NCBI GenBank assembly: GCA_015232315.1
Contig: JADFZZ010000002.1
Location: forward strand, 62,001-126,000
Reading direction: 5' to 3'
DNA from: SAR324 cluster bacterium
Lineage (GTDB): Bacteria > SAR324 > NAC60-12
Length of the DNA: 64,000 nt
In this document: positions 1 to 64,000 of the stretch, piece by piece
How positions within the stretch are numbered: position 1 is the stretch's first letter
Layout: each line of letters starts with the position of its first letter
Program-made: the position numbers and the translations under genes
The notes under the pieces: model-generated
What the model was told of the DNA's origin: nothing
The model's database searches: none
The model's input: only the letters and a program-made list of their open reading frames with translations

Positions 1-449
1 AACCTCCGGAAACGATCCCCTATTATTGGTTCAATCGTCTGCGGCCCGTAGATTGTCAAAAATGGCTGATGTGGCGTTTTATCAATGAACTTGAACACCG
101 ATCAGGTGGAAATCCCGCATTGGCAATTCAGTTATGGATGCAACAGATTCGCATGGTTGATTCAGGAACCATGTTGCTCCTGCCATTTCAAAAACAGCTT
201 GTGCTGCCCGAACTTGAAGAAGATGAACTGTTGATTTTAAGAATTATTTTAACCCAGGGACCTGTCGGAGCTTATCATCTGCGGCCTGCCGTAGTTTCAT
301 CCAAATATCTCAGAATATGTCTGGATAAACTTAAAATGATGGGTTTGATCATTATTCGTAAATACAATCATGTCACTGTGTTCAGCGCGAACCCCAATGC
401 GTACCAGATGATTTATCAACTATTGCATGAGGCCATGCTGTTGACATGA
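1..449 (+). CDS. C-terminal part of a P-loop ATPase-like protein (cut by window edge)
   Basis: The frame is open from the first bases of the window, so this is the 3' part of a longer gene; the first internal ATG is at 69 but PYYWFNRLRP-type sequence precedes it in frame. The visible part has a helix with an SGGNPALAIQLW motif, which resembles the lid region that follows the nucleotide-binding core of AAA/ORC-type ATPases. It is followed by a winged-helix-like stretch (GPVGAYHLRP to LKMMGLIIIRK). No Walker motifs are inside the window, so the ATPase reading is inference. The stop overlaps the ATG of the MscS-like gene (ATGA), so the two are probably translationally coupled. Confidence 0.5.
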   Translation, partial: PPETIPYYWFNRLRPVDCQKWLMWRFINELEHRSGGNPALAIQLWMQQIRMVDSGTMLLLPFQKQLVLPELEEDELLILRIILTQGPVGAYHLRPAVVSSKYLRICLDKLKMMGLIIIRKYNHVTVFSANPNAYQMIYQLLHEAMLLT

Positions 450-2635
450 ATGAGCTTTCGTTTTCAACCAATGAACCATTTATGAATCAATTATCCGGAA
501 TTTTTGAAGAATTGTTTGACACAGCATGGTTCGACAATTTATTGCAAATGCTACTCATCTGTGGTGGCGTCGCGATTTTGGTGATTGTGGTCCGGTGGTG
601 GCATCGACGACTGACCCTGTTTTTGCCGGGATATGCCCGCTGGTATCCTGATTATAGCCGTTTTCTGGAACGCAGTGGCATTCTTCTGGTGATTCTGACA
701 GTCATCCTGGGCTTTCTTGAAACGCACTGGATCATGGTTTTTGTGTTTGGCGGAGCACTGCTGATCAGCCTTGGTCTCGCTTTTCATGAGATCCTGGTCA
801 ATATACTGTCCTATCCTTCGGTCCAGCGTTCCATGAAAGTAGAACTGGGAGATGATGTGGATGTTCTGGGGCAACAGGGCACCATCATAAAAAAAGGAAT
901 GACCCATCTGGTACTGCGCGGAATTCATGGTGAAAAAATTGTGATTCCCAACCGGAAAATATTCTCTGATGTGTTCGCGCATCATGAAAAAGACCATACA
1001 CTGTATCACTTCATGATTGATTTTCCGGTTTTGACCAAACTCAATCTGGGTGCATTGCTGGATTACTGTCAGGAAATCGCACTGCTTTCCGCCTATCGCT
1101 CTCTTGAACACCCCCCCAAAGTCAGTGCTGATTTGAAAGAGGGGAAGGTTTGGATACGCTGTGATTGCTACACAACACGAAAACAGTATGTTGCCCCCTA
1201 TCGCACCTTTATTCTCAAGGAATTATCAGAAAAAACCAGCCTCCTCAGCACGATCTCTCAACAACAAACAGAAGATCAGAACATTAGCTGGAAGCCCATA
1301 AAACTCAATCCATCGTGGGGACCTGACCAAGGTGGATTTTCAGAAAAAGCCCCGTCATTCCAGACCTCCGAAGGATACGATGAAGCAGAAATGACTCAAC
1401 AAGAAGATCAGGAAGCCTCCACAATTGAGTTTTTTAACGATGACGAAGATCCCCCTGAAACCATAATGCTTAAACTACCAACACAGGAAGAAGTTGACGC
1501 GATGGATCTGGATCAACTCAACGAACTCTCCATGTCGGGAAATGAAACGATCATCAACCTGGTGATGGTCGCCTTGGAAAAAAGAAAGAACATGGTTAGT
1601 CCGCAGGCCTCTGACCGCCCACCTTCAACAAAAGAATCCCTGCCCACAGGAAAATTATCGCAGGAATTGATAGATGAGATGAATATTGACCAGTTGAATG
1701 AGTTGATCATGTCCGGTGATGAGCAGGTGCTTTCCATGGCAATGCTTGCTCTGGAAAAATTACAGACAAAAATGCTCAACCAGCCAAATGAAATACTTCC
1801 CTCAACAGAAACCACACTGGTTCCACACCAACCAGCTATGGATTCAGCAAAGAACGCGGACGATTTTTCCGTTCCTGAAGACTCATCATCCCGGGAACCC
1901 ATCCCCGCCTCCCGGGAACAGCCCCATGAAGCAACGGATATTCAAGATCTCAGTGATGTTTTGTCAGACCCGGTTGATTCTACCGCACAGTTTGAGACAT
2001 CCCGTATTCCCGTAGAGACTTATGACCAGCCCTTCGAATCTTTAGACACTCGAGAACAGCAACCTGAATCAGAGGACCTGAGTGAATTTCTGGAGGAGTC
2101 CGTTGCTGACGCAGAACAGCCACCAGAAGACATTCAAGAACAACAAACTGCGTTGGAAGATGCGCGACAACCTGAGTCTGAGAACGAGATTCTGGAGGAG
2201 AATGATGTTGATGAGAAAGAAAGTGGGCATTTGATTGATCAAGAGGCGAATCAGGAGGATGAGCTTCAAAACGATGAGAAGATTGCAAGAGATGCTCTTG
2301 AAGAAATGTCCCCGGTAGTAACAAATATCGACTCAATTTCTCCTGACAATGGTTCGTCCACAGAAAAATTGCTTCTTGATCCGGATGAGGATGACGATGA
2401 ACTATGGTTTGGTGCCGCTAAAAAAACGGATACGGAGGACAACAATGCGGTGCTGGTTCGTAAACTGAAATATGCGCTGGCAAGGTTGGATCAAATGACA
2501 GATCGCCCATCGCCTGACTCTCAGGAAATTCTGGACCTCGCTCTTCTGGTTGAAGAAGCATCTTCCATCCTGGCGCCTAATGACGCTGTTCTGCTTGAGG
2601 CAACCGGCTTATTGTTTGAAAAGATTTATCATTAG
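446..2635 (+). CDS. MscS-like mechanosensitive channel protein with long acidic C-terminal tail
   Basis: Residues about 30-115 hold three hydrophobic segments; the last runs into a pore-lining-like helix. Residues about 130-185 form the MscS beta domain (GDDVDVLGQQGTI, VIPNRKIFS). The family forms tension- or ligand-gated channels of the inner membrane. From about residue 290 the protein departs from the family: a 400-residue, strongly acidic, low-complexity region follows. It includes two copies of a repeat near residues 350-385 and 405-440 (MDLDQLNELSMSG and MNIDQLNELIMSG, each followed by a VALEK/LALEK helix). A short ordered segment (VLVRKLKYALARLDQM) is near the C-terminus. The start overlaps the stop of the preceding ATPase-like gene. 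The channel family call is good; the tail has no known function. Confidence 0.8.
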   Translation: MNELSFSTNEPFMNQLSGIFEELFDTAWFDNLLQMLLICGGVAILVIVVRWWHRRLTLFLPGYARWYPDYSRFLERSGILLVILTVILGFLETHWIMVFVFGGALLISLGLAFHEILVNILSYPSVQRSMKVELGDDVDVLGQQGTIIKKGMTHLVLRGIHGEKIVIPNRKIFSDVFAHHEKDHTLYHFMIDFPVLTKLNLGALLDYCQEIALLSAYRSLEHPPKVSADLKEGKVWIRCDCYTTRKQYVAPYRTFILKELSEKTSLLSTISQQQTEDQNISWKPIKLNPSWGPDQGGFSEKAPSFQTSEGYDEAEMTQQEDQEASTIEFFNDDEDPPETIMLKLPTQEEVDAMDLDQLNELSMSGNETIINLVMVALEKRKNMVSPQASDRPPSTKESLPTGKLSQELIDEMNIDQLNELIMSGDEQVLSMAMLALEKLQTKMLNQPNEILPSTETTLVPHQPAMDSAKNADDFSVPEDSSSREPIPASREQPHEATDIQDLSDVLSDPVDSTAQFETSRIPVETYDQPFESLDTREQQPESEDLSEFLEESVADAEQPPEDIQEQQTALEDARQPESENEILEENDVDEKESGHLIDQEANQEDELQNDEKIARDALEEMSPVVTNIDSISPDNGSSTEKLLLDPDEDDDELWFGAAKKTDTEDNNAVLVRKLKYALARLDQMTDRPSPDSQEILDLALLVEEASSILAPNDAVLLEATGLLFEKIYH

Positions 2636-2654
2636 AGGAGCTTTGGGAAAGGAG

Positions 2655-2838
2655 TAGGATATCCCCATAAAGCCGTGTGTATTGTTACTTTTGTACCTGG
2701 TTAAACCAGGTGGGGTAACGTGTAAAGACATTAGGCTTCCTTTTACGAGAAAGGCCTGCACACCGTCCTCAGGGACAAACCCCGAAGTAATAAAAAAGGT
2801 GCAAAAGTCAGTACCTCACGAGAATTACAGGGATAAAC
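2655..2838 (-). ncRNA. ssrS: 6S RNA (SsrS-type regulator of RNA polymerase)
   Basis: This lies immediately downstream of zapA on the same strand, the usual place of ssrS in Proteobacteria. Read on the minus strand it folds as a long interrupted rod. ACTTTTGCACC pairs with GGTACAAAAGT. Inside that, GGGGT pairs with ACCCC, GTGT with ACAC, and AGGC-CTTT with AAAGG-GCCT, leaving a central open region. The 3' half of that region holds a small perfect hairpin CCTGGTT-t-AACCAGG, corresponding to the small hairpin in the 3' half of the E. coli central bubble. 6S RNA mimics an open promoter and sequesters the housekeeping RNA polymerase. The ends are approximate; the call rests on synteny and manual folding. 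Confidence 0.72.
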
Positions 2839-2848
2839 TGTTTGAAGC

Positions 2849-3154
2849 TTAGCGACTCAAAAGAGCTTTGTCAAGCCGCTCGCAAAGAGTTTGAACAGTT
2901 TCTAACCATTCGCCCTTAACATGATTTTTTTCGTTCTTCAGGGACAGCAATTCATCCGCCAAATTGAGTGAGACCAACAGCGCTAACGTGGTTGGCCCAT
3001 AGGTTTCAGACTGGGAATTGATGTCTAACATTCTTTTGTTCAAAAAGGATTCTACAGAACGAATATGTTCCTCACCATAGGAACTGTTCACGGAAAAACG
3101 GTGCCCATTGATGTTGAGTGTGTATTGTTTAAGTCCAGAAGTTTCAGATGACAT
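2849..3154 (-). CDS. zapA: ZapA, FtsZ-ring stabilising protein
   Basis: 101 residues, the usual ZapA length. The N-terminal globular part (LNINGHRFSVNSSYGEEHIRSVESFLNKRM) matches the family, followed by the helix TTLALLVSLNLADELLSLKNE and a C-terminal coiled coil. ZapA tetramers bundle FtsZ filaments at the division site. It is followed on the same strand by the 6S RNA, the standard proteobacterial arrangement, which supports both calls. No ZapB-like ORF was seen next to it. The divergent gap 3155-3322 should carry the promoters of zapA and of the plus-strand gene; I could not assign clear boxes there. Confidence 0.92.
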   Translation of the reverse strand: MSSETSGLKQYTLNINGHRFSVNSSYGEEHIRSVESFLNKRMLDINSQSETYGPTTLALLVSLNLADELLSLKNEKNHVKGEWLETVQTLCERLDKALLSR

Positions 3155-3322
3155 GAGATTATATATGGCTATTAGTAATACAGGCGGGATGTTGCCTCAA
3201 ATCAACATCTGGGATTTTTAAATTTATTTTTTTTCAAATTGTAGATAACGTGCCGAAAATTATCAGCCTTTATTATACAAATCAATTTGTTTTACCAACA
3301 CCTGATTCACGATAAGGAAAAA

Positions 3323-4135
3323 ATGACGCAGACAAACAGATCTCCCCTGAATGATTCAATGAAACAACAGTTTGGAAGCTTGATTCTTCTGGACCGGATA
3401 ATCAATGAAAAGGAAACGTTTCATCTTTCCCTGATGGAAAAAGATGACAAGATCCTTGAACCCTTTCTACAAACGATGGAAAAGGAAGGTTTGATCGAAA
3501 TAGGCGCCAATGGAAATTATGTGGTAACCGAAAAAGGCAAAGAGACTTATCAGAGACTCATTCAACAACAACTGTCATACACTACCCATTTTGATATTTA
3601 TTCTCATGTGGATCTGGGTGAAGGTTGTTTTGCGGATAAAGAAACCGATTTTCTTGATGACAATCGCTGGACGGATCTGCGTGTCGCAGTTGCGGAATTC
3701 AAAGGAATTGATCCTTATCGGATGGTATTTCTGGCCATGCTGAGCGATGAATCGTTTTTTGAAAATCCGGAATGGAAATTTGATCTGGCAATGGGGACTC
3801 TTTTTGAGGAAATGGAATCGATTGTGCATAATCAGGTCAGTCTTGAAGAACTGGGCTATGAAGATGATGATGGTTCTGTTTCAGGAAACGAGGTTCTGAC
3901 AGATATCATTGAACAGGGTGCGGCCCTCAATCAGCAACGTCAGGAAGAACAACGACAACAGGAACAGGAGGCCGAAAGACTCAATCAGACGTCTCCCGAT
4001 GACGAAATTATAACAACCACAACTTATTATCAGGGGGGATACGGTTATCCCATGTACGATCCCTGGGCCACCATGGGGGCCTATGCGGCCAGTGCCCTGT
4101 TTGTTGAAGCTCTCTGGTATGATCCATACTGGTGA
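3323..4135 (+). CDS. Uncharacterised protein with Tyr/Gly/Trp-rich C-terminus
   Basis: I do not recognise a family. The best start is the ATG at 3323 (270 residues) with AAGGAAA just upstream; an upstream in-frame TTG has no ribosome site. Residues about 1-75 look like a winged-helix segment (FLQTMEKEGLIEIGANGNYVVTEKG in outline). The middle is acidic, followed by a Gln/Glu-rich linker, and the last 35 residues are rich in Tyr, Gly and Trp (YYQGGYGYPMYDPW). It ends 27 bases before the PqqD-like gene on the same strand, so it may belong to that operon. Whether it is a substrate, a regulator or unrelated cannot be told from sequence. Confidence 0.6.
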   Translation: MTQTNRSPLNDSMKQQFGSLILLDRIINEKETFHLSLMEKDDKILEPFLQTMEKEGLIEIGANGNYVVTEKGKETYQRLIQQQLSYTTHFDIYSHVDLGEGCFADKETDFLDDNRWTDLRVAVAEFKGIDPYRMVFLAMLSDESFFENPEWKFDLAMGTLFEEMESIVHNQVSLEELGYEDDDGSVSGNEVLTDIIEQGAALNQQRQEEQRQQEQEAERLNQTSPDDEIITTTTYYQGGYGYPMYDPWATMGAYAASALFVEALWYDPYW

Positions 4136-4162
4136 CATTTTCAGGTTTCTCACATTTTTCAG

Positions 4163-4411
4163 ATGATCCCAATTATGCCCAAACTCAACCAACTTGCCAT
4201 CAACGATGAAGGTTTTGTCTTTGATCCGATCACCGGCGAAAGCTATACCGTAAATTCATCAGGCCTCGTGATTTTGAATGGTCTCAAAGCCAGTTATCCA
4301 CAGGAACAAATCATTGATCTGCTAATCAATGATTTTGAAGTGACCCATGAACACGCAGAAAGAGATATTCTTGATTTTATGGATCACTTGAAATCTTTTA
4401 AATTGGTTTGA
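4163..4411 (+). CDS. PqqD-like peptide-binding (RRE-type) protein
   Basis: 82 residues; a start at 4175 (MPKLNQL) is equally possible. The core NDEGFVFDPITGESYTVN followed by a three-helix part (LKASYPQEQIIDLLINDF, LDFMDHLKSF) is the PqqD fold: three strands, then three helices. PqqD-like domains bind leader segments of ribosomal peptides and present them to modifying enzymes. No radical SAM enzyme is next to it here. The next gene is an ATP-grasp ligase starting two bases after this stop, and a PLP decarboxylase follows. Family assignment is fairly sure; the bound peptide is unknown, though the N-terminus of the decarboxylase two genes on is a candidate. Confidence 0.75.
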   Translation: MIPIMPKLNQLAINDEGFVFDPITGESYTVNSSGLVILNGLKASYPQEQIIDLLINDFEVTHEHAERDILDFMDHLKSFKLV

Positions 4412-4413
4412 CC

Positions 4414-5460
4414 ATGACAACAAAAAAAAAGTTGGTAGTGGGCATTTCCGGAATGAATGCTGTGGACAATCCTGGTCCAGGCGTTGGCGTGGCCCGCAGT
4501 CTCAAAGAAGATCCTGCTCTTGATGTCCGTGTCGTGGGGCTATGCTACGATGCCATGGAACCCGGAATTTATATGGACTGGTTGGTTGATCGCTCCTTCA
4601 TGGTTCCCTATCCTTCCAATAATCCGGAGGCCCTGTTTGACCGTTTGGCCTATATCAAACATGCTTATGGACTGGATTTTTTACTGCCAACCCTGGATGT
4701 GGAACTTCCGGTTTACATCAAATATCAGGAACAGCTTGAAAAAATGGGCATTCACGTCTTTTTACCGTCTATGGATCAATTCAAGTTACGTGGCAAAGAT
4801 CTGCTCCCTGAACTGGCCAAAAACATCGGCATCCATTGTCCCCGTACCGCAAGTGTCAATTCACTGGACGCCCTTGTTGAAGCTCTCGACACCATCCAGT
4901 TGCCTGTGATGATCAAGGGGGTCTATTACAAAGCCTATTATGCCTATACCACACAGGAAGCCATCGGTCACTATCATCATGTTGTCGCTGAATGGGGATA
5001 TCCCGTCATCGTACAGGAGATCATTCAGGGGGATGAACTGAATCTGGTTGGCGTCGGCGATGGCGAAGGAAACTCGCTGGGATGCGTTCAGATTAAAAAA
5101 ATGTGGATCACCGCCCTGGGAAAAATCTGGACCGGTGTTTCGATCAAAAATCAGGCGATGCAAGATGCTGCTGAAAATTTTTTAAAGCATTACAAATGGA
5201 AATCAGCCTTTGAACTCGAATGCATCGTTCGTGACAATGAATTATATTTGATTGAGATCAACCCCAGATTTCCCGCATGGTCTTACTTTGCCACAGGACT
5301 TGGCGTCAATTTACCCTCCAATCTTATCCATTCGGCCATGAACTGGCCTGTTCCACAAAACATGGCTTATGACGCGGGTAAATTATTTATCAGGTACACC
5401 TACGAACTTATTACAGACATGCTTCCCTTTCAAAAAATCACCACCACGGGTGAAGTCTGA
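4414..5460 (+). CDS. ATP-grasp ligase of unknown substrate
   Basis: The ATG at 4414 directly follows the PqqD stop, so translation is probably coupled; this gives 348 residues. An N-terminal Rossmann-like part (VVGISGMNAVDNPGPGVGVA) is followed by an ATP-grasp domain from about residue 110. Motifs visible are LRGKDLLPELAKNIGIHCPRT, the phosphate-binding VMIKGVYYKAYYAY region, the adenine region IVQEIIQGDELN, and the metal-binding LYLIEINPRFPAW. It resembles carbamoyl-phosphate-synthase-type ATP-grasp enzymes, which join a carboxylate to an amine or other nucleophile through an acyl phosphate. Since it sits between an RRE protein and an amino-acid-type decarboxylase, I infer a small amide-bond-forming pathway. 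The substrate cannot be read from the sequence. Confidence 0.8.
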   Translation: MTTKKKLVVGISGMNAVDNPGPGVGVARSLKEDPALDVRVVGLCYDAMEPGIYMDWLVDRSFMVPYPSNNPEALFDRLAYIKHAYGLDFLLPTLDVELPVYIKYQEQLEKMGIHVFLPSMDQFKLRGKDLLPELAKNIGIHCPRTASVNSLDALVEALDTIQLPVMIKGVYYKAYYAYTTQEAIGHYHHVVAEWGYPVIVQEIIQGDELNLVGVGDGEGNSLGCVQIKKMWITALGKIWTGVSIKNQAMQDAAENFLKHYKWKSAFELECIVRDNELYLIEINPRFPAWSYFATGLGVNLPSNLIHSAMNWPVPQNMAYDAGKLFIRYTYELITDMLPFQKITTTGEV

Positions 5461-5486
5461 ACAGAAACGCTCAACAGAGATAACTT

Positions 5487-6839
5487 GTGAAAAAAACTTA
5501 CGAAAAACCGTCTATTGTCAAACTCCAGAGCGGGTTGATGAACAAATTTGGCAGCAGTCCCGCCTATGCCAGAAAAATCAGAACCCACATTGACAATGTC
5601 TCCATAGAAGCATTGATTGCGACTCATGGTAGCCCGCTCTTTGTGTTCTCTGAAAAAAAACTCCGGGAACAATATAAATCCATCTATCAGGCTTTTTCCA
5701 CACGCTATCCCAAGGTGACTCTGGGCTGGTCTTATAAAACCAATTATCTTCAGGCCATTTGTGCTGCCTTGCACCAGGAAGGTGCCATTGCGGAGGTGGT
5801 GTCAGCGTTTGAATATGAAAAAGCCAGAAAGCTTGGCGTCAAGGGAGATAAAATCATCTTCAATGGTCCGCATAAATCTTTCAAGGCTCTGCAAAAAGCA
5901 GTGGATGAACGCGCCATGATCCATATTGATCATCTGGATGAAATCTATGACCTGGAAAAAATTGCCCAGAGCACAGGACGTACCGTTCCAGTGGCGATCC
6001 GGTTGAATATGAACACCGGAATTTATCCGCAATGGTCCCGCTTTGGTTTCAATGTTGAGTCAGGACAAGCACTGGATGCCGTAAAAAGAATTGTTTCCGG
6101 AAAAAAACTCATCATCAATGGACTGCATTGTCATATCGGAACATTCATCATGGACCCCGAAGCCTATGCCAGGCAGATTCAAAAAATGGTAGAATTTGGC
6201 TATAAGCTTCAGGATGAATTTGGAATCCGGATCGAATATTTTGATATTGGCGGGGGGTTTCCTTCCAAAAACAGACTGAAAGGCACCTATCTTCCGCCAG
6301 AAGTATCGCTCTCCGCGGTTGATGTGTATGCGGAAAAAATCACCACAGCTCTGTATCATGCGCTGAAACCGGGAGACATGCCCCATTTATACCTTGAAAC
6401 AGGACGGGCCATTGTGGATGAGGCCGGTTATCTGATCACCACCATCACTGCCGGAAAGCGTTTGCCCGATGGTAGAAAAGCCTATATCGCGGATGCGGGA
6501 GTGAATCTGCTGTTCACGGCGTTCTGGTATAAATTCAATATTGAAATTGACCGGGAAGTTCAGGGAATGAACGAAGCCGCTGTCATTTATGGCCCGCTCT
6601 GCATGAACATTGACGCCATTGATGAAGGAACGATGATTCCACCGCTTAACCGTGGAACCAGACTGATTATTTCACCGGTTGGCGCCTACAACCAGACACA
6701 ATCCATGCAATTTATTGAATACCGTCCAGCGTCAGTCATGATCAGCGAATCCGGAGAAATGGAACTGATCCGTGAAGCAGAAGATCTGAGCGACATTGAA
6801 CGCAGAGAAAAATTACCGGATCGTCTCAAAATTGTATAA
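5487..6839 (+). CDS. Fold-type III PLP decarboxylase (LysA/SpeC2-like) with leader-like N-terminus
   Basis: GTG start at 5487; 450 residues. An alanine-racemase-fold decarboxylase: PLP lysine in GWSYKTNY (Lys84), GLHCHIGTF, FDIGGGFP, LETGRAIV and the C-terminal catalytic Cys in YGPLCMNIDA. This fits the diaminopimelate/ornithine/carboxynorspermidine decarboxylase superfamily. Before the catalytic domain there are about 40 extra residues. They begin MKKTYEKPSIVKL, which matches the YxxPx(L/I)xxL pattern of lasso-peptide leaders bound by RRE domains. An RRE-type PqqD protein is encoded two genes upstream. I infer that it recruits this enzyme, or that the N-terminus derives from a precursor peptide. 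The enzyme's substrate is unknown. Confidence 0.82.
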   Translation: MKKTYEKPSIVKLQSGLMNKFGSSPAYARKIRTHIDNVSIEALIATHGSPLFVFSEKKLREQYKSIYQAFSTRYPKVTLGWSYKTNYLQAICAALHQEGAIAEVVSAFEYEKARKLGVKGDKIIFNGPHKSFKALQKAVDERAMIHIDHLDEIYDLEKIAQSTGRTVPVAIRLNMNTGIYPQWSRFGFNVESGQALDAVKRIVSGKKLIINGLHCHIGTFIMDPEAYARQIQKMVEFGYKLQDEFGIRIEYFDIGGGFPSKNRLKGTYLPPEVSLSAVDVYAEKITTALYHALKPGDMPHLYLETGRAIVDEAGYLITTITAGKRLPDGRKAYIADAGVNLLFTAFWYKFNIEIDREVQGMNEAAVIYGPLCMNIDAIDEGTMIPPLNRGTRLIISPVGAYNQTQSMQFIEYRPASVMISESGEMELIREAEDLSDIERREKLPDRLKIV

Positions 6840-6878
6840 TTCACAACGAGCTGGAACACTGTTTCAAAGGGTTCATGA

Positions 6879-8990
6879 ATGCCTTTTCAAAAAGTAATTT
6901 ATCCTTTCATTCAAAAAACCCATATCAGGACTATTTTAAACAGTTATTCTGAAATTCTGTTTCTGAATAATCCCCGCGTCGGATTGTTGCTGTTTGCCGC
7001 GACAATCATTAGCCCCAACACGGCTGTTTCCGGATTGATTGCCGTATTATCCGCCTACTTGTTTGCCCGATTTATCGGCATTCACAATGTGTTTTTGAGT
7101 TCCGGTTTTTATACCTACAATGCCCTGCTGGTCGGACTTTCAATCGGTGCCCTGTTCAGGCTGGGACCACTCACTGTTTTTTTGTTGCTAAGTCTTGGTA
7201 TTTTAACCTTCATTGTCACCAATGTGCTTTCCAACATTTTTTCGTATTACTTCAAACTTCCCATTTTGAGCCTGCCGTTTGTGATTGTGAGTTCCATCGC
7301 CTATCTTGCGGTCAGGCAGTATGCGGAACTGTTTGTAATCAGTTTGTACCCTCATGATTTCTCGTCATTCTCCATTCCTGTACCGTACTGGATCGAAGGG
7401 TATCTTCAGTCAATGGCAACCATTCTGTTTATGTCCTCCTCTCTGGCCGGACTCCTGTTCGCCGGATTGATTTTATTCACTTCGAGGATTCTGTTTTTTC
7501 TTTCGCTACTGGGATATTACGTTGGCACCGTCATCAAAGGACTCATGACAGGTTCCATGATTCTGGCATTTGCCAACCACAATCATTTTAACTTTATTTT
7601 AATCGCAATGGCACTGGGAGGCGTTTTTCTGATTCCATCCATGAAAAGTTATGTGCTGTGTATCATTGCTGTTGGAATTTCTACCATTTTTCTGGATGCG
7701 ATGCAGATTTTCTGGGCCAATTTCGGAATTCCCGCATTCACCCTGCCATTCAATATCATCTCTCTTGGATTGATCTATGTTCTGGGCGTTCTCAACTTCC
7801 CGCTCATCAGTAGACAAATCAAGGCCACGCCTGAAGAAACCCTGGACCATTATCTTTCGCGCCAGTTAAGATTTCAAGGATACGGTTACACCTTGTCTCT
7901 GCCTTTTTCCGGAGAATGGACCGTCTGGCAGACGTTCAACACCAACTGGACTCATCAGGGGGCATGGCAGTATGCTTATGATTTTGTGATCACAGATGAC
8001 AAAAATAATACACACAGCAAGGAAGGACAGGCTCTGGAAGACTATTTCGCCTACAAAAAACCTGTATTGTCTCCAGTCCGTGGCACCGTCACCCGGGTGG
8101 TAAACCATCTGCAGGACAACGCACCCGGGCAGACGGACTCCACCAACAACTGGGGCAATCTGGTTGTGATTCAGGACTACCGTGGATTTTTTGTAGAAAT
8201 TTCACATTTTGCGTTCAACTCCATTCAGGTCAAACCGGGTTCATGGGTTGAATGTGGATCGTATATCGGACTCTGCGGCAATTCAGGATATTCACCTCAA
8301 CCGCATATCCATGTTCAGGTTCAGGCGACTGAAGAAGTAGGCAGCACCACCCTTCCCTTCAGTTTTGTGAACTATATTCAGGACCATCAATATCATGCCA
8401 ATCATCTCCCCTCAGAAAAAGCCCGCATAGCACCGCTACACAAAGATATGTCGCTTGAGACAAAAACCAGTTTTATCCTGGATCAGGAATATCAATATGA
8501 AGTATGGAAAGCCGACAAAAAAATTGATCACTTTTCATTGATTGTAAAAATGGCTCTGGATGGATCTTTTTATTTCCAGTCTGATAAAGCAAAGTTGTAT
8601 TTCGGACAATATGAAGGCACATTCTACCTGTATCACATTGACGGCGATGATCCATATTTGAAGCTTCTCTTCATGGCTATACCCAGAATGCCGCTGAATT
8701 TTCAGGAAAAACTGGCATGGGAGGATTATATGAATGTCCGCACCATGTTCGGGAAAACAGCAACAGCCATGATTCTGCTGTTGAGTTCGTTTTCACACCG
8801 CTTGAGCCAGATTCATGCAACCTACCGATTTCTGGATAAAATAACCATTGAAGGCCTGGTGAAATCGACAATCTGGCGCAAACAATACCGAACACGTCTT
8901 GAATTGGATGAGGTCCGGGGATTCCATTATATTTGCGTCAATGACATTGAATTAAAAAAAATCAATCCTTCACTTGCAAAACAAAGCTAA
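6879..8990 (+). CDS. Urea-transporter-like membrane protein fused to M23 peptidase
   Basis: 703 residues, ATG at 6879 with AAAGGG upstream. Residues about 1-315 are strongly hydrophobic, with ten or so membrane segments, and resemble the bacterial urea transporter (UT) family (NNPRVGLLLFAATIISPNTA; FYTYNALLVGLSIG). Residues about 335-500 are an M23/LytM metallopeptidase domain with zinc ligands recognisable in THQGAWQYAYDF (His, Asp) and PHIHVQV, plus an SHF motif. A 200-residue C-terminal domain is unassigned. M23 enzymes cleave peptide cross-links or bonds in small peptides. UT-M23 fusion is a rare architecture. In this operon it could move a small amide across the inner membrane and process it outside, which is inference. 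Confidence 0.82.
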   Translation: MPFQKVIYPFIQKTHIRTILNSYSEILFLNNPRVGLLLFAATIISPNTAVSGLIAVLSAYLFARFIGIHNVFLSSGFYTYNALLVGLSIGALFRLGPLTVFLLLSLGILTFIVTNVLSNIFSYYFKLPILSLPFVIVSSIAYLAVRQYAELFVISLYPHDFSSFSIPVPYWIEGYLQSMATILFMSSSLAGLLFAGLILFTSRILFFLSLLGYYVGTVIKGLMTGSMILAFANHNHFNFILIAMALGGVFLIPSMKSYVLCIIAVGISTIFLDAMQIFWANFGIPAFTLPFNIISLGLIYVLGVLNFPLISRQIKATPEETLDHYLSRQLRFQGYGYTLSLPFSGEWTVWQTFNTNWTHQGAWQYAYDFVITDDKNNTHSKEGQALEDYFAYKKPVLSPVRGTVTRVVNHLQDNAPGQTDSTNNWGNLVVIQDYRGFFVEISHFAFNSIQVKPGSWVECGSYIGLCGNSGYSPQPHIHVQVQATEEVGSTTLPFSFVNYIQDHQYHANHLPSEKARIAPLHKDMSLETKTSFILDQEYQYEVWKADKKIDHFSLIVKMALDGSFYFQSDKAKLYFGQYEGTFYLYHIDGDDPYLKLLFMAIPRMPLNFQEKLAWEDYMNVRTMFGKTATAMILLLSSFSHRLSQIHATYRFLDKITIEGLVKSTIWRKQYRTRLELDEVRGFHYICVNDIELKKINPSLAKQS

Positions 8991-9069
8991 CTCGCACATA
9001 TATTGCTAAAGAACCCAAGGCTGGAGTGTTACAAAACTAATTTTAACTTTTTTTGATGAGAGATACCTC

Positions 9070-9690
9070 ATGAAACGATGTATATTTTCACTGTTGATCT
9101 GGATGATTGCATTGACTTCACTGGCGCAAGCTGAAAGCTGGATTCAGGAAGCCTATTATCGCTCCTACAGTTATGAAAAAATTCAGGATTATGACAATGC
9201 CCTTAAAACATTGATGCCGGTGTATCAGAAGTATCCTGAGGGATACAACGTGAATTTGAGATTTGGATGGATTTATTACTTGAAGGGCGCTTATGCCAAC
9301 GCTCTCGAGCATTATCAGAAGTCGATAGCCGCCGCGCCTTATTCTGTGACCGCGAAACTCGGACACACACTGCCGTTGATGGCACAACAGAAATGGGAGC
9401 AGGTCACCCAGGAATTGTATGAGGTAATCAATACCGACTACTATAATTATTATGGAAATCTGCGGTTGATCTATGGACTCAGAATGCAGAAAAAATTTGA
9501 TCTGGCAGAAAAAGTGATTTACAAAATGCTCCTCATATATCCGACTGATATCTCTCTGCTCACAGAACTCCTGCTGATCAGACTCACGAATGAGCAACAG
9601 AGTGAAGCAGAAAAAATCGCCACTGATCTTTTGATTCTTGACCCCGAAAATATCATCGCCAAGGGCTTTTTCCAGACTAACCCCAACTAA
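9070..9690 (+). CDS. Secreted tetratricopeptide (TPR) protein
   Basis: 206 residues. A signal peptide is visible (MKRCIFSLLIWMIALTSLAQA). It is followed by TPR-like helix pairs: YEKIQDYDNALKTLMPVYQKYPEGY, LRFGWIYYLKGAYANALEHYQKSI and a degenerate third near KKFDLAEKVIYKMLLIYPTD. TPR proteins are scaffolds. It lies 80 bases after the UT-M23 gene on the same strand and may be the last gene of that operon. The A/T-rich gap 8991-9069 contains no clear terminator. No enzymatic motif is visible. Confidence 0.75.
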   Translation: MKRCIFSLLIWMIALTSLAQAESWIQEAYYRSYSYEKIQDYDNALKTLMPVYQKYPEGYNVNLRFGWIYYLKGAYANALEHYQKSIAAAPYSVTAKLGHTLPLMAQQKWEQVTQELYEVINTDYYNYYGNLRLIYGLRMQKKFDLAEKVIYKMLLIYPTDISLLTELLLIRLTNEQQSEAEKIATDLLILDPENIIAKGFFQTNPN

Positions 9691-9750
9691 TGATCCGCAG
9701 TCCGGAAGAACCCGTTCCGACCCTTCAAAATCCAAATCTCTTTGAGATTC

Positions 9751-10431
9751 ATGATGCTCCATCCAATGTTTGAACTCAAAACCTGCCCAGTATCCGGGCA
9801 GTCTTTCATGGAAGAAATTATCAATGCTATCACCCATGGTTTAGGCCTGTTTTTGAGTATTGCCGGAATGGTGGTGCTGGTGACACTGGCCAGTCTGTAT
9901 GGCGATGTGCGTCATATTGTAAGTTGCAGTATCTATGGCACTACCCTGATTTTATTATACATGGCCTCCACACTCTATCATTCAGCACGTCCCGCATCCC
10001 GAAAAAAAACTATATTCAAAATTTTGGACCATTCCTGTATTTTCTTGCTGATTGCCGGCACCTACACACCATTCACCATGGTTTCACTGCCAGTAGGATG
10101 GGGGTGGAGCATTTTCGGTGTTGTCTGGGGACTCGCCGTGCTTGGCATTTCTTATAAAATGTTTTTTATCAATCATGCGGAATGGTTTTCAACAACAGTT
10201 TACCTGGCGATGGGTTGGCTGATTATGATCGCTTATCAACCCTTGAAAGAAAATGTTCCAACAGGAGCGCTTGTTCTGTTGATCGCAGGGGGACTAGCTT
10301 ACAGCGGCGGCGTTATTCCCTTTCTAATCAAAAAACTCCCCTTCAATCATGGAGTCTGGCATGTGTTTGTGCTGACCGGTAGCATCCTGCATTTTCTGGC
10401 TGTGACCTTGTATATAATTCCACTGTCCTGA
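9751..10431 (+). CDS. TrhA / hemolysin III (PAQR) family membrane protein
   Basis: The ATG at 9751 gives 226 residues. Seven hydrophobic segments are present with the family signature motifs: EEIINAITHGLG near the N-terminus, STLYHSA, LDHSCIFLLIAGTYTPF, and a C-terminal NHGVWHVFVLTGSILHF. The conserved His residues of HG, YH, DH and WH..H are all retained, as in PAQR-type proteins that bind a metal within the membrane. Bacterial members influence membrane lipid composition; haemolysis is not established for most. It starts 60 bases after the TPR gene. Confidence 0.9.
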   Translation: MMLHPMFELKTCPVSGQSFMEEIINAITHGLGLFLSIAGMVVLVTLASLYGDVRHIVSCSIYGTTLILLYMASTLYHSARPASRKKTIFKILDHSCIFLLIAGTYTPFTMVSLPVGWGWSIFGVVWGLAVLGISYKMFFINHAEWFSTTVYLAMGWLIMIAYQPLKENVPTGALVLLIAGGLAYSGGVIPFLIKKLPFNHGVWHVFVLTGSILHFLAVTLYIIPLS

Positions 10432-10473
10432 AGTTTATTTCTTGATTTTTTTTTCTCCCGCTTTAACCTGTCC

Positions 10474-10491
10474 ATTAGTAATGGTACTAAT
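10474..10491. promoter_or_regulatory. Palindrome upstream of sodA, candidate operator
   Basis: ATTAGTA-ATGG-TACTAAT, two 7-base arms with a 4-base spacer, lies about 55 bases before the superoxide dismutase start. Two copies of TTTAATCAAA follow it. Size and symmetry suit a dimeric repressor site. No regulator can be named. Confidence 0.4.
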
Positions 10492-10544
10492 TCAGTACGA
10501 TTTTAATCAAAATGATTTAATCAAATCCTGATACAAGGAGATTT

Positions 10545-11156
10545 ATGGCATTTACATTACCCGCATTGCCTTATGCATACGATGGCTTGGAGCCTTATTA
10601 TGACAAGCAGACAGTTGAAATCCATCACAGCAAACATCATCAAACTTACACCACCAAACTGAATGACGCAGTAAAAGCGGCAGGTGTTGAGGACAAAGCA
10701 ATAGAAGAGATTTTGAAAAATCTTGATTCGATTGCTGAAGACAAGCGCGGTCCTGTGAGAAATCATGGGGGTGGTTACTGGAACCATACTTTTTTCTGGG
10801 AATCCATGTCACCTAACCCCAAAGGGGAAGCTCGACGGCCTACAGGAAAACTGGCAGAAGCGATTGATAAAAAATTTGGTTCTTTTGATAAATTCAAGGA
10901 AGCGTTTACGGCCAAGTCAGCCAATCATTTTGGATCCGGTTGGGCATGGCTGGTAGTAAACAAGAGTGGCGAACTGGAAATTACCGACACCCATGATCAG
11001 GTATGTCCGTTGAGTTTGGGACACAAGCCGTTACTGACCATTGATGTCTGGGAACACGCCTATTATCTGAAATTTAAAAATGTTCGACCAGACTGGATTA
11101 CCGCGTGGTGGAATGTAGTAAACTGGGCCAAAGCGGCTGAACGGTTTGCGGCCTGA
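10545..11156 (+). CDS. sodA: Superoxide dismutase, Mn-type signature
   Basis: 203 residues with an AAGGAG ribosome site. It is a complete Fe/Mn superoxide dismutase with metal ligands His27 (EIHHSKHH), His81 (YWNHTFFW), Asp167 and His171 (DVWEHAYY). The Gly-rich RNHGGGYWNH segment and the glutamine in THDQVCPL correspond to the Gly77/Gln146 pattern of manganese enzymes rather than the Gln69/Ala77 pattern of iron enzymes. I therefore lean to Mn, but cambialistic enzymes exist. It acts in the cytoplasm; no signal peptide is present. It is preceded by a palindromic operator candidate and followed by a strong hairpin. Confidence 0.93.
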   Translation: MAFTLPALPYAYDGLEPYYDKQTVEIHHSKHHQTYTTKLNDAVKAAGVEDKAIEEILKNLDSIAEDKRGPVRNHGGGYWNHTFFWESMSPNPKGEARRPTGKLAEAIDKKFGSFDKFKEAFTAKSANHFGSGWAWLVVNKSGELEITDTHDQVCPLSLGHKPLLTIDVWEHAYYLKFKNVRPDWITAWWNVVNWAKAAERFAA

Positions 11157-11177
11157 TCATTTCTGTAAATCATGATT

Positions 11178-11205
11178 CTTCCGGGATGATTGTCACTCCC
11201 GGAAG
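11178..11205. terminator. Hairpin between convergent genes, probable bidirectional terminator
   Basis: CTTCCGGGA ... TCCCGGAAG, nine perfect base pairs with a 10-base loop, sits between the ends of sodA (plus) and the MBL-fold lipoprotein gene (minus). The T-rich tract behind it is weak on both strands, so termination strength is uncertain. Confidence 0.6.
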
Positions 11206-11215
11206 ATTCCCTTCG

Positions 11216-12097
11216 TCATTCCTCTTCACACAATCCCCGTTTCCGCAGATCGTTCAGCAATGACAGATGATTGCTTAAAAACGGAAGATTATCACGCACT
11301 GGCACATCCTCATTTTCGTCAATCACGGGGGCTGTTTCTTTTCGACAAAGCCGCTGTATCCTTTCCAGATATTGGTAGAATTGCCTGATTTTATCCGGTG
11401 TTCCCCAATACCCATATCCTGGAACAATCGCTTGCAATTCCATTTGTTGTAACTTCTCAAGAACGCCCAGCCACTCGTCAAGATTTCCTGAATCCTGTTG
11501 AAAAAAAGGGTGTTCTCCGGTCAGTACCAATGCGCCTGTATACAATAACTGATATTCTGAAAGATAAATCACACTATTTCCCTGAGACTGTGCGACAGGA
11601 AAAGGCTCGAAGGTGATCGTGTAACGCTCAAACACAAACTCAATTTTCTCGGCCACAGGATGAAACCGGTGATGTTCAATCGCTGGCCATAACTCAGTAA
11701 ACTTCAATTGTTCCAGAGCGTCAGAGGCCAGAAAGACATCCAGGGATTCTTCAAAATCGCTGAGTCCACTGACACGTTCATAACTGGAGCTACTCAGAAA
11801 AACATGGGACACAGGCTGTGTGATCCCATATTTCCAGAGCGTTCTTTTCAGGACTCTGGAATAGAGTGGATCAATGATCAGCAACGATTGACTGCCTTTG
11901 AGAATCATGCCGTTGCCCCCCGGAGTGAGAAGGACATCAAGGTGGTCATTCCAGGAATGAATGACAGGTGCTGGCCCAAGCCAGTTGATATAAAAATTTC
12001 GGTTGACTGTTGAGGATTGACAGCCAGAAAGGCCATACAGGAATGAAAAAATCAGAAAGGGAGATAAGAAAAACAGGAATGACGTTCTGTTGAACAT
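11216..12097 (-). CDS. Metallo-beta-lactamase-fold lipoprotein lacking the metal motif
   Basis: 293 residues with a lipoprotein signal peptide (lipobox LSGC, Cys26). The body follows the metallo-beta-lactamase fold: PGGNGMILKGSQSLLIIDPLYS, then strand-loop VSHVFLSSSSYERVSG. The HxHxDH motif expected in that loop is replaced by SSSSYERVSG (residues 102-111). Later, LLYTGALVLTGEHPFF and VPGYGYWG occupy the places of the remaining ligand loops, the latter normally PGHG. The protein is therefore probably not a zinc hydrolase, or binds metal differently. It would be membrane anchored. It converges on sodA; its promoter should lie in the repeat-rich stretch above 12097. Confidence 0.7.
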   Translation of the reverse strand: MFNRTSFLFFLSPFLIFSFLYGLSGCQSSTVNRNFYINWLGPAPVIHSWNDHLDVLLTPGGNGMILKGSQSLLIIDPLYSRVLKRTLWKYGITQPVSHVFLSSSSYERVSGLSDFEESLDVFLASDALEQLKFTELWPAIEHHRFHPVAEKIEFVFERYTITFEPFPVAQSQGNSVIYLSEYQLLYTGALVLTGEHPFFQQDSGNLDEWLGVLEKLQQMELQAIVPGYGYWGTPDKIRQFYQYLERIQRLCRKETAPVIDENEDVPVRDNLPFLSNHLSLLNDLRKRGLCEEE

Positions 12098-12629
12098 GGG
12101 TGAAGTATTGGATGTAAGGATTTATGTTTGAGTGGACCTTGGACGGAGGGTGGACGGATGCATTTTCTTATCCTGCCAACCGAAGTTTTTGTCTACGTTT
12201 TTGTTCCTCATATTTTTAACAGGGTACATGTGTCTCTCCCCTTCAAATCTCAGGGTAGCATCCACTTTCAAAAAGTCTAGGCGCATCTTTAGCGATTCAG
12301 CAGCAACACAATCGAGAGCAATAGTGTAATTCTGATAAAATAGGACAATCTTATTTTGCCTGTAAAAGACGCGATTGGAGAGAGGATTTGTAGTTCGGCC
12401 TTTAGGCGGCAAATCACCCTGAAAAAAGGCCTAAGTCGGAACAACAAACACAAAGAACTGCTACTGGAACTCCTCAAAAAAGCGGGCATTGATCCCAGTC
12501 TATCAATTCCCAAAAGCTGAGGAATTGCGATGATGATCGGCCTCTTTTGATCTCAACTTTCAAGCTCATTTCCTGGTTGCAACATCGCTTGCCGGGATTT
12601 CACAACTGGGCGAACTCACAGGTTCGCCC
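12098..12629. other. Gene-poor, decayed stretch
   Basis: No convincing intact gene. On the plus strand, about 12355-12520, an uninterrupted frame ends with NKHKELLLELLKKAGIDPS and a stop. It could be the C-terminus of a lost gene, but I recognise no family. At 12607-12632 the palindromic GGGCGAACTCACAGGTTCGCC belongs to the dispersed repeat family also seen at 19781-19838. Codon structure is poor and stops are frequent in all frames. Confidence 0.4.
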
Positions 12630-12770
12630 CTACGGATTGGCAAGGGTTGCAGTGATGGCTCTGGGCTGGAAATGGGCGGGCACTTTGAAGTCAAACAGGT
12701 CATCGTGAATCAGCGCCAGATACACGCCTTCCTGCGCGGCTCTTTTTTTGACATCCCGGGAAACATCGGC
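12630..12770 (-). pseudogene. C-terminal remnant of a gene cut by the IS
   Basis: Minus strand, reading from the IS edge, gives a coherent 46-residue C-terminus (ADVSRDVKKRAAQEGVYLAL, then HDDLFDFKVPAHFQPRA) with its stop at 12630-12632 inside a repeat. The layout resembles the end of DUF3782-type PD-(D/E)XK-like proteins, a loose resemblance only. The 5' part is not found on the other side of the IS, so the gene was lost or rearranged. Confidence 0.4.
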
Positions 12771-13607
12771 AGTGGTTCCGTTTGATGTAAAGTGTTTTTG
12801 TCTGGCCTTTTTCCAATTAATAAATCAGTAAGTTGCCTTTTTTCAGAGGAAGTTTATGCAATTTACTGAGCAGCAATGTCCCTATTGTGGGAGTCATGAA
12901 ATCACCTTTAATCGAAATTATCAGACACAATTGGAAAAAACACGCTCCCCGCTGAATCTCTAGGTTGGACGTTGGTCCTGATGGAACGATCTTCGCGCTT
13001 TTTGTAGGCCCTGGAATGTGGCCGCAAAGATCGGAAACTATTCAAGAAAGCGATGAAAAAACTCAAACAAGTGATCCGAAAAACAGGAGATTTGTCCCTG
13101 TTAACGGACGGAGAGCGACGTTATGGCAATTTACTGTTTGAAATCTGTCGACAGCAACTTCATACCAGAAAACCGGGACGTCCGAAACAAACCTTACCTC
13201 CAGGTGTCAAGGTCCGTGTAAAAAACAAAGGATCCCAGTCCCATAAAAAAGGCAGAAAGCGCCCTAAATATCAGGCTCCACAACCAGAGCATCCTCAGAC
13301 CCAACAGAACCTGGATTCTCAGCAAATTCATGCCAATCATGTCGAAGCGTTCAATGCTTCCCTCCGAAGACGCTGTGCCGGATATCGTCGACAAACAAAC
13401 ACCTATGCTAAAAAGACGTCCAGACTTCAATAACGATTGGATGTTTACTGGATTGTTCATAATTTTATGAGAAAACACTTCACCACGCGGCAAGTTCCTG
13501 CTGTTTCCTTGGGAATTCTGGACTATCCGCTGGATTATAAAATGCTTTTCTCCATCAAATATGCCTAATTCAATGATTTATATGACTTTACATCAAACGG
13601 AACCACT
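12771..13607 (+). mobile_element. IS element (IS1-like) with perfect terminal inverted repeats
   Basis: The 23 bases at 12771-12793 (beginning AGTGGTTCCG) are the exact reverse complement of 13585-13607. They bracket a decayed transposase. I see no matching target duplication directly outside the repeats: the left flank ends AAACATCGGC and the right flank begins ACCACCGAAT. A deletion or recombination may therefore have removed one flank. Size and the DDE-type C-terminal signature of the encoded protein suit the IS1/IS1-like group. Confidence 0.75.
12856..13568 (+). pseudogene. Transposase remnant of the IS1-like element
   Basis: Three pieces remain. An N-terminal zinc-finger segment (CPYCGSHEITFNRNYQ) starts at ATG 12856 and stops at 12961-12963. 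A frameshifted middle and main part from 13053 ends in HVEAFNASLRRRCAGYRRQT. After an in-frame TAA at 13431-13433 the same frame continues RLDVYWIVHNFMRKHFTTRQ to a stop at 13566. The region around NASLRRR...YRRQTNTYAK...LDVYWIVHNF is typical for the C-terminus of these transposases. With at least one early stop, a frame change and one late stop, it cannot encode an active enzyme. Confidence 0.75.
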
Positions 13608-13720
13608 ACCACCGAATAGCACTATCACAAGGATGAGCCTGGTTGGCGCATGGTGGTTCTGAAACCTGCGCCGGAGCGCCTCATTGAGCATTCTGACGCG
13701 GGACGGATTGCTTATGACTG
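13608..13720 (+). other. Short coding-like remnant right of the IS
   Basis: A plus-strand frame from about 13619 encodes HYHKDEPGWRMVVLKPAPER and onwards to a stop at 13718-13720, overlapping the 3' end of hypX-N on the other strand. It looks like a C-terminus, but no start lies between it and the IS, and I do not recognise it. Confidence 0.3.
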
Positions 13721-14562
13721 ATTTCAGGAAAAACTTCTCCCAATAGAGACGCAGACCGGATTTTGACTCCGCCGGGCAATGCCATGCGGGCAATCCAGAC
13801 GCTGCCATCTCCGGTTGCGATACAAATTTCACCCCAGCGTTCCTCCAGAATGTTTCCGGGAGTTCCTGTCAACTCGCCTCTTCGGGCACCAAACAAATGG
13901 AACAATGTTTGATCAATCATGCCCAATGTTCCAGGTTGGCTGTCTCCGGCTCTTATGGCTCTCAATATGCGGTGGGTGTCTTCCTCCCAGGAAAATCGCA
14001 AATCGTCATGTCTGATCCGGCGTTTATAATTCATGGCTGGTTTCGGCAACGGGGTTGCGCCAGAATAAAATCGTTCAATGGCTTGCGGAATCAACTCCAG
14101 TGCCAGATCAGAAACCTGATTCCGATAAATGAAGGACACTGATTCTTCAGGCAGTTCCAATGATTTCGAGGCCCAGACCGAACCAGCGTCCCACTCCGCG
14201 TTGGCCTGCAAAATGGTCACACCCCAGGTGCTTCTACCTTCCAGCACGGCCCAGTTCAAGGAACTTGGTCCGCCATCATCCATTGGACCGGGATGGACGA
14301 CCAGACAGGGATATTGCTGCCAGACAGCATCAGGGATGTATTCTTTCAGGAATGGACACAGGATCAGATCAGGATGATAGTGATGGATGGTTTGGGGATG
14401 AATCCCAAGCATCAATTGGGTTTCTTTGAAGGTATGTCTTAACGAACACCACAATTTCTGGGTCAATCCGTTAAAACTGGAGGCCAAAAACAGGACCTTC
14501 AATGGAAAGACTGTAAGTCTGGAGGACTCATTGAATTTATTGAGCATAGTATTCGTCCTCAT
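13681..14562 (-). CDS. hypX: HypX N-terminal half: formyl-transferase module
   Basis: 293 residues from the first ATG; the family start (LKVLFLASSFNGLTQ) suggests that the ATG at 14547 or a later codon is used. It matches the N-terminal half of HypX/HoxX: formyl-THF-binding formyltransferase with VVHPGPMDDGGPSSLNWAVL and a downstream Asp in NAEWDAGSVWA, followed by the C-terminal subdomain (RIRHDDLRFSW). HypX makes CO for the Fe(CN)2CO centre of NiFe-hydrogenases under oxic conditions; the N-half transfers formyl to CoA. Usually it is fused to a crotonase-like half, which here is a separate gene at 15905-16756 with hypE in between. The 5' end abuts a RAYT transposase remnant. Confidence 0.85.
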   Translation of the reverse strand: MRTNTMLNKFNESSRLTVFPLKVLFLASSFNGLTQKLWCSLRHTFKETQLMLGIHPQTIHHYHPDLILCPFLKEYIPDAVWQQYPCLVVHPGPMDDGGPSSLNWAVLEGRSTWGVTILQANAEWDAGSVWASKSLELPEESVSFIYRNQVSDLALELIPQAIERFYSGATPLPKPAMNYKRRIRHDDLRFSWEEDTHRILRAIRAGDSQPGTLGMIDQTLFHLFGARRGELTGTPGNILEERWGEICIATGDGSVWIARMALPGGVKIRSASLLGEVFPEISHKQSVPRQNAQ

Positions 14563-14731
14563 CCCATTTCAAAGGATTATTCATGATATATTCTGATATT
14601 TCCCTGTAAGAATCCTCATCACGAATGATATGTTCATAAAAACGGGTCTGCCAGGCGAAACGAGGATTGAGTTTTCGTGATTGAATTGTGCAAATTCGTT
14701 TATATTGATTAATGATAACCCCCAAGTTCCC
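14537..14731 (-). pseudogene. REP-associated tyrosine transposase (RAYT) remnant
   Basis: The minus strand encodes the C-terminal part of a RAYT/IS200-like transposase (LGVIINQYKRICTIQSRKL, FAWQTRFYEHIIRDEDSYRE, YIMNNPLKWDEDEYY). The HUH and catalytic-Tyr region is missing. The frame continues upstream only into repeat DNA. Its last codons overlap the first codons of hypX-N in another frame. RAYTs mobilise REP palindromes, and such repeats lie directly next to it. Confidence 0.72.
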
Positions 14732-14765
14732 CGTTTTCCATGATTTCCATGGTACCTTGTCCTGT

Positions 14766-14845
14766 GTAGAGACGCCCCAATTGGTCGTCTCTACAACCAT
14801 GTGTGTTTCATATGCCAAGACGCCCAAATTGGTCGTCTCTACAAC
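14766..14845. repeat. Two REP-like repeats next to the RAYT remnant
   Basis: Two 27-base copies at 14771-14797 and 14819-14845 differ at one position and contain AATTGGTCGTCTCTACAAC. The first lies in a hairpin GTAGAGACG ... CGTCTCTAC (14766-14795). They sit between the stop of hypE and the RAYT remnant. Confidence 0.7.
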
Positions 14846-14850
14846 ATTTC

Positions 14851-15858
14851 TTAACAAATTCTGGGGATTTGCTGGTGCTGAGGCATATCGACTTTCCGGA
14901 AAGAACCATACAGGGTTTCAAAATACACCCGGCCTTTGTTTTTTTCGGTAATTTTTCCGATCACACTGGCCTGCTGGCCTACTTCATAAGAACGCATCCG
15001 CTCCACGATGGCGGCACTGTCTTCGGGGGGACAAACCAGAATCACTTTGCCTTCATTGGCCACATACAACGGATCAATTCCCAACAGGTCACACTGTTGA
15101 CGGATTGCCGGATGAACCGGGATAAACTCTTCCTGAATCACGGCCCCAAACGCCATGCCCTCCACCAGTTCATTCAGCACTGCGGCCACGCCCCCGCGGG
15201 TGGGGTCACGCAGGAACGCGATGGACGGAAATTCTTTCAACAATGCGGGAATCATGGGAGTCAGCGGAGCACAATCGGACGCAAGGGAATCCAGCCCACC
15301 CAGATTTTCTCTGGCGGTGAGAATGGTGATGCCATGATCCGCAATGGTCCCGTTGATCAGAATATGATCGCCGGGGCGAACCTTGTTGCGCCCGAGTTGA
15401 ACCGATTTTTCCACCACCCCGATTCCAGCGGTATTGATGACGAGTCCATCCATCTGATTTCTGGGCAACACTTTGGTATCGCCAGTTACAATTTGAACTC
15501 CGGCCTGTTTGGCAGAAGTCGCCATGAGTTCCACCAGTTCCTGCAACAACGTCAGGGAAAAGCCCTCTTCAATCACAAACGCGGCAGACAGATATTGCGG
15601 AATTCCACCCACCATGCAGAGGTCATTGACGGTTCCGTTGACGGCCAGCGACGCGATACTGCCTCCGGGGAATTTCAAGGGTATAACGGTGTAGGAATCA
15701 GTAGCGAACGCCAGGCGCTGTTCTCCAAAAGGAATCACCGCTCCATCCGCGTATTCCATGAGGTAGGGATTGGAGAAAGATTTGAGGAATACGTCTTGAA
15801 TGAGTTGCTGGGAGGCACGCCCGCCCCCTCCATGCGCCAGAGAAATCACGTCTTTCAT
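14851..15858 (-). CDS. hypE: HypE, hydrogenase maturation (carbamoyl dehydratase)
   Basis: 335 residues, typical length. The AIR-synthase-like fold is shown by AHGGGGRASQQLIQDVF, FATDSYTVIPLKFPGGSIAS, NGTVNDLCMVGG, TGDTKVLP and FLRDPTRGGVAAVLNE. The C-terminus is PRIC, with the terminal Cys that HypF carbamoylates and HypE dehydrates to thiocyanate to supply the cyanide ligands. Its partner HypF is not in the window. It sits 46 bases after the hypX-C stop and is followed by REP-like repeats rather than the usual hyp genes. Confidence 0.95.
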   Translation of the reverse strand: MKDVISLAHGGGGRASQQLIQDVFLKSFSNPYLMEYADGAVIPFGEQRLAFATDSYTVIPLKFPGGSIASLAVNGTVNDLCMVGGIPQYLSAAFVIEEGFSLTLLQELVELMATSAKQAGVQIVTGDTKVLPRNQMDGLVINTAGIGVVEKSVQLGRNKVRPGDHILINGTIADHGITILTARENLGGLDSLASDCAPLTPMIPALLKEFPSIAFLRDPTRGGVAAVLNELVEGMAFGAVIQEEFIPVHPAIRQQCDLLGIDPLYVANEGKVILVCPPEDSAAIVERMRSYEVGQQASVIGKITEKNKGRVYFETLYGSFRKVDMPQHQQIPRIC

Positions 15859-15904
15859 AAATGGATTCTATTCGAAGGACAGGGTGAGCAAAAAAAGACG
15901 ACAC

Positions 15905-16756
15905 TCAGTCGTCACATTCCATGGCCATTATCGGCAATGAAGAGGACCCGGTTTTCATCACGAAACCAGATCGGGATTGTTCAAATTCAGCATGATTGCA
16001 GCACTGTTTCATGGCTTCGAGTTCCAGGCGAACCTGTTCTTTCATGGCACTGAGTAAGGGGGCGTTGAGTACGGATTTCGCACAGAGACGCGCTTCAATA
16101 TTTCCCCGGGCCAGATGTTCCGCACGTCGGGTCACTTCCTGACAAAATGCCGCGGGGTCCCGGTTCAAAGCCTCATGAATCAGTCCCCAGTCCACAGCCT
16201 GACGGCATGAAATCGGCGTGGCTTCATAGATCAATTGCTGGGTTCGGCCATAGCCCACCATGGAAGGCAACAGAATCGACCAGTATTCTGAACCGGACAA
16301 CCCCATATTGACATAGGAGGGATTCAGAACGATTCCATCTCTGGCATAGCGTAAATCCGCCGCCAGGGCCAGCATGACACCACCAGCCGCGGCAGGTCCC
16401 TGTAATGCCGCCAGCACCAGTTTGTTACTGGTTTCCAGAATGGCCTGTACCACACGATTCATGGCTTTAAGATTTTTATAGGCTTGAATGGCAGGATTAT
16501 AGCCATGATGTATGGAATTCAGATCAATGCCGTTGGAAAAAAAATCAGCGCCACCCCACAGGATCACGACTCTGGTTTCAGGATCCTTGACCGCGTTTTC
16601 ATAAGCCGCTAACAACCGTTGGCAATGCAACAGATCCATGGATCCGTTGTAGACAGGAAAGCTGAGATGCCCGACCAGGTTTTTTGCGTCATATTGGATT
16701 TCAGAATTTTCAGGCAATTGTCGCATCCATTGCTGAAGCGTTCCGCACGTGGTCAA
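15905..16756 (-). CDS. hypX: HypX C-terminal half: crotonase-like CO-forming module
   Basis: 283 residues in an enoyl-CoA hydratase/isomerase fold. Visible motifs are RVVILWGGADFFSNGIDLN, the oxyanion-hole loop LAALQGPAAAGGVMLALAAD and the HypX-specific LNPSYVNMGLSGSEYW. In Aquifex HypX a Tyr and a Glu in this last motif act in decarbonylation of formyl-CoA to CO; both are present (Tyr148, Glu157), though the loop is one residue shorter than I remember for fused HypX. Its start overlaps the end of hypC by 47 bases; a start at 16726 (MRQLPENS) would shorten the overlap. The formyl-transferase half lies beyond hypE. Confidence 0.85.
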   Translation of the reverse strand: MTTCGTLQQWMRQLPENSEIQYDAKNLVGHLSFPVYNGSMDLLHCQRLLAAYENAVKDPETRVVILWGGADFFSNGIDLNSIHHGYNPAIQAYKNLKAMNRVVQAILETSNKLVLAALQGPAAAGGVMLALAADLRYARDGIVLNPSYVNMGLSGSEYWSILLPSMVGYGRTQQLIYEATPISCRQAVDWGLIHEALNRDPAAFCQEVTRRAEHLARGNIEARLCAKSVLNAPLLSAMKEQVRLELEAMKQCCNHAEFEQSRSGFVMKTGSSSLPIMAMECDD

Positions 16757-16958
16757 TCAATTCCAAAACAGATTGGGCCTCTTCTTCCACCAGTTTTTCA
16801 ATGGCAACCCCCGCATGTACAATCACATATTCCCCGACGGCCAGTTCCTCAATCAATCCTTTGAAACAGGACCGTTTGGTGCCATTGATGTCCACCCAGC
16901 ACAAATCAGGGTCTGTTGCGTCCATTTCAATCACTTTCATGGGTATGCCCAGACACAT
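16710..16958 (-). CDS. hypC: HypC, hydrogenase maturation chaperone
   Basis: 82 residues, beginning with the invariant MCLGIPMKV. Cys2 binds the Fe(CN)2CO unit with HypD and passes it to the large-subunit precursor. The small beta-barrel core (WVDINGTKRSCFKGLIEELA, VGEYVIVHAGVAI) is intact. It overlaps hypB upstream by 32 bases and the HypX-C gene downstream, so all are co-transcribed. HypD, its usual partner, is not in this cluster. Confidence 0.95.
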   Translation of the reverse strand: MCLGIPMKVIEMDATDPDLCWVDINGTKRSCFKGLIEELAVGEYVIVHAGVAIEKLVEEEAQSVLELIDHVRNASAMDATIA

Positions 16959-17727
16959 GCGTCCTCCTCAACCAGTTGTAAAAATCATTGAATCCTTCGC
17001 CTGTTTTGGCAGAAACAGGAAAAATCATCATATCCGGATTCACTTTCCGGGAAAAAGAAATACAGGCTTGCAAATCAAAATCCAGATAGGGGAGCAAGTC
17101 AATTTTATTGATCAATAACACCTTGGCGGTCAGCAAAAGATCGGGGTATTTGACAGGTTTGTCTTCCCCTTCCGGACAACTGATCACCGCGATCTTCATG
17201 GCTTCACCCAAATCATAGGCGGTGGGACACACCATATTGCCCACGTTTTCAATCATCAACCACCTGATTGAAGGCTGTTGCAATTGATGCCATGCCTGAT
17301 GAATCATTTCAGCATCCAGATGGCAGGCGGCCCCGGTATTGATTTGTACCACCGGAGCACCGGCATTACTGATCCGTTGCGCGTCGCGATCCGTTTGCTG
17401 ATCGCCTTCAATCACGGCCATTGGAAACTCTGAGTTCAAATCCCGGATCATCTTTTCCAGAATGGAAGTTTTTCCAGATCCCGGCGCACTGATCCAGTTC
17501 AGACAAAAGACGCGTTGTGCAATAAAGTGTTCCCGATTGTGTGCGGCAATGTGGTTATTTTTCTGCAAAACCTCTTGTTTGATACTTATTTTTTTAGTGG
17601 TGTTCCCCTGGTCCGGTCTCAAATGTTCCTGATGAGTATGAACCATCGTTTTCTGAGAAATCACTCGAAATGGGGATTGCCCCACGGTGACATGTTCTGT
17701 TTCCAGACAACCGCAATCCTGGCACAT
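16927..17727 (-). CDS. hypB: HypB, GTPase for nickel insertion into hydrogenase
   Basis: The second ATG (17727) is preceded by AGGAG at the right distance, so the protein starts MCQDCGC, the N-terminal nickel-binding CxxCGC motif; 266 residues. A short His-containing linker follows. The G domain has the P-loop SAPGSGKT, VIEGDQQTDRDAQRI, an ENVGNMVCP switch region and the base-recognition motif NKID. HypB with HypA delivers nickel to the hydrogenase large subunit. It is the first gene of the minus-strand hyp operon. No hypA is next to it. Confidence 0.95.
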   Translation of the reverse strand: MCQDCGCLETEHVTVGQSPFRVISQKTMVHTHQEHLRPDQGNTTKKISIKQEVLQKNNHIAAHNREHFIAQRVFCLNWISAPGSGKTSILEKMIRDLNSEFPMAVIEGDQQTDRDAQRISNAGAPVVQINTGAACHLDAEMIHQAWHQLQQPSIRWLMIENVGNMVCPTAYDLGEAMKIAVISCPEGEDKPVKYPDLLLTAKVLLINKIDLLPYLDFDLQACISFSRKVNPDMMIFPVSAKTGEGFNDFYNWLRRTHVSGHTHESD

Positions 17728-17782
17728 TGTTGACTCCTGCATGAACTGAAATTTTTGTGATGTAGTCCTGCTACGACAGCGG

Positions 17783-17814
17783 CGTTGTAATGGACAACGG
17801 ATTCTCTTGTCAAG
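17783..17814 (-). promoter_or_regulatory. Probable promoter of the hyp operon with overlapping palindrome
   Basis: On the minus strand TTGACA is followed after 17 bases by TTACAA, about 60 bases before hypB. The -10 region lies inside the palindrome CGTTGT-AATGG-ACAACG (17783-17799), as expected for a repressor or redox-regulator site. Seen in sequence; the regulator is unknown. Confidence 0.45.
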
Positions 17815-17870
17815 GAAGTTTTAGGCGGAAACGGGAAAAGAATTCACCAGCACATGGATGCCGGATCAAG

Positions 17871-17994
17871 GTAAGCGTTCAGCCGTCAGCTATCAGTTTT
17901 CAGAAATTCTCAAAGACTGGAAGCATAACGATATTTTCTGATATTGAGTCATAATGCTTCTGAGGCGCATAAACACTGAAAGCTGAACGCTTAC
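17871..17994. repeat. MITE-like inverted repeat
   Basis: GTAAGCGTTCAGC (17871-17883) is exactly inverted at 17982-17994, and TTTTCAG/CTGAAA pairs further inside. The 124-base unit between hypB and the BKACE gene has no coding capacity and looks like a small non-autonomous element. Confidence 0.6.
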
Positions 17995-18039
17995 ACCCAT
18001 TCAAAGTATAACCAGAAAAACCGAATTACGAGACAGTGA

Positions 18040-18909
18040 CTATTTAAGTCCGTAAATTTGCCGGGCTTCCTGAGTTGTCGCTATTTCTCGTCCTGTTTCA
18101 TGAATGATTTTCACCAGTGCCTCAATCAATTGTCCGTTTGAGGATGTCTTCTGTCCATCTGGTAAATAAAAAGTATCTTCCACGCCTGTCCTGGCATTTC
18201 CGCCAAGTTCTACCGCACGACGTAACACAGGCCATACTTCAGTTCGACCAATCGCGATCACCTGCCAGGTGGTTCCCGGGTTGAGCTCGTCGACAAGCAA
18301 TGGTATCCACTCAGGTTTTGCGGGCATTCCACTCGCCACGCCCATTACCAGAGAAACATCGACCGGCGATTTCAACAGTCCATTGGCTTCAAGCATCGGA
18401 ATACTGCGGACAATCCCCGTATCAAAACATTCACATTCCGGAACAATGTTATTGTCATACATGACTTTTAAAAACTTCTCGATTTTTGAAACCGGATTAT
18501 CAAAAATAAGTGGAGGCCAGGCCCATGTTCCATCTTTTTTGATCTTGAGATAATTCAGAGTACCCGCATTCATAGCAGCCATTTCAGGTTTAACCCGTTG
18601 CAGACAGGCAACCGGTTCGGAAATATCATCCCCCATAACGCCTGTGGACATGTTGATAATCATGTCAGGAACCCTGTCACGAATGGCACCGCATATTTCC
18701 GCGACAACATCGGGATCCCATGTGGGAAAACGCCCCATTCCGGGTCCCTGCTGACGAAAATGACAATGGACAATGCTCGCACCGGCATTATAAGCCTGCT
18801 CAGCGGCATCCGCCATTTCCCGGGGGGTTACAGGAACTGGATGCATATTGGGGTCTGTCAATACACCTGTCAGGGCACAGGTCACAATCACTTTGTCACT
18901 GGATTTCAT
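18040..18909 (-). CDS. BKACE family beta-keto acid cleavage enzyme (DUF849)
   Basis: The ATG at 18909 has GGAGAG in front; 289 residues. TIM-barrel BKACE features are present: VIVTCALTGVLTDPNMHPVP, AGASIVHCHFR (zinc-binding His pair), NMSTGVMG, AMNAGTLNY, PECECFDTGIV, LVMGVASGMPA, and a C-terminal LGGNARTGVEDTFYLPDG. The family condenses a beta-keto acid with acetyl-CoA to give acetoacetate and a CoA ester; substrates vary (3-keto-5-aminohexanoate, dehydrocarnitine and others). Residue-level prediction of the substrate was not possible. A perfect TetR-type palindrome lies upstream. It stands alone, without neighbouring lysine- or carnitine-degradation genes. Confidence 0.88.
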   Translation of the reverse strand: MKSSDKVIVTCALTGVLTDPNMHPVPVTPREMADAAEQAYNAGASIVHCHFRQQGPGMGRFPTWDPDVVAEICGAIRDRVPDMIINMSTGVMGDDISEPVACLQRVKPEMAAMNAGTLNYLKIKKDGTWAWPPLIFDNPVSKIEKFLKVMYDNNIVPECECFDTGIVRSIPMLEANGLLKSPVDVSLVMGVASGMPAKPEWIPLLVDELNPGTTWQVIAIGRTEVWPVLRRAVELGGNARTGVEDTFYLPDGQKTSSNGQLIEALVKIIHETGREIATTQEARQIYGLK

Positions 18910-18966
18910 AACCATCTCTCCACAAAATTCAACATGAACTGTTGATTTGATTAATCATAATAAATA

Positions 18967-18982
18967 AACCAAGCACTTGGTT
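18967..18982. promoter_or_regulatory. TetR-type operator upstream of the BKACE gene
   Basis: AACCAAG-CA-CTTGGTT, two 7-base arms, about 58 bases before the start codon. This form is typical of operators of TetR-family repressors of acyl-CoA metabolism. A TetR gene occurs at 39380-40090 but nothing links the two. Confidence 0.5.
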
Positions 18983-19059
18983 GGTTGACTGTAACAGGCT
19001 CTAAATAGAGGTGCAAGTTCTGGTTTTAAAAATATTGTGAGAGACTACGACTTCCAGGC

Positions 19060-19316
19060 ATGAGCCAACTGTTGTCATTGAGAGCGTTTCGGAGTCTACT
19101 GGATGTCACCTTACCAAAGCGGATTTCCATTGTTTTTCTGAAACAATATATCATGAAAGCGAGTGGGCATAAGACCTGAGTATGTTCCAGCGATACAATC
19201 TGGTTGATGAAAAAGACATTGCGGACATGAAATGGAAAAATGCTTCGTCTGTTAATTCTGAAGACATGAAAAAGAAATTGATTCAGGCAGGATTTGATCC
19301 GGAAGAAATGCTTTAA
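19060..19316 (+). pseudogene. Tyrosine recombinase (integrase) C-terminal remnant
   Basis: The plus strand encodes KASGHKT, then after a one-base frame change SMFQRYNLVDEKDIADM and a stop at 19314. GHKT(R)S.F.RYN...E.D is the C-terminal signature of phage-type integrases, including the catalytic Tyr. Upstream a degraded RAF-R-like segment may contain the catalytic Arg box. It lies 157 bases from two tRNA genes, common integration targets. The core and N-terminus are lost. Confidence 0.65.
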
Positions 19317-19472
19317 GCGTTGCTCCAAACATCATCTCTCCATAAAAAGCATTTTTGAAATTTTCGTGAGCGATGTCGGTTGGCTGGTGATTCGAATCCG
19401 CTACTGGACACCTATATGGACACCACTGAATCTTTTTAATGGGGACTTATTGATGTAAGTAAGTGATTTTAT

Positions 19473-19549
<77 letters not shown>

Positions 19550-19578
19550 ATCCATAGGAGAGAATTAAACTATCAAAA

Positions 19579-19655
19579 TGGAGCGGGAAACCGGGCTCGA
19601 ACCGGCGACCCTCAGCTTGGAAGGCTGATGCTCTAGCCAACTGAGCTACTCCCGC
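19579..19655 (-). tRNA. tRNA-Gly (TCC)
   Basis: 77 bases with encoded CCA. It starts GCGGGAGTAGCTCAGTTGG, has anticodon loop CTTCCAA (TCC), and ends GGTTCGAGCCCGGTTTCCCGC. It is transcribed in the same direction as and just before the fMet tRNA, with a 29-base spacer. Confidence 0.95.
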
Positions 19656-19780
19656 TTCATTTGAAGAGGCCTAAGCTATTAGGTCTGTAAGGAATGTCAA
19701 GAGAGAAATCAAAAAAATCATGAGGCTATCAATACAGGCGCCATTGACTGGGGCTTGCTCATAATTTTCGGCTACAAAAC

Positions 19781-19838
19781 GTAGGGGCGAACCTGTGTGT
19801 TCGTTCAGTTCAGGGCTGACACACAGGTTTGCCCCTAC
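19781..19838. repeat. Long palindromic dispersed repeat
   Basis: GTAGGGGCGAACCTGTGTG is inverted at the right end (CACACAGGTTTGCCCCTAC) around a 20-base loop. Related to the palindrome at 12607-12632 and more loosely to the units at 29459-29786. The surrounding stretch 19656-19949 has no gene. Confidence 0.7.
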
Positions 19839-19949
19839 AGTACAAAACCCAAGGAGGGAAACACATCAAATCTCCGGTTTTGATATATGGCCGAAAATTT
19901 GATCGACCCCCAGCAAGCATATATATTCCCCTGAATCAAAGAATTTTTT

Positions 19950-20498
19950 TCAATTGCCTGAAAGGGTTGTGAACAATGTAGGTTCAGTGGTCAATTCCAT
20001 ATGAAAACGATGGTTTTGAGGTGTTCGGATGGACAGACGGACACAGGGATGTCCATCGGATGACGTTGTTGTTTTAAAATACAAACCGATTGGTGTGGTA
20101 ATTGGTACCACTGCGGGGATTGTGGCATGCGCCACCAGTTCGAATTTATTTTGAATGTCAGTGCGAGCTTTTCCAATGATGTGATTTACCAGTTCTCCCA
20201 GTGCTCCACGGACATCATCTGACATATAGTGTGTCGGAATCTCATCTTCTGGCATTCCCATGTTACGCAGAGCTGCAGTGACCAGTTCCAGGGCAGCATC
20301 TCCTGAAAAATTTAATACCATCAAGCCCTTATAGTTTCCCCAGAAATTTACAAAGGCGCCAATGTCTTCTGAAAGCTGAATTCCAGGAATAAACTGGGCT
20401 GTTTTGGACACTGAAACTTTAAGCTGGCATGAACGTTCAATCACTTCTTTCAAAGCATCTTTGAAAATACTGGCAATCGTCAAAATAGATGTATTCAT
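19950..20498 (-). CDS. DUF3334 / CheX-like domain protein
   Basis: 182 residues. Motifs follow the DUF3334 pattern: GLMVLNFSGDAALELVTAAL, a GMPEDEIP loop, then DDVRGALGELVNHIIGKART, whose Glu and Asn resemble the ExxN phosphatase motif of the CheC/CheX family. CheX-like proteins dephosphorylate CheY, or act as phosphorelay partners. A stand-alone CheY is encoded at 50438-50818, not next to it. DUF3334 itself is uncharacterised as far as I know, so a chemotaxis role is inference. No signal peptide. It stands alone on the minus strand. Confidence 0.68.
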   Translation of the reverse strand: MNTSILTIASIFKDALKEVIERSCQLKVSVSKTAQFIPGIQLSEDIGAFVNFWGNYKGLMVLNFSGDAALELVTAALRNMGMPEDEIPTHYMSDDVRGALGELVNHIIGKARTDIQNKFELVAHATIPAVVPITTPIGLYFKTTTSSDGHPCVRLSIRTPQNHRFHMELTTEPTLFTTLSGN

Positions 20499-20661
20499 AA
20501 AATCCTTTCAGGTAATAAAAACTTAAAATGCTATAATTTCTGAAAAAAATTGACTTCCGTCTGATTATATCATCTCAACGAACTTTCATAGAATTCATAA
20601 AAAATAAAAAATCATAAGAAGACTTCAACGGAATTGATCTGCTGTGTGTAATGTGTACCCT

Positions 20662-22257
20662 TTAAAACTCATAAGCATAAGCAATCGATGCCTGGTTGGC
20701 CCCCATGGTTTCGCCAGTCATCAATTGTTCTTCCACCATCACCGCAGTCGCATTGAAGGTCCAGGTCGAAGGACCTTTGTCCGGATTCCAGATCCAGGCA
20801 TTGCTACCGCCCATTTGAGCCACAGGTTGCGCGGCAAAGCCTACCAGAACAGTTTTGAGGGTTTCACCAAATTCGTACATCACCACCAGATTTTCCTGGA
20901 TCTTATCCAGATCACGCCAGTACCCGAAAGGTGTTGCCTCGTTTTCGTAAAACAACAGATGCGTGTTTTCAGGCACATGACTCAGATAACGGTATGAAAC
21001 CACCGGCATGATAAACAGATTGCCAAACTTGCCTTCCAGTCCCCAGGAAGTTGCCATGTGTGTCACTGGAACCGACATCATTTCTGTGGCGGTTCCATCG
21101 GTGTAGAGATGGTTGAAATTCTTTTCATCAAAATAAATTATTTCACCCTTCAGGACAAAACTCCCCATGGCCGCATCCAGTTCCATGAATCCGAAATTGG
21201 TTTCCCTGGTAATTTCCGTAAAATTATCCACGAGGGATCCTGACGAAAAAGTAGAACTGACATTAGCTTGAGGATCTGTCGAAAAACTGAAACGGGCGTC
21301 ATTCTGGGGATCGGCCCAGTGAAAAAAACCAAATGCGATATCAAAGGAATCCAGTGAAAGGCCATAGCGAAGCCCCCCTTGGGCTTGCAAAAATGTCTGG
21401 TCTTCACCTTTGCCGTTTTCTTCTTCAGCCGTGTACTGATCCCGGTAACGGGTAAATGCGGTGCCCACACTTTCCAGCTTGAACGGTGCGAGATAAAGGG
21501 TCACGGACTGGACATCCCCCTGCCATTGCCAGGTGAATGCCGGAACAGGTTGTTTTTCTGATGAGGAGTTGAATAAATCGCCAGTTCCCCCTTCCGTTTT
21601 GTTCAGCACATCCAGCACTCCGTTAAAATTGACTTTGCCCAGTTTTATCACCTGAAAACCTCCACGGATGGTATTGCGTCCGTTCCGATAATTCACATAC
21701 GCTTCATGGACATTGAAGCCATACGCCTCGGAATATTTGTCAGCATCCTGTGTCTGGGAAAAATAGATAGAATAGCGGTAATAATGATTCCAGTTAGCGG
21801 AAGTGTTGAGCTTGAGTTCACCAGTATAACGGTTGATGAGTTTGTAATCCTGTGAATCCTCAACCACGCCGGGCAGATTATAACCGCCCATTTTCGTGTA
21901 TTGGGTAGACGGGGTGATGGACCAGGTTTGCTTGAAGCGGAAGGTAGGAGTGTAAACCGGATCTGAAGCAGGCATAGCGGCAGGTGTTTCTGTCATCGAA
22001 GGATAAGCGTCCAGCATGGTTGGTGCGGCCTCCAGCATCGCAGGAGAACCGCCGGCATCCAGCCCGGGTTCAGTCAGTGAGGGTTCGGTGATTCCCGGAT
22101 CAGGCTGTGCGAATTCTGCATCCAGGGCAGGTTCTTCAATGGTTGCGGGTGTTGATCCTACATCTGCGGGTTCCTGCCCCATGGACACTGGAACCATCAG
22201 TCCTGCCATCCCTGCCATAATAAAAAATCTCAACAAATTTTTATATAAAGGACGCAT
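20662..22257 (-). CDS. Outer-membrane beta-barrel protein
   Basis: The second ATG (22257) is well placed after AGGAGAG; 531 residues. A signal peptide (FFIMAGMAGLMVPVSMGQ) is followed by a Pro/Glu/Ala-rich low-complexity linker of about 75 residues. The rest alternates polar and hydrophobic strands rich in Tyr/Trp and ends in YEF, the C-terminal aromatic signal of outer-membrane barrels. It resembles DUF1302-type or alginate-porin-like barrels in style, without a firm family match. A periplasmic protein gene lies 91 bases upstream on the same strand, so the two may form a pair. Confidence 0.75.
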   Translation of the reverse strand: MRPLYKNLLRFFIMAGMAGLMVPVSMGQEPADVGSTPATIEEPALDAEFAQPDPGITEPSLTEPGLDAGGSPAMLEAAPTMLDAYPSMTETPAAMPASDPVYTPTFRFKQTWSITPSTQYTKMGGYNLPGVVEDSQDYKLINRYTGELKLNTSANWNHYYRYSIYFSQTQDADKYSEAYGFNVHEAYVNYRNGRNTIRGGFQVIKLGKVNFNGVLDVLNKTEGGTGDLFNSSSEKQPVPAFTWQWQGDVQSVTLYLAPFKLESVGTAFTRYRDQYTAEEENGKGEDQTFLQAQGGLRYGLSLDSFDIAFGFFHWADPQNDARFSFSTDPQANVSSTFSSGSLVDNFTEITRETNFGFMELDAAMGSFVLKGEIIYFDEKNFNHLYTDGTATEMMSVPVTHMATSWGLEGKFGNLFIMPVVSYRYLSHVPENTHLLFYENEATPFGYWRDLDKIQENLVVMYEFGETLKTVLVGFAAQPVAQMGGSNAWIWNPDKGPSTWTFNATAVMVEEQLMTGETMGANQASIAYAYEF

Positions 22258-22347
22258 CATCTCTCTCCTGAAAAATACTGATTTGCGGGAAAATCAAAAC
22301 TCTCCCATGAACATGCATAGGGGCACGATCAATAAACATGATTCGGA

Positions 22348-23193
22348 TCAATCCGTCAGAAACAACACACTGGATCCTGCCGTTTGAAGAACAGGATCCT
22401 GTTTCATATCCAGATAAACCTGATATTTCCCGGATGCGTCTTTAGTGATATCTATCTGGGTTTCAAAAACATAGTTTTCTTCATTACCCTGAGTGCTACG
22501 GACCCGCACCACCGTGGCCATCCATTCGCCTGAGATCTGATAGTAGAACTGTGGAAAAAACCGATACACTTTCCGCATCACATTGCTGATGTAGTAACTG
22601 ATCAGGACCGGAACTTTTTTCTGTTTGTGATAATAGGCAATCACCAGCTCATACTGGGAATCTCCTGCTTTTTTACGGGTGGTGATCTTGACATATTCAG
22701 GCGCTTTTTCCTGTTCCTCGCACACCGATTCATAATTGGGATCATCCAGTAACTTGAAATCATCCGTGTCAATATTGGTTCCACGAATTGTGCTGGAACT
22801 TTGATTGGCTTGAAAACTGGTGCATTCCGTATTGGCCGCGATTTCACATTCCGCGCATAAGAAACTGCGTTCTCCCCGACTCACTACACATTGTGGTGCG
22901 GTTTTGCCCTGAACAAAATTCACTCTTTTATACCCACCGTCCTGAACAATATGGGCTCGCTCAATTTTGGAGGTACGGATAGCAAGATTGGCCGCCGCGC
23001 ATTCCTGTCCTTCACAGGGACTCATCCGTAGATGAGCGCTCAATTTTTCACGCAGAAGAGGATTGGATTCTTTGGACTGTTTGACAAACGCCTGAATTTT
23101 TTCCTGAGTATCCAGATCCTTGCAACCAATCGCCCACACTGAAAATGGAATCAGGGATATCAGTAAGGTCAGAATCATTTTTTGAAACTTCAT
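22348..23193 (-). CDS. Secreted cysteine-containing protein, LolA-like C-terminal domain
   Basis: The ATG at 23193 has GGAGTTGAT before it; the frame is open 41 codons further up but lacks a ribosome site. 281 residues with a signal peptide (MKFQKMILTLLISLIPFSVWA). The N-terminal half holds several Cys residues (CEGQEC, CAECEIAANTEC) likely to form disulfides. The C-terminal half (YELVIAYYHKQKKVPVLISY, ISGEWMATVVRVRS) resembles the lipoprotein-sorting LolA-like fold that often partners outer-membrane barrels. Consistent with this, a barrel protein gene follows. Function unknown. Confidence 0.65.
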   Translation of the reverse strand: MKFQKMILTLLISLIPFSVWAIGCKDLDTQEKIQAFVKQSKESNPLLREKLSAHLRMSPCEGQECAAANLAIRTSKIERAHIVQDGGYKRVNFVQGKTAPQCVVSRGERSFLCAECEIAANTECTSFQANQSSSTIRGTNIDTDDFKLLDDPNYESVCEEQEKAPEYVKITTRKKAGDSQYELVIAYYHKQKKVPVLISYYISNVMRKVYRFFPQFYYQISGEWMATVVRVRSTQGNEENYVFETQIDITKDASGKYQVYLDMKQDPVLQTAGSSVLFLTD

Positions 23194-23499
23194 ATCAACT
23201 CCATGATTGATTTGAAAAATAGGCTTTAATGTTAAGGGTTCTCCTGAAACCCTCTTACTACAAAAAAGGAATTTCTGACAAGGATTTATCGAATAAAATA
23301 AAAACGGAGACAACATTTTTAATATAATTCTGATCCTTCATATACAAAGATGATATCCTGGACAAGAGTTTACTGCTCAAAAATCACTTTGTTTATTAAA
23401 ATCCATCTGATAAACGAGAAAAGCCGGAGGTGATAATTTTTATAGAAAATTATCGCATACTTAACCAATGATCCATGTCAAGATCGCTCGGACAGAATC

Positions 23500-23553
23500 T
23501 TAAAGATCTCTCCCATTGGTCGAGATGACACACGAATTCGGTGTCACTTTTTT
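23500..23553. repeat. Dispersed repeat piece and terminator-like hairpin before the giant gene
   Basis: AGATCTCTCCCATTGGTCGA (about 23503-23522) is the inverse of a motif within the repeat at 54669-54817. TGACAC-acgaattcg-GTGTCA followed by CTTTTTT (23526-23553) can form a short intrinsic-terminator-like hairpin about 45 bases ahead of the giant gene. It could end minor upstream transcription or act as an attenuator. The rest of 23194-23599 shows no gene. Confidence 0.4.
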
Positions 23554-23599
23554 GTCAGGGGACATTATTTTTTAATGAACAATTTAAACAGGAGGCACT

Positions 23600-26500
23600 A
23601 TGCAACCCTTCAAATCGGGTATGAAATGGTTAATGACAGGATTATTCGTGATCATGCTGAGCATGGTTTCAGGAAGTTCTGTTTTCGCGCAAAGTGCTGA
23701 GATGGAGTGGGATGACATTCCATTATCTACCGGGGATGCAAAACTATATCTAAACAGTTCAGAGAACACTGCCGACAGAGTAAACATATTCTATATCGGA
23801 CCTGAAGACATCAGCATTTCACAGTACCGGATGTTTCAGAAAGCCTATGACTACAATGGCAATCTGCAGGATTTTTCTGTCAGTCCACCCCAGGCCACCA
23901 GCCGTTTTTATTTCAAACTGGGCAATGCGGCAAAATATCAGGTTGCCATTGGCGCCTTTGACAGCGTTGGCAATCTGCTTCACATGAGTGTGGCACGACA
24001 GCTTGATTCCAGTCTGTTGAACCGTGATATGGCCACGAAGCAACAGGCGGAACAACTGCGGGTTTCCAGCCAAATCGTGGTGATCAACGGACACCCCATG
24101 GCGGTGGTTCTTGATCCGCAGGAAGGCAGTTTTCCCTCCATGACCCTGAAGGCCTCCATTGTTGGTACTCCTGAAACACTGAGCGGATGGAGCATCGAAC
24201 ACGCAAGCATTGAAGAGTCTGGTCAGGCACAACAGATCAAACAGGTGACACAGTACAACAATGCCAGTGTCTGCGATCAGCCATTGGATATCGCCGTGCT
24301 GGTGGATGATTCCGTCAGTATGAAATCATCCACCACCTGGCTGTTTCCCAATCTGGAAGAGTTGTTTGTCAGTTTGCGGAATTCCTGCATGAACTGGCGG
24401 GTGAGCCTCAACGCGGTCACTCCTCAACGCGGAGTTCCGGCTGATTTTCAGGACAAATCGAGTGTTCTGCTGAAACAACTGGCGCAGGATTTCCGGTTTG
24501 ATTCCGTACAGACGCCCTCTGCCGCCGAACTTCAAAATCTGCTGGAGTCCATGAACTGGAGAGAGAATTCCCGCAAGGTGGTTCTGCTGTTTGTGGATGA
24601 CACCCTCGCGGGCAACGCGGACGATTACAACCAGTTGAGCCAATTATTGAAAGCCCGACAGATTCAACTGCATGGTTTCATGCCGCAACCCGATGTGATG
24701 ATCCAGAAACTTGCGGGAAATTCTCAGGGAAGCATCCTTGAGCTGTATGACTCACCCACAACACTGCTGACCCAGTGGGGCGCACCCCGAAGAGAAACTG
24801 GCATCGTCTGGGACGCCTCCAATCTGGATACCGGCAAACCGCATCAGGGAACCCTGATTCTGACTGTCAAATCCGAGACCGGAACATCAGACCTCAGGCT
24901 TCCGTTTCAATACACAGCACCGGCTCCGCTCAAACTGCAATTGCTTCCACGAACCCGTCTGGTGAATCAGTCTTCCTGGGAACGTGAAACCGATCTGCCG
25001 CTCACCGTCAAAGTCAGTCAGCGTGATCCGGATATGACGCCCCCAAGAATGACCCTGCATTATCGGGATTCCCGGCAGGAAAACTGGCAATCGGTGCCCA
25101 TGAACGGAATTGGCAATGAAGAGTACACTGGCGTTATTCCGGCTTATGACATGAACGTGTATGGCATTCATTATTACATTTCCGCTGAACTGGAGGGCGC
25201 AATCTGGACCCTGCCTTCTCAGGAACCTGAGCGTCAGCCGTTCAGTGTCGCAGTGACCCCCAATATGCCGCCACAGTTCAGCCATAAACCACCCACCGCA
25301 TTGACGGAAGGACTGGATTATACCGTGCATGTGGAGGCCAGTGACGAAACCACCTTCATTTCCGCCATCCGGTTGTATTACCGTGTTGCGGGAACAGAAC
25401 AATATACCCTGAATGAGCAGATTTTTGGCCGTCCCATGGTTTCCTACGAGGGCGTGATTCCAGGAAGTGCGGTCACTGCGGATGGACTGGAATATTATGT
25501 GGTGATTGAAGACAACAAACGGACCTATGCCACGATTGGTTCCCAGGATCAACCTGTTCAGGTGTTTTCTGTTTCTTCCAAACTGGATAAAGTCGCGTTT
25601 GAGCCAAAACAGAATGAAAGAATAGTCAACATTCCTATATCATCATCGAACGCATTAATGGGAAACGGTTTTTTCGTTACCGCGGATTCCATAACGCCAG
25701 TGGCAGGAGGTCAGGAAGCCTCAGGGAATGTATATATCGGAACCTCAGGAACCCCGCAATTATTGAGTTTCAGCGGCAAGATTAAAGTCGATTCCAATTT
25801 ACAGACCTGGCGTAGTGTCACCAGCGGAACGCTGATCGCCAAAAATATCAAACGTAACAGAAACAAAGGCCCGGAGGATTTCAGATTGTTCATGGGAGCG
25901 CTGACAGGTGACAAATCGGTGATAACACCGGCTACCAATGGAAAGTATTATAACATGGAACCGGCGATTCCCAGCAACATGTTTCAAACCATCACCATGA
26001 ACGGCACAACCGTCACATTGCCGCTGACCATTCAGGTCACACTGCTTGATGATACCTACGATATCCCGCTGAGCACCTTTCAACTGGATCAGGCGGGGGT
26101 GAAGTCCGGAGGCAAAGTGACCATTCCCCTGCCGGAGATTCCCCTGAAAAAAGATCCTAACAATAAAGACCCGAAAACCAACAAACCCAAAGCGAAGGTC
26201 GCGATCTCCAACGCCAAGGTCACCATTGATCTGATCGCTCTGTTTTTTGATATTTCCGGCACGGTAGGGTTTACCGATGAATACAAGGCGGCGGCCCAGA
26301 CTGTTGAAGCCGCGGATCTGGCTGTCGGGGTCAGTTGGGACCCCTGGTACCTGAAATCCGTGGGGGTGGTGCTGTATCCCAAGGCCGGAGTCATGCGGTT
26401 TCCTTCGGGTCCGGTCGGCATGGAGCCTTCCGAGTTTGGCGTGAATTTTACCAACAATAGAACCAGTCAGGAAATTGAATTATCAACCAAAGCGGTATTA

Positions 26501-29431
26501 CGGGATACAACGGGCTATATGGAGCAAATATCTGACAGCCTTGGTAAGGAGTTGTTGCAATATAATGCCGCTGGAATCATCTATATTCCTCCCCAAAATA
26601 ACGTGCTCATGAAATTCACCGGGAATGGAAGATTTCTGGATTGGTCAATGTCCAATGCGGAAGCCTACCTCAAGAATAACGGCGTAGACTTTAAAATGAA
26701 GACCAACATTTGGGGAGTATTCGAGAGCACATTCAATGGCGGGGTCGGATCAGGCACATCATCTAAAAGGTGGAAATTATTTGGTCAATGGATAACAGAA
26801 GAATCCATCAAAACCTCAGCGAATTTCAGTGGGAACATGAAAGTCAAAATTCCTCGAAGTATTCCCCTTGTCGGTGGTAAAACGATAGGAAGTATTGGCG
26901 GAAGTGGTTCTGTGGACAAAGGAAAAAGGCGCAATTATATGTTTGACAAATGGTGGGATTGGAAATCCATCAATGAAGGGGAAATCAGAATTGAGACCGA
27001 TTTCGGGGTGGCACGACTCTGGATTGAAACCCGATTTCTTCCGTCCTTGAAGCTGGATGGCGGAGCAAAATGCGGTTCGTGGATTTCCTGGCTGGGATGC
27101 CGGGTGATGGCGGGTGATCAGGCAGTCATGATCATGAGCCTTGGAAAACCTGGACCCTCCCGGAGTCTGTCGCCTGAAAAATCAAAATATCTGTTCACCA
27201 ATGGCCGACGCCTGAGCGAGGAATATGTGACGATCACCCGTAAGGCTCCTGATGCCCTGATTGTGGTGCAGGGAACCAACGCGGTCATCCCTGAATTTGA
27301 CGTGACCATGCCCGATGGCACAACAGTGTACCTGATGAAAAATCATCTGTTACGCACGGAGTTGACTCATCGGCAAACTGGCACAGACAGTACGGTTCCA
27401 GACCAACTGTTCAAATCCAGCGCGGAACGTAATGAAACCGTCTTCGCGTTCAAAACGCCCGCACTCGGCGATTACAAGGTCAGCATCAACAATGCGGATG
27501 CTCTCGGGGGGTATGAACTTCAGGTGGTTATGGGAAATAACGTCCCCACCTTCCAGATGAAAACCCTGAATCTGGTCTCCTCAGACGCTGACAAGTACAG
27601 TTTTGACATCACCTACGATCTGGATGACGCGGACGAGGAAGACACTATGGAGGTGAATTTTTATCTCACACGGGATCTGGATTTAGGCTCAGACAAAATT
27701 CCTTTGGTGGCTGGATACAAGGACAATCTGACTGAGATAAATTTTAATGAAAATCTGGACTCTCTCGGCACTGAGATGGCAACCCCCGAGGAAGCGGAAC
27801 AACAGACAGAGGCACTGGAAGACGCAGGGCTGAACAAGCGTGGAACCAATCTGGGAGTGCTTGCCGCGGTAGACCGCCAGATGCTGGATTCAGCATATTA
27901 CGATGTGATCGCGGAAGTGCTGGATGGCAACTCGCAGACATTTTACAGTTGGAGAAAATCTCAGGGAGGCAGTTCCGGGAAACTGTCACGGCACTCCGCA
28001 CTCCGACAACTGGACAGCGGCCAGATTGAGGTTCCTGAGCCTTCCCGTGTGACCGGTCAGCAGGACAGTAACGTGTTTGCGCTACAGCAGGCCAGTCCGC
28101 CGGCAAAAGTGACCGGTGTTTCCGCCACCGCGCAGGATACATCGGCCCTGATCCGCTGGACAGCACCCACAGAAACCAACCTGAGCAGTTTAACCATCAC
28201 GGTGGAAGATCTGACCGATACCACGCTCCCCCAACTGCATTACGTGGCAAATCCCTCTGCCGCCTCTTATGAAGTGACGGGTCTGGTCAATGGACATAAC
28301 TATGGAGTGACCACAATCGTGACCAATAGTGACGGCACCGGCAGTCTGCCCAGTGATTTTGTGCGGGTCACGCCCGGCGGTGCTGGCGAAAACGGAACAC
28401 CGGATCTGGTCATGAATCTGAACGAATCCAGGCTGGTTGTCGCGTCCAACTTCAAAAGCGCGAAAATCACCATGAAAGTGACCAATATCGGAAACAGGAC
28501 GGCAACCAGCGCGGGAATGCGGGTTTATTTTGTGGGTTTGACCAATGAGCATGTGGTCATGGAATCTGACACGGCCATCAACTCGTTGGAACCAGGCGCG
28601 TCTCAAACCATAGAAATGGAGGTCACACCGGGAATTCTCGCCAACTTCCTGTTGAAGAACAATCCCTTCAATCTGCCCAACCAGCCGGTTCAGTTCAAAA
28701 TTTATAACACCGCGCCGCTGGAGATACGCACCGATAACAATGTCGGAATATTGACCCAAGCCCAGTTTGAGAATGAAGAGTCCATTCAGGTCAACCTCAG
28801 CGCTGGCTGGAACCTGATCGCTCCACCGGTCGCGACTTCCATCACCGCGACGGCCAATCCGTTGTTTCCGGCCAATAATTTTGATTCCCTGTTTGGTACG
28901 GAGGCTGAAATCTGGACCTTCCGCAACAAGGAATGGTATTCCTATAACAGCAATCTGGCATCGGGTTCGCTCCAGCAGATCATGCCGGGAGAATCGTTCT
29001 GGGTCTATGTGCCAACAAGTAAGACCGTGAGCTACACCGGCGTGCCGTATCCGTTCAATCCTGACTCAGTCGCGGCCAAAATCGCGTTCAAACTGCTGGC
29101 CACCGATTATGACAAACTGACCGATAAAGGGTTGACTCCGGAACAGATCAGTAAAATTGACGGATTGTTTGACAAGGATTATGGCTCCATTGAGGAATTC
29201 CTGATTGCGATAAAAGGAATGCTGGATGCTGATGAAGCTGAAACTTTTGGTCCCGCGATTGGAGAAGTCGCTCAAAAAGACAATTCCTGGCAGATGATTG
29301 GTGTGGGTCAACACATTGACAATCCGCATCAGGTGTATAATGGCACGGTTTGGGTGGCCCGCAATGGCCAATGGGTGAAAAACCCTGATTCTGTAGAACC
29401 CGGCGAAGGCCTGTGGTTGCACCTGAATTAA
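23600..29431 (+). CDS. Giant secreted vWA/Ig-like/FN3/CARDB surface protein
   Basis: 1943 residues with GGAGG ribosome site. Signal peptide at 1-31 (cleavage near VFAQS). A von Willebrand A domain spans about 228-400 with the MIDAS motif DDSVS (about residue 235). Two Ig-like repeats lie at about 480-670 (TGVIPAYDMNVYGIHYYIS and EGVIPGSAVTADGLEYYVV). A 700-residue region without recognised domains follows. Then FN3 (about 1495-1595), a CARDB-type domain (about 1600-1715), and a C-terminal pair of SAGWNLI ... FWVYVP units. The last residues, NPDSVEPGEGLWLHL, recur in a relic at 31735. It has no LPXTG or membrane anchor, so it is probably exported and attached through partners. vWA and CARDB suggest adhesion or matrix binding. 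Confidence 0.85.
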   Translation: MQPFKSGMKWLMTGLFVIMLSMVSGSSVFAQSAEMEWDDIPLSTGDAKLYLNSSENTADRVNIFYIGPEDISISQYRMFQKAYDYNGNLQDFSVSPPQATSRFYFKLGNAAKYQVAIGAFDSVGNLLHMSVARQLDSSLLNRDMATKQQAEQLRVSSQIVVINGHPMAVVLDPQEGSFPSMTLKASIVGTPETLSGWSIEHASIEESGQAQQIKQVTQYNNASVCDQPLDIAVLVDDSVSMKSSTTWLFPNLEELFVSLRNSCMNWRVSLNAVTPQRGVPADFQDKSSVLLKQLAQDFRFDSVQTPSAAELQNLLESMNWRENSRKVVLLFVDDTLAGNADDYNQLSQLLKARQIQLHGFMPQPDVMIQKLAGNSQGSILELYDSPTTLLTQWGAPRRETGIVWDASNLDTGKPHQGTLILTVKSETGTSDLRLPFQYTAPAPLKLQLLPRTRLVNQSSWERETDLPLTVKVSQRDPDMTPPRMTLHYRDSRQENWQSVPMNGIGNEEYTGVIPAYDMNVYGIHYYISAELEGAIWTLPSQEPERQPFSVAVTPNMPPQFSHKPPTALTEGLDYTVHVEASDETTFISAIRLYYRVAGTEQYTLNEQIFGRPMVSYEGVIPGSAVTADGLEYYVVIEDNKRTYATIGSQDQPVQVFSVSSKLDKVAFEPKQNERIVNIPISSSNALMGNGFFVTADSITPVAGGQEASGNVYIGTSGTPQLLSFSGKIKVDSNLQTWRSVTSGTLIAKNIKRNRNKGPEDFRLFMGALTGDKSVITPATNGKYYNMEPAIPSNMFQTITMNGTTVTLPLTIQVTLLDDTYDIPLSTFQLDQAGVKSGGKVTIPLPEIPLKKDPNNKDPKTNKPKAKVAISNAKVTIDLIALFFDISGTVGFTDEYKAAAQTVEAADLAVGVSWDPWYLKSVGVVLYPKAGVMRFPSGPVGMEPSEFGVNFTNNRTSQEIELSTKAVLRDTTGYMEQISDSLGKELLQYNAAGIIYIPPQNNVLMKFTGNGRFLDWSMSNAEAYLKNNGVDFKMKTNIWGVFESTFNGGVGSGTSSKRWKLFGQWITEESIKTSANFSGNMKVKIPRSIPLVGGKTIGSIGGSGSVDKGKRRNYMFDKWWDWKSINEGEIRIETDFGVARLWIETRFLPSLKLDGGAKCGSWISWLGCRVMAGDQAVMIMSLGKPGPSRSLSPEKSKYLFTNGRRLSEEYVTITRKAPDALIVVQGTNAVIPEFDVTMPDGTTVYLMKNHLLRTELTHRQTGTDSTVPDQLFKSSAERNETVFAFKTPALGDYKVSINNADALGGYELQVVMGNNVPTFQMKTLNLVSSDADKYSFDITYDLDDADEEDTMEVNFYLTRDLDLGSDKIPLVAGYKDNLTEINFNENLDSLGTEMATPEEAEQQTEALEDAGLNKRGTNLGVLAAVDRQMLDSAYYDVIAEVLDGNSQTFYSWRKSQGGSSGKLSRHSALRQLDSGQIEVPEPSRVTGQQDSNVFALQQASPPAKVTGVSATAQDTSALIRWTAPTETNLSSLTITVEDLTDTTLPQLHYVANPSAASYEVTGLVNGHNYGVTTIVTNSDGTGSLPSDFVRVTPGGAGENGTPDLVMNLNESRLVVASNFKSAKITMKVTNIGNRTATSAGMRVYFVGLTNEHVVMESDTAINSLEPGASQTIEMEVTPGILANFLLKNNPFNLPNQPVQFKIYNTAPLEIRTDNNVGILTQAQFENEESIQVNLSAGWNLIAPPVATSITATANPLFPANNFDSLFGTEAEIWTFRNKEWYSYNSNLASGSLQQIMPGESFWVYVPTSKTVSYTGVPYPFNPDSVAAKIAFKLLATDYDKLTDKGLTPEQISKIDGLFDKDYGSIEEFLIAIKGMLDADEAETFGPAIGEVAQKDNSWQMIGVGQHIDNPHQVYNGTVWVARNGQWVKNPDSVEPGEGLWLHLN

Positions 29432-29458
29432 ACGTTGAAAACAGGGTGGTTGGGGCAT

Positions 29459-29786
29459 GTAGGGGCGACCCGCCGGTCGCCCTGTGCCAACAAAATGAAC
29501 GAACCTGAAATTTGTTTTGGGTGGAATATCTGGGCGATCCGCCGACCCCCACCCTGACATGTGGGCATTGCGGTAGGGGCGACCCGCCGGTCGCCCTTTG
29601 GGAAATGCATTAACAACCCTGATTTGTTTTTTGGGGAGGATGAATAACAGGGCGACCGGCCGGTCGCCCCTACCGCAACGTATTTAACAATCCTGAAATT
29701 TGTTTTGGGTGGAATAACAGGGCGACCGGCCGGTCGCCCCTACCATGACATTGGCAATATTTGGGCGACCGGCGGGTCGCCCCTAC
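29459..29786. repeat. Array of six REP-like palindromes with duplicated leader sequence
   Basis: Units at 29459-29483 and 29573-29597 are identical (GTAGGGGCGACCCGCCGG and on). 29649-29673 and 29719-29743 are identical to each other (GGCGACCGGCCGGTCGCC core). 29763-29786 is near-identical and 29532-29550 degenerate. Between them the stretch GAACCTGAAATTTGTTTTGG recurs. Its last copy, at about 29802, forms the ribosome-site region of the lipoprotein gene at 29824. The array therefore arose by repeated duplication of a leader plus REP unit. Confidence 0.85.
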
Positions 29787-29823
29787 GGCAACGCAATGAA
29801 CGAACCTGAAATTTGGAGGAATT

Positions 29824-30021
29824 ATGAAAAAATTGGTTTTGTATCTGAATGTTTTGTTGGTCCTGTTGATAACCTCAGGTTGTGGAGATTTATTCAGCAA
29901 AAAGAAAGGAAACACTGACAACGAACTGCCCCCCTGCATCCCCGGCATTGACACGGGCCTGCCGTGCAGTGGCGACGACACCCCTGCAACAGATGAAACC
30001 CCGACGGCCCGCAAGAAATAA
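29824..30021 (+). CDS. Small lipoprotein
   Basis: 65 residues, GGAGGAATT before the ATG. Signal peptide with lipobox ITSGC (Cys about 20). The mature part is short, Lys-rich then with CIPGIDTGLPCSGDD (two Cys) and ends TARKK. No family recognised. It follows the giant surface protein gene and, like the larger lipoprotein at 31822, may be its outer-membrane partner. A hairpin lies directly behind. Confidence 0.65.
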   Translation: MKKLVLYLNVLLVLLITSGCGDLFSKKKGNTDNELPPCIPGIDTGLPCSGDDTPATDETPTARKK

Positions 30022-30040
30022 GATCCCCACTTCCCACTCC

Positions 30041-30064
30041 AGACTCCGGTGAAGGCCGGAGTCT
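30041..30064. terminator. Hairpin after the small lipoprotein gene
   Basis: AGACTCCGG-tgaagg-CCGGAGTCT, nine base pairs, 20 bases behind the stop. No T-run follows, so it may be an mRNA 3' stabiliser or a weak terminator. Confidence 0.5.
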
Positions 30065-30073
30065 GCCGCTCAC

Positions 30074-30157
30074 AATTCCAGATGTTTGAGTGACATTTTT
30101 TTATCCCGCGTCACGATAGCGATTCCCGTGATCTTTTCCGTTAATAACATAAGCATG
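30074..30157 (-). pseudogene. Short C-terminal fragment, possibly PIN-domain
   Basis: Just below the ATPase stop the minus strand encodes ITGIAIVTRDKKMSLKHLEL and a stop. The VTRDKK element resembles the end of PIN-domain (VapC) toxins. Only about 28 residues, no start; weak. Confidence 0.25.
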
Positions 30158-31594
30158 TCACATTCCCCAAACCTGAATGGTCTTGCCTTCAAAGAATTCT
30201 GTTCTGTGCCAGATTTTGTCGTCCCATGATTTTTCGGGGTCTTTGTCAAACAGCACCAGATGACCGTCTTCGGTACCGGAGATGTCCATGTAGTTCCAGG
30301 TTTGCCGGAGTCCGTCAGCCAGCACTTTCTCCAGCGCTTGCCGATGTGGGACTTTCAGTTCGATCACGGTCTTCTGTGTGCCTCCGCTGAATGGCCAGAT
30401 CACCAGCAGGTCGGTGCGTTTCAAGCCGAGTCCGTATTCCCGTTCAAGGCGTCCGCCACCATTGATAATACGCTGGAGAAATGCCTGCATCAGCAATTGC
30501 GGACCGGCTTCCTTGTATTGAAACCGTTCCAGCCACGACTGGGAATGCTCCCGAAAAAATTCCTGGAACGCGCCCAGCAGTTTGCCGGTGTCCAGGCGAC
30601 CATCAGGCAAGACATACCAGGCGGTTTGCTGAACCATGGTCTCCTGGGTGGTCTGCGTCAGCGTTCTTGGAATGATTTCCTTGTAGATGGCATTAGCAAT
30701 TCTCAATTGTGGTTTCCTCACAATCAATCCCAGGTCGGTCACGTACTGGATATCATCTTCAGGCAGGGATTGGGGATCAGCGCCGGTCAATATCAGGTTC
30801 ATGATGTTCCTGACCCTGGGTTCCAGCAGTTTGTCCGCCAGTTGATCCAGATGGGTTTCCCGTCGCAGAATCAGGTTTTCCTTGGCCTGTAGAATATGTT
30901 CCCGGGTAAGGGCAATTGTGCGATCACGGTTTTCTTCAATTTCAAAGGTCACTTCATAGGCCAGGGCGTTGACCAGCCAGGGCTGGCCTTCAGTCAGATC
31001 CCATGCGGACTGAATCGCCTCAGGCGTGAAAACCTGTCCGGATTCATGAGAGTGTTCCATATATAAACGATGAATTTCCTCCTGAGAAAAATTACCCAGT
31101 GTCAGGGATTTTGCCTTGATATTGAAGGCACTTCCGCCGGTGATCACTGTTTTGCCCTCATCGGTGTGCATCCGGTAATCCCGCACGTCTCGCACTCCGC
31201 ATAAAACAACTGTTTGGGGAAACGATTCCGGACGGTCGGTGTATCCTGCTCTCAATTGCCTCAACACAGAAATAAGGGTATCGCCCACCAGTGAATCGAT
31301 TTCATCCAGCAACAGAACTGTTGGTTTCGGGGAACGTCGGCTCCATTGAGTGAGCAGTTCTTTCAAGGCTTCCTGGGGTTGCCATTGTTCCTGAATGGAT
31401 TTGCGGATTTCAAGCAGTGATTCATCTTCCAGCCTGTTCCTTGCGGCGGAGGCGACCGCGTCCATGATGGAAAAAACACCGGCCCTGACATCTTCCCTGG
31501 CGGCCTGAGCGCCTTCCACATTGAGTGAAATATATCGTGGAATTTCCAGAATGCAAAAAGATCGCTCACATTTGGCAACTTTTATGCCGCCCAT
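30158..31594 (-). pseudogene. AAA-type ATPase with C-terminal nuclease-like domain, 5' truncated
   Basis: 478 codons remain open. The sequence matches a known group of bacterial ATPases: NVEGAQAARED, Walker B VLLLDEIDSL, LRQLRAGYTDRPESFPQTVV, GVRDVRDYR, GGSAFNIKAKSL, and LTEGQPWLVNALAYE. A C-terminal PD-(D/E)XK-like domain has DLLVIWPF and VIELKVPH. In full-length members the Walker A motif (GKT/S) precedes NVE.AQAARED by about 30 residues. Here that part is replaced by unrelated sequence (MGGIKVAKCERSFCILEIP), so ATP binding is lost. It interrupts what seems to have been a tandem pair of surface-protein genes. Confidence 0.7.
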
Positions 31595-31734
31595 TCCTTC
31601 AAAGAGGTGATAATCTTCACTGTTATTTATCGTCGCTGTCCCAAAAGAGACATGTTACCGTCTTGACAACGGCTTCCTGTCTTTGTCAAGAATCCTCTGT
31701 GACCGGGGCAGAGATGTTTCATGTCATGTTCTAA

Positions 31735-31788
31735 CAAAATCCGGATTCTGTGGAACCCAATGAAGGGCTGTGGCTGCACCTGAAGTAA
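31735..31788 (+). pseudogene. Relic of a second giant surface-protein gene (last codons)
   Basis: QNPDSVEPNEGLWLHLK and a stop are encoded just upstream of the lipoprotein at 31822. The giant protein ends KNPDSVEPGEGLWLHLN. The near identity in frame and at the stop shows that a paralogue once lay here and was lost except for its last 17 codons. The break is next to the 5' end of the truncated ATPase. Confidence 0.8.
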
Positions 31789-31821
31789 ATAATGATCTGG
31801 TGAATATGAAAGGAGAACATT

Positions 31822-33537
31822 ATGAAAAATGTCATGTTAAAATCAATAGTTCTTGTGGTTGCATGGGCCTTCATCATGCCGGGATGTCAACCGGAAGAAG
31901 AGGAAAAAACAACCACTACCAGCACACAACAGAAACAGGTTCAGGAAACGTTCACGCAGAATACAAGCATTGTTTTGACTAATTCAATCATTGATCTTCC
32001 GGACAGTCTGACCGCCTCCTCATCTTCAAGTCGGGTTATCTTCGCAGAACGGCGCGAAGATGGCGGCATTGCGGGAATTTACTCTGGGATCACGCATTAC
32101 GTGAGCATGGCGGAACAAATCAAAGACTTTGTCAAAGAGATCATGACCGGCATTGTGGCCCACGATGTTCTACAAAATGTGGCGCCCGGTGAATTGGTGG
32201 ATGTCCCAAAGGATTCAAGTGATCCTGACGCGCCTACGCAGATCATGGTGGAGCAATTGACAGGAGAAACCTATGAATGGAAAGTCTCTTTGTATTTTAA
32301 TGATGTGACCACTCAACCGGGAATGATTGCCCGTTTTACGATTATTGGCGAAAGCGCCAAAGGTCGTATTTTATGGACCAATACGGAAGAAAGCGAAGAA
32401 CTGGTCAGTGCGGGAATCACTGGAGTTTCAATCACTCGAAGCATTGATGTGACGTTTGACGCGACAGCCGCCACAAAAACAATGGAAGTCAAACTGGTGC
32501 AGGATCTGACTCAGTTGAGAACCTATGCGGAAACGAACTGGGCATCCCTCAGTTCAACCCAGAAATCAGCAATGGATCTGGGGCAACCTGATAAAGTTTT
32601 CGTGATGGTGACCTATGACGGTACAGAGTTCGTCATCAATGGAACTTCCTGGCATCCCGGATGGGCAATAGAAGCATCTCTGAATAACGAAAACTCATTT
32701 TGGGGAGAAGGTCGAAGCATGTATGTGTTTAAGGCCAAGGCTATTGAAGCCACAACCGAAGGAGCCAAGCTGTATCTTGCGTTGCCCGTGGAAACCACCA
32801 CCGATGTGAGCAATATATTCACAACCGATTCCGTGAGCGCTGTGTTTGGCAACCTGATGTTAAGTCAGGTGAATACTCAGATCGCAAAACGTCTGGATGA
32901 GGTGGATGATGCGGATATCAAGGGGACTGCCGCGGCAGAAAAACAGGAAGGTTTTTATATGTATTACTGGATGCTGGGAAGCGGATTGCCTGTGGATGCT
33001 CTGGCTGTGCATGGAAACACCTTCACTCAGGCTGAAGTCACAGCGGCGGCGGCATTCTGGAGTGGAAGTACCGGCATATCCGCCCTGTATTCAACGGATT
33101 ACAATCGTGATGGTACGGTCGATTATCATGATTTCAACACTGTATTTGGTACTCTGGGAACTATCTTGAAAACCACCTATTATTATATGACCATGGCACC
33201 TGTGGCTGTCCGGAAATTCAATGCGGGAACCCAATTGACCCTTGCTGATCTCGAATCATTTATCAAGGCGGACGCGTCAGATGACAACAGCAAACAGAGT
33301 TTTCAGTCAGCGTACAATTCCATCAAATACATGATCAATCCTGCTTATTACAGGGATGGAACAGGATTTTTGGGTACCTATGACGAAACAAACAGCATTT
33401 TTTACAAGTATGTCAATAATACCTTATCTGCCAGTTCGGATGAATCCAGCATCAGTGATCTCAAATCTCTGGATTTAAGCTCCATCATCCCCTATGTTCC
33501 GGCGGATGTTGTCAGGGCGGCTATCAAAATAGAATAA
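31822..33537 (+). CDS. Large lipoprotein with an EF-hand/dockerin-like motif
   Basis: 571 residues, AAAGGAG before the ATG. Signal peptide and lipobox (IMPGC, Cys about 22), then a Thr/Gln-rich spacer. No catalytic family recognised. Near residue 430 YNRDGTVDYHDFNTVFG is a calcium-binding loop of EF-hand/dockerin type. The remainder is beta-rich, then helical. It follows the relic of a giant vWA gene, as the small lipoprotein follows the intact one, so lipoprotein and giant protein were probably a unit. Role in anchoring is inference. Confidence 0.7.
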   Translation: MKNVMLKSIVLVVAWAFIMPGCQPEEEEKTTTTSTQQKQVQETFTQNTSIVLTNSIIDLPDSLTASSSSSRVIFAERREDGGIAGIYSGITHYVSMAEQIKDFVKEIMTGIVAHDVLQNVAPGELVDVPKDSSDPDAPTQIMVEQLTGETYEWKVSLYFNDVTTQPGMIARFTIIGESAKGRILWTNTEESEELVSAGITGVSITRSIDVTFDATAATKTMEVKLVQDLTQLRTYAETNWASLSSTQKSAMDLGQPDKVFVMVTYDGTEFVINGTSWHPGWAIEASLNNENSFWGEGRSMYVFKAKAIEATTEGAKLYLALPVETTTDVSNIFTTDSVSAVFGNLMLSQVNTQIAKRLDEVDDADIKGTAAAEKQEGFYMYYWMLGSGLPVDALAVHGNTFTQAEVTAAAAFWSGSTGISALYSTDYNRDGTVDYHDFNTVFGTLGTILKTTYYYMTMAPVAVRKFNAGTQLTLADLESFIKADASDDNSKQSFQSAYNSIKYMINPAYYRDGTGFLGTYDETNSIFYKYVNNTLSASSDESSISDLKSLDLSSIIPYVPADVVRAAIKIE

Positions 33538-33631
33538 TACGCTTTATCACACCTGACGTAAGTTCTGGGCAATGATTTAATACTCAGGAGTAAAGTGTCC
33601 TTCCATTTAAGAAATTCTTCTCTAAAAAAAT

Positions 33632-33651
33632 CCCCCTTTACAAAAAGGGGG
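33632..33651. terminator. Hairpin after the large lipoprotein gene
   Basis: CCCCCTTT-acaa-AAAGGGGG about 95 bases behind the stop. The flanks AAATCCC / GGGATTT extend the symmetry. It may be a terminator or a dispersed repeat. The rest of 33538-34053 has no gene I can support. Confidence 0.45.
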
Positions 33652-34053
33652 GCATGGGATTTAACGCATAGAGTTACATCCCCCTAACCGATGATATCGA
33701 AAACCGCCAGACCAGAGCCTGTTTGGTTCAGACAGTTTTTTCCCCGGAGATTAGTCCCCTATTTTGCATATCCAGTCCTGAACATGAAATATCGAATGCC
33801 GAATGAGAAAAACAGTCATTTTCAGCACACCTCATGATTCGAAATTCCTTATCAATCACCTCAGACTCTGGTACATGCCAGAGTCTTCCGACATGATTCC
33901 ACGTCAAAGCAAATATTTCTGCTGAGAATGCCTTAATTTTAGGCATGATCGAGAATGGTTGATTATTTTTTATCAACCTCACGCCAACGTCAACTCGCCT
34001 AAAAATGTTTTTAAATCAAATTATTCCAGTGTCTTACATTTTGTTAAAAAGAA

Positions 34054-34069
34054 TGGCACACCTTCTGCT
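34054..34069 (+). promoter_or_regulatory. Sigma-54 (-24/-12) promoter of amtB
   Basis: TGGCAC-ACCTT-CTGCT matches the sigma-54 consensus TGGCAC-N5-TTGCA with the required GG-N10-GC spacing. Transcription would begin near 34081, leaving a leader of about 140 bases before amtB. That leader includes a small CCTC...GAGG hairpin near 34120. Sigma-54 control fits nitrogen regulation through NtrC; I did not find a clear NtrC site. Confidence 0.7.
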
Positions 34070-34223
34070 CAAAGGAATACAAGTTCATTTTAGAACTCTT
34101 AACAACTGATTCCCTGATCTGCCTCGAGCAACGGGTGAGGTAACACAAAGATTCAGGCTATTCATTAAGTAACGGGATCGGGGAATTGGTTTTTAATAAC
34201 CTATTATTCAATTAAGGAGTCAG

Positions 34224-35441
34224 ATGGAATTTTCAGCAGAAATGAAATATGTCCTGGATACAATCTGGTTGTTGATCAGCGGAAGTCTTGTCATGTGGAT
34301 GGCCGCAGGTTTTGCCATGCTTGAGGCCGGATTGGTAAGAACCAAAAACGTCACAGCGATTTTGACAAAAAATGTGACCTTGTACGCGCTTGCGTGTATT
34401 GCGTATTATATCATCGGCTACAACCTGATGTATGGTTCAGGCAATGCCGTTTTGGGGATGGGTTTGTTCATGTCAGACATCACCAATGATAAACATAGTG
34501 TGATTGCGGACTTTTTCTTTCAGGTCGTGTTTGTGGCAACCGCCGCATCGGTTGTTTCAGGAGCTGTTGCTGAACGGATCAAATTCTGGCCATTCATGAT
34601 TTTTACCCTGATTCTGACTTCAATCATTTATCCCATTCAGGGGCATTGGTCATGGGGTGGTAGCGCCTTGGGCGGATTGATGGATGGATTCAAGGATTTC
34701 GCAGGTTCAACCATCGTTCACTCTGTTGGTGGATGGGCGGCTCTGGCAGGTGTGTTACTGCTCGGACCTCGCAAAGGAAAATATGACGCACAGGGACGTG
34801 TCCATCCGATTCCAGGTTCCAATTTGGGAATGGCAACTCTCGGAGCCTTGATTCTGTGGCTTGGATGGTTTGGTTTCAATGGCGGATCACAATTGGCCAT
34901 GGGATCAAAAGCAGATGTGGATGCAATTGCCAATGTGATTGCCAATACAAATATCGCGGCTTGTGCAGGAGCCGTAGTGGCAATGATTCTGACCCAGATT
35001 CTGTATAAAAAAGTGGATCTTACCATGGTGTTGAACGGTGCCTTGGCTGGATTGGTTGCAATCACTGCCGGCCCCGACTATCCAAACATGGGAATTTCCA
35101 TTCTGATTGCTTCTATCGGTGCGGTTCTGGTGGTGTTTGCAGTTCCTTTCTTTGATAAAATGAAAATTGATGATCCAGTCGGAGCATTGTCTGTTCACCT
35201 CGTCAATGGAATCTGGGGAACTCTGGCGGTTGGAATCTTCAACCCTGACGCCTCTCTGTTCGCGCAAATCAAAGGGATTGTGATTGTCGGAATATTCACT
35301 TTTTCATGCAGCCTGGCAATCTGGTCATTGATCAAAATGACAGTCGGCATTCGGGTTCCTGAAGAAGAAGAATACGAAGGTTCAGATATCGCTGAATTCG
35401 GATTGGAAGCATATCCTGAATTTGTGGCTGGTAAAAACTGA
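34224..35441 (+). CDS. amtB: AmtB ammonium transporter
   Basis: 405 residues, GGAG before the ATG, eleven hydrophobic segments. Pore motifs are present: MWMAAGFAMLEAGLVRTKN, DFFFQVVFVATAASVVSGAVAER, the first pore histidine in IVHSVGGWAALAG and the second in SVHLVNGIWGTLAVG, and LWLGWFGFNGGSQLA. The cytoplasmic tail is short. Usually a PII gene (glnK) is next to amtB; none is present here. A sigma-54 promoter lies upstream and an intrinsic terminator downstream, so it is a single-gene unit. Confidence 0.95.
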   Translation: MEFSAEMKYVLDTIWLLISGSLVMWMAAGFAMLEAGLVRTKNVTAILTKNVTLYALACIAYYIIGYNLMYGSGNAVLGMGLFMSDITNDKHSVIADFFFQVVFVATAASVVSGAVAERIKFWPFMIFTLILTSIIYPIQGHWSWGGSALGGLMDGFKDFAGSTIVHSVGGWAALAGVLLLGPRKGKYDAQGRVHPIPGSNLGMATLGALILWLGWFGFNGGSQLAMGSKADVDAIANVIANTNIAACAGAVVAMILTQILYKKVDLTMVLNGALAGLVAITAGPDYPNMGISILIASIGAVLVVFAVPFFDKMKIDDPVGALSVHLVNGIWGTLAVGIFNPDASLFAQIKGIVIVGIFTFSCSLAIWSLIKMTVGIRVPEEEEYEGSDIAEFGLEAYPEFVAGKN

Positions 35442-35471
35442 TTTCACACATTCTTCTTAAATCCTCCTCAG

Positions 35472-35499
35472 CGGGAGAGGCGTGGTCCTCTCCCGTTTT
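35472..35499 (+). terminator. Rho-independent terminator of amtB
   Basis: CGGGAGAGG-cgtggt-CCTCTCCCG followed by TTTTC, nine base pairs, 30 bases after the amtB stop. Confidence 0.88.
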
Positions 35500-35677
35500 C
35501 ATTTGCAGGAAACCAACTTTATCCTTTTCATTTCATTCCCTTCCGCTATCGCACTCCCAATAATCCACATTGATTGAGCATCTTCAAAATCCTGTACCTT
35601 GAATTTTCCCTTGTTTCCTCTTAGAGTCCGCCTTCGTTCATTTTTTAAATCCACTCGGATCATCAAAAGCAGGAGAC

Positions 35678-37720
35678 ATGCTAAATCTCAATTTATTAAA
35701 TCCCCAACAACGCGAAGCTGTGGTGACCAGCAACGGCCCCATCCTGTTGCTGGCAGGTGCCGGAAGCGGAAAGACCCGGGTGATCACCAACCGCATTGCG
35801 TATCTTGTGCAAAACAAACAGATTCCACCGTCAAAAATTCTGGCAGTGACCTTCACCAACAAGGCGGCCAATGAGATGAAAGAACGGGTTAAGACACTGA
35901 TTGGTCCTGATACCCGTTCCCCTTACATCAGCACCTTTCATTCCCTGTGTGTCGATATTTTACGCAAATCCATTGAACATCTCGGATTCCGCTCCAACTT
36001 CATCATTTATGACGAACACGATCAGCAGAAAGTAATCAAAGGCATACTCGAGGACTATGATCTGGAAGGATCTGATCTGAATGATGTCAAAATTGCGCAT
36101 TGGGAAATTGGCCAAGCCAAAACACACGGCAAAACACCTCAGCATTTTCTGGAAATGCAGGGCTCACCCCGGGCCTTGATGCTGGGGCGGATTTTTCAGG
36201 AATACCAGCGGATTCTCAAAGGATGCAACGCCATTGACTTTGATGACATCCTGAACCTTGCACTCACTTTGTTTGAAGAACATTCCGGCGAAATGGAACC
36301 CATCCGGCAACGTTACCAGTATATCATGGTGGATGAATATCAGGACACCAACCGGATGCAATATCGCCTGTTGCTTCATTTATGCCGACATTCTCGGAAT
36401 CTTTGTGTGGTGGGCGATGATGACCAGTCCATCTATGGCTGGCGCGGTGCGGATATCCGCAATATTCTGGATTTTAAAAAAGATTTTCCTGAAGTAAAAA
36501 TCATCAAACTCGAACAAAATTACCGCTCAACCCAGATCATTCTGGATGCCGCGAATCAGGTGATTTCCAACAACACCGAACGCATGTCGAAAAAACTCTG
36601 GGCTCAGAGCGCCTCTGGAGCAAAACTGGAATGGATTGAGGCCACCGATGAATCGGATGAAATGCAGAAAGTGATTGATCGCATCAAAATCCAGCGGCTC
36701 AAACACCAGCGTAAATATATGGATTACGCGATTCTTTACCGCTCCAATTTCCAGTCCCGTGTCATTGAGGAAGCAATGCGCGAAAACAATATTCCATACC
36801 TGGTGGTTGGAGCCACCAGTTTTTATGACAGGAAGGAAGTCAAGGACGCACTCGCCTATTTACGGCTGATTTATAATCCACGGGATGAGGTCAGTCTGCA
36901 CAGGGTGATCAATTACCCCAAACGCGGTATCGGGCAGTCATCGCTGATTCATGCCAACGAATGTTGCCGGGAATCGGGGAGGCCCCTGTTTGAGATCATG
37001 AGAAACGCAAGCAGACATGCGTCCATAGCCAAAGAAGCAGCGCATTCCATGGAGAATTTTGTCAGAATCATTGACGATTTCCGCCGTCAGTTTGAGGAAC
37101 AGCCATTGAATGTTGTGTTTCGCAGAATTACCGACCAACTGGGCCTGGTTCGGGAACTGGAAAAACAATCCGGCGATGCCAAGGCCAGAGAACGAAAAAT
37201 CGCCTGTCTGCATGAATTGTTACGGTCTATTGATTTATACACCAGCCAATATCCTGACCGCAAACTCAAGGACTATCTGGAGCGGATCATGCTTTTTTCC
37301 CGTGATGACGACAACAATGACAGTGAAAAAGACGCTGTGACACTCATGACTCTGCACAGTGCCAAAGGGTTGGAGTTTCCCAATGTTTTCATGGTCGGCA
37401 TGGCTGAAGGCGTGTTTCCCAACAAACGAACCATTGATGAAGGCGGCGAACATGAAGAACGCCGGTTGTGTTATGTGGGAATTACCCGGGCTCGCAAGGA
37501 ACTTACATTTTCCATGGCTCGTGAACGAAAACGCTATGGAGAGGTTATCCGCCAGGAACCATCCCGATTTTTGAAAGAAATTGACCCTGAACTGTTTCTG
37601 ATTCCAATCGGCACAAAAATAAGCGGGGCTCAGAAAGAAGAAAAACGGATACAGGCACGTTCCGATTTCTTTGCGGCCATTCAATCCTTAAAATCACAAC
37701 CAGGAACAGGAGGAAAATGA
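35678..37720 (+). CDS. UvrD/Rep/PcrA-family DNA helicase
   Basis: 680 residues, AGGAG before the ATG. All SF1A motifs are visible: Q motif LNPQQREAV, motif I AGAGSGKTRVI, Ia FTNKAANEMKERV, II IMVDEYQDTN, III GDDDQSIYGWRGA, IV QNYRST, V LMTLHSAKGLEF, VI VGITRARKEL. The length and the lack of an extra nuclease domain fit Rep/PcrA rather than RecB or AddA. It unwinds DNA 3'-5' in repair or replication restart. The last codons overlap the ATG of the esterase gene, so the pair is co-transcribed. Confidence 0.93.
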   Translation: MLNLNLLNPQQREAVVTSNGPILLLAGAGSGKTRVITNRIAYLVQNKQIPPSKILAVTFTNKAANEMKERVKTLIGPDTRSPYISTFHSLCVDILRKSIEHLGFRSNFIIYDEHDQQKVIKGILEDYDLEGSDLNDVKIAHWEIGQAKTHGKTPQHFLEMQGSPRALMLGRIFQEYQRILKGCNAIDFDDILNLALTLFEEHSGEMEPIRQRYQYIMVDEYQDTNRMQYRLLLHLCRHSRNLCVVGDDDQSIYGWRGADIRNILDFKKDFPEVKIIKLEQNYRSTQIILDAANQVISNNTERMSKKLWAQSASGAKLEWIEATDESDEMQKVIDRIKIQRLKHQRKYMDYAILYRSNFQSRVIEEAMRENNIPYLVVGATSFYDRKEVKDALAYLRLIYNPRDEVSLHRVINYPKRGIGQSSLIHANECCRESGRPLFEIMRNASRHASIAKEAAHSMENFVRIIDDFRRQFEEQPLNVVFRRITDQLGLVRELEKQSGDAKARERKIACLHELLRSIDLYTSQYPDRKLKDYLERIMLFSRDDDNNDSEKDAVTLMTLHSAKGLEFPNVFMVGMAEGVFPNKRTIDEGGEHEERRLCYVGITRARKELTFSMARERKRYGEVIRQEPSRFLKEIDPELFLIPIGTKISGAQKEEKRIQARSDFFAAIQSLKSQPGTGGK

Positions 37721-38343
37721 TGAAACCATTGCATCTGATGATCATGATGACTCTGTGGGGCAGTCTGACAACCGGCTCACTCATGGCTGAAACCAAAGTA
37801 TTGATCCTTGGGGATTCCCTGACGGAAGGCTTTGGCGTGGGAAAGGAAGAAGCGTTTCCGGCCCGTTTGCAAACTTCCTTGCAGGATCTGGGTCGAAAAG
37901 ATGTGCTGATCGTCAATGCCGGCATCAGCGGTTCCACGAGTGCCAGTGCGTTATCCCGCTTGCGGTGGTACATGAAAAATAAACCGGATATCCTGTTGCT
38001 GGCTCTTGGCGGCAATGATGGTTTGCGAGGACTCGATGTGGAACAAATGCGAAAACATCTGGCCGGCACCATTGAATACGCCATGAAAAACAAGGTGAGG
38101 GTCCTTCTTGCGGGAATGAAAATGCCCTTCAATTACGGCGAGGCTTATACCCTGGCGTTCGAACAGGTATTTTTTGATCTGGGAAAACAATATGAGATTC
38201 CCCTGATTCCCTTTTTACTGGAAGGTGTGGGCGGACAACCTGAAATGAACTTGCCTGACGGCATCCATCCAACACCACAGGGACATGAAATCATTGCCGG
38301 AACCGTCATGAAATACCTGCTCCCCCTGCTGGATCAACCCTAG
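37720..38343 (+). CDS. SGNH/GDSL-family esterase, TesA-like
   Basis: The second ATG (37720) follows AGGAGGAAA; 207 residues. Signal peptide (GSLTTGSLMA), then block I LGDSLTEGFGV with the nucleophile Ser, the glycine block NAGISGST, block III LALGGNDGLRG with the catalytic Asn, and block V DGIHPTPQGH with the Asp/His pair. This matches the TesA/arylesterase branch: a periplasmic acyl-hydrolase for thioesters, aryl esters or lysophospholipids. It overlaps the end of the helicase gene. In many genomes TesA is paired with an ABC transporter, absent here. Confidence 0.9.
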   Translation: MKPLHLMIMMTLWGSLTTGSLMAETKVLILGDSLTEGFGVGKEEAFPARLQTSLQDLGRKDVLIVNAGISGSTSASALSRLRWYMKNKPDILLLALGGNDGLRGLDVEQMRKHLAGTIEYAMKNKVRVLLAGMKMPFNYGEAYTLAFEQVFFDLGKQYEIPLIPFLLEGVGGQPEMNLPDGIHPTPQGHEIIAGTVMKYLLPLLDQP

Positions 38344-38518
38344 GAGTTTGTCTGACTTAAAAACTCGATTTGTGCAGGTACTTTTTTAACCACGAAAAAC
38401 ACGAAGGAAAAAAGGGCATATTTACAAGAAAACTTGAAAAATAGGGGTTCACTGAGGAATTCATTTGATAATGAAAAACAAGACAGAATAGTTTTCAATG
38501 ATTTTCAGGAGAAGCGCA

Positions 38519-39385
38519 ATGACAGTAAGAAGGATGATACTCTGCATGGTGCTGATCATAGCAATACCGCTATGGGCAGAAGCCGGGTTTTCAAGAACAG
38601 AAATTGAATTGATCGCGAACAAACTTGAAGGAGCCGATATACCCTCGGAATTTGTTTACAGAACTCTTGCAGACGAGCGTCTGGAAAAACTGGACATCGT
38701 GGTGTCCCGTAATGTTTTTAATCAGGAATCGCAACGGGACTATGAAAGTTTCACCAATGGATATTCCCTGCATGTTGCCCGACGATTTTACAAAAAATGG
38801 CATTCGAAATTAACACAGGCCAGTCAACGCTTTCAGGTGGATCCGCATGTGATTGTGGCCATTCTGCTGGTTGAAACCGCGTTTGGTCAATTTCCCGGCC
38901 AGTTTCCTGTCATCTCCGTGTATGCGTCCATGGTTCTGGCTTATGAGGAGTTGCGACTGGAACAACAGGAAATAGGGATTCCACCAGCCCTTTCAGAGCA
39001 GGATGCGTATTTTGAAAAACGTCTGAAAACCAAGGCAACCTGGGCATTGGAAGAACTCAGATCCATTCTCTTGATGGGTTCTCTCAAGAATATTGATATT
39101 CTCAATTTAAGAGGGAGTTACGCGGGAGCGTTCGGAGTGCCCCAGTTTATTCCGTCAAGCTATCTGAGTTGGGGTTATGATGGAAACCATGATGGTCATG
39201 TCGATCTGTTTCAGATTCCAGATGCTATTTATTCGGTCGCGAATTATCTGAGCGAACATGGTTGGAAAGGGACTGAGCTGACTCGTGCTGAAAATTATGA
39301 GGCTGTTTTGGGCTATAATTACAGCAGGATTTATGCGGATACGGTCATTCAGGTCGCAGGGAAGTTGAAGAAAAAAACATTATGA
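38519..39385 (+). CDS. MltB-like lytic transglycosylase
   Basis: The ATG at 38519 has AGGAG seven bases before it, giving 288 residues; an ATG 21 bases up lacks a site. Signal peptide (MILCMVLIIAIPLWAEA). The SLT/MltB domain has the catalytic Glu in AILLVETAFGQFPG, the GSYAGAFGVPQFIPSSYLSW motif and DGHVDLFQIPDAIYSVANYLSEHGW. The enzyme cleaves peptidoglycan glycan strands to 1,6-anhydro-MurNAc. No lipobox, so it is soluble periplasmic rather than lipid-anchored. Its stop overlaps the stop of the convergent TetR gene by six bases. Confidence 0.9.
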   Translation: MTVRRMILCMVLIIAIPLWAEAGFSRTEIELIANKLEGADIPSEFVYRTLADERLEKLDIVVSRNVFNQESQRDYESFTNGYSLHVARRFYKKWHSKLTQASQRFQVDPHVIVAILLVETAFGQFPGQFPVISVYASMVLAYEELRLEQQEIGIPPALSEQDAYFEKRLKTKATWALEELRSILLMGSLKNIDILNLRGSYAGAFGVPQFIPSSYLSWGYDGNHDGHVDLFQIPDAIYSVANYLSEHGWKGTELTRAENYEAVLGYNYSRIYADTVIQVAGKLKKKTL

Positions 39386-40090
39386 AACCGGTGGCCTGCC
39401 ATCAGGCAGAATAACAGCCTGGATCCAGGCAATGAGTTCCACGTAATAATCATCGACACCAATGCCACGGCGTTTGTGTTTCCAGTGTTTCAGATACCAA
39501 TCCTGTAACATGGCGATCAGAAAACTGACCGTGATGGAGGGATTCTGGATTTTGAAAATTTCCTGTGTCATGCCTTCCTTCAGGCATGTTAAAAAAATGT
39601 TCTCAATAAAAAATTCCCCGTCAATCAGTCGTTCCCGTCGAGCCTTGCTGAAATGCTGGCTTTCCATGTGAGTCACATAAAACCAGGGTTGAAGCAACTC
39701 TGTCAGATAGAGGTGCATGCGAATGTTCCATTGTAGTTTTTCCCAGGCGTTGACGTGAGATTCCCCGGAGTTCATAAAAATCTGTTCGACCATGGCCCTT
39801 CCCTGCTCCTGAATCATTTCCAGCAATTCTTCCTTGCTCTGAAAATAGGAATACAGCGATCCCAGACTCATGCCGGTGGCTTCACTGATATTGCGCATGG
39901 TCATGGCATGAAATCCCTTACGGATGCTTAACTTCAGCACTTCATCAAAAATGTGGATCAGATTTTTGATAGCAATGTCTTCATTCCGGATTTTGATTTT
40001 ATCCCGGTTTTTCAGATACACTTCCCGGGCCAGTGTCTTTTTGAGCAACTCGGGACGTGAGGCAAACGCGTCATAGGTGAGCGGATTCAT
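39380..40090 (-). CDS. TetR-family transcriptional regulator
   Basis: 236 residues. After an unusual 45-residue basic N-terminal extension the TetR HTH is clear (GFHAMTMRNISEATGMSLGSLYSYFQSKEELL, given here in outline). The ligand-binding C-terminal domain has no recognisable subfamily. Its start overlaps the stop of the PQQ-type dehydrogenase gene by four bases (ATGA), so it is co-transcribed with it and may regulate that gene or fatty-acid/alcohol functions. The operator at 18967 is a possible but unproven target. Confidence 0.88.
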   Translation of the reverse strand: MNPLTYDAFASRPELLKKTLAREVYLKNRDKIKIRNEDIAIKNLIHIFDEVLKLSIRKGFHAMTMRNISEATGMSLGSLYSYFQSKEELLEMIQEQGRAMVEQIFMNSGESHVNAWEKLQWNIRMHLYLTELLQPWFYVTHMESQHFSKARRERLIDGEFFIENIFLTCLKEGMTQEIFKIQNPSITVSFLIAMLQDWYLKHWKHKRRGIGVDDYYVELIAWIQAVILPDGRPPVS

Positions 40091-41871
40091 GCGGAATTCC
40101 GTTTGTTTTTGCGTCGACGCAGGCTGGCAACGATGCCCATCAAAAGAAGGGTTCCAAACACTCCAAGCAGAAAAGTAACTGTGGGCCGGGCATTATAATC
40201 CGTGTTCCACCACATGATGAATTTAAACAAGTATTCCTCCAGGGTGCTCTTCACAATGCTGTGTGTGGAAACCAGTGTCATCAGATAATCGGAGATCATA
40301 CTGATTTCATGTGGAGGCAAATTGGGATGAGACGGGGGCGGTTTCGTTGTTTGAAATTGCGGATCGGTCAAATAAGTTTGAATCCAGAGTTTGACCGAAG
40401 CTTCAGCAGGTTGAGTCAGCAACTGCTGGCGTAAGGCCATGTATTTGGAATAAGGTTCCTGTTGAAGGCTTTGCATCTCTTCGAGTTGCTTGCGGTATGA
40501 GGTGGACTCAAGTCTTGTCTGGATGATGGAAACAAGTCCATCCAGCGCAAGGCCTTTGTTGTCACCAATACCATTCACACTGTGGCATTTGTAGCATTTG
40601 CGCGCCTGAAACAATTGAGAGCCGGCGAGTTTGCTTTCATCAGAAGGTTTTCCTTCCTGACGGACCAGTTTGAAAATCGTGGTTTCACCCGAAGGGTCAG
40701 GGAACATTCCTGCGAAATAGATCCCATCAGGCCCCTCTGCCGCGGGAACCAGTAATTGACGGTAATTCCCATGAAACCAGACCAGATGTTCCGGTTTTCC
40801 CTGCATGCCATAACCCTGTTTGACCGGATAGCTGGTCAGCATAACCTTACCGGCGTGAGATGGACCCATTTCAGAAGGGGTTCCTCCTTGTGTCACCACC
40901 AGGCGATTCTGCCAGTAAGGGAACCGGGTGTTTTTTCCCAGATACATCATGCCGGCCGGGCCGACGGAGCCGTACCAGATCCAGAAGCCATCGCCTTTCA
41001 TGCTTTCATTGGTTCCATCCCACAGATAATTTTTTCCGGGCAAGGTCTCAATCAGCCGGTCACGGTTGGGGCCGTTGTCGGTGATGTAAAGGGTGTTGTT
41101 GTCATCCAGTGCCGGACCAAACGGATTGCGGAATCCATAAGCATAAATGTAGTTGGCGATAGAGTGCGGGTCCAACGGATTGTAAAACGGATTATCCTGA
41201 GGTGCTGAAAAATCCAGGTTCATTCGCAGCATCTTCCCATTGGGATTATCCAGTCCCTGCGCTTTGTGTGACGCATGCCCATCACCGACACCGACATAAA
41301 GCTTGCCATCGGTGCTGATCACACACTTGCCGATCTGATGCGAGATTCCAGATTCATCCTGATCGAAAATTCGGGTGAATTCTGTGAATTTTTTGGGTTT
41401 CAGACCAAACGCACGGGTTTCATGTTCAAAGCGCACAATTTTGTTATAGATCAGTCCGTTTCTGAAATAAATAGTGGTGGCAAAGATATAACCGGTTCCG
41501 GGATCAAGGCAGAGTCCGGCAAGGCCCAGTTCAGCGTTCATGTGAGGCAGTTCAGAGGGGGGGCGGTAAGCATTGACGTGTTCCTGATAGACATAAATGC
41601 TACGGTCATTGGTCACGACCTTGATGGTTCCCCGCAGTTCCGTGACATAATACAGCGGATCTTTGGGGTCCGGGCCCGGATTGGGCACAAACATGATTTC
41701 TACAGGAAAGGCCCAGCCTTGTGTATCAGCGACAATGGCATGATCCTTGACGGTGCCCCAGTCTTCCACGCCGTTACCCGTGCCTGCACACGGAAAAATA
41801 AACAGCAGGATTAAAACGAGTAGCCCTTGTTTCAACATAGGATTCATATAAAAAAAATTAAAAAATTTCAT
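40087..41871 (-). CDS. PQQ-type sugar/aldose dehydrogenase-like protein with cytochrome c and TM anchor
   Basis: I start at the ATG at 41871 (594 residues; a GTG three codons up is possible). N-terminal signal (GLLVLILLFIFPCAG). A six-bladed propeller like soluble glucose/sorbosone dehydrogenases spans about 35-420, with LGLAGLCLDPGTGYIFATTI, VGVGDGHASHKA, YAYGFRNPFGPALD and a NYLWDGTNE loop. A monohaem cytochrome c domain follows (CYKCH), and a C-terminal TM helix with basic tail (LLLMGIVASLRRRKNK). It probably oxidises a sugar or related alcohol in the periplasm and passes electrons to the chain. PQQ binding is inferred from family. No PQQ-synthesis genes are next to it. Confidence 0.8.
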   Translation of the reverse strand: MKFFNFFYMNPMLKQGLLVLILLFIFPCAGTGNGVEDWGTVKDHAIVADTQGWAFPVEIMFVPNPGPDPKDPLYYVTELRGTIKVVTNDRSIYVYQEHVNAYRPPSELPHMNAELGLAGLCLDPGTGYIFATTIYFRNGLIYNKIVRFEHETRAFGLKPKKFTEFTRIFDQDESGISHQIGKCVISTDGKLYVGVGDGHASHKAQGLDNPNGKMLRMNLDFSAPQDNPFYNPLDPHSIANYIYAYGFRNPFGPALDDNNTLYITDNGPNRDRLIETLPGKNYLWDGTNESMKGDGFWIWYGSVGPAGMMYLGKNTRFPYWQNRLVVTQGGTPSEMGPSHAGKVMLTSYPVKQGYGMQGKPEHLVWFHGNYRQLLVPAAEGPDGIYFAGMFPDPSGETTIFKLVRQEGKPSDESKLAGSQLFQARKCYKCHSVNGIGDNKGLALDGLVSIIQTRLESTSYRKQLEEMQSLQQEPYSKYMALRQQLLTQPAEASVKLWIQTYLTDPQFQTTKPPPSHPNLPPHEISMISDYLMTLVSTHSIVKSTLEEYLFKFIMWWNTDYNARPTVTFLLGVFGTLLLMGIVASLRRRKNKRNSA

Positions 41872-41968
41872 GAGAGCCACTCAAGATTTTTGAAAGGGTG
41901 TCGATAAGAAGTGTAATGAGAGCGATTACTTTCAGCATCAACCCGAAACCCTAACTCCAAGAGGCATT

Positions 41969-42070
41969 ATGAAACGACTGAACAATTTCCCTGTAGAACG
42001 TCTTTGTATCCGAACACGTTGCGCGCATCGATTGAATGCGGAAGAAATGCTGATCCGCCGCGGAATGTGA
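41969..42070 (+). CDS. Possible 33-residue peptide
   Basis: ATG at 41969 preceded by AAGAGG at a fitting distance; MKRLNNFPVERLCIRTRCAH is followed by LNAEEMLIRRGM and a stop. Basic, two Cys. Only the ribosome site and the open frame support it. It sits between two minus-strand genes. Confidence 0.25.
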   Translation: MKRLNNFPVERLCIRTRCAHRLNAEEMLIRRGM

Positions 42071-42130
42071 TTTGACCATATTTTTTACAAGCATCAAGCC
42101 AACGGATGACCTTCGCTGGCTTGAGGTGTT

Positions 42131-43378
42131 TTAAATCACTTCGCCAAACAGCGCAAACAGTTGAAACAACCCTGCGCAAGCCCCCAGAACAGCACCGACC
42201 GCAATCAAAATCCATTCATCCTGCTCAAATACCGGATGCAGAATCCGTTCAAATTCAAGAGGTGTCAAACTTTTCATGCGTTCACACAGCACCTGACTGA
42301 CATTCATGGATTCCTCCATGTAGGGATGGAAGGCTCTGACCGTATCAGGAAGCGTCTGGACCACTTTATCACACGCCATGTTTTTCAAATCAATATATCC
42401 TTTGGTGGTTAAAACCAGTTGGAACAGAGGCTTGACCAGTCCAGCATAGTTATCGACCATGTGTTTGACATTGTGATGCACAATCTGCAGTACTTTGGCG
42501 GAATGGGTTCCATGAAGAATGGCATCCAGAATACGTTGCGGAGTCAACACCTTGCTCGATACCATCTTCCCATATTCCTCGGCCACTTCAGGTTGTCGTT
42601 TCAGAAACACGCCCTGAAAGGTAAAAGGTCCAACTTTTTTGGGTTCAATCGGTTTGAACACCATTTTTAAGGCGAGCCAGTTGGTGGCATATCCCACAAA
42701 GGCACCTGCCAGAGGTAGAATCCACCAGGCTTTGATAAAAAACCAGATACCCATCTGGAGCAGACCAAACAGAAATCCAAAATGAAATCCGGAATGTTCA
42801 ATGAATTTGAATTCCCTGGATCCAACACGGAGAAACATTTCATTGCCCAACGCTTTGTCATCCATCAGGGTCCGGATGACCATCTGCTTGACATCAAACA
42901 AATCTTCAATGTTATTTTTCATTTCAGTCAGAACCTGCATGAACACCTCAGGCAGATCCCGTTGAATCCTGCGGAATACTTCATCCTTGACCATTTGCGG
43001 CACAGATTCCCAGAACGTGGGAGCGCTGTTTTCCATGATATCTTCAATCAGATATTCCGGCATGGTCTCCAGTTTATGGGCCATATGCTGTACTGCCAGG
43101 GAAGGATCAAAGTTTTCAAATAATTCCTTCACACTGATCAAGCGTGGAACCATGATGTCCACGGATAACGCCGCCATTTTTTCTGATTTTGCCGGAATGA
43201 TCCCCTGCCAGCCGAGATATGGCGGATAACCGAAAAAATCGATAGGATAAAACATCATTTTAATGGCAACCACGTTGGTTCCCCAGCCCACAATAGCACT
43301 AATGAAGGGCATGCTGGCATACAGCCAGAAGTCTTGGGTTTGCAGAAGTTCAGTGAACTGCTGAAATAAAGTGATCAT
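42131..43378 (-). CDS. DUF445-family membrane protein
   Basis: 415 residues. Two signature halves: an N-terminal membrane helix with GWGTNVVAIKMMFYPIDF and a second helix near residue 225 with FVGYATNWLALKMVFKPIEP. Long helical stretches lie between, and a C-terminal TM hairpin (IAVGAVLGACAGLFQLFALF). The family occurs widely in bacteria without known function; a role at membrane contact or organisation has been suggested. The paired NxxAIKM/NWLALKMVF motifs make the call certain. A 76-base hairpin lies upstream between it and the cyclase gene. Confidence 0.85.
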   Translation of the reverse strand: MITLFQQFTELLQTQDFWLYASMPFISAIVGWGTNVVAIKMMFYPIDFFGYPPYLGWQGIIPAKSEKMAALSVDIMVPRLISVKELFENFDPSLAVQHMAHKLETMPEYLIEDIMENSAPTFWESVPQMVKDEVFRRIQRDLPEVFMQVLTEMKNNIEDLFDVKQMVIRTLMDDKALGNEMFLRVGSREFKFIEHSGFHFGFLFGLLQMGIWFFIKAWWILPLAGAFVGYATNWLALKMVFKPIEPKKVGPFTFQGVFLKRQPEVAEEYGKMVSSKVLTPQRILDAILHGTHSAKVLQIVHHNVKHMVDNYAGLVKPLFQLVLTTKGYIDLKNMACDKVVQTLPDTVRAFHPYMEESMNVSQVLCERMKSLTPLEFERILHPVFEQDEWILIAVGAVLGACAGLFQLFALFGEVI

Positions 43379-43411
43379 GAGTCAGTCCGGCAACAAGTCA
43401 GGATCATTGAT

Positions 43412-43487
43412 AAGTACCCGAGCAAAAGTTTTTTAACAATAATAGGGAACCAGAAAAAAATGGTTAAAGATTTCTGGTCGGGTACTT
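43412..43487. repeat. Long hairpin between two minus-strand genes
   Basis: AAGTACCCGA (43412) is inverted at 43478-43487, and CCAGAAA/TTTCTGG pairs within. The loop side is A/T rich. Directly after the cyclase-gene stop, so it could end that transcript or be a small mobile repeat. Confidence 0.5.
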
Positions 43488-43496
43488 AACCCGGTT

Positions 43497-44168
43497 TTAT
43501 CCAAGATTTGCCCAGATGGTGCAGGGGGCACCATCCAGCTTGTCAATGAACAAGGGAGAAACCAGCATGTTATTGAGAATGGTCTCCTGTCCCACAGGTT
43601 CCAGATTCATGTCTTCCAGAACCATTACAGGAAATGAATGATTCAAAAAAGCTCGATGTGCGGCCCGTCCAATATCGCGATGAGCAAAACTGGAAAGAGA
43701 AATCACATCAAAGCCCAGAAATCTGATCTTTGGAAACTGATTACGCAGCCAGTCCGACATTTCCGGATGAAATCCGGGAGGACTTTTCCAATAGTTTTCT
43801 TCATGGCGTCGTGCATGCCATCCGGTTACGATCAGGACCGCTTTGGCATTGGGTTCCACAATTTCAGCAACGTTCAGCGCGAATTCGAGATGTTCCGGGG
43901 TGCAGACTTCAGCGTCTTTCAGGGGAATCCGTAAAACCTGAACAGGCGAACAGAACCAGAAATCATGAGCGTAATCTGTCAGCGTTTCACCATCCTGCCT
44001 GAAATGCGAGGGACAATCCACATGAGTGCCAAGATGGTTGGAAAAGGATAGTGTCGCGGTATTGCAACTGTCCCCATTACACATTTGTTTGTCGGGTGTG
44101 ATCACGGCACCTGTCCCATTGCCATAAGCGGGCGTCCGGGCACCGAGGGGATAACTTAAACAGAGCAT
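43497..44168 (-). CDS. Cyclase/kynurenine-formamidase-like metal hydrolase
   Basis: The ATG at 44168 is preceded by GAGGTATGC and gives MLCLSYPLGA...; 223 residues, the family length. Metal motif HLGTHVDCPSHF (HxGTHxDxPxH) is intact. Later motifs AVLIVTGWHARRHEENYW and LGFDVISL follow the family, with the conserved His in the FAHRDIGRAAH region. The family (COG1878) includes KynB and isatin hydrolase. The substrate here is not determinable, as no tryptophan-degradation genes are next to it. A longer start at 44213 lacks a ribosome site. Confidence 0.85.
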   Translation of the reverse strand: MLCLSYPLGARTPAYGNGTGAVITPDKQMCNGDSCNTATLSFSNHLGTHVDCPSHFRQDGETLTDYAHDFWFCSPVQVLRIPLKDAEVCTPEHLEFALNVAEIVEPNAKAVLIVTGWHARRHEENYWKSPPGFHPEMSDWLRNQFPKIRFLGFDVISLSSFAHRDIGRAAHRAFLNHSFPVMVLEDMNLEPVGQETILNNMLVSPLFIDKLDGAPCTIWANLG

Positions 44169-44281
44169 GCATACCTCACGATAGAGATTGAAAAGAAATT
44201 GTCTGTGTTTCAATTGAGTGGCACAGACAGCAGGTTATCGCAAGGCGGGATTCAGGGGAAGAAAAATGAGGACGGATACCA

Positions 44282-44629
44282 TCAGAAATTTCTATTGCGT
44301 GGGGGGCGTCTCCGGCGTTTTCTGGAAGCGGAAATATTTCGAGGTGGAACATGATGAATGATGGTATCCTCTTCATCATCGTCCTCGTCCTCGTCCTCCT
44401 CCTCTTCTCGAATAACGTACTTGGAACTGGGCGAATGCTCGGTTGCCATGCCGCTAGTAAACAGTAAGAGGGGAAGGCCTACCGCAAATATGGCACCTGC
44501 GACAATACCCGTTCCAATTTCCATCCCCGGGATAAGAGCGTATAACAAATAACCAATTCCCACTCCAAATAAAATTAGAAGACTACTGACTATTGCTACA
44601 AAGACCAGAATCGGTATGATATATTGCAT
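44282..44629 (-). CDS. Small membrane protein with acidic-then-basic tail
   Basis: The ATG at 44629 has GAGGTTAAA before it; 115 residues. Two hydrophobic segments (IIPILVFVAIVSSLLILFGV and IVAGAIFAVGLPLLLFTSGM). The tail is a run of Glu/Asp (REEEEDEDEDDDEED) followed by SRKRRRRPPRNR. No family recognised. The opposite charge blocks suggest a charged cytoplasmic tail or self-interaction. Confidence 0.55.
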   Translation of the reverse strand: MQYIIPILVFVAIVSSLLILFGVGIGYLLYALIPGMEIGTGIVAGAIFAVGLPLLLFTSGMATEHSPSSKYVIREEEEDEDEDDDEEDTIIHHVPPRNISASRKRRRRPPRNRNF

Positions 44630-44688
44630 TTTAACCTCACAAACATTCAGGTTTTCAAAAAAGTAACGAATGACATTTTTCGGGATGT

Positions 44689-44901
44689 TCAATGAACTGA
44701 TTTTACGAATCGTTCAAGCAAAATATTCTTAATAACCGCTTGCGTTTCGCCTATTCTCAAAACTTTCAGGGTCTTGTAGACGGCCCTTGGTTCTCCGTTT
44801 GGGATAAGGATCACCGGACGATGCATGTCATTCATCTGATTCAACAAATCGGAGACTTTTGCGTTGAATGTTTTAAAAGGGATTTTCTTGCTCAAGGGCA
44901 A
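44689..44901 (-). CDS. Third gene of the TA-like set, Phd/YefM-like N-terminus
   Basis: 70 residues. The opening (IPFKTFNAKVSDLLNQMNDM then RPVILIPNGEPRAV) resembles the Phd/YefM antitoxin DNA-binding part, in which a short helix is followed by P(V/I).I..NG.P.AV. The C-terminal part differs from the usual toxin-binding helix. It overlaps the end of the RelE/ParE-like gene by 29 bases. A second antitoxin-like gene behind a toxin gene is unusual. Confidence 0.5.
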   Translation of the reverse strand: MPLSKKIPFKTFNAKVSDLLNQMNDMHRPVILIPNGEPRAVYKTLKVLRIGETQAVIKNILLERFVKSVH

Positions 44902-45175
44902 GGATCGTTACCAGGATATCCGTTAAAGTGAACAAGACAAAATAACCTTCATTGGGTTCAAGTCCTGTTAATTCCATTCCGGATATCCTGACCGTGTATA
45001 CAGGTGGATCCTGATGAATGGTTTGGACATCCGCCTGAGATTCCGCATCCACTTGTAATGCCAGGCATCGTGCCCGGATACGCTCAAGGTGTGAGGTTTT
45101 CCCCTGTTGTTTTAAATGAATCAAGGTTGCGATGGCCTGCTGATCATAAACCAGCCTTCTGATGTTATGACTCAT
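44873..45175 (-). CDS. RelE/ParE-like toxin candidate
   Basis: 100 residues. The C-terminal half (DPPVYTVRISG, then NEGYFVLFTLTDILVTILAL) follows the RelE/ParE core, where PPVYR.R.G.YRVLF....V.IL is typical. The basic residues of the usual active site are partly replaced. It overlaps the stop of the Phd-like gene before it by 11 bases, the normal antitoxin-toxin order. Toxicity cannot be read from the sequence. Confidence 0.5.
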   Translation of the reverse strand: MSHNIRRLVYDQQAIATLIHLKQQGKTSHLERIRARCLALQVDAESQADVQTIHQDPPVYTVRISGMELTGLEPNEGYFVLFTLTDILVTILALEQENPF

Positions 45176-45422
45176 ACTGATTTAACAGTGCGTCGAGTTC
45201 TTCATCAGAAACAAGTCCATCCGTATTTCCCGCATGAATGACTTTAGCTCTGACAATCGCCTTTCGGTACTGTAAATCCTTCCATGCTCGATACATTTCC
45301 TGAAATAATTCATAAGGAACCAAACTTGAAATGGTTTTTCCATTTTTTGTCAGAAAAATCAGCTCATCAGTTGCCACAATTGCATTCAAATTTGCTTTTG
45401 CTTCTGAAACAGTTTTAAACAT
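45165..45422 (-). CDS. Phd/YefM-type antitoxin
   Basis: The ATG at 45422 is preceded by GAGGTGATC; 85 residues. MFKTVSEAKANLNAIVAT, ELIFLTKNGKTISSLVPYE is the standard Phd/YefM N-terminal domain. The C-terminus (DGLVSDEELDALLNQYES) is the acidic toxin-binding tail. The next gene overlaps it by 11 bases and has RelE/ParE features. Confidence 0.72.
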   Translation of the reverse strand: MFKTVSEAKANLNAIVATDELIFLTKNGKTISSLVPYELFQEMYRAWKDLQYRKAIVRAKVIHAGNTDGLVSDEELDALLNQYES

Positions 45423-45526
45423 GATCACCTCATCAAGAAACAAGATTGTAACAGTTTTAATAAAGACTAAAATTTTGACTATTTTTTGTCAAGTTGGCGA
45501 TGCTATGAACAAAATAAACAAAAAAA

Positions 45527-48500
45527 TCATACAGGTTTTTTCTGGAGGCGGTTGTTGTGGACCGGTTTTTCCTTGAGCATCCTCAGCATTTCCGCAATGG
45601 AGCGTTCCAGTTGCGGATCTTTGCCTTTGGCGTAATCCTGAGGGAAGCATTCCACCTCAATGTCGGGTTCAACTCCCACATTTTCAATGCCCCAACCTGA
45701 GTTGTGAAACCACATGGAAAACTGGGGTTGGGTGGTCAGGGAACCATCCACCAGATGATACTGGTTATCAATGCCGACAACGCCGCCCCAGGTGCGTTTG
45801 CCAATCAGCGGACCTAATTGCAACGTTTTGAAACTGTAACAGAACATATCGCCGTCAGAACCGGAAAATTCATTGGCCAGTGCGATCAGATGCCCTTTCA
45901 TGGTGTGATAGGGATAGGTTTCAGAGGCACCCCAACGTGGCACATCATAGCCCAGATGCCGGTGCGTCAGTTTTTCCAGAATCAATGGAGAAACAAATCC
46001 GCCTGAATTGTAGCGCACATCAATGATGAGTCCTTCCCGGTCTGTTTGCGCAAGATACGCCCGATGAAATTCAGCGATGCCTTCACTCTGCATGTCGGGC
46101 AGATGGATATAGCCGACTCGTCCCTCCGTCGCTTCCATGACTTTGCGATAGTTGTTTGTGACCCATTCCCGATAACGTGCCCGCTGATCCCGTCGCAGGG
46201 TTTGAACAAAAACATGCCGGACTTCCGCCTTTTTATCCGGACTTTTAATGGTGAGCATTACATTTTGTCCAGCCTGATTGACCAGTAATTCTTCAGGCGA
46301 AGTTTGACTGTTGATCGGCGTGCCTCCGATTGCCAGTAGCAAATCGCCTTCCTTGATTCTCAAGCCGGGTTCACAGAGCGGAGAATGTTCATTTTTTCGC
46401 CACACATCGCCCCGGTAGATCTGTCGAATGACATACGCCTTATGTTTTTTGCTATATTCCAGATCTGCCCCCAAAGATCCGATAGGATAAATCGGAGGTA
46501 CATGGTAATCACCGCCATATTCATAGGCATGGGAAGTTCCCAGTTCTCCCTGCATTTCCCAGATGATATCCGAAAGTTCTGACCGACTGCCCACCCGTTC
46601 CAGCAACGGAAAATATCGTTGATAAACCTGATTCCAATCCACGCCGCCGAGGGTTTCGGTCCAGAAGAATTCTTTCTGAAGCCGCCATGATTCCTGAAAC
46701 ATCTGCCGCCATTCCGCGGGATAATTGATGGAAATCCGGATACGGTCCAGATCGATCCATCCGGTTTTTCTGCAAGGATATTCAGGGCCATCTTCGGAAA
46801 CAACCACACCGGCTTCGACCACCCTTACTTCATGGGACGATAAATACAGCAGGGTGTTTGCGGCAGGTCTCAATTCAATATCCCCAACGTCTCTGGCCAG
46901 GATTTCCGCTTCCTGCTTTTCCAGGTCGTACCCCCACAGAATCCCATCTTCCAGGTCTGTTTCAAAGGCGGGGTCTTCGAGATCACCGGTCATTGGAAAT
47001 TCGGTAAAGAGAATTTTTCCGGGCAAACCGACCACCTGCCCATAAATGCTTTCTGCCATGGGAAATTCAATGATTCTGTGTTCAATGCCTTCCAGATCGA
47101 TCTTGATTTTGGTGATCGATTTTTCCTCAGGTTCTGCTTTTCCTCGTTTTTTCTTTGTTGATTTTGGTGATTTTTCATTTTGTGCCGCATCTTCCTCCTG
47201 TCCACGTTCCTTGCCGGGGGCGTAGGGTTGTGGATTGAAGGGACTGGTGATGTCATCTCTCAAGGTGATCAGATAGGGTTTGATGGAGCGGGTGAATACC
47301 GCCGCATATTGTACTGTGTCCCAGATGGGATTGTAACTTCTGGCGGAAAGGAAATAGAGCCAGCGTCCTTCCGGATCAAAGGACGGAGCAAAGTCATACC
47401 GGACAGGATGCGTGATCTGATGGCTTTTGCCGGTTTCCAGATTGAGTAGAAAAATCGCTGTCAATTCCAGACTCAGCGGTTTGCAATAGGCAATCCAGTT
47501 GCTGTCTGGAGAAAACACCACATCCGTGATTTCCTTGATGGGGGACTCATCCACTTTTTTACATTTCTGATTTTCCAGATTCAACAGATACAGATCCATG
47601 CGGCTGGTGGTGAACGCAAGCAGATTGGCTGAAGGTGCGCACACAATGGTTTGAACCCTTCCCGGCGGCAAGGGAATCAGCATTTCCGGTTCCACTGCCG
47701 GGATTTCTGAAAAAACAGCCAGGCATTCCTGATCTCCCTGCTGATCAGAGACTGTGACCAGTTTTCCATCAGGCATCCAGGCGATCAGGCGGTGTCGCAC
47801 ACCGTCGCGGTGTCCATACTGAACGGCCGCGTCTTCCCAGAGCGGCATGGAAAACAGTTTGCCTCTGGAGGTGACCGCAATTTTGTGTCCTTGAGGATGC
47901 AGGTGCACTTCTTCCAGATAATCCACGCCATACACAAATTTTCGTTGCAGGCGTGTTTTGGGTGAATGCCACTGAATGGGGATCTGCCAGTGTTCATCGT
48001 GTTCCAGATTCATGGCCCACAAGTCGCCTCCTGCCTGATAGACCAGATGCTGTCGGTCGGTCTGGACTCCTCTGACATAATAATTTTCCTGATGGGTCAT
48101 TGCGGTGATTTCAGTTCCGTCAAGACCGCATCGGTAAAGATTCCCCATTTGTTCATGGTCTGAAACAAAATAGATATGGTCACCGATCCAGAACGGCCGG
48201 ACCGGATTGCCTGGAAGCGCCAGTTTTTCAAATTTATTTTTACCGTTACGGTCAAGCCACACTTCACCCACGGTTCCGCCACGATAACGTTTCCAGCGAA
48301 AATTGCTGATGGCGTTGCGTCCCAGCACACAGCCCTTGCCATTGCCAGACTGATGCATGAACGTTGCCGGGCCAAAGGGCAGTGGTTCCACAGGGCCGCC
48401 TTCCAGAGAAACCTGATACAACTGGGCATCATCGGCACGATGTACCGCCTGATGGGCGCTTTGAAAAATGACCGATTGACTGTCGGGGGTCCAGCCCACC

Positions 48501-48784
48501 ACATAACGGGTTTTACCAAGATACGTCAGCCTGAACAGGGGACTGCCTTCAGCGGAAAGGACATAGACATCGGTTCCACCTTCTTCGGAGGCACAACAGG
48601 CGATCCAGCGTCCATCAGGAGAAAACACAGGCGAAATGATTTCACCGCGTCCGCTGGTGAGTCTGTGGGCTTTCCCACCCCGAAGTTCCACTGTCCACAA
48701 GTCGTCTTCTCCCAGGAAAACCACTTGATCTTGAGAAACGGTTGGACTACGAAAATATCCCTGTTGCAGCACATCTTTTTTCAA
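45527..48784 (-). CDS. Tricorn-like protease
   Basis: I start at the TTG at 48784 because AAAGGAG is five bases ahead; the frame is open further but runs into the murJ gene. 1085 residues. Two beta-propellers (SPVFSPDGRWIACCASEEGG; VFSPDSNWIAYCKP; APSFDPEGRWLYFLSAR), a charged linker (KSTKKKRGKAEPEEK), a C1 helical domain with the catalytic His (TSHAYEYG, about residue 752), a PDZ domain, and an S41-type domain with the nucleophile in EFSGSDGDMF (about residue 976), closing with GVEPDIEVE. Tricorn degrades oligopeptides from the proteasome or other proteases in the cytoplasm. Bacterial homologues are common. Confidence 0.9.
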   Translation of the reverse strand: MKKDVLQQGYFRSPTVSQDQVVFLGEDDLWTVELRGGKAHRLTSGRGEIISPVFSPDGRWIACCASEEGGTDVYVLSAEGSPLFRLTYLGKTRYVVGWTPDSQSVIFQSAHQAVHRADDAQLYQVSLEGGPVEPLPFGPATFMHQSGNGKGCVLGRNAISNFRWKRYRGGTVGEVWLDRNGKNKFEKLALPGNPVRPFWIGDHIYFVSDHEQMGNLYRCGLDGTEITAMTHQENYYVRGVQTDRQHLVYQAGGDLWAMNLEHDEHWQIPIQWHSPKTRLQRKFVYGVDYLEEVHLHPQGHKIAVTSRGKLFSMPLWEDAAVQYGHRDGVRHRLIAWMPDGKLVTVSDQQGDQECLAVFSEIPAVEPEMLIPLPPGRVQTIVCAPSANLLAFTTSRMDLYLLNLENQKCKKVDESPIKEITDVVFSPDSNWIAYCKPLSLELTAIFLLNLETGKSHQITHPVRYDFAPSFDPEGRWLYFLSARSYNPIWDTVQYAAVFTRSIKPYLITLRDDITSPFNPQPYAPGKERGQEEDAAQNEKSPKSTKKKRGKAEPEEKSITKIKIDLEGIEHRIIEFPMAESIYGQVVGLPGKILFTEFPMTGDLEDPAFETDLEDGILWGYDLEKQEAEILARDVGDIELRPAANTLLYLSSHEVRVVEAGVVVSEDGPEYPCRKTGWIDLDRIRISINYPAEWRQMFQESWRLQKEFFWTETLGGVDWNQVYQRYFPLLERVGSRSELSDIIWEMQGELGTSHAYEYGGDYHVPPIYPIGSLGADLEYSKKHKAYVIRQIYRGDVWRKNEHSPLCEPGLRIKEGDLLLAIGGTPINSQTSPEELLVNQAGQNVMLTIKSPDKKAEVRHVFVQTLRRDQRARYREWVTNNYRKVMEATEGRVGYIHLPDMQSEGIAEFHRAYLAQTDREGLIIDVRYNSGGFVSPLILEKLTHRHLGYDVPRWGASETYPYHTMKGHLIALANEFSGSDGDMFCYSFKTLQLGPLIGKRTWGGVVGIDNQYHLVDGSLTTQPQFSMWFHNSGWGIENVGVEPDIEVECFPQDYAKGKDPQLERSIAEMLRMLKEKPVHNNRLQKKPV

Positions 48785-48809
48785 TAGCACTCCTTTCGAT
48801 AAATTCACC

Positions 48810-50402
48810 TTGAATTCCACTGACACGCAAACCACCAGAAGGCAAATCCTCCGCCGGGCTGGTGTCATCACACTGTTTACCTTGATTTCCAGAATTTTGG
48901 GAGCTGTTCGCGATCTGGTGATCGCTCATGTATTTGGGGCGGGTTTGGCAACCGACGCATTTGTGCAGGCGTTTACGATTCCCAATGTTTTTCGCCGCTT
49001 GACCGCGGAAGGGTCCATGACCCTGGCCTTCATACCACTTTACACCGAAATACGGGAAACCCAGGGGAGGGACAAGGCAAAAATCTTTGCCCAAAAAGTT
49101 ATGGGACTGGTGTTCTGGAGCACGTTGGGCATCAGTCTGGCGTGTATTGTCTTCAGTCCGCAACTGGTCTATCTGTTTGCCGCTGGCTTTGCGGATACAC
49201 CGGAACAGTTTGATCTGACGGTGTGGATGACCCGGCTGATGTTTCCATACCTCATCATGATTTCTCTGGTTGCCTGGGCCATGGGGGTGCTGAATGCTGA
49301 AAAAATCTTTGCCGCGCCAGCCGCCGCGCCGATTCTGCTCAATGTTGCCATCATCGGTTTTGCGCTGGGAGTCGCCCCTTTGCTGGAGGTGCCCATCATT
49401 GCTGTCGCCTGGGGTGTTCTGGTGGGGGGGATCGCACAGGTGATACTACAGATTCCATCGCTGAGGAGTATCAAACAATCTATTCGTCCGATTGTGTTCT
49501 GGAACGATCCTGAGGTGTCGAGGCTGCTCCGGTTGTTGGGACCGTCTATTTTCGGCATTGCGGTGTATCAGATCAACATCATCATTTTACGCAACATTGC
49601 CAGTTTCCTGCCTTCAGGACAAGTGACCTATTATTACAATGCAAACCGTCTGACCGAATTGGTGCTGGGCGTGTTTGCGGTGGCGTTCGCGACCGCGACG
49701 TTTCCAGAACTCAGTGAACATACGGCTCAGACGGATTGGGTCAAGATCCGCTCAACCGTCAAATGGACCATCAAATCCATCCTGTTTATTATTTTACCGG
49801 CCACTGCGGGTTTAACCGCCGCGGCTCAGCCGATTGTTGCCATGCTCTATTTACATGGTGCCTATTCTGTGTCTGATGTCACTCAGACTGCAACGACTCT
49901 GCAGGCGTTTGCGGTGGGAATTCCGGCGATCGCGGTCATTCGTGTGCAGATTTCACTGTGCTATGCGCTGAAAGATACCCGAACGCCAGTGATCATCTCA
50001 TTGTTCACCATGATCATCACCGCCTTGCTTGGCTGGTGGTGGAGCAAAACCCATGAAGTGGTTGGACTGGCCCTGGGACTATCAGTCGGAACCTGGTTTC
50101 AAAGCCTGTCCTTGTGGGCAACCTTGCGGAGAGAACCGGAACTTCGAGAGGGCTGGTTGCCGATGACCGCCATTTTCAAGTACACGCTGGCATCCTGTGG
50201 AATAGGGGCCTTGGCATGGTATGCGAGTTCCTTCGGTGATTGGGATCGCGGACCTTTTTCACTGGAAAACTGGGCACGATTCAGTGGCATTCTGGTTGGT
50301 GCGGTTGTGTTATATCCTGCCTTGCTGATTGCATTGCGCGATACCACCACACAGGAATGGCTGAAGTGGTTCAAGAAAAAACTGCGGAAAAGTTCAGTGT
50401 AG
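48810..50402 (+). CDS. murJ: MurJ, lipid II flippase
   Basis: 530 residues with about 14 hydrophobic segments. The N-terminal region VITLFTLISRILGAVRDLVIA, ATDAFVQAFTIPNVFRRLTA, EGSMTLAFIPLYTE is typical MurJ/MviN, and positively charged residues of the cavity are retained. It flips lipid II for peptidoglycan synthesis. The best start is the TTG at 48810, as no ATG or GTG is nearby; its ribosome site is poor. The start lies 25 bases from the TTG start of the divergent Tricorn gene, so its promoter must lie inside that gene or the shared spacer. Confidence 0.92.
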   Translation: MNSTDTQTTRRQILRRAGVITLFTLISRILGAVRDLVIAHVFGAGLATDAFVQAFTIPNVFRRLTAEGSMTLAFIPLYTEIRETQGRDKAKIFAQKVMGLVFWSTLGISLACIVFSPQLVYLFAAGFADTPEQFDLTVWMTRLMFPYLIMISLVAWAMGVLNAEKIFAAPAAAPILLNVAIIGFALGVAPLLEVPIIAVAWGVLVGGIAQVILQIPSLRSIKQSIRPIVFWNDPEVSRLLRLLGPSIFGIAVYQINIIILRNIASFLPSGQVTYYYNANRLTELVLGVFAVAFATATFPELSEHTAQTDWVKIRSTVKWTIKSILFIILPATAGLTAAAQPIVAMLYLHGAYSVSDVTQTATTLQAFAVGIPAIAVIRVQISLCYALKDTRTPVIISLFTMIITALLGWWWSKTHEVVGLALGLSVGTWFQSLSLWATLRREPELREGWLPMTAIFKYTLASCGIGALAWYASSFGDWDRGPFSLENWARFSGILVGAVVLYPALLIALRDTTTQEWLKWFKKKLRKSSV

Positions 50403-50437
50403 CGCTGTAAAAACAGGACCAACTGTTCAACATCCGG

Positions 50438-50818
50438 TTATTTAAAAATGGAATTAATTTTTTCGTCAAGGGTTTGCTGGGTATAAGGTTTTACCACATA
50501 ATTGTTCACTCCTGCACGAATCGCCGCAATGACATTTTCAGGGAGTGCTTCCGCAGTGACCATGAGAAAGGGGAGGTCTTTGAATCGTTCATCTTTTCGA
50601 ACTTCCTTGAGTAATTCCAGTCCAGACATTTTCGGCATATTCCAGTCTGCGATCACAAAATCAACTCGTTCATGTTGGAGTTTGATCAGGGCGGCTTCGC
50701 CATTATCGGCTTCTATCACATTGTCATATCCCAGTTTTCTCAGGGTAGATCTCATGATGGCTCTCATTTTTGTGAAATCATCTACAATGAGAATTTTCAT
50801 GTCTTTGCTGGTAGGCAT
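50438..50818 (-). CDS. cheY: CheY-like single-domain response regulator
   Basis: 126 residues. Acidic pocket VDDF, phosphoacceptor Asp in VIADWNMPKMSG, Thr/Ser switch in MVTAEAL, and Lys in VVKPYT are present. MRSTLRKLGYDNVIEADNGEAAL is typical of CheY proper. Without an output domain it acts by protein contact, in chemotaxis usually with FliM. No che or flagellar genes are nearby. The CheX-like DUF3334 protein at 19950 could be a partner, by inference. Confidence 0.9.
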   Translation of the reverse strand: MPTSKDMKILIVDDFTKMRAIMRSTLRKLGYDNVIEADNGEAALIKLQHERVDFVIADWNMPKMSGLELLKEVRKDERFKDLPFLMVTAEALPENVIAAIRAGVNNYVVKPYTQQTLDEKINSIFK

Positions 50819-50908
50819 ATCCTTACAATTAATAAAAATTAATAAATATTCTGTGATGGTCTCATGTTTGTGAGGCGATGACTTGTTATGTCAGTGCGAC
50901 TGAATACT

Positions 50909-51502
50909 TCAGAAAGTATACTTACTGAAAAAATCGTCCAGAAACAAATCCAACCGGCTTTTAATATCATTTTCTATGACCATATTGGCATATTGTTTGG
51001 TGGGAAGAATATGGGTGTAATATGCGGGACGAACAAAAGTAAAGTATTGATTCAAGGTATATTCAACATCAGCGGTTCTTTCCTGATGATCTCTCAGGAT
51101 TCGACGTCCAAGAGCAACATCCGGCGGACTCTCCAGATAAAATGAATAGGTGAGAGATCCACGCAGACTGGGAGACATCAGCACATACAACCCCTCAATG
51201 ATCAGAAACTCTCCGGGGATCAGTTTGGTGGTAGTTCGCTTACGTTTCCCTGTTCCATATTCATACATGGGAATATGTGCGGGCACGCCTTCAGACAGGT
51301 CCTCCAGCGCTTGATGAAAAAGTTTGAAATCAAAAGCGGAAGGGATATCAAAGTTATATTTTTCCATAGGAATGTGATCAGGACGTTCCTGGTAAAAATT
51401 ATCAAGAGCAATGATATTCGATTTGGGTAGACGTTCCTGCAGATAGTGCGCGAACAAACTTTTTCCACATCCGGAACCTCCTGCTACCGCAATAATTTTC
51501 AT
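50909..51502 (-). CDS. Uridine kinase-like phosphotransferase
   Basis: 197 residues. P-loop VAGGSGCGKSLFA, then ALDNFYQERPDHIP with the nucleoside-binding Asp, FDIPSAFDF, and FLIIEGLYVLM. The lid has RRILRDHQERTADVEYTL. This matches the Udk/PRK family; uridine kinase is the likely activity, phosphoribulokinase-like alternatives are less so. It starts 13 bases downstream of the BioD-like gene's stop, so they share an operon. Confidence 0.85.
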   Translation of the reverse strand: MKIIAVAGGSGCGKSLFAHYLQERLPKSNIIALDNFYQERPDHIPMEKYNFDIPSAFDFKLFHQALEDLSEGVPAHIPMYEYGTGKRKRTTTKLIPGEFLIIEGLYVLMSPSLRGSLTYSFYLESPPDVALGRRILRDHQERTADVEYTLNQYFTFVRPAYYTHILPTKQYANMVIENDIKSRLDLFLDDFFSKYTF

Positions 51503-51515
51503 GGCTGTATATCCT

Positions 51516-52223
51516 CTATTTGATCAAAGTGTTCAGAATACCTTTTTCCAGGTAGGATTGAATCCAGTTGGCAATGTTCTCATCCTGAGCTGGTTCTGTC
51601 ATGCGTGGAATCATGCCCCAAACCCGTAGGGATGTCTGTTGTTCCAGGGTGAGCCATTGATAATGAAGCAAATCCGCATGGTCGCAATTGTTCCAGTTGT
51701 TCAGAATAATTCCTTTGACAGGCAGTTCTTCATGTTTCATGATTTTGAGTTGCGCAAGTGTTTCTGCCAGCGATGATTCGCCAATATCGGTGATCCACAA
51801 TATGGAAGTTGCCCACTGTCGTATCACATCAAGTTCGGTATGTGTTTTGGTGATGGGGAGACACAAGCCACTCAATCCTTCAGTGATCAGGATCGGGTAA
51901 CGCTCCTGAAGCATTTTCCGGTAGTTTTCCAGAACATCCATCTTGATTTCCACACCATCCCGTTGCGCGGCAAGAACAGGGGGGTAATTTTCATTCAGCA
52001 TATAGGGATTGACCAAATTCTGATGTTCAGTCATCCGGGAGGCGTGATAGAGTAGTTCCGCGTCTGTGGAAACATCGTTGGCGTTATAAATGATGTGCCC
52101 TGTATCGACTGGTTTCCAGGCGCCAACAATGGTTTTGTCCCGTAATGCGGTAATGATCCCTCGTGCGATAAATGTTTTTCCGACAGTCCGATGAGAACCA
52201 CCAATGTAGATTAGTTGTGTCAT
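51516..52223 (-). CDS. BioD-like (dethiobiotin synthetase family) protein
   Basis: 235 residues. The Walker A variant GGSHRTVGKTFIARGI and the downstream AWKPVDTGH, LITEGLSGLCLPI match the BioD/AAA_26 family, in which KPV.TG and EG.GG.L.P are diagnostic. BioD forms dethiobiotin from 7,8-diaminononanoate, CO2 and ATP. No other biotin genes are nearby, and the same fold occurs at the N-terminus of some phosphotransacetylases, so the reaction is not certain. It overlaps the gene upstream by four bases and precedes the uridine-kinase-like gene. Confidence 0.7.
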   Translation of the reverse strand: MTQLIYIGGSHRTVGKTFIARGIITALRDKTIVGAWKPVDTGHIIYNANDVSTDAELLYHASRMTEHQNLVNPYMLNENYPPVLAAQRDGVEIKMDVLENYRKMLQERYPILITEGLSGLCLPITKTHTELDVIRQWATSILWITDIGESSLAETLAQLKIMKHEELPVKGIILNNWNNCDHADLLHYQWLTLEQQTSLRVWGMIPRMTEPAQDENIANWIQSYLEKGILNTLIK

Positions 52224-52645
52224 TCCTGTTTTTCTCCACTGAGAATCAGATTGTTTCTTAGGTCGGTGATTTCCTTGTATTCTTTTTCAATCAATTCTTT
52301 TGTCACATCCTGAACGGTGATGTAGGATCGGGAAGGCATGTCCGTCTTGTCGGAGGCCTGTTGCTGTTTTTTCATTTCTTCCTGCTTGAGATATTCCACG
52401 ACATTCACTGTTTCACCGTCAACTTCAATGGTGATATCCTTCAGTTCCTCTGCGGTAAATCCTGCATCTTGTGCCACTCGGACTAATTCTTTCATATCCC
52501 GGATTAATTTTTGCCGTTTTTTCTCTTCTTTTGTTGCGGCATTTTCCGTGATATTGATTTCGTTGGACTGGGCATGAACCGGTTTTACAGGCAGAAAACC
52601 ATTAAAAAAAATTAAACTTATCAAACAGATAATAATTCTCATCAT
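52220..52645 (-). CDS. Secreted small coiled-coil protein
   Basis: The ATG at 52645 gives a signal peptide (MMRIIICLISLIFFNGFLPV...HAQ); 141 residues. The mature part is charged and helical (KKRQKLIRDMKELVRVAQDA, DGETVNVVEYLKQEEMKKQQ). No family recognised. Its stop overlaps the start of the BioD-like gene by four bases, so it is transcribed with it. Confidence 0.55.
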   Translation of the reverse strand: MMRIIICLISLIFFNGFLPVKPVHAQSNEINITENAATKEEKKRQKLIRDMKELVRVAQDAGFTAEELKDITIEVDGETVNVVEYLKQEEMKKQQQASDKTDMPSRSYITVQDVTKELIEKEYKEITDLRNNLILSGEKQE

Positions 52646-52757
52646 TTTTATCAACCTGAATATGTATGGAAAATGCATTTCTTCAATCAGTTAAGCCTAC
52701 GGTTCTGTTCATGCAAATGATACGCAAATTCTGGTAGAAAATTATTTTAGAGGTCTC

Positions 52758-53363
52758 ATGACTGTCAAGTTCCTCCAACAAGGATTGTATCGCGGTCTGT
52801 TTGTTGTATTTTCCCTCATGGTGATACAAGGTTGTGCTGATAAGGCTCTGATCCGTCAATCTGCGCTCCAGTATTTCAAGGAAGGCAACGCCGCGTTTGA
52901 TGTACGTGATTATAACGCCGCAATATGGCATTATGTTCGGGCCATCAATCTTGATTCCACCACTCCTGAATTTTATTATAACCTCGGATTGGTTTATTAT
53001 GAAATCGGAAATTATAAGGAATCTCTGGACGCGTTTGAAAATGTGTTGCTCATGATTCCGGAGCTTCCAGACACTCATTACAACATGGCTCTTGCATATA
53101 ATAAATTATACAACAGTGACAAGGCGAACGAACATTACAATCAATATCAGGCGATGTTGAGTGTGCGAATGGCTCAGGAAGCCGCGGCAAGACAGAAAGA
53201 ATCCCAGACTCAGGATGCTCAGAACCCAAATCAGGATTCCGGCAGTCAGGTTTCAGCGGCATCTTCTGGAACAACTGGAGAATCAAAGCCTTCAGAGAAA
53301 AAATCCCCTAAAAAACCACGAAATCTGGATAACAAAACGACACCTCCCAAGAAAAAAGTTTAA
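52758..53363 (+). CDS. TPR lipoprotein
   Basis: 201 residues. Signal peptide with lipobox VIQGC (Cys about 26), then three TPR units: ALQYFKEGNAAFDVRDYNAA, FYYNLGLVYYEIGNYKESLD, and THYNMALAYNKLYNSDKANE. The C-terminal third is low-complexity Gln/Ser/Lys/Pro. Such proteins are outer-membrane or periplasmic scaffolds. The gene starts about 110 bases from the divergent secreted coiled-coil gene. The gap 53364-53468 shows no gene. Confidence 0.8.
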   Translation: MTVKFLQQGLYRGLFVVFSLMVIQGCADKALIRQSALQYFKEGNAAFDVRDYNAAIWHYVRAINLDSTTPEFYYNLGLVYYEIGNYKESLDAFENVLLMIPELPDTHYNMALAYNKLYNSDKANEHYNQYQAMLSVRMAQEAAARQKESQTQDAQNPNQDSGSQVSAASSGTTGESKPSEKKSPKKPRNLDNKTTPPKKKV

Positions 53364-53468
53364 GGAAATTGTGATCCGTTAAAAATCTGGCAAGTGTTGC
53401 GGTATCCCTGTAAAAACACCCTCGTCTTTTTCAAACCCGCAATTTTCACTTCTTGTCCCGATTTATAT

Positions 53469-54668
53469 ATGACCACAATAACCCGCAACTATGTCCATCA
53501 GTTTGATTTGAAATACGGCTGTAATCCGCATCAATCGCCGTCCGCGATCTTCAGTTTAGCCGATAGCAATCTTCCCTTTCAAATATTAAATGGCAAACCA
53601 GGGTATATCAATTTGTTGGATGCGTTGAACGCATGGCAATTGGTTAGAGAACTGGACAAGCTTCTTGATGCGCCAGCCGCGACATCGTTCAAGCATGTCA
53701 GTCCGGCCGGCGCGGCTGTAGCTGTGCCGCTGTCTCCTGTTCTTCAGCAGGTATATGAATGCGCAGGGCAGGAATTGTCACCGTTGGCAACAGCCTATAT
53801 TCGGGCCAGAGGGGCTGATCCCATGTCTTCTTTCGGCGATTTTATCGCCTTGAGCAGGGTTGTGGATGAAGCCACCGCTCAGGTGATTAAAAGCCAGGTT
53901 TCAGATGGTGTGATTGCACCCGGATATGAGCCCAAAGCGTTGGAAATTTTAAAATCAAAAAAGAATGGCGGGTATGTTGTGCTCCAGGCCAATCTTGAGG
54001 CCACTGCTCCAGAACAGGAATATCGAGAGGTGTTTGGTGTAGTGTTTTCCCAGCGTACCAACCACATAGAGCTGAATTCTAAAAATCTGCTTGAAAATGT
54101 GGTCACAAAGGCAACCTCCATTTCGGAGACTGCGCGTCGAGATTTGATTCTGGCCGCGGTAACCATCAAATACACCCAATCCAATTCTGTCGGCTATGCG
54201 CTGGATGGACAGATGATTGGCATTGGCGCTGGACAGCAAAGCCGGATTGACTGCACAAAACTGGCCGGTAAAAAAGCCGAAATGTGGTTCTTGCGCCAGC
54301 ATCCCAAAGTTTTGGAGTTACCGTTCAAAGCGGATGTCAAGAAAGTGGATCGGGTCAATGCCCGGGTGCTGTTTATTGAAAATGAAATGACAGATCGTGA
54401 GCAGGCAACCTGGCAGGAAAATTTTGTGAGTTTGCCAAATTTCCTGACCTCTGAGGAACGGCTTGCATGGATCAGCTCCATGAACGGTGTCAGTCTGGCT
54501 TCCGATGCGTTTTTCCCGTTCAGAGACAATATCGACCAAGCCTCCAGACGTGGTGTAAGTTATATTGTTCAGGCTGGTGGCAGCGTGAGAGATGACGATG
54601 TGATACAGGCCGCCAATGAATATGGCATGACCATGGCGTTCTCCAAAATCCGTTTGTTTCATCATTAA
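53469..54668 (+). CDS. Stand-alone AICAR transformylase (PurH C-terminal activity)
   Basis: I start at the ATG at 53469 (399 residues); the frame is open further up without a good site. DLKYGCNPHQSPSAIF, FKHVSPAGAAVAVPL with the catalytic Lys-His pair, ARGADPMSSFGDFIAL, IKYTQSNSVGYALDGQMIGIG and a C-terminal QAGGSVRDDDVIQAA match AICAR formyltransferase. This gives FAICAR from AICAR and 10-formyl-THF. The IMP cyclohydrolase domain that normally precedes it in PurH is absent. It must be supplied by another gene (PurO-type or separate cyclohydrolase). Confidence 0.88.
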   Translation: MTTITRNYVHQFDLKYGCNPHQSPSAIFSLADSNLPFQILNGKPGYINLLDALNAWQLVRELDKLLDAPAATSFKHVSPAGAAVAVPLSPVLQQVYECAGQELSPLATAYIRARGADPMSSFGDFIALSRVVDEATAQVIKSQVSDGVIAPGYEPKALEILKSKKNGGYVVLQANLEATAPEQEYREVFGVVFSQRTNHIELNSKNLLENVVTKATSISETARRDLILAAVTIKYTQSNSVGYALDGQMIGIGAGQQSRIDCTKLAGKKAEMWFLRQHPKVLELPFKADVKKVDRVNARVLFIENEMTDREQATWQENFVSLPNFLTSEERLAWISSMNGVSLASDAFFPFRDNIDQASRRGVSYIVQAGGSVRDDDVIQAANEYGMTMAFSKIRLFHH

Positions 54669-54817
54669 TTCGTCGCTGTCTCTAAATTCAAAAATGTGTC
54701 ATCTCGACCAACAGGAGAGATTTTGAACTTTGTAAAATCAGTATCTTAAAAAAATTTTAAGATACCTCACATACATTCGGGATGACACAAAAACACATTT
54801 TTGCGACAGTAACGAAT
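54669..54817. repeat. MITE-like repeat with internal palindrome
   Basis: Ends ATTCGTcgCTGTC and GACAGtaACGAAT are inverted with two mismatches; inward, AAAATGTGTCATC is inverted as GATGACACAAAAACACATTTT. In the centre GTATCTTAA-aaaaatt-TTAAGATAC is a palindrome. Related pieces occur at about 23503 (ATCTCGACCAA part) and at about 31632 (CGTCGCTGTC part), so this is a dispersed non-coding family. Confidence 0.7.
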
Positions 54818-54846
54818 TTTTTATAAAAATTTGAGCCACAGGTATT

Positions 54847-55953
54847 ATGTTTAGGCGATTGATATTAATTTTGATTTTGTGCTGTCTCGTTGTGGGAACG
54901 GCGTTGGCACAAGAAACCATCAGTATCAATGATGAATTATTTGACCGCTTTTATCGGGCATCTGTGACTGAAACCACAACGACTCCGGGACATTTAGCGC
55001 TCAATCTTTTTTCCAGCAGTGATGTGTTTTCTTCAGGGGTGCTCGCGGAATATCCTGTGTTTGGCACAAACTGGATTTTGGCACCGAGCGTAGCTGTGTT
55101 GTCATACAAATACCATGTCCCTGGTTTGGGCGATGTTCCCGGATTGAACCAGGCACTGGGTTTGAATTTTTATATGCGTCCTGTCAGATTGAATATCTAC
55201 ACGGGGTATAATGTGCGTGAAGGAAAGAATGTGCCGATGGGAGACCTTCCTTCTGGTGTGACCCTTGAGGATTTCAAGGATGAATCCAAGGGGGCGCCGT
55301 ATTTGTATTTTCGTTGGAGGCTTGGGAGATGGGATACACTGCTGGATCTTAATTTTGCCTCAGGCTCGCAGGAGGTCGCAAAAACCTACCTGTTGTCTTT
55401 GCTGGAGTTTTACTCAGGCTGGAAAGCTGGTTTTGTGTTTGACAGAGTTTATTCCACCATGGAATATGCTACGGCCAGTGATCCAATGGAAATTGCACTG
55501 GAATATTATCAGATTGCTGGTGTTTTAAGGAAGGATTTCGCACTGTCTTCCGGGGTGGCAAAAAAAGAGACAGGGCCAGAAACAGAAAGTCCCTTTGGAG
55601 GTTATTATTATTTTAAATTTGGTGAATACTTTGGTGTGAATCCAAAGAATGAGGAAAGTTTTGAAAAAAAACTGGGTTCCGGGACCAATTTTTTAATCAT
55701 GGAAATGTCATACTGGTACACCATGGGAATCTGTTTTAATGAAGATCATGGAACGGGGTACCGGTTTGGGGTGAATTACGCGATTGGTGGAAACACAACT
55801 CAAACGTCAGGGACATCTGGTGATAATTCGGGGTTCTATGACAATAAAAAATTCTGGGTCACCTTTACGTATCAAAACAACTATATCATGGAAAATGTCT
55901 TTGGAACCCGTATCGAAGCCGCATCATGGCTGTTGGGTCTGAGTTATAATTGA
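54847..55953 (+). CDS. Outer-membrane barrel-like protein
   Basis: 368 residues with a signal peptide (LILILILCCLVVGTALAQ). Many short amphipathic strands rich in Tyr/Gly/Phe (LNFYMRPVRLNIYTGYN, YRFGVNYAIGG, FWVTFTYQNNYI), ending in an aromatic-rich LLGLSYN. It looks like an outer-membrane barrel of unrecognised family. It is followed by a toxin-antitoxin-like pair, which is probably unrelated. Confidence 0.55.
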   Translation: MFRRLILILILCCLVVGTALAQETISINDELFDRFYRASVTETTTTPGHLALNLFSSSDVFSSGVLAEYPVFGTNWILAPSVAVLSYKYHVPGLGDVPGLNQALGLNFYMRPVRLNIYTGYNVREGKNVPMGDLPSGVTLEDFKDESKGAPYLYFRWRLGRWDTLLDLNFASGSQEVAKTYLLSLLEFYSGWKAGFVFDRVYSTMEYATASDPMEIALEYYQIAGVLRKDFALSSGVAKKETGPETESPFGGYYYFKFGEYFGVNPKNEESFEKKLGSGTNFLIMEMSYWYTMGICFNEDHGTGYRFGVNYAIGGNTTQTSGTSGDNSGFYDNKKFWVTFTYQNNYIMENVFGTRIEAASWLLGLSYN

Positions 55954-55970
55954 CTATAAGGAACAACAAT

Positions 55971-56195
55971 ATGGAACTAATTGTTACTGTCCCCGATACT
56001 TTTTATTCCATGTCTTTAATAGAGCAAGAACGTACTATTCTGAAGGTTTTGGAAAAACAAAAAACAACGAGACAAACCTTGATTAAGGTACTTCAGACCC
56101 TTCCGGAAACACACACGGATTTAACGGAAGAACAACAACTGGCATTGGTGGATTCCGTCAGGGAAGAAATCTACCAGAAAAAGCATGAATCATGA
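55971..56195 (+). CDS. Antitoxin-like partner of the PIN protein
   Basis: The ATG at 55971 follows AAGGAACAACA; 74 residues, helical (SLIEQERTILKVLEKQKTTR, LTEEQQLALVDSVREEIYQK). Its stop overlaps the ATG of the PIN-domain gene (ATGA). This order is typical for antitoxin-toxin pairs. No named antitoxin family recognised. Confidence 0.55.
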   Translation: MELIVTVPDTFYSMSLIEQERTILKVLEKQKTTRQTLIKVLQTLPETHTDLTEEQQLALVDSVREEIYQKKHES

Positions 56196-56611
56196 GAGTT
56201 GTGATTGATAATAATATTCTCATTAGTGCTTTTGTTTTTGGAGGTTCCATCCGAAACAATTTTCAAAAAATCGTTGCCCGGGAAGGTATCTATTTTTTAA
56301 CTTCAATTCCTGTGAAAGAAGAGATTCAGACAGTGCTCTTCCGGGAAAAGTTTTTAACTTTCAGAAACAAAGCTGATTTAGAAGTTGATTTATCTGCCTA
56401 TCTCAATGATGCCGTCACAATCAGAATCACCCAAACCTTTACAGATTGTCGAGATCCCAAGGACAATAAATTTCTTGATCTCGCCGTCAGCGGTCAAGCT
56501 CATTTCTTGATTACCGGAGACAAAGATTTGCTGGTATTGAATCCATTTCATGGGGTCCAAATCATGACAATGATGGATTTCATGGAGGTCTCATCGAATT
56601 TTAACGCCTGA
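56192..56611 (+). CDS. PIN-domain toxin (COG1569 type)
   Basis: 139 residues. MRVVIDNNILISAFVFGG with the first acidic residue, EEIQTVL with Glu, then CRDPKDNKFLDLAVSGQAHFLITGDKDLL with the remaining acidic residues. This is the pattern of the PIN_3/COG1569 family of putative RNase toxins. Its ATG overlaps the stop of the small helical protein gene before it. All acidic active-site residues are kept, so the enzyme is probably functional. Confidence 0.82.
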   Translation: MRVVIDNNILISAFVFGGSIRNNFQKIVAREGIYFLTSIPVKEEIQTVLFREKFLTFRNKADLEVDLSAYLNDAVTIRITQTFTDCRDPKDNKFLDLAVSGQAHFLITGDKDLLVLNPFHGVQIMTMMDFMEVSSNFNA

Positions 56612-56642
56612 TTCGTATAAGTTTTTTTGACAAAGGAGCCTT

Positions 56643-57806
56643 ATTTTTTTTCGAAAAAGCCCCAAAACCAAAGCTGTTAATGAAAAGGCCTATGGTGTGG
56701 TTGATTTCCTGCTACTGGCATCGATTACCGCCCTGACATATCATATCATTGTCACGATTTATGAGGGTCAGTTGACAATGAGGCTGTTTCTTGCCCTGCA
56801 TTTGATTTCCATATTTATTGCCGGCTTCTGGACATGGTTTCGCCATAATCAGAAAAGAGATCTCAAATATCCTGTTATATTTCTGATATTGACCTTTTTT
56901 TTGAGTTCTTTTGGTATTTTCATCGGCATGACTGTGATTATTGTTCAGCTCATGACTTACCGATACAAGCATTCTTTTGAGGATTGGTGGGCATCCATAT
57001 TTCCTGAGGAAGAGCATGATGCTGCTGAAGATCTGCAACGCAGGCTCATTTCGGGATGGGAAGATCTGGAAGTAAAGCATAAGATGCTGAGTTTTATGGA
57101 TGTCATGATCTTGGGAACCATGAATCAGAAACGGGATGTTCTGGCCAAGATTTCCCGATATTATCGGCATGAATTTGCTCCGGTGCTGAAACGGGCCATC
57201 AATGATCCAGTGAACGCCATTAGGGTCATGGCCGCGACAGTGATTGCCAAAATTCAGAATCAGTATGTGCATGAATACATGCATCTGCTCAAACAATATG
57301 AGGCAGATCCCGGGAGTGATGTGCTTTTGCTGAAACTGGCACGCAGTATTGATAAATATGTTTACAGTGGCATTATGGACAGTGATTCGGAAAGGGAATT
57401 CCGGAATAAAGCTATTGTATATTATGAAAAATATCTGGAAAACCATCCTGAAAAAACTCAGGTTCAATTTGCGTTAGGGCGCCTTTATTTGTATAACAGA
57501 GACTATCAAAAGGCGTATCCATTGCTGGAGTCTTGTGTAAAAGCTGATAATTATAACTCGCCCAATATTGGTGTGCGATACATGGAAAGCCTCTATGCGC
57601 AGGGCCGCATGGAGGAGCTTAAAGAGATCGCCCACAAATACCTTGATAAAGTTGACCCAAATGATCCCGCGCTTATGGAAATTATTGAAATCCTTCGTTT
57701 CTGGACGGAAGGTATTCCGGAAAGTCGACTCGTTGTCTCAGAACCTCGAGGATCCGAACACTCAGACAATGCCCTCACACCCTCACACCAAATCAGCCAG
57801 GGCTAA
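56643..57806 (+). CDS. pelE: PelE-like membrane/TPR protein
   Basis: Three hydrophobic segments at the N-terminus (FLLLASITALTYHIIVTIY, LALHLISIFIAGFW, VIFLILTFFLSSFGIFIGMT) are followed by HEAT/TPR-like helices (VNAIRVMAATVIAKIQNQYV, VQFALGRLYLYNRDYQKAYP). This fits PelE, the inner-membrane component of Pel polysaccharide export. AAAGGAG stands at 56633-56639, but no ATG/GTG/TTG follows until GTG 56697; in between IFFRKSPKTKAVNEKAYG is encoded in frame. I start at the ATT behind the Shine-Dalgarno, tentatively. The 3' end overlaps pelF by 38 bases. Confidence 0.68.
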   Translation: MFFRKSPKTKAVNEKAYGVVDFLLLASITALTYHIIVTIYEGQLTMRLFLALHLISIFIAGFWTWFRHNQKRDLKYPVIFLILTFFLSSFGIFIGMTVIIVQLMTYRYKHSFEDWWASIFPEEEHDAAEDLQRRLISGWEDLEVKHKMLSFMDVMILGTMNQKRDVLAKISRYYRHEFAPVLKRAINDPVNAIRVMAATVIAKIQNQYVHEYMHLLKQYEADPGSDVLLLKLARSIDKYVYSGIMDSDSEREFRNKAIVYYEKYLENHPEKTQVQFALGRLYLYNRDYQKAYPLLESCVKADNYNSPNIGVRYMESLYAQGRMEELKEIAHKYLDKVDPNDPALMEIIEILRFWTEGIPESRLVVSEPRGSEHSDNALTPSHQISQG

Positions 57807-59274
57807 TGTCTGTCTGATTCTGGAAGGCACCTATCCTTATGTGGCAGGAGGTGTATCATCCTGGGTTCATGAACTCATCAGAGAACAAAGTCATCTCACA
57901 TTTTCACTGGTAACCCTGGTTCCTCCAAATTCCAAGCTCAAGAGACAGTATGAAATTCCTAAAAATGTTGTGGGGATTCATACCTTGTTTATTCAGGATA
58001 TGCCCAAGGGAAAATCATGGCGCTTTAAGAAAAAACTGAAACAGGATCTCTATACCAGGCTGGCTCCATTGATTGAAAATCTGATTGTGGCTCCAGAGAT
58101 GAAAGATCTGGAAGAAATGCTGGCGATATTAAAAGATTATCGGGAAGAGCTGGGAACCAGGATTCTGTTGAATTCCGAAGAGGCCTGGGAGGCTCTATGC
58201 AATATGTATCTGAAATTACTCGCTGGAACCAAATTTATTGATTTTTTCTGGTCCTGGCGTCAATTGGCGTCCGCGTTATATTCCATTCTGATATACCCGA
58301 TGCCGGATGCGGATTGTTATCACTCTCTGTGTACCGGGTATGGAGGATTGTTTTTGGCTCGGGCTCATCTGGATACAGGCAAACCCTGTTTATTGACCGA
58401 GCATGGTATTTATACCAATGAACGCCGGATCGAGATCAGTTCGGCATCCTGGTTGGACGACCAGAGAGCATTGAGCCTGAATGTGGATGACGTGCGTCTG
58501 GATAAGACACTCAAGGATCTGTGGCTCGACAGTTTCATGGGTTATTCCCGGTTATGCTATGAGTCGTGTGCGCTCATCATCACCTTGTTTGAAGGGAACC
58601 ATCTTCTGCAAATTGAAGACGGCGCCAACCCTGAAAAATTGAGAGTCATTCCCAATGGAGTGGATTATGAAAAATTTTCGTCCGTCAAACGTGATAAATC
58701 GCATCCTCCCACGGTTGCGTTGATTGGAAGGGTGGTTCCCATTAAAGATGTAAAAACATTCATCAGGGCTGGAATTATTTTGAAAAGCAGAGTTCCCGAT
58801 TTGCGGGTATGGATTATCGGACCGACTGATGAGGACCCTGATTATTTTTCAGAGTGTGCGGAAATGATTCAAAACGCAGGTGTTCAGGAAGTCATTACCT
58901 TTACCGGAAAAGTGCGGGTGGATGAATATCTCGGAAAAATTGATGTGATTGCCCTGACCAGTCTGAGTGAATCTCAACCGTTGGTGATTCTTGAAGCCGG
59001 CTCCGCAGGTGTGCCGTCTGTCGCAACCAATGTGGGATCATGCCAGGAATTGATTTATGGGCGCAATGATGAAGATCCGCCTTTGGGGGATGGCGGCATT
59101 GTGTGCAGCTTGTCATCACCCATCGAGGTGGCGACGGCCATGGAAAAATTGCTGACGGATCCGGATTTTTATGATCAGTGTGCCAGAACCATGCGTGAGC
59201 GGGTTGAACGATATTATAATAAAATTCAACAGCATCAATCCTATCGGGAATTGTATGCGTCTTATCTTCCATAA
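57769..59274 (+). CDS. pelF: PelF glycosyltransferase
   Basis: The ATG at 57769 (MPSHPHTKSARANV) gives 501 residues, the length of PelF; the frame is open upstream but overlaps pelE. GT4-type signature: CLILEGTYPYVAGGVSSWVHE at the N-terminus, DCYHSLCTGYGGLFLARAHL, LTEHGIYTNERRIEI, VIPNGVDYEKF, VALIGRVVPIKDVKTFI, and SESQPLVILEAGSAGVPSVATNVG. PelF adds UDP-sugars (UDP-GlcNAc for Pel) on the cytoplasmic side. It lies directly behind PelE and converges on the PelD-like gene. PelG, PelA, PelB and PelC are not in the window. Confidence 0.92.
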   Translation: MPSHPHTKSARANVCLILEGTYPYVAGGVSSWVHELIREQSHLTFSLVTLVPPNSKLKRQYEIPKNVVGIHTLFIQDMPKGKSWRFKKKLKQDLYTRLAPLIENLIVAPEMKDLEEMLAILKDYREELGTRILLNSEEAWEALCNMYLKLLAGTKFIDFFWSWRQLASALYSILIYPMPDADCYHSLCTGYGGLFLARAHLDTGKPCLLTEHGIYTNERRIEISSASWLDDQRALSLNVDDVRLDKTLKDLWLDSFMGYSRLCYESCALIITLFEGNHLLQIEDGANPEKLRVIPNGVDYEKFSSVKRDKSHPPTVALIGRVVPIKDVKTFIRAGIILKSRVPDLRVWIIGPTDEDPDYFSECAEMIQNAGVQEVITFTGKVRVDEYLGKIDVIALTSLSESQPLVILEAGSAGVPSVATNVGSCQELIYGRNDEDPPLGDGGIVCSLSSPIEVATAMEKLLTDPDFYDQCARTMRERVERYYNKIQQHQSYRELYASYLP

Positions 59275-59307
59275 AGTTCTGAAGTGCAACAAAATGGATG
59301 TGATAGA

Positions 59308-60786
59308 CTATGCGGCCTGATGGAGAGAATAAAGCTGTCGTTGCTCAAAACCTACGGTTGCGTTATTCAACGGAACGGTATCACATGTCGCCAGCGCGTA
59401 AACCAGTTGACCGTATATTTGTTGCAGTTGCTGAGGATTGGTTGAAGGAACAACCAAAGAGAACATGGTATGTTTGCGACCGCCAAACATAAGAACTTGT
59501 TCTGGAAGCGTATTTTTAACCAATCCGCCTAATTGTTGAGCAACCAGTTTTTTTTCATCAGAAGAAAAATCTTTTGGATTATCCAGAAAAAGAAATATTT
59601 GTATTCCTTCTGTTCCTTGCTGTTCGGTGAGGGAACGAAATGTTTGTTCAAAAATTTTCAACTGATAATAAGTAAACAATCCCGTGTCAGGAGTGTACAT
59701 TTGATTGGCTTTGGCAACCTGTAACTGTTTTGCCTGGGCAAAAGCATAGCCGACCCACTGGCAAAAACCCTTGAAGTTTTCAATCGTGTTCAAGTTCAAA
59801 TCCATGAAATCCAGTTCCTCAATTTTCACCATTCCAAAAACCTCGTTGGTGACAGGATCAATGAGCGGACCCGCGATAAGGCCTTCTTTATTTAAAATAC
59901 GGGCATCTTCCTGGTTGATCTTACACAGAATTCGTTGACGTGAAACCAGTTCCTGAAAAATTGGGGATGTCACTGGAATTTTTCTGGCATATTTTTCTTC
60001 AGGTTCCCATCCAGTTGCGGAAATCAACTCAAAATCAGTTCCTTGAAAAATATAGACTGAATGTTTGAGCGGTTCCAGAACCACGCTGAGGATCTCTCCT
60101 AAAGACAAAAGAAAGCGAACCGGGTTTAAGCCTTCCACATTTTTGAAGATTTCGAACATGGTAATAGAACTTTGTAATTCGGAGGCCAGTCTTGTTTCGA
60201 GTTTTTCCTTATTTTCTTTCATCAACTGATATGCCAGCGTGATCGTCTGGTCGCGGGCCAAGGCTTCCTTGAGATTTTTTTGCAACAGATTTCTTTCTTC
60301 CACCTGACGTAATCTCATTTCGCCAAATCCCACAGAAGCACCAAACCACAAGAGCGGACGGTAAGCTATTTTGAGCAGATAATCATAAATATCTTCCGCG
60401 AGCCGTTGTTCGGGAACATTTCCCGCATACAGAAAAAAAATGGAAATCAGGGTAGTGATCACAGCTTCATTGGTCCCATATTTATAAGCATGCAACAAAA
60501 TGATGAGCCAGTAAGGATGAGGGGAGACATCGATAAAACGTTGTTCGTTGCCGGACATGAAGGCAATAAAGTTGACGAAACTGATATAGCCCAGTGCTTC
60601 CACAATGGCCACAGGACGTGTATTGAGAATTCTATCGGGAATATATTTGAGAATGGGATCCAGAATCTGATGAAAGACTAATTTGATTTTTTCAATATAG
60701 GGATCAAATATAGCATGAATTTTTTTTGAAAAATGGCTAAAAAACCCACTGTTTTGAGATTCTTCTTGTTCTTGCGGCTTGAGCAT
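59308..60786 (-). CDS. pelD: PelD-like membrane protein with GAF and degenerate GGDEF domains
   Basis: 492 residues. Membrane helices at about 55-80, 90-125 and 140-165, a coiled coil (KNLKEALARDQTITLAYQLM), a GAF domain (about 220-350) and a GGDEF-like C-terminus without GGDEF (YTPDTGLFTYYQLKIFEQTF). This is PelD architecture. PelD binds c-di-GMP by an RxxD site in the degenerate GGDEF domain; I find no RxxD in the soluble part. The only one is near residue 83 in the membrane part (RFID). Regulation by c-di-GMP is thus doubtful here. The gene converges on pelF instead of being in line. Confidence 0.72.
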   Translation of the reverse strand: MLKPQEQEESQNSGFFSHFSKKIHAIFDPYIEKIKLVFHQILDPILKYIPDRILNTRPVAIVEALGYISFVNFIAFMSGNEQRFIDVSPHPYWLIILLHAYKYGTNEAVITTLISIFFLYAGNVPEQRLAEDIYDYLLKIAYRPLLWFGASVGFGEMRLRQVEERNLLQKNLKEALARDQTITLAYQLMKENKEKLETRLASELQSSITMFEIFKNVEGLNPVRFLLSLGEILSVVLEPLKHSVYIFQGTDFELISATGWEPEEKYARKIPVTSPIFQELVSRQRILCKINQEDARILNKEGLIAGPLIDPVTNEVFGMVKIEELDFMDLNLNTIENFKGFCQWVGYAFAQAKQLQVAKANQMYTPDTGLFTYYQLKIFEQTFRSLTEQQGTEGIQIFLFLDNPKDFSSDEKKLVAQQLGGLVKNTLPEQVLMFGGRKHTMFSLVVPSTNPQQLQQIYGQLVYALATCDTVPLNNATVGFEQRQLYSLHQAA

Positions 60787-60920
60787 ATCGTCATTACGGG
60801 AAAAATCTAAGTTGATATAGATGGAAAAAAGTGAAGCAAGGAAGGTACCAGAGTACTTTGTTGATACTCTTGTTTTTCAGAAATGTGGTATCTATATAAA
60901 TTTTTTCGTGAAAAGGAGCT

Positions 60921-61451
60921 ATGTCTGATTTTGTATTCAAGGAACTATTTTATTTTGAAGTTCCTCAAATCTCAGCCGGGATGTTTCAAAGTGTTAGTAT
61001 TGCTTTGGTTCTGGGGATAATGCTGTCGATTCTGATCAGGCTTGTTGAACAAAAAAGAAATCAAATAAAAACACTTAAAAAAAGAGAATATGAGGCAATG
61101 ATCAACATCCAGCAGACACACATCATTTTATGTGTTTCTGGTGCGTTTATCATGATTCTGATCAACAAGAGTCTGGCAAATGCGTTGGGGTTGGTTGGAG
61201 CTCTGAGTATCATCAGATTCAGAACAGAGTTGATTTCTCCCATTGAAGGCTCTCAGATTATTGTGATGCTGACCATTGGCATGGCCTGTGGGCTACAATT
61301 ATATTCACTGGCATTCTTCATGGCCGTGACCATCGGGTTGTTGCTGGTGATTATGATGACTTTCAGCGTTAAAGCTATCAATGAATTCAATAAGCAAAAG
61401 GATTTGGTGAAACAGGAAGGTTTGATGAAAGAACCAGTTGAAGAGATGTGA
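60921..61451 (+). CDS. DUF4956-family membrane protein
   Basis: 176 residues, AAAAGGAG before the ATG. Three or four hydrophobic segments with the DUF4956 signature: HIILCVSGAFIMILINKSLA, GLVGALSIIRFRTELISPIE and IVMLTIGMACGLQLYSLAFF. The family frequently accompanies CotH-kinase-like proteins and VTC-type polyphosphate polymerases, as well as polysaccharide genes. Its stop overlaps the start of the CotH-like gene, so the two are a unit. Function unknown. Confidence 0.85.
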   Translation: MSDFVFKELFYFEVPQISAGMFQSVSIALVLGIMLSILIRLVEQKRNQIKTLKKREYEAMINIQQTHIILCVSGAFIMILINKSLANALGLVGALSIIRFRTELISPIEGSQIIVMLTIGMACGLQLYSLAFFMAVTIGLLLVIMMTFSVKAINEFNKQKDLVKQEGLMKEPVEEM

Positions 61452-63109
61452 TGAAAAGTATCAGCGGTAAAATATTAAAACTGTTACGCTCTGTAATCGG
61501 CATGACATTACTTATTGCCGGGTGCGGTGACGTCAGGCAGTCTCCATTTGAAGAAAAATCGTATGCTCCTGAGCTAGTGGAAAATAGAAGTATTTATCAG
61601 AATGAGCCACAAAGTGTTTTGGCTGTACACATTACGACGTTACCGGAACCCGGCGGTTTTACGTTAGACGATGTCAACAATGACAATGATCCATTTGATA
61701 CTTTCGAGCCTGAAGTAAAGGTCCTCTTCAAGGAAGGAAAATTTGGACAAAATCTGACTGTTGCCAATGCGGCCTTGCGCCAACGTGGACATTCGACACG
61801 TGAAGCTCTACAAAAATCATATCGTGTTAAATTATTCAGTTCGACAGAACTCTGGCGGAATAACCGGTCGATTCACTTGATGAAGCATCCCTATGATTTG
61901 ACCCGTGTTCGAAATAAATTGAGTTATGATTTATTTAAAACGATTCCAGATTTTGTCGGTGCTCAAGTTCTGTTTGTGCATTTATACATTGATGAAACAG
62001 ATTACGGTCTTTACACGACGATAGATAATTTTGATAAATATTATCTACAGCAACGGGGCTTTACAAAGGGACAGTTATATAAGGCTGAGAATTTTACATT
62101 CAACTTGTCAAAGTTTTTAAAGTTAAAGGAAGATCCAGCGTATAATATTGAAGATTTTGAAACGGTTTTGGGAATTGATGGAAATGATGATCACTCAAAG
62201 CTGATTCACATGTTGAAAGATATCAATAATTATTCCATCCCCATAAATACCGTAATAGATCGATACTTTAATAAATCAAATTATTTGACATGGTTAGCCA
62301 TTAATATTCTGACAGGGAATTTTGATACATTCGCACAGAATTTTTATCTGTACAGTCCTAAAAATTCTCAATACTGGTATTTTTTCCCGTGGGATTATGA
62401 TGGGGCCTGGGGCTTTAATTTTCAACCTAACGAGAATGGAAAAAATGTAAAACGATGGAATCTCGGAATTTCAAATTGGTGGAACAGCATATTGCATCAG
62501 CGGTTTTTAATGGTTCCGGAAAATATGGGTCTGTTGAATAAAAAAATAGATGAAATTAAAACAAAATATTTGAATCCATCAAAGATTCAAAACCTGTTGG
62601 AGCAATATAAAATAATGGTTCGACCAGTTGTCACAGTAAAACCGGATTTATTTTTACTGCCCACAAAAAACGATAATGATCAGATCGGGGAATATGATCA
62701 GGAATTTTCCAAATTGGCAGAACAAATTGAAATCCATTATCAACTGTATAAAAATGCGGAAGAACGGCCCATGCCGATTTTTCTAGGCAAACCTGAGTTA
62801 CTCAATGGAGAATGGTTTTTTCAATGGGAGGCGTCCTATGATCTTCAGGGGGATGCGATAACCTATGATTTTCAGATCAGTACCAATCCATTGTTCAGTG
62901 CTCCGGACATCGTGTTTGCGGCACTGTCTCTGCCTGAGAATGTCTTGTCTTATTCTGTCGCATTGAATCCGGGAACGTATTACTGGAGAATTATTATTCG
63001 GGATACCAAAAATCCTCAGGAAAACTGGCAGATTCCCTATGATTCATATGTCGTAAACAGGGTTAGATATGATGGAATTTTGAAACTGGTTGTGCCTTCA
63101 GTTCCTTAA
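61451..63109 (+). CDS. CotH-kinase-like lipoprotein
   Basis: The ATG at 61451 overlaps the DUF4956 stop; 552 residues. Lipobox IAGC (Cys about 24). CotH features are ALRQRGHSTREALQKSYRVK, the IDETDYGLYTTIDN motif (corresponding to N..Y.GLY), FKTIPDFVG, and FFPWDYDGAWGF (the WDxDxxxG metal motif). CotH phosphorylates spore-coat proteins in Bacillus. The C-terminal part (about 440-540) is a fibronectin-like segment (AITYDFQISTNPLFSAP, YYWRIIIRD). As a lipoprotein it lies on the periplasmic side of a membrane. Its substrate is not known. Confidence 0.82.
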   Translation: MKSISGKILKLLRSVIGMTLLIAGCGDVRQSPFEEKSYAPELVENRSIYQNEPQSVLAVHITTLPEPGGFTLDDVNNDNDPFDTFEPEVKVLFKEGKFGQNLTVANAALRQRGHSTREALQKSYRVKLFSSTELWRNNRSIHLMKHPYDLTRVRNKLSYDLFKTIPDFVGAQVLFVHLYIDETDYGLYTTIDNFDKYYLQQRGFTKGQLYKAENFTFNLSKFLKLKEDPAYNIEDFETVLGIDGNDDHSKLIHMLKDINNYSIPINTVIDRYFNKSNYLTWLAINILTGNFDTFAQNFYLYSPKNSQYWYFFPWDYDGAWGFNFQPNENGKNVKRWNLGISNWWNSILHQRFLMVPENMGLLNKKIDEIKTKYLNPSKIQNLLEQYKIMVRPVVTVKPDLFLLPTKNDNDQIGEYDQEFSKLAEQIEIHYQLYKNAEERPMPIFLGKPELLNGEWFFQWEASYDLQGDAITYDFQISTNPLFSAPDIVFAALSLPENVLSYSVALNPGTYYWRIIIRDTKNPQENWQIPYDSYVVNRVRYDGILKLVVPSVP

Positions 63110-64000
63110 GGTCAGACCCAGATTGAATTGATTCGTGGTTTTTCGGGTTAGAAATGTTTTGTTTTCCTCAAACGTGTTGACAAAGTGAATCCGGAACAGT
63201 CCGCTTTTCTTTTCAGGAAACCACTCAACGCCCCATGAGGTTCCACTATTGTTCTGTTTTACTTTAATGTCCTGTTCATAATATTCATCCACCGAATAGC
63301 GAAAGAATAAATCAATTTTAGACGTAATGATCCGCATTCCCGGAATCATCGTCAATATTTGTTGACGAGGATATTGCTTTCTTATTTTGACAGTGCTGAG
63401 ACCTGTGACATCCAGAATCTCATCATCATAGTAGGAATCCCTAGCCCAGCGGTCAATTTCAAATTCTCCCTGTAATTTCTGTTTTCCAAAAGTGGTCACT
63501 GTTCCGGAGATACCGGCACTGGTGTGATAGTCATTGTAGCCCTGGCGATCCAGCATGAAAACAATCCCGCTTTTTTCTTTTTCTTTTATGCGCCGGGATC
63601 CTGTAAAAACGCCAGTAGTGACTAATGTGGTCAACTTTTTTTTAAAAAACTGACCTCTCCATAAACCATTCATGCTTAGTTCGGCCTGTCTGTTGTGCTG
63701 AAAGGGGCTGTTGGTGATCTGAAAAGAAAATTCCTGTTTTTCCCATTCAGTATTGGCTTGAATTCCCATTTCATAAAAACTCAAGTACTCTTTAATTTGG
63801 GATTTCTGGTACAGATCAATACCGCTGTATTCCAGATTTTCAAGCGAACCCGCAAGAATTCGAAGTTTGCCAACCTGAAGATTCCAGTCATTCCATTTTC
63901 TTTGAAGGAACCAGTGCTGTACGGCCTGACCAGTATCATCAATCCTGTCTTGATCACTTAAATCCTCATCCATTCGTAGCCTCAGTCGATAATTCGTATG
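63098..64000 (-). CDS. Outer-membrane porin-like barrel, 5' part beyond the window
   Basis: The frame is open to the window end (HTNYRLRLRM precedes the first visible Met), so the N-terminus is missing. Strand-rich pattern with charged turns (YRLRLRMDEDLSDQDRID, LQVGKLRILAGSLENLEYS, GLFRIHFVNTF) ends in FNLGLTLRN. This looks like a phosphate-porin-type or general outer-membrane barrel. Its stop codon overlaps the end of the CotH-like gene by 12 bases. Within a Pel-type locus it could be an export pore, but PelB-type TPRs are not seen. Confidence 0.55.
   Translation of the reverse strand, partial: HTNYRLRLRMDEDLSDQDRIDDTGQAVQHWFLQRKWNDWNLQVGKLRILAGSLENLEYSGIDLYQKSQIKEYLSFYEMGIQANTEWEKQEFSFQITNSPFQHNRQAELSMNGLWRGQFFKKKLTTLVTTGVFTGSRRIKEKEKSGIVFMLDRQGYNDYHTSAGISGTVTTFGKQKLQGEFEIDRWARDSYYDDEILDVTGLSTVKIRKQYPRQQILTMIPGMRIITSKIDLFFRYSVDEYYEQDIKVKQNNSGTSWGVEWFPEKKSGLFRIHFVNTFEENKTFLTRKTTNQFNLGLTLRN

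Follow-up and report, generated by a model that had tools for sequence, protein, structure and literature searches.

Organization and Distribution of the Gene Set

The gene set considered here occupies positions 4163–9690 on the plus strand of a 64-kb window, by which the whole stretch of analyzed DNA is meant. It consists of five open reading frames (ORFs) in the order RRE, ATP-grasp ligase, PLP decarboxylase, UT-M23 membrane protein, and TPR protein, separated by gaps of 2, 26, 39, and 79 bases. An earlier sequence-only reading of the window had described five tightly spaced plus-strand genes at these positions and named their families. Both parts of this description are confirmed, as the Pfam and NCBIfam models return PqqD/RRE, ATP-grasp, the fold-III PLP decarboxylase, UT together with M23, and TPR.

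The RRE–ATP-grasp–PLP core recurs at 44 loci when the GTDB genome contigs are searched with the ATP-grasp protein. These loci belong to 12 named phyla (Aquificota, Verrucomicrobiota, Pseudomonadota, Thermodesulfobacteriota, Bacteroidota, Planctomycetota, Campylobacterota, Gemmatimonadota, Wallbacteria, Fibrobacterota, Ignavibacteriota, and WOR-3/Caldifarciminota), with the labels taken from titles and most loci being metagenome bins, for which single labels may be wrong. In a tblastn comparison of all window proteins with the 44 loci, the order of the five genes is kept nearly throughout, provided that the contig is long enough. The Fibrobacterota loci L051 and L052 carry the UT-M23 and TPR genes upstream of the RRE, and no TPR protein is seen with the window proteins in L034 and L050. 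Within SAR324, the phylum of the window itself, the cassette is present in 3 of 52 genomes, i.e., the window and two relatives.

For the four main components, the pairwise distances between proteins are mutually correlated (r = 0.83–0.92). Among 136 Aquificota genomes, the PLP decarboxylase occurs in 42, the UT-M23 protein in 43, and both occur in 41 (Fisher p about 1e-31, a value that ignores relatedness). The Aquificota carriers include several genomes with contigs longer than 0.8 Mb (G168, G169, G179, and G218). In several Aquificota, the two genes are located on separate contigs or at a distance, 194 kb in one genome (G211), and thus their co-occurrence is independent of linkage. The recurrence of the set goes far beyond chance, and the co-function of the cassette genes is near certain. 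The sequence-only reading had made its proposal of one functional unit depend on co-occurrence in other genomes, and the proposal is strongly borne out by the 44 loci.

The RRE and the N-Terminal Tag of the Decarboxylase

The first gene (4163–4411, plus strand) encodes a discrete RRE of the PqqD family with a length of 82 amino acids (Pfam PqqD 39.8 bits, cut-off 23.4). Its profile matches in the PDB are TfuB1 and TbiB1, both of which are RREs of lasso peptides. According to a 2026 study, discrete RREs recognize the leader motif [Y/W]xxPx[L/V/I/F/A], and the leader is bound by N33 of LppB at its Pro and by D70 at its Tyr, with G42 and Q79 as the equivalents in PbaB1 (PMC13381572). The spacing between N31 and D68 of the cassette RRE, 37 residues, is identical to that between N33 and D70 of LppB. 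When the RRE profile is aligned with PDB 9x90_B, a lasso PqqD-family chaperone which we take to be PbaB1, N31 coincides with its Gly and D68 with its Gln, and the positions of these two residues fit G42 and Q79. The candidate reader residues are well conserved: D68 is kept in 43 of the 44 RREs, and position 31 is Asn in 33 and Ser in the remaining 11. The RRE claimed in the sequence-only reading is therefore real, given the PqqD score, the lasso RRE matches, and the presence of N31 and D68.

The probable counterpart of these residues is found at the N-terminus of the PLP decarboxylase, where the first 22 amino acids form an RRE-binding-type tag (VKKTYEKPSIVKLQSGLMNKFG; 5487–5552, plus strand). 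The tag has the consensus YxKPxIxKLxxGxMNKFG after a short start and fits the YxxPx[hydrophobic] motif of discrete RREs. In 40 of 40 PLP sequences, Y5, P8, N19, and G22 are invariant and position 10 is I, V, L, or M, while K20 is kept in 39. The pairwise identity reaches 0.90–1.0 across N19–G22, stands at 1.0 at residue 22, and drops sharply to 0.15 at residue 23; the tag is followed by a linker of variable length. The homology of the PLP protein to solved decarboxylases starts at residue 27–29 or later. The description of the decarboxylase as leader-bearing is thus upheld by a conserved tag at residues 1–22.

The tag is seen solely on the PLP gene in the 41 carrier genomes searched. In these and in the 52 SAR324 genomes, proteins other than PLP give just weak chance matches (E above 0.08), and the idea that the motif is widely shared with other proteins was rejected on this basis; no match was found in plasmids. 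Each locus carries one RRE in 42 of 44 cases, the remaining two loci being cut at the contig end, and the genome of the window holds no second PqqD-family protein beside the cassette RRE. Taken together, the tag motif, the reader residues, the restriction of the tag to PLP, the single RRE per locus, and the lack of another PqqD-family protein in the genome make the predicted binding of the tag by the RRE, and with it a docking function, well supported. The sole visible ligand of the RRE seems to be the decarboxylase itself, which the sequence-only reading had not foreseen. The conservation of NKFG exceeds what RRE binding alone should need, and this counts against a docking-only reading.

Search for a Precursor Peptide and RiPP Partner Genes

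A RiPP cluster is characterized by a leader-recognition protein and a precursor with a leader and a variable core. The former is present here, and the latter was not found by small-ORF clustering or by the tag search in the 41 genomes. Clustering of the small ORFs around the loci gave no shared small peptide apart from what local synteny of closely related genomes explains, and a single YxxP-like small ORF is attributable to chance. The sequence-only reading had noted neither a separate precursor peptide nor a radical SAM gene; the former observation agrees with the clustering and with the confinement of tag-like sequence to PLP, and no radical SAM gene is seen next to the RRE.

Two known pathways were considered and rejected. 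For a lasso peptide cluster, neither a B2 leader peptidase nor an asparagine-synthetase-like C protein recurs across the loci. For the PQQ pathway, no gene of the kind of PqqE (radical SAM) or PqqA recurs beside the RRE, and the RRE scores 18.9 against the PqqD equivalog, the cut-off of which is 46.

The ATP-Grasp Ligase and the PLP Decarboxylase

The second gene (4414–5460, plus strand) encodes an ATP-grasp ligase of 348 amino acids, similar to PRK12767 and 2pn1 (ATP-grasp_3 26.5, cut-off 23.2; NCBIfam). The AlphaFold2 model has a pLDDT of 88, and its best matches are 2pn1, biotin carboxylase, and carbamoyl-phosphate synthase. Residues K168, E267, E269, E281, N283, and R285 are invariant. The fold does not discriminate between substrates, as biotin carboxylase, carbamoyl-phosphate synthase, and GAR synthetase are matched with similar scores.

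The third gene (5487–6839, plus strand) encodes the 450-amino-acid PLP decarboxylase of fold III, i.e., of the alanine-racemase fold, which resembles FslC/FigC (Orn_Arg_deC_N 111, Orn_DAP_Arg_deC 41.6). The best PDB match is the N-citrylornithine decarboxylase 7kh2 with 197 bits, compared with 144 bits for the DAP decarboxylase and 80 bits for BtrK. K84 and C372 are present in 40 of 40 sequences, the residue after C372 is Met in 39 of them (motif GPLCMNID), and the Arg that holds the distal carboxylate of DAP is replaced by Thr, likewise in 39. An ordinary LysA was rejected on these grounds, namely the Met in place of an acid after the Cys, the Thr in place of Arg, and a LysA equivalog score of 217.2 below the cut-off of 297.9.

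FigC is grouped with SbnH, AcsE, MccE, and BtrK, decarboxylases whose substrates are amino acids in conjugated or carrier-bound form; where other decarboxylases have an acid next to the catalytic Cys that binds the free amine of the side chain, FigC has Met (PMC7857480). The cassette enzyme shares the C-M motif with this group and has FslC as its closest match, an assignment made by similarity and not by a superfamily tree. Given the FslC/FigC relation and the Met in place of the amine-binding acid, the substrate is probably an amino acid with an acylated side-chain amine, which is what the neighboring ATP-grasp ligase would make. Identity with FslC was rejected, since the equivalog score is 214.8 versus a cut-off of 500, and H357 of FigC, the predicted citrate contact, corresponds to Ile (C-M-N-I-D versus C-M-Q-H-D in FigC). 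As this His is not kept, the acyl group need not be citrate.

An example of a covalent link between the two activities is found on a plasmid of Streptomyces zaomyceticus (locus L126, 6998–9274), in which a protein annotated as hypothetical is a natural fusion of an ATP-grasp domain of the cassette type and a PLP-decarboxylase domain. The PLP domain contains the Cys-Met pair, and there is no tag and no RRE. This single distant case (28.7% and 22% identity) fits the idea that the RRE and the tag might replace the covalent link between the two enzymes. The fusion gene is adjacent to genes for a 195-amino-acid protein without a Pfam match and a fatty acid desaturase, and it possibly represents an undescribed natural-product locus.

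The UT-M23 Membrane Protein

The fourth gene encodes a membrane protein with three parts. The urea-channel-like UT domain (6879–7829, plus strand) belongs to the UT family by fold, signature, and a Pfam UT score of 200 bits, with matches to urea transporters in the PDB. It is followed by an M23/LytM metallopeptidase domain (7911–8348, plus strand; Peptidase_M23 38.3, cut-off 28.7) and by a conserved, beta-rich C-terminal region with no Pfam hit and no assigned family (8376–8987, plus strand), for which the Foldseek matches among those listed are essentially M23-type proteins. The whole protein is 33–55% identical to its relatives. The M23 catalytic set (WTH, D, H, HxH) is invariant in 32 of 32 sequences, and the model of this domain has a pLDDT of 92 and M23 structural matches. 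With regard to urea transport, the pore signature of the UT domain is partly altered, with Ser for Thr at position 131 in 33 of 35 sequences and Glu for the usual Gln at position 25 in 28 of 35.

The orientation of the protein is indicated by its charges. The mean number of Lys and Arg residues over 35 sequences is 4.1 in the UT N-terminus and 4.7 in the segment after the last transmembrane helix, compared with 0.8 (and 1.7 acidic residues) in the central loop. The positive-inside rule and the homology to UT proteins predict a cytoplasmic location for both ends, including the M23 domain, in agreement with the known UT topology. With the M23 domain on the cytoplasmic side, any cleavage would precede transport. 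UT channels are passive, and a peptide does not fit through a pore of the urea-channel type. The trimming of an exported product by M23, as proposed in the sequence-only reading, is therefore unlikely.

The closest plasmid relatives of the M23 domain are mostly from haloarchaea and Thermus, with 32–40% identity. As haloarchaea are without murein, this M23 subfamily may act on peptides other than murein. With regard to periplasmic peptidoglycan hydrolysis, the domain is predicted to be cytoplasmic, and its relatives also occur in haloarchaea.

The TPR Protein and the Outer-Membrane-Barrel-Like Protein

The last gene of the set (9070–9690, plus strand) encodes a secreted TPR protein of 206 amino acids with an N-terminal signal peptide (TPR_14 31.2, cut-off 23.5), the homologues of which in other loci are 35–53% identical. 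In most loci, a sixth gene is located between UT-M23 and TPR, and the corresponding site in the window, where the gene is absent by comparison with the other loci, is 8991–9069 (plus strand). Its product of ~290 amino acids resembles an outer-membrane barrel, with a signal peptide and the C-terminal Phe or Trp that is a signature of such barrels. No Pfam or NCBIfam family scores above its cut-off for the barrel proteins of other loci. The two SAR324 relatives carry a barrel-type protein, and the window and L041 are without it; a search of the window's genome with the YaiO model, the one model applied, gave no match. In some Verrucomicrobia loci (L016), the barrel is fused behind the TPR repeats.

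In Verrucomicrobia-type loci, large secreted and mutually related proteins lie directly downstream of the cassette (L016 7262–8884, L019 15777–18080, and L023 15397–16827), and the copy of L016 ends in a peptidase S74 (endosialidase chaperone) domain.

Proposed Mechanism and Alternative Explanations

The best reading, which we hold tentatively and at somewhat less than an even chance, is that the cassette genes form a conserved unit that makes and exports a small conjugate derived from an amino acid, and that the RRE docks the PLP enzyme by its tag. The sequence-only reading had inferred a small-molecule or peptide pathway with an exported conjugate; the conserved functional unit stands, and the post-export trimming by M23 does not. 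In the proposed sequence of events, the ATP-grasp ligase would form an amide bond between an amino acid side chain and a partner. The PLP enzyme would then strip the alpha-carboxylate of the conjugated amino acid to yield an amine, as suggested by the FslC/FigC relation and the active-site residues. The RRE would grip the YxxP tag and keep the decarboxylase complexed with the ATP-grasp ligase, and perhaps UT-M23, and the conjugate would be handed on. The tag and the reader residues are present, and by their pairing the recognition known from RiPP leaders would dock an enzyme and not a precursor peptide. Finally, the domain types and signal peptides suggest that the UT-type channel could take the product across the inner membrane and the barrel across the outer one, with TPR as the periplasmic partner. 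Speculatively, the M23 domain at the mouth of the channel would cleave most likely a peptide-linked intermediate, or else the tag itself after Gly22. Against this reading stand the altered UT pore signature, the barrel missing in the window, the role of M23, which is not explained, and the fact that the L126 fusion is single and distant.

Conservation ends abruptly at Gly22 and the layout of the tag is that of a leader, and for these reasons another explanation stays in play, in which the PLP enzyme is itself a leader-bearing substrate, as in the precursor-enzyme fusions of borosins. The RRE would present the tag to the ATP-grasp ligase and the cytoplasmic M23 domain, and M23 would cut after Gly22 (NKFG), freeing a modified peptide or maturing the enzyme at the transporter; we consider this rather unlikely. 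In layout and length, the tag corresponds to a lasso leader, with Tyr about 17 residues before the terminal Gly as in the leader of TfuA, and the peak of conservation at N19–G22 is followed at once by the variable linker. The invariant catalytic residues of an M23 domain predicted to be cytoplasmic, and the parallel of the gene roles with lasso B1/B2/C plus a transporter, point in the same direction. Nevertheless, residues 1–22 differ little from one organism to another, which is not expected of a natural-product core, a 450-amino-acid enzyme per product would be costly, and a peptide cannot pass a UT-sized pore. It is similarly doubtful that the modification of the presented tag, its cleavage by the channel-fused M23 after NKFG, or both, couple the synthesis and release of a small product to transport, in a RiPP-type recognition system with an enzyme as its leader-bearing client. 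The true RRE substrate could also be a small precursor or carrier peptide that escaped recognition, its gene lying elsewhere or being too short or too variable to see; the PLP tag would then only let the decarboxylase use the same RRE. Precursor peptides are the usual clients of RREs, and short variable ORFs are easily missed, but the clustering yielded one chance ORF, the tag-like sequence is confined to PLP in 41 genomes, and such a peptide seems on balance improbable.

The relation of the decarboxylase to FslC, and its resemblance by similarity to the acyl-amino-acid-conjugate clade (PMC7857480), could also indicate a metallophore- or polyamine-type pathway, with the ATP-grasp ligase in place of an NIS synthetase and a secreted carboxylate/amine chelator as the product. 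This possibility is held to be distinctly unlikely, as H357 of FigC is not kept and no candidate family for a siderophore receptor or an NIS synthetase recurs across the loci. The least probable explanation, to which hardly any weight is given, is that the UT domain imports urea or ammonia and that the cassette serves nitrogen scavenging. The membership in the UT family and the closeness of the ATP-grasp fold to biotin carboxylase and carbamoyl-phosphate synthase would agree with such a role, but the pore signature residues are changed, no urease or similar family recurs across the loci, and the RRE, the tag, and the M23 domain are left unexplained.

Comparison with Known Systems

The clusters of lasso and LPP RiPPs (B1, LppB) share with the cassette the discrete PqqD-family RRE, the YxxP leader motif, a peptidase, and a transporter, and those of lasso peptides also share an ATP-dependent amide-forming enzyme. 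In contrast, no precursor is seen in the cassette, and the leader is carried by a 450-amino-acid decarboxylase; in place of the asparagine-synthetase-like cyclase, B2, and the ABC exporter, it has ATP-grasp, M23, and UT, respectively. The rhizoferrin pathway of FigA/FigC (FslA/FslC) likewise employs a ligase that forms an amide and, as the next enzyme, a fold-III decarboxylase with the Cys-Met motif, which acts on the acylated amino acid. It differs in its NIS synthetase and MFS exporter, in the lack of RRE, tag, UT-M23, and barrel, and in the citrate-contact His, which the cassette does not keep. In butirosin biosynthesis, the ATP-grasp enzyme BtrJ is combined with BtrK, a fold-III decarboxylase of a tethered amino acid. 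This amino acid is bound as an acyl-carrier-protein thioester, unlike in the cassette, and BtrK, which acts on BtrI-S-glutamate (PMC7857480), is a more distant match to the cassette enzyme.

UT urea channels have the same fold, and N81 and the P-F motifs are kept in the cassette protein, which differs from them by the fused M23 domain, the extra C-terminal region, and the pore changes from T to S and from Q to E. Export porins of the PgaA/BcsC type resemble the cassette in the periplasmic TPR with an outer-membrane barrel, fused in the L016-type loci, whereas the cassette has no polysaccharide synthase and its barrel matches no family.

Full-text literature, with few subscription journals covered, held nothing relevant on the gene set, 'MNKFG', or the UT-M23 fusion, in line with the sequence-only reading, which knew of no described system with this set. 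The parts belong to known families, and the system as a whole is rated as new in kind, because no RiPP precursor is seen, the lasso and PQQ partner genes are missing, and the decarboxylase falls below both the LysA and the FslC cut-offs. The established role of RREs is to recognize the leaders of precursor peptides. In the cassette, which is kept together in at least 12 phyla and also in deep-branching bacteria from vents, a conserved RRE seems to recognize a tag carried by a metabolic enzyme. Confirmation of this would extend RiPP leader recognition to the docking or maturation of enzymes and would add a family of exported amino-acid conjugates, together with a channel-fused M23 peptidase oriented towards the cytoplasm, of which the literature searched gave no earlier example.

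Neighboring Features of the Window

The flanking genes at 3287–4135 and 9742–10431 are outside the conserved set in the tblastn comparison of the 44 loci. The former (plus strand), just upstream of the RRE, matches a winged-helix family only weakly (HTH_45, 21.5 bits, below the cut-off) and is probably a mere neighbor, since it is not conserved with the cassette. Farther downstream, the start of an ORF at 34224–35441 (plus strand) resembles by eye the N-terminus of an Amt-like ammonium transporter, and a 70-bp tandem repeat of 2.4 copies with a GC-rich palindrome (GGGCGACCGGCCGGTCGCCC) is located at 29577–29744.

Follow-up and report, generated by a model that had tools for sequence, protein, structure and literature searches.

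PqqD and the N-terminal tail of a PLP-dependent decarboxylase as a candidate RRE-leader docking pair outside RiPP biosynthesis

Overview

A PLP-dependent decarboxylase encoded in the window (the whole stretch of DNA that was analysed, 64,000 nucleotides) begins with a short tail that carries the recognition motif of a peptide leader. The motif is conserved, the tail co-occurs with a PqqD-family protein and is lost where PqqD is missing, and this PqqD has the RRE fold with pocket residues that match those of leader-binding relatives. On balance, we favor a model in which PqqD grips the decarboxylase's own tail and docks the enzyme to a partner ATP-grasp ligase. As far as can be judged from sequence, such a system would work like the RRE-leader pair of lasso peptide pathways without being a member of them, as the lasso cyclase, the leader peptidase and the leader spacing are not met.

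The conserved operon

The original prediction placed an RRE-type PqqD two genes upstream of the decarboxylase, and this holds: the protein matches PF05402 and an ATP-grasp gene lies between the two (Table 1). The order pqqD, ATP-grasp, decarboxylase is found at every locus with enough upstream DNA, the ATP-grasp gene always sitting in the middle; five of the 83 loci end at a contig edge before pqqD and are not informative on upstream order. The ATP-grasp ligase, the decarboxylase, the urea-transporter/M23 protein and the TPR protein are conserved operon neighbors. Among the sampled species genomes, the operon occurs in 38 of 398 Pseudomonadota, 42 of 136 Aquificota and 34 of 395 Bacteroidota (phyla as assigned to the centre genomes). 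The pathway is widespread and has not been studied, and its PqqD is often the only one in the genome. Spread by plasmids was considered and rejected, there being no plasmid match.

Table 1. Operon features in window coordinates
Feature	Position	Strand	Basis or remark
pqqD, PqqD-family discrete RRE, 82 aa	4163..4411	+	Pfam PF05402 match, fold, groove residues
ATP-grasp ligase, carbamoyl-phosphate-synthase-like (PRK12767 type)	4414..5460	+	domain matches, gene order
PLP-dependent decarboxylase, alanine-racemase fold, 450 aa	5487..6839	+	GTG start
Decarboxylase N-terminal tail, residues 1-22, MKKTYEKPSIVKLQSGLMNKFG	5487..5552	+	translation, conservation, disorder
Variable linker, residues 23-30, from tail to catalytic domain	5553..5576	+	model, alignment
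Urea-transporter-family membrane domain fused to an M23 peptidase-like domain	6879..8990	+	conserved operon, follows decarboxylase
TPR-repeat protein with signal sequence	9070..9690	+	frequently the final gene of the conserved operon

Some loci depart from this arrangement in detail. Most orthologues of the urea-transporter/M23 protein retain an HxH motif and a preceding histidine (SHF or SHL). The protein of the window has QYAYD at the place expected for the HxxxD zinc motif and may, because of this replacement, be inactive as a peptidase. In many operons (L006, L007, L014, L018, L033, L036) a gene of about 290-310 aa, with a signal sequence and the look of a beta-barrel protein, lies between the transporter and TPR genes; it is absent at that place in the window. 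A Thermovibrio contig (L024, positions 167-917 and 2517-3846) has a second pqqD and a partial ATP-grasp gene upstream of a complete operon, which is either a partial duplication or an assembly artefact.

The N-terminal tail of the decarboxylase

Translation confirms the motif residues Tyr5, Pro8, Ile10 and Leu13 that had been read from the decarboxylase N-terminus, as well as the remark that the glycine comes two residues late: Gly16 stands at Tyr+11, against Tyr+9 in the lasso pattern. The tail is made of two blocks, a recognition block Y5xxP8xI10 and a second conserved block G16xxN19K20F21G22. It had been placed 40 residues before the catalytic domain, which is roughly right, since the AlphaFold model is ordered from about residue 31 (the catalytic part mostly at pLDDT >90) and the Pfam decarboxylase match begins at residue 67. 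The tail itself is predicted to be disordered, with a pLDDT of 39-58 and no secondary structure. A motif that is short, conserved and set in a disordered segment speaks for a docking peptide. Searched directly against PDB chains, the tail gave no hit.

Conservation was followed in 83 distinct tails, which were gathered by a scan of one genome per species and by profile searches in three phyla, and in a second analysis of about 60 further loci that partly overlap the first set. One pattern of the collection scan was derived from the N-terminus itself; the whole-protein profile searches agree with it. The tails come from more than ten phyla, among them Aquificota, Verrucomicrobiota, Lentisphaerota, Ignavibacteriota, Calditrichota, Campylobacterota, Pseudomonadota, Bacteroidota, Gemmatimonadota, Nitrospinota and Thermodesulfobacteriota, and the identity between whole decarboxylases falls to 46%. 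The orthologue check that accompanied the original prediction thus has a clear outcome: [Y/W/F]xxPx[I/L/V/M/F] is present in all 83 orthologous tails, 41-44 residues ahead of the catalytic GSP motif, with Phe rare as the first residue and Met rare as the last. Pro8 is invariant (4.32 bits) and is written with all four codons. The information at the remaining positions is 3.76 bits for Asn19, 3.63 for Gly22, 3.37 for Phe21, 3.24 for Tyr/Trp5, 3.21 for Lys20, 3.17 for Gly16 and 3.11 for Ile10; in the linker beyond residue 22 it is only 0.7-1.6 bits. At position 20, Accumulibacter and others have T, S, A, P or R instead of Lys, and in Campylobacterales the second block has shrunk to SKAG. The conservation of G..NKFG is not explained by RRE binding alone and could equally mark a modified site.

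A single occurrence of the motif, taken as sequence, means little, as the chance rate is about 2%: among the other long ORFs of the fetched loci, six of 259 (2.3%) have it within their first 30 residues, and so do five of 67 six-frame ORFs taken without filtering from the window. What chance does not account for is its presence at a fixed place in all 83 tails, with a proline that never varies and is written with four codons. A constraint at the nucleotide level (a gene overlap or ribosome site) was rejected in view of the same use of four proline codons and of a reading that is kept over many phyla.

PqqD has the fold and pocket of lasso-type RREs

RiPP pathways use RREs as domains that bind peptides, and the W/Y/LxxP motif of the ligands is already known (PMC12710340). 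The PqqD of the window scores 39.8 bits against PF05402 (curated cut-off 23.4). Assignment to the PqqD of PQQ biosynthesis was rejected (TIGR03859, 18.9 bits against a cut-off of 46; no pqqE-like gene in the operon). When a profile of 61 operon PqqDs is compared with solved chains, TfuB1 comes first (E 4.5e-10) and TbiB1 next (3.7e-9). The AF2 model (pLDDT 88) has the three-stranded sheet and three helices of the RRE fold, and in a fold search with this model the leader complexes of TfuB1 and TbiB1 occupy ranks 1-6, ahead of true PqqD.

In the model, the predicted leader cleft lies between beta strand 26-29 and helix 62-78, and its groove residues are N31, D68 and F72, found in 72, 61 and 76, respectively, of the 79 PqqDs of the paired set. 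They correspond, with equal spacing, to N33, D70 and F74 of LppB. In LppB, the kink that the leader makes at its proline is fixed by Asn33, Phe74 separates the pockets from each other, and Asp70 forms a hydrogen bond with the tyrosine of the leader. In PbaB1, which is of the Trp type, Gly42 takes the position of Asn33 and Gln79 that of Asp70 (PMC13381572). Trp in place of Tyr is a known leader variant for such RREs (PMC12710340; PMC13381572). In the TfuB1 complex, the YxxP motif and a Leu of the leader are bound in a hydrophobic cleft, and leader residue Phe-6 helps to form a patch for the next enzyme (PMC6784204). The PqqDs of one proteobacterial group (L088-L104, L107, L108, L119), which mostly go with Trp tails, are extended at the N-terminus by a segment in which LPW(E/K/Q) is conserved; this may be a second docking motif, for a different protein of the operon.

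Coupling of tail and PqqD

The genome to which the window belongs has one PqqD-family gene and one copy of the tail, and of 25 other genomes that were searched, 15 gave just one PqqD match. One member of the decarboxylase family, L114 in genome G116, has no tail and begins directly at the catalytic part. Its neighborhood (G116:C72) is unrelated, with a large WD40-repeat protein upstream and neither pqqD nor the ATP-grasp gene, and a search of genome G116 for PqqD found none. As L114 is nested inside the Trp-tail clade on the tree, tail and partner were probably lost together; its place there is unsure, for it sits on a long branch. Beside the WD40-repeat protein, L114 seems to have been recruited to another system.

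A prediction was set from LppB and PbaB1: Asp68 should be needed with a Tyr tail and be free to change with a Trp or Phe tail. In the first set of pairs, every Tyr tail goes with Asp68 (42/42), Trp tails go with Asp in 19 cases and with Gly, Ala or Ser in 17, and the only Phe tail goes without it (0/1). In the second set, drawn later from Aquificota and Bacteroidota, Tyr tails again always go with Asp68 (54/54) and Phe tails never (0/5; Tyr, Tyr, Tyr, Ser and His instead); one of these Phe pairs is from the same genome as that of the first set. All losses of D68 in the 79 pairs are thus in Phe- or Trp-tail pairs. On a 57-row tree, position 68 changes at least six times, always in non-Tyr lineages, which account for roughly one quarter of the branch length. 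These changes trace back to two independent losses of Asp, and two events are too few for significance in an independent-pairs sign test. The coupling agrees strongly with the prior prediction and, because it rests on two losses, is suggestive only; it is neither proof nor formally significant. Other PqqD columns correlate equally with Tyr versus Trp because the clades differ, and the half of the Trp-tail pairs that keep Asp68 count against a strict coupling.

The decarboxylase and its relatives

Orn_Arg_deC_N and Orn_DAP_Arg_deC domains place the enzyme in the alanine-racemase-fold family. The PLP lysine K84 and the catalytic cross-dimer Cys372 are invariant, so that, on the evidence of these residues, the decarboxylase should be active. 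Its nearest solved relative is the N-citrylornithine decarboxylase FslC/FigC (7kh2, E 7e-92), and BtrK (7ru7, 2j66) is also among the solved relatives. Alignments with the related solved decarboxylases start no earlier than profile position 22, so these enzymes lack the tail, and the other decarboxylase homologue of the same genome has neither tail nor operon neighbors.

Two familiar identities were tried and rejected. Against the LysA model TIGR01048 the enzyme scores 217 bits, below the cut-off of 297.9, and the DAP-binding CES reads CMN. In LysA, the Glu of the CES motif binds the far amino group of DAP. With a score below the cut-off and CMN for CES, the decarboxylase is not LysA. It is not FslC either (NF041039, 214.8 bits against a cut-off of 500), and the operon has no NIS synthetase. 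Several members of the clade of FslC/FigC, SbnH, AcsE, MccE and BtrK act on conjugated amino acids (PMC7857480). What the substrate might be here is a guess by analogy with these nearest characterised relatives.

Lasso and precursor peptide readings

The tail was originally described as a lasso-type leader. The description is right as to the motif, [Y/W]xxPx[L/V/I/F/A]; it fails for a lasso leader in the strict sense, because the operon has no cyclase or peptidase and the glycine spacing differs. A lasso cyclase (asparagine-synthetase-like) and a leader peptidase B2 were sought among the operon proteins without success. The leader Gly at Tyr+9 and a penultimate Thr are not found in the tail, where the Gly at Tyr+11 is followed by N-x-F-G and no Thr is conserved.

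Of the two explanations that had been offered, a precursor fused to the enzyme is not supported, since nothing core-like is conserved except G..NKFG and the genome has no separate copy of the tail. The other, that the enzyme itself is the tethered partner, is supported by the co-occurrence with PqqD, the joint loss, the kinship with lasso RREs and the pocket residues, in the absence of binding data. A separate precursor peptide was rejected as well; the genome has no second tail copy, and within the operon no small gene that is conserved came to light. Of the short ORFs in the fetched loci, 34 bear the motif, and most look antisense or out of frame; one, described next, looks like a real precursor. 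No natural fusion of PqqD with the decarboxylase was noticed.

In one delta-proteobacterial genome (L070, positions 1213-1329 and 1495-1767, both on the minus strand), an ORF of 35-38 aa, MKYEKPKITTYTEEEIAAIIGPAQTYNSFMEDELG, lies beside a different PqqD-like protein and a radical-SAM-like gene. Sharing the YEKPxI motif, it is probably a genuine RiPP precursor that belongs to a different PqqD, and the pair would be a useful positive control.

Proposed mechanism and its alternatives

In the proposed mechanism, the ligand of the RRE would be the disordered N-terminal tail of the decarboxylase and not a peptide precursor. The tail would join the RRE sheet as its fourth strand. Tyr5 would occupy the first pocket, its hydroxyl directed to Asp68, Pro8 would pack against Phe72 and be held by Asn31, and Ile10 would lie in the second pocket. 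G..NKFG would stay free to contact a third partner; NKFG may form a patch for the ATP-grasp ligase in the way that Phe-6 of the TfuB1 leader does for the next enzyme. The RRE would thus be an adaptor that docks decarboxylase to ligase. As the ATP-grasp ligase always adjoins, the simplest reading, which is an inference, is that the ligase acts first and the decarboxylase second, the two being joined via PqqD. The ligase would make an amino acid conjugate that is handed on for decarboxylation, and the product would then probably be moved by the operon's membrane protein. The parts of this mechanism are not equally secure. Physical binding of PqqD to the tail is inferred without binding data, and we are nearly convinced of it. 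Given binding, docking to the ATP-grasp ligase is also an inference and only slightly favored over its absence. The ATP-grasp ligase is the most likely third partner on gene order alone.

For butirosin, the ATP-grasp BtrJ loads a carrier protein, BtrI, and the glutamyl group is decarboxylated by BtrK. By the same logic the tail, alone or with PqqD, could tether the substrate as BtrI does. The constant presence of an ATP-grasp partner, BtrK among the solved relatives and a clade that includes enzymes acting on conjugated amino acids (PMC7857480) all fit, but the tail has no invariant attachment residue (Lys20 varies, and there is no conserved Ser or Cys), so we regard a carrier role as very improbable. 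The tail may instead be unrelated to PqqD, an internal element such as an oligomer contact, lid or autoinhibitor in which YxxP arose by convergence, while PqqD serves an unseen precursor. The chance rate of a lone YxxPxI leaves room for this, and AlphaFold without partners cannot exclude that the tail folds on assembly. What makes it improbable is that [Y/W]xxPx[I/L/V], with W for Y, is the exact pattern of PqqD/FusE-type RREs, that tail and PqqD disappear together, that the pocket residues match and Tyr goes with Asp, and that neither a second tail copy nor a conserved small gene was seen.

A further possibility is that the tail is a true leader followed by a core. PqqD would then present G..NKFG for modification by the ATP-grasp or another enzyme, and the decarboxylase would be a protein-sized RiPP substrate, modified in a maturation or self-cofactor step. 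In its favor, the conservation of the second block (N19, F21 and G22 at 3.4-3.8 bits) equals that of the RRE-binding block, and ATP-grasp enzymes are known as RiPP ligases, those of the graspetides (PMC8939145). However, the block has no single invariant nucleophile (Lys20 is replaced, and Campylobacterales have SKAG), the ATP-grasp is carbamoyl-phosphate-synthase-like and is not matched to the graspetide ligase model, and PMC8939145 names PqqD only in passing and no decarboxylase. We consider this possibility unlikely, and retain docking by PqqD as the preferred reading.

Significance for discrete RREs

With its model for discrete lasso-type RREs, RRE-Finder detects almost 8,000 proteins, and only about 4,000 of them adjoin lasso enzymes (PMC7470986). 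The ligands of the remaining discrete RREs are an open question, and for one group of them the operon offers a specific ligand that can be tested, an enzyme's tail. It is an evenly balanced matter whether the RRE-leader pair serves, outside RiPP biosynthesis, as a docking device of general use that brings two metabolic enzymes into one complex, and whether this explains part of the large set of discrete RREs that lack any RiPP partner. If true, it would show a leader living on a folded enzyme and provide a natural docking tag for engineering; it suggests that a grip of peptide maturation has been reused to hold metabolic enzymes together. We found no report of an RRE with the tail of a metabolic enzyme as its ligand, nor of the operon, in a literature search that did not cover preprints and most subscription papers.

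Comparison with known systems

The lasso RREs TfuB1/FusB1 (6jx3) and TbiB1 (5v1u, 5v1v) share with the operon PqqD the fold, the groove, the Asp pocket residue and a YxxPx(L/I) ligand. In contrast, theirs is the leader of a short precursor, with a peptidase and a cyclase as partners, whereas here a 450-residue enzyme bears the ligand, the glycine of which lies two residues further on, and an ATP-grasp enzyme is the partner. LppB and PbaB1 (9x8z, 9x90; PMC13381572), from the LPP and paeninodin pathways of Bacillota, tell Tyr-type from Trp-type recognition at the equivalents of N33 and D70, and in the operon PqqD the D70-equivalent position also varies with the tail residue; their ligands are peptide precursors of 35-200 aa and not an enzyme tail.

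On the side of the enzyme, FslC/FigC (7kh2; PMC7857480) likewise has C-M where DAP decarboxylase has C-E, but it has no N-terminal tail, its partner is an NIS siderophore synthetase, and the described pathway has no PqqD. The BtrI/BtrJ/BtrK system resembles the operon in that an ATP-grasp enzyme and a related PLP decarboxylase work on a conjugated amino acid; it differs in using an acyl-carrier protein where the operon has an RRE and a tail.
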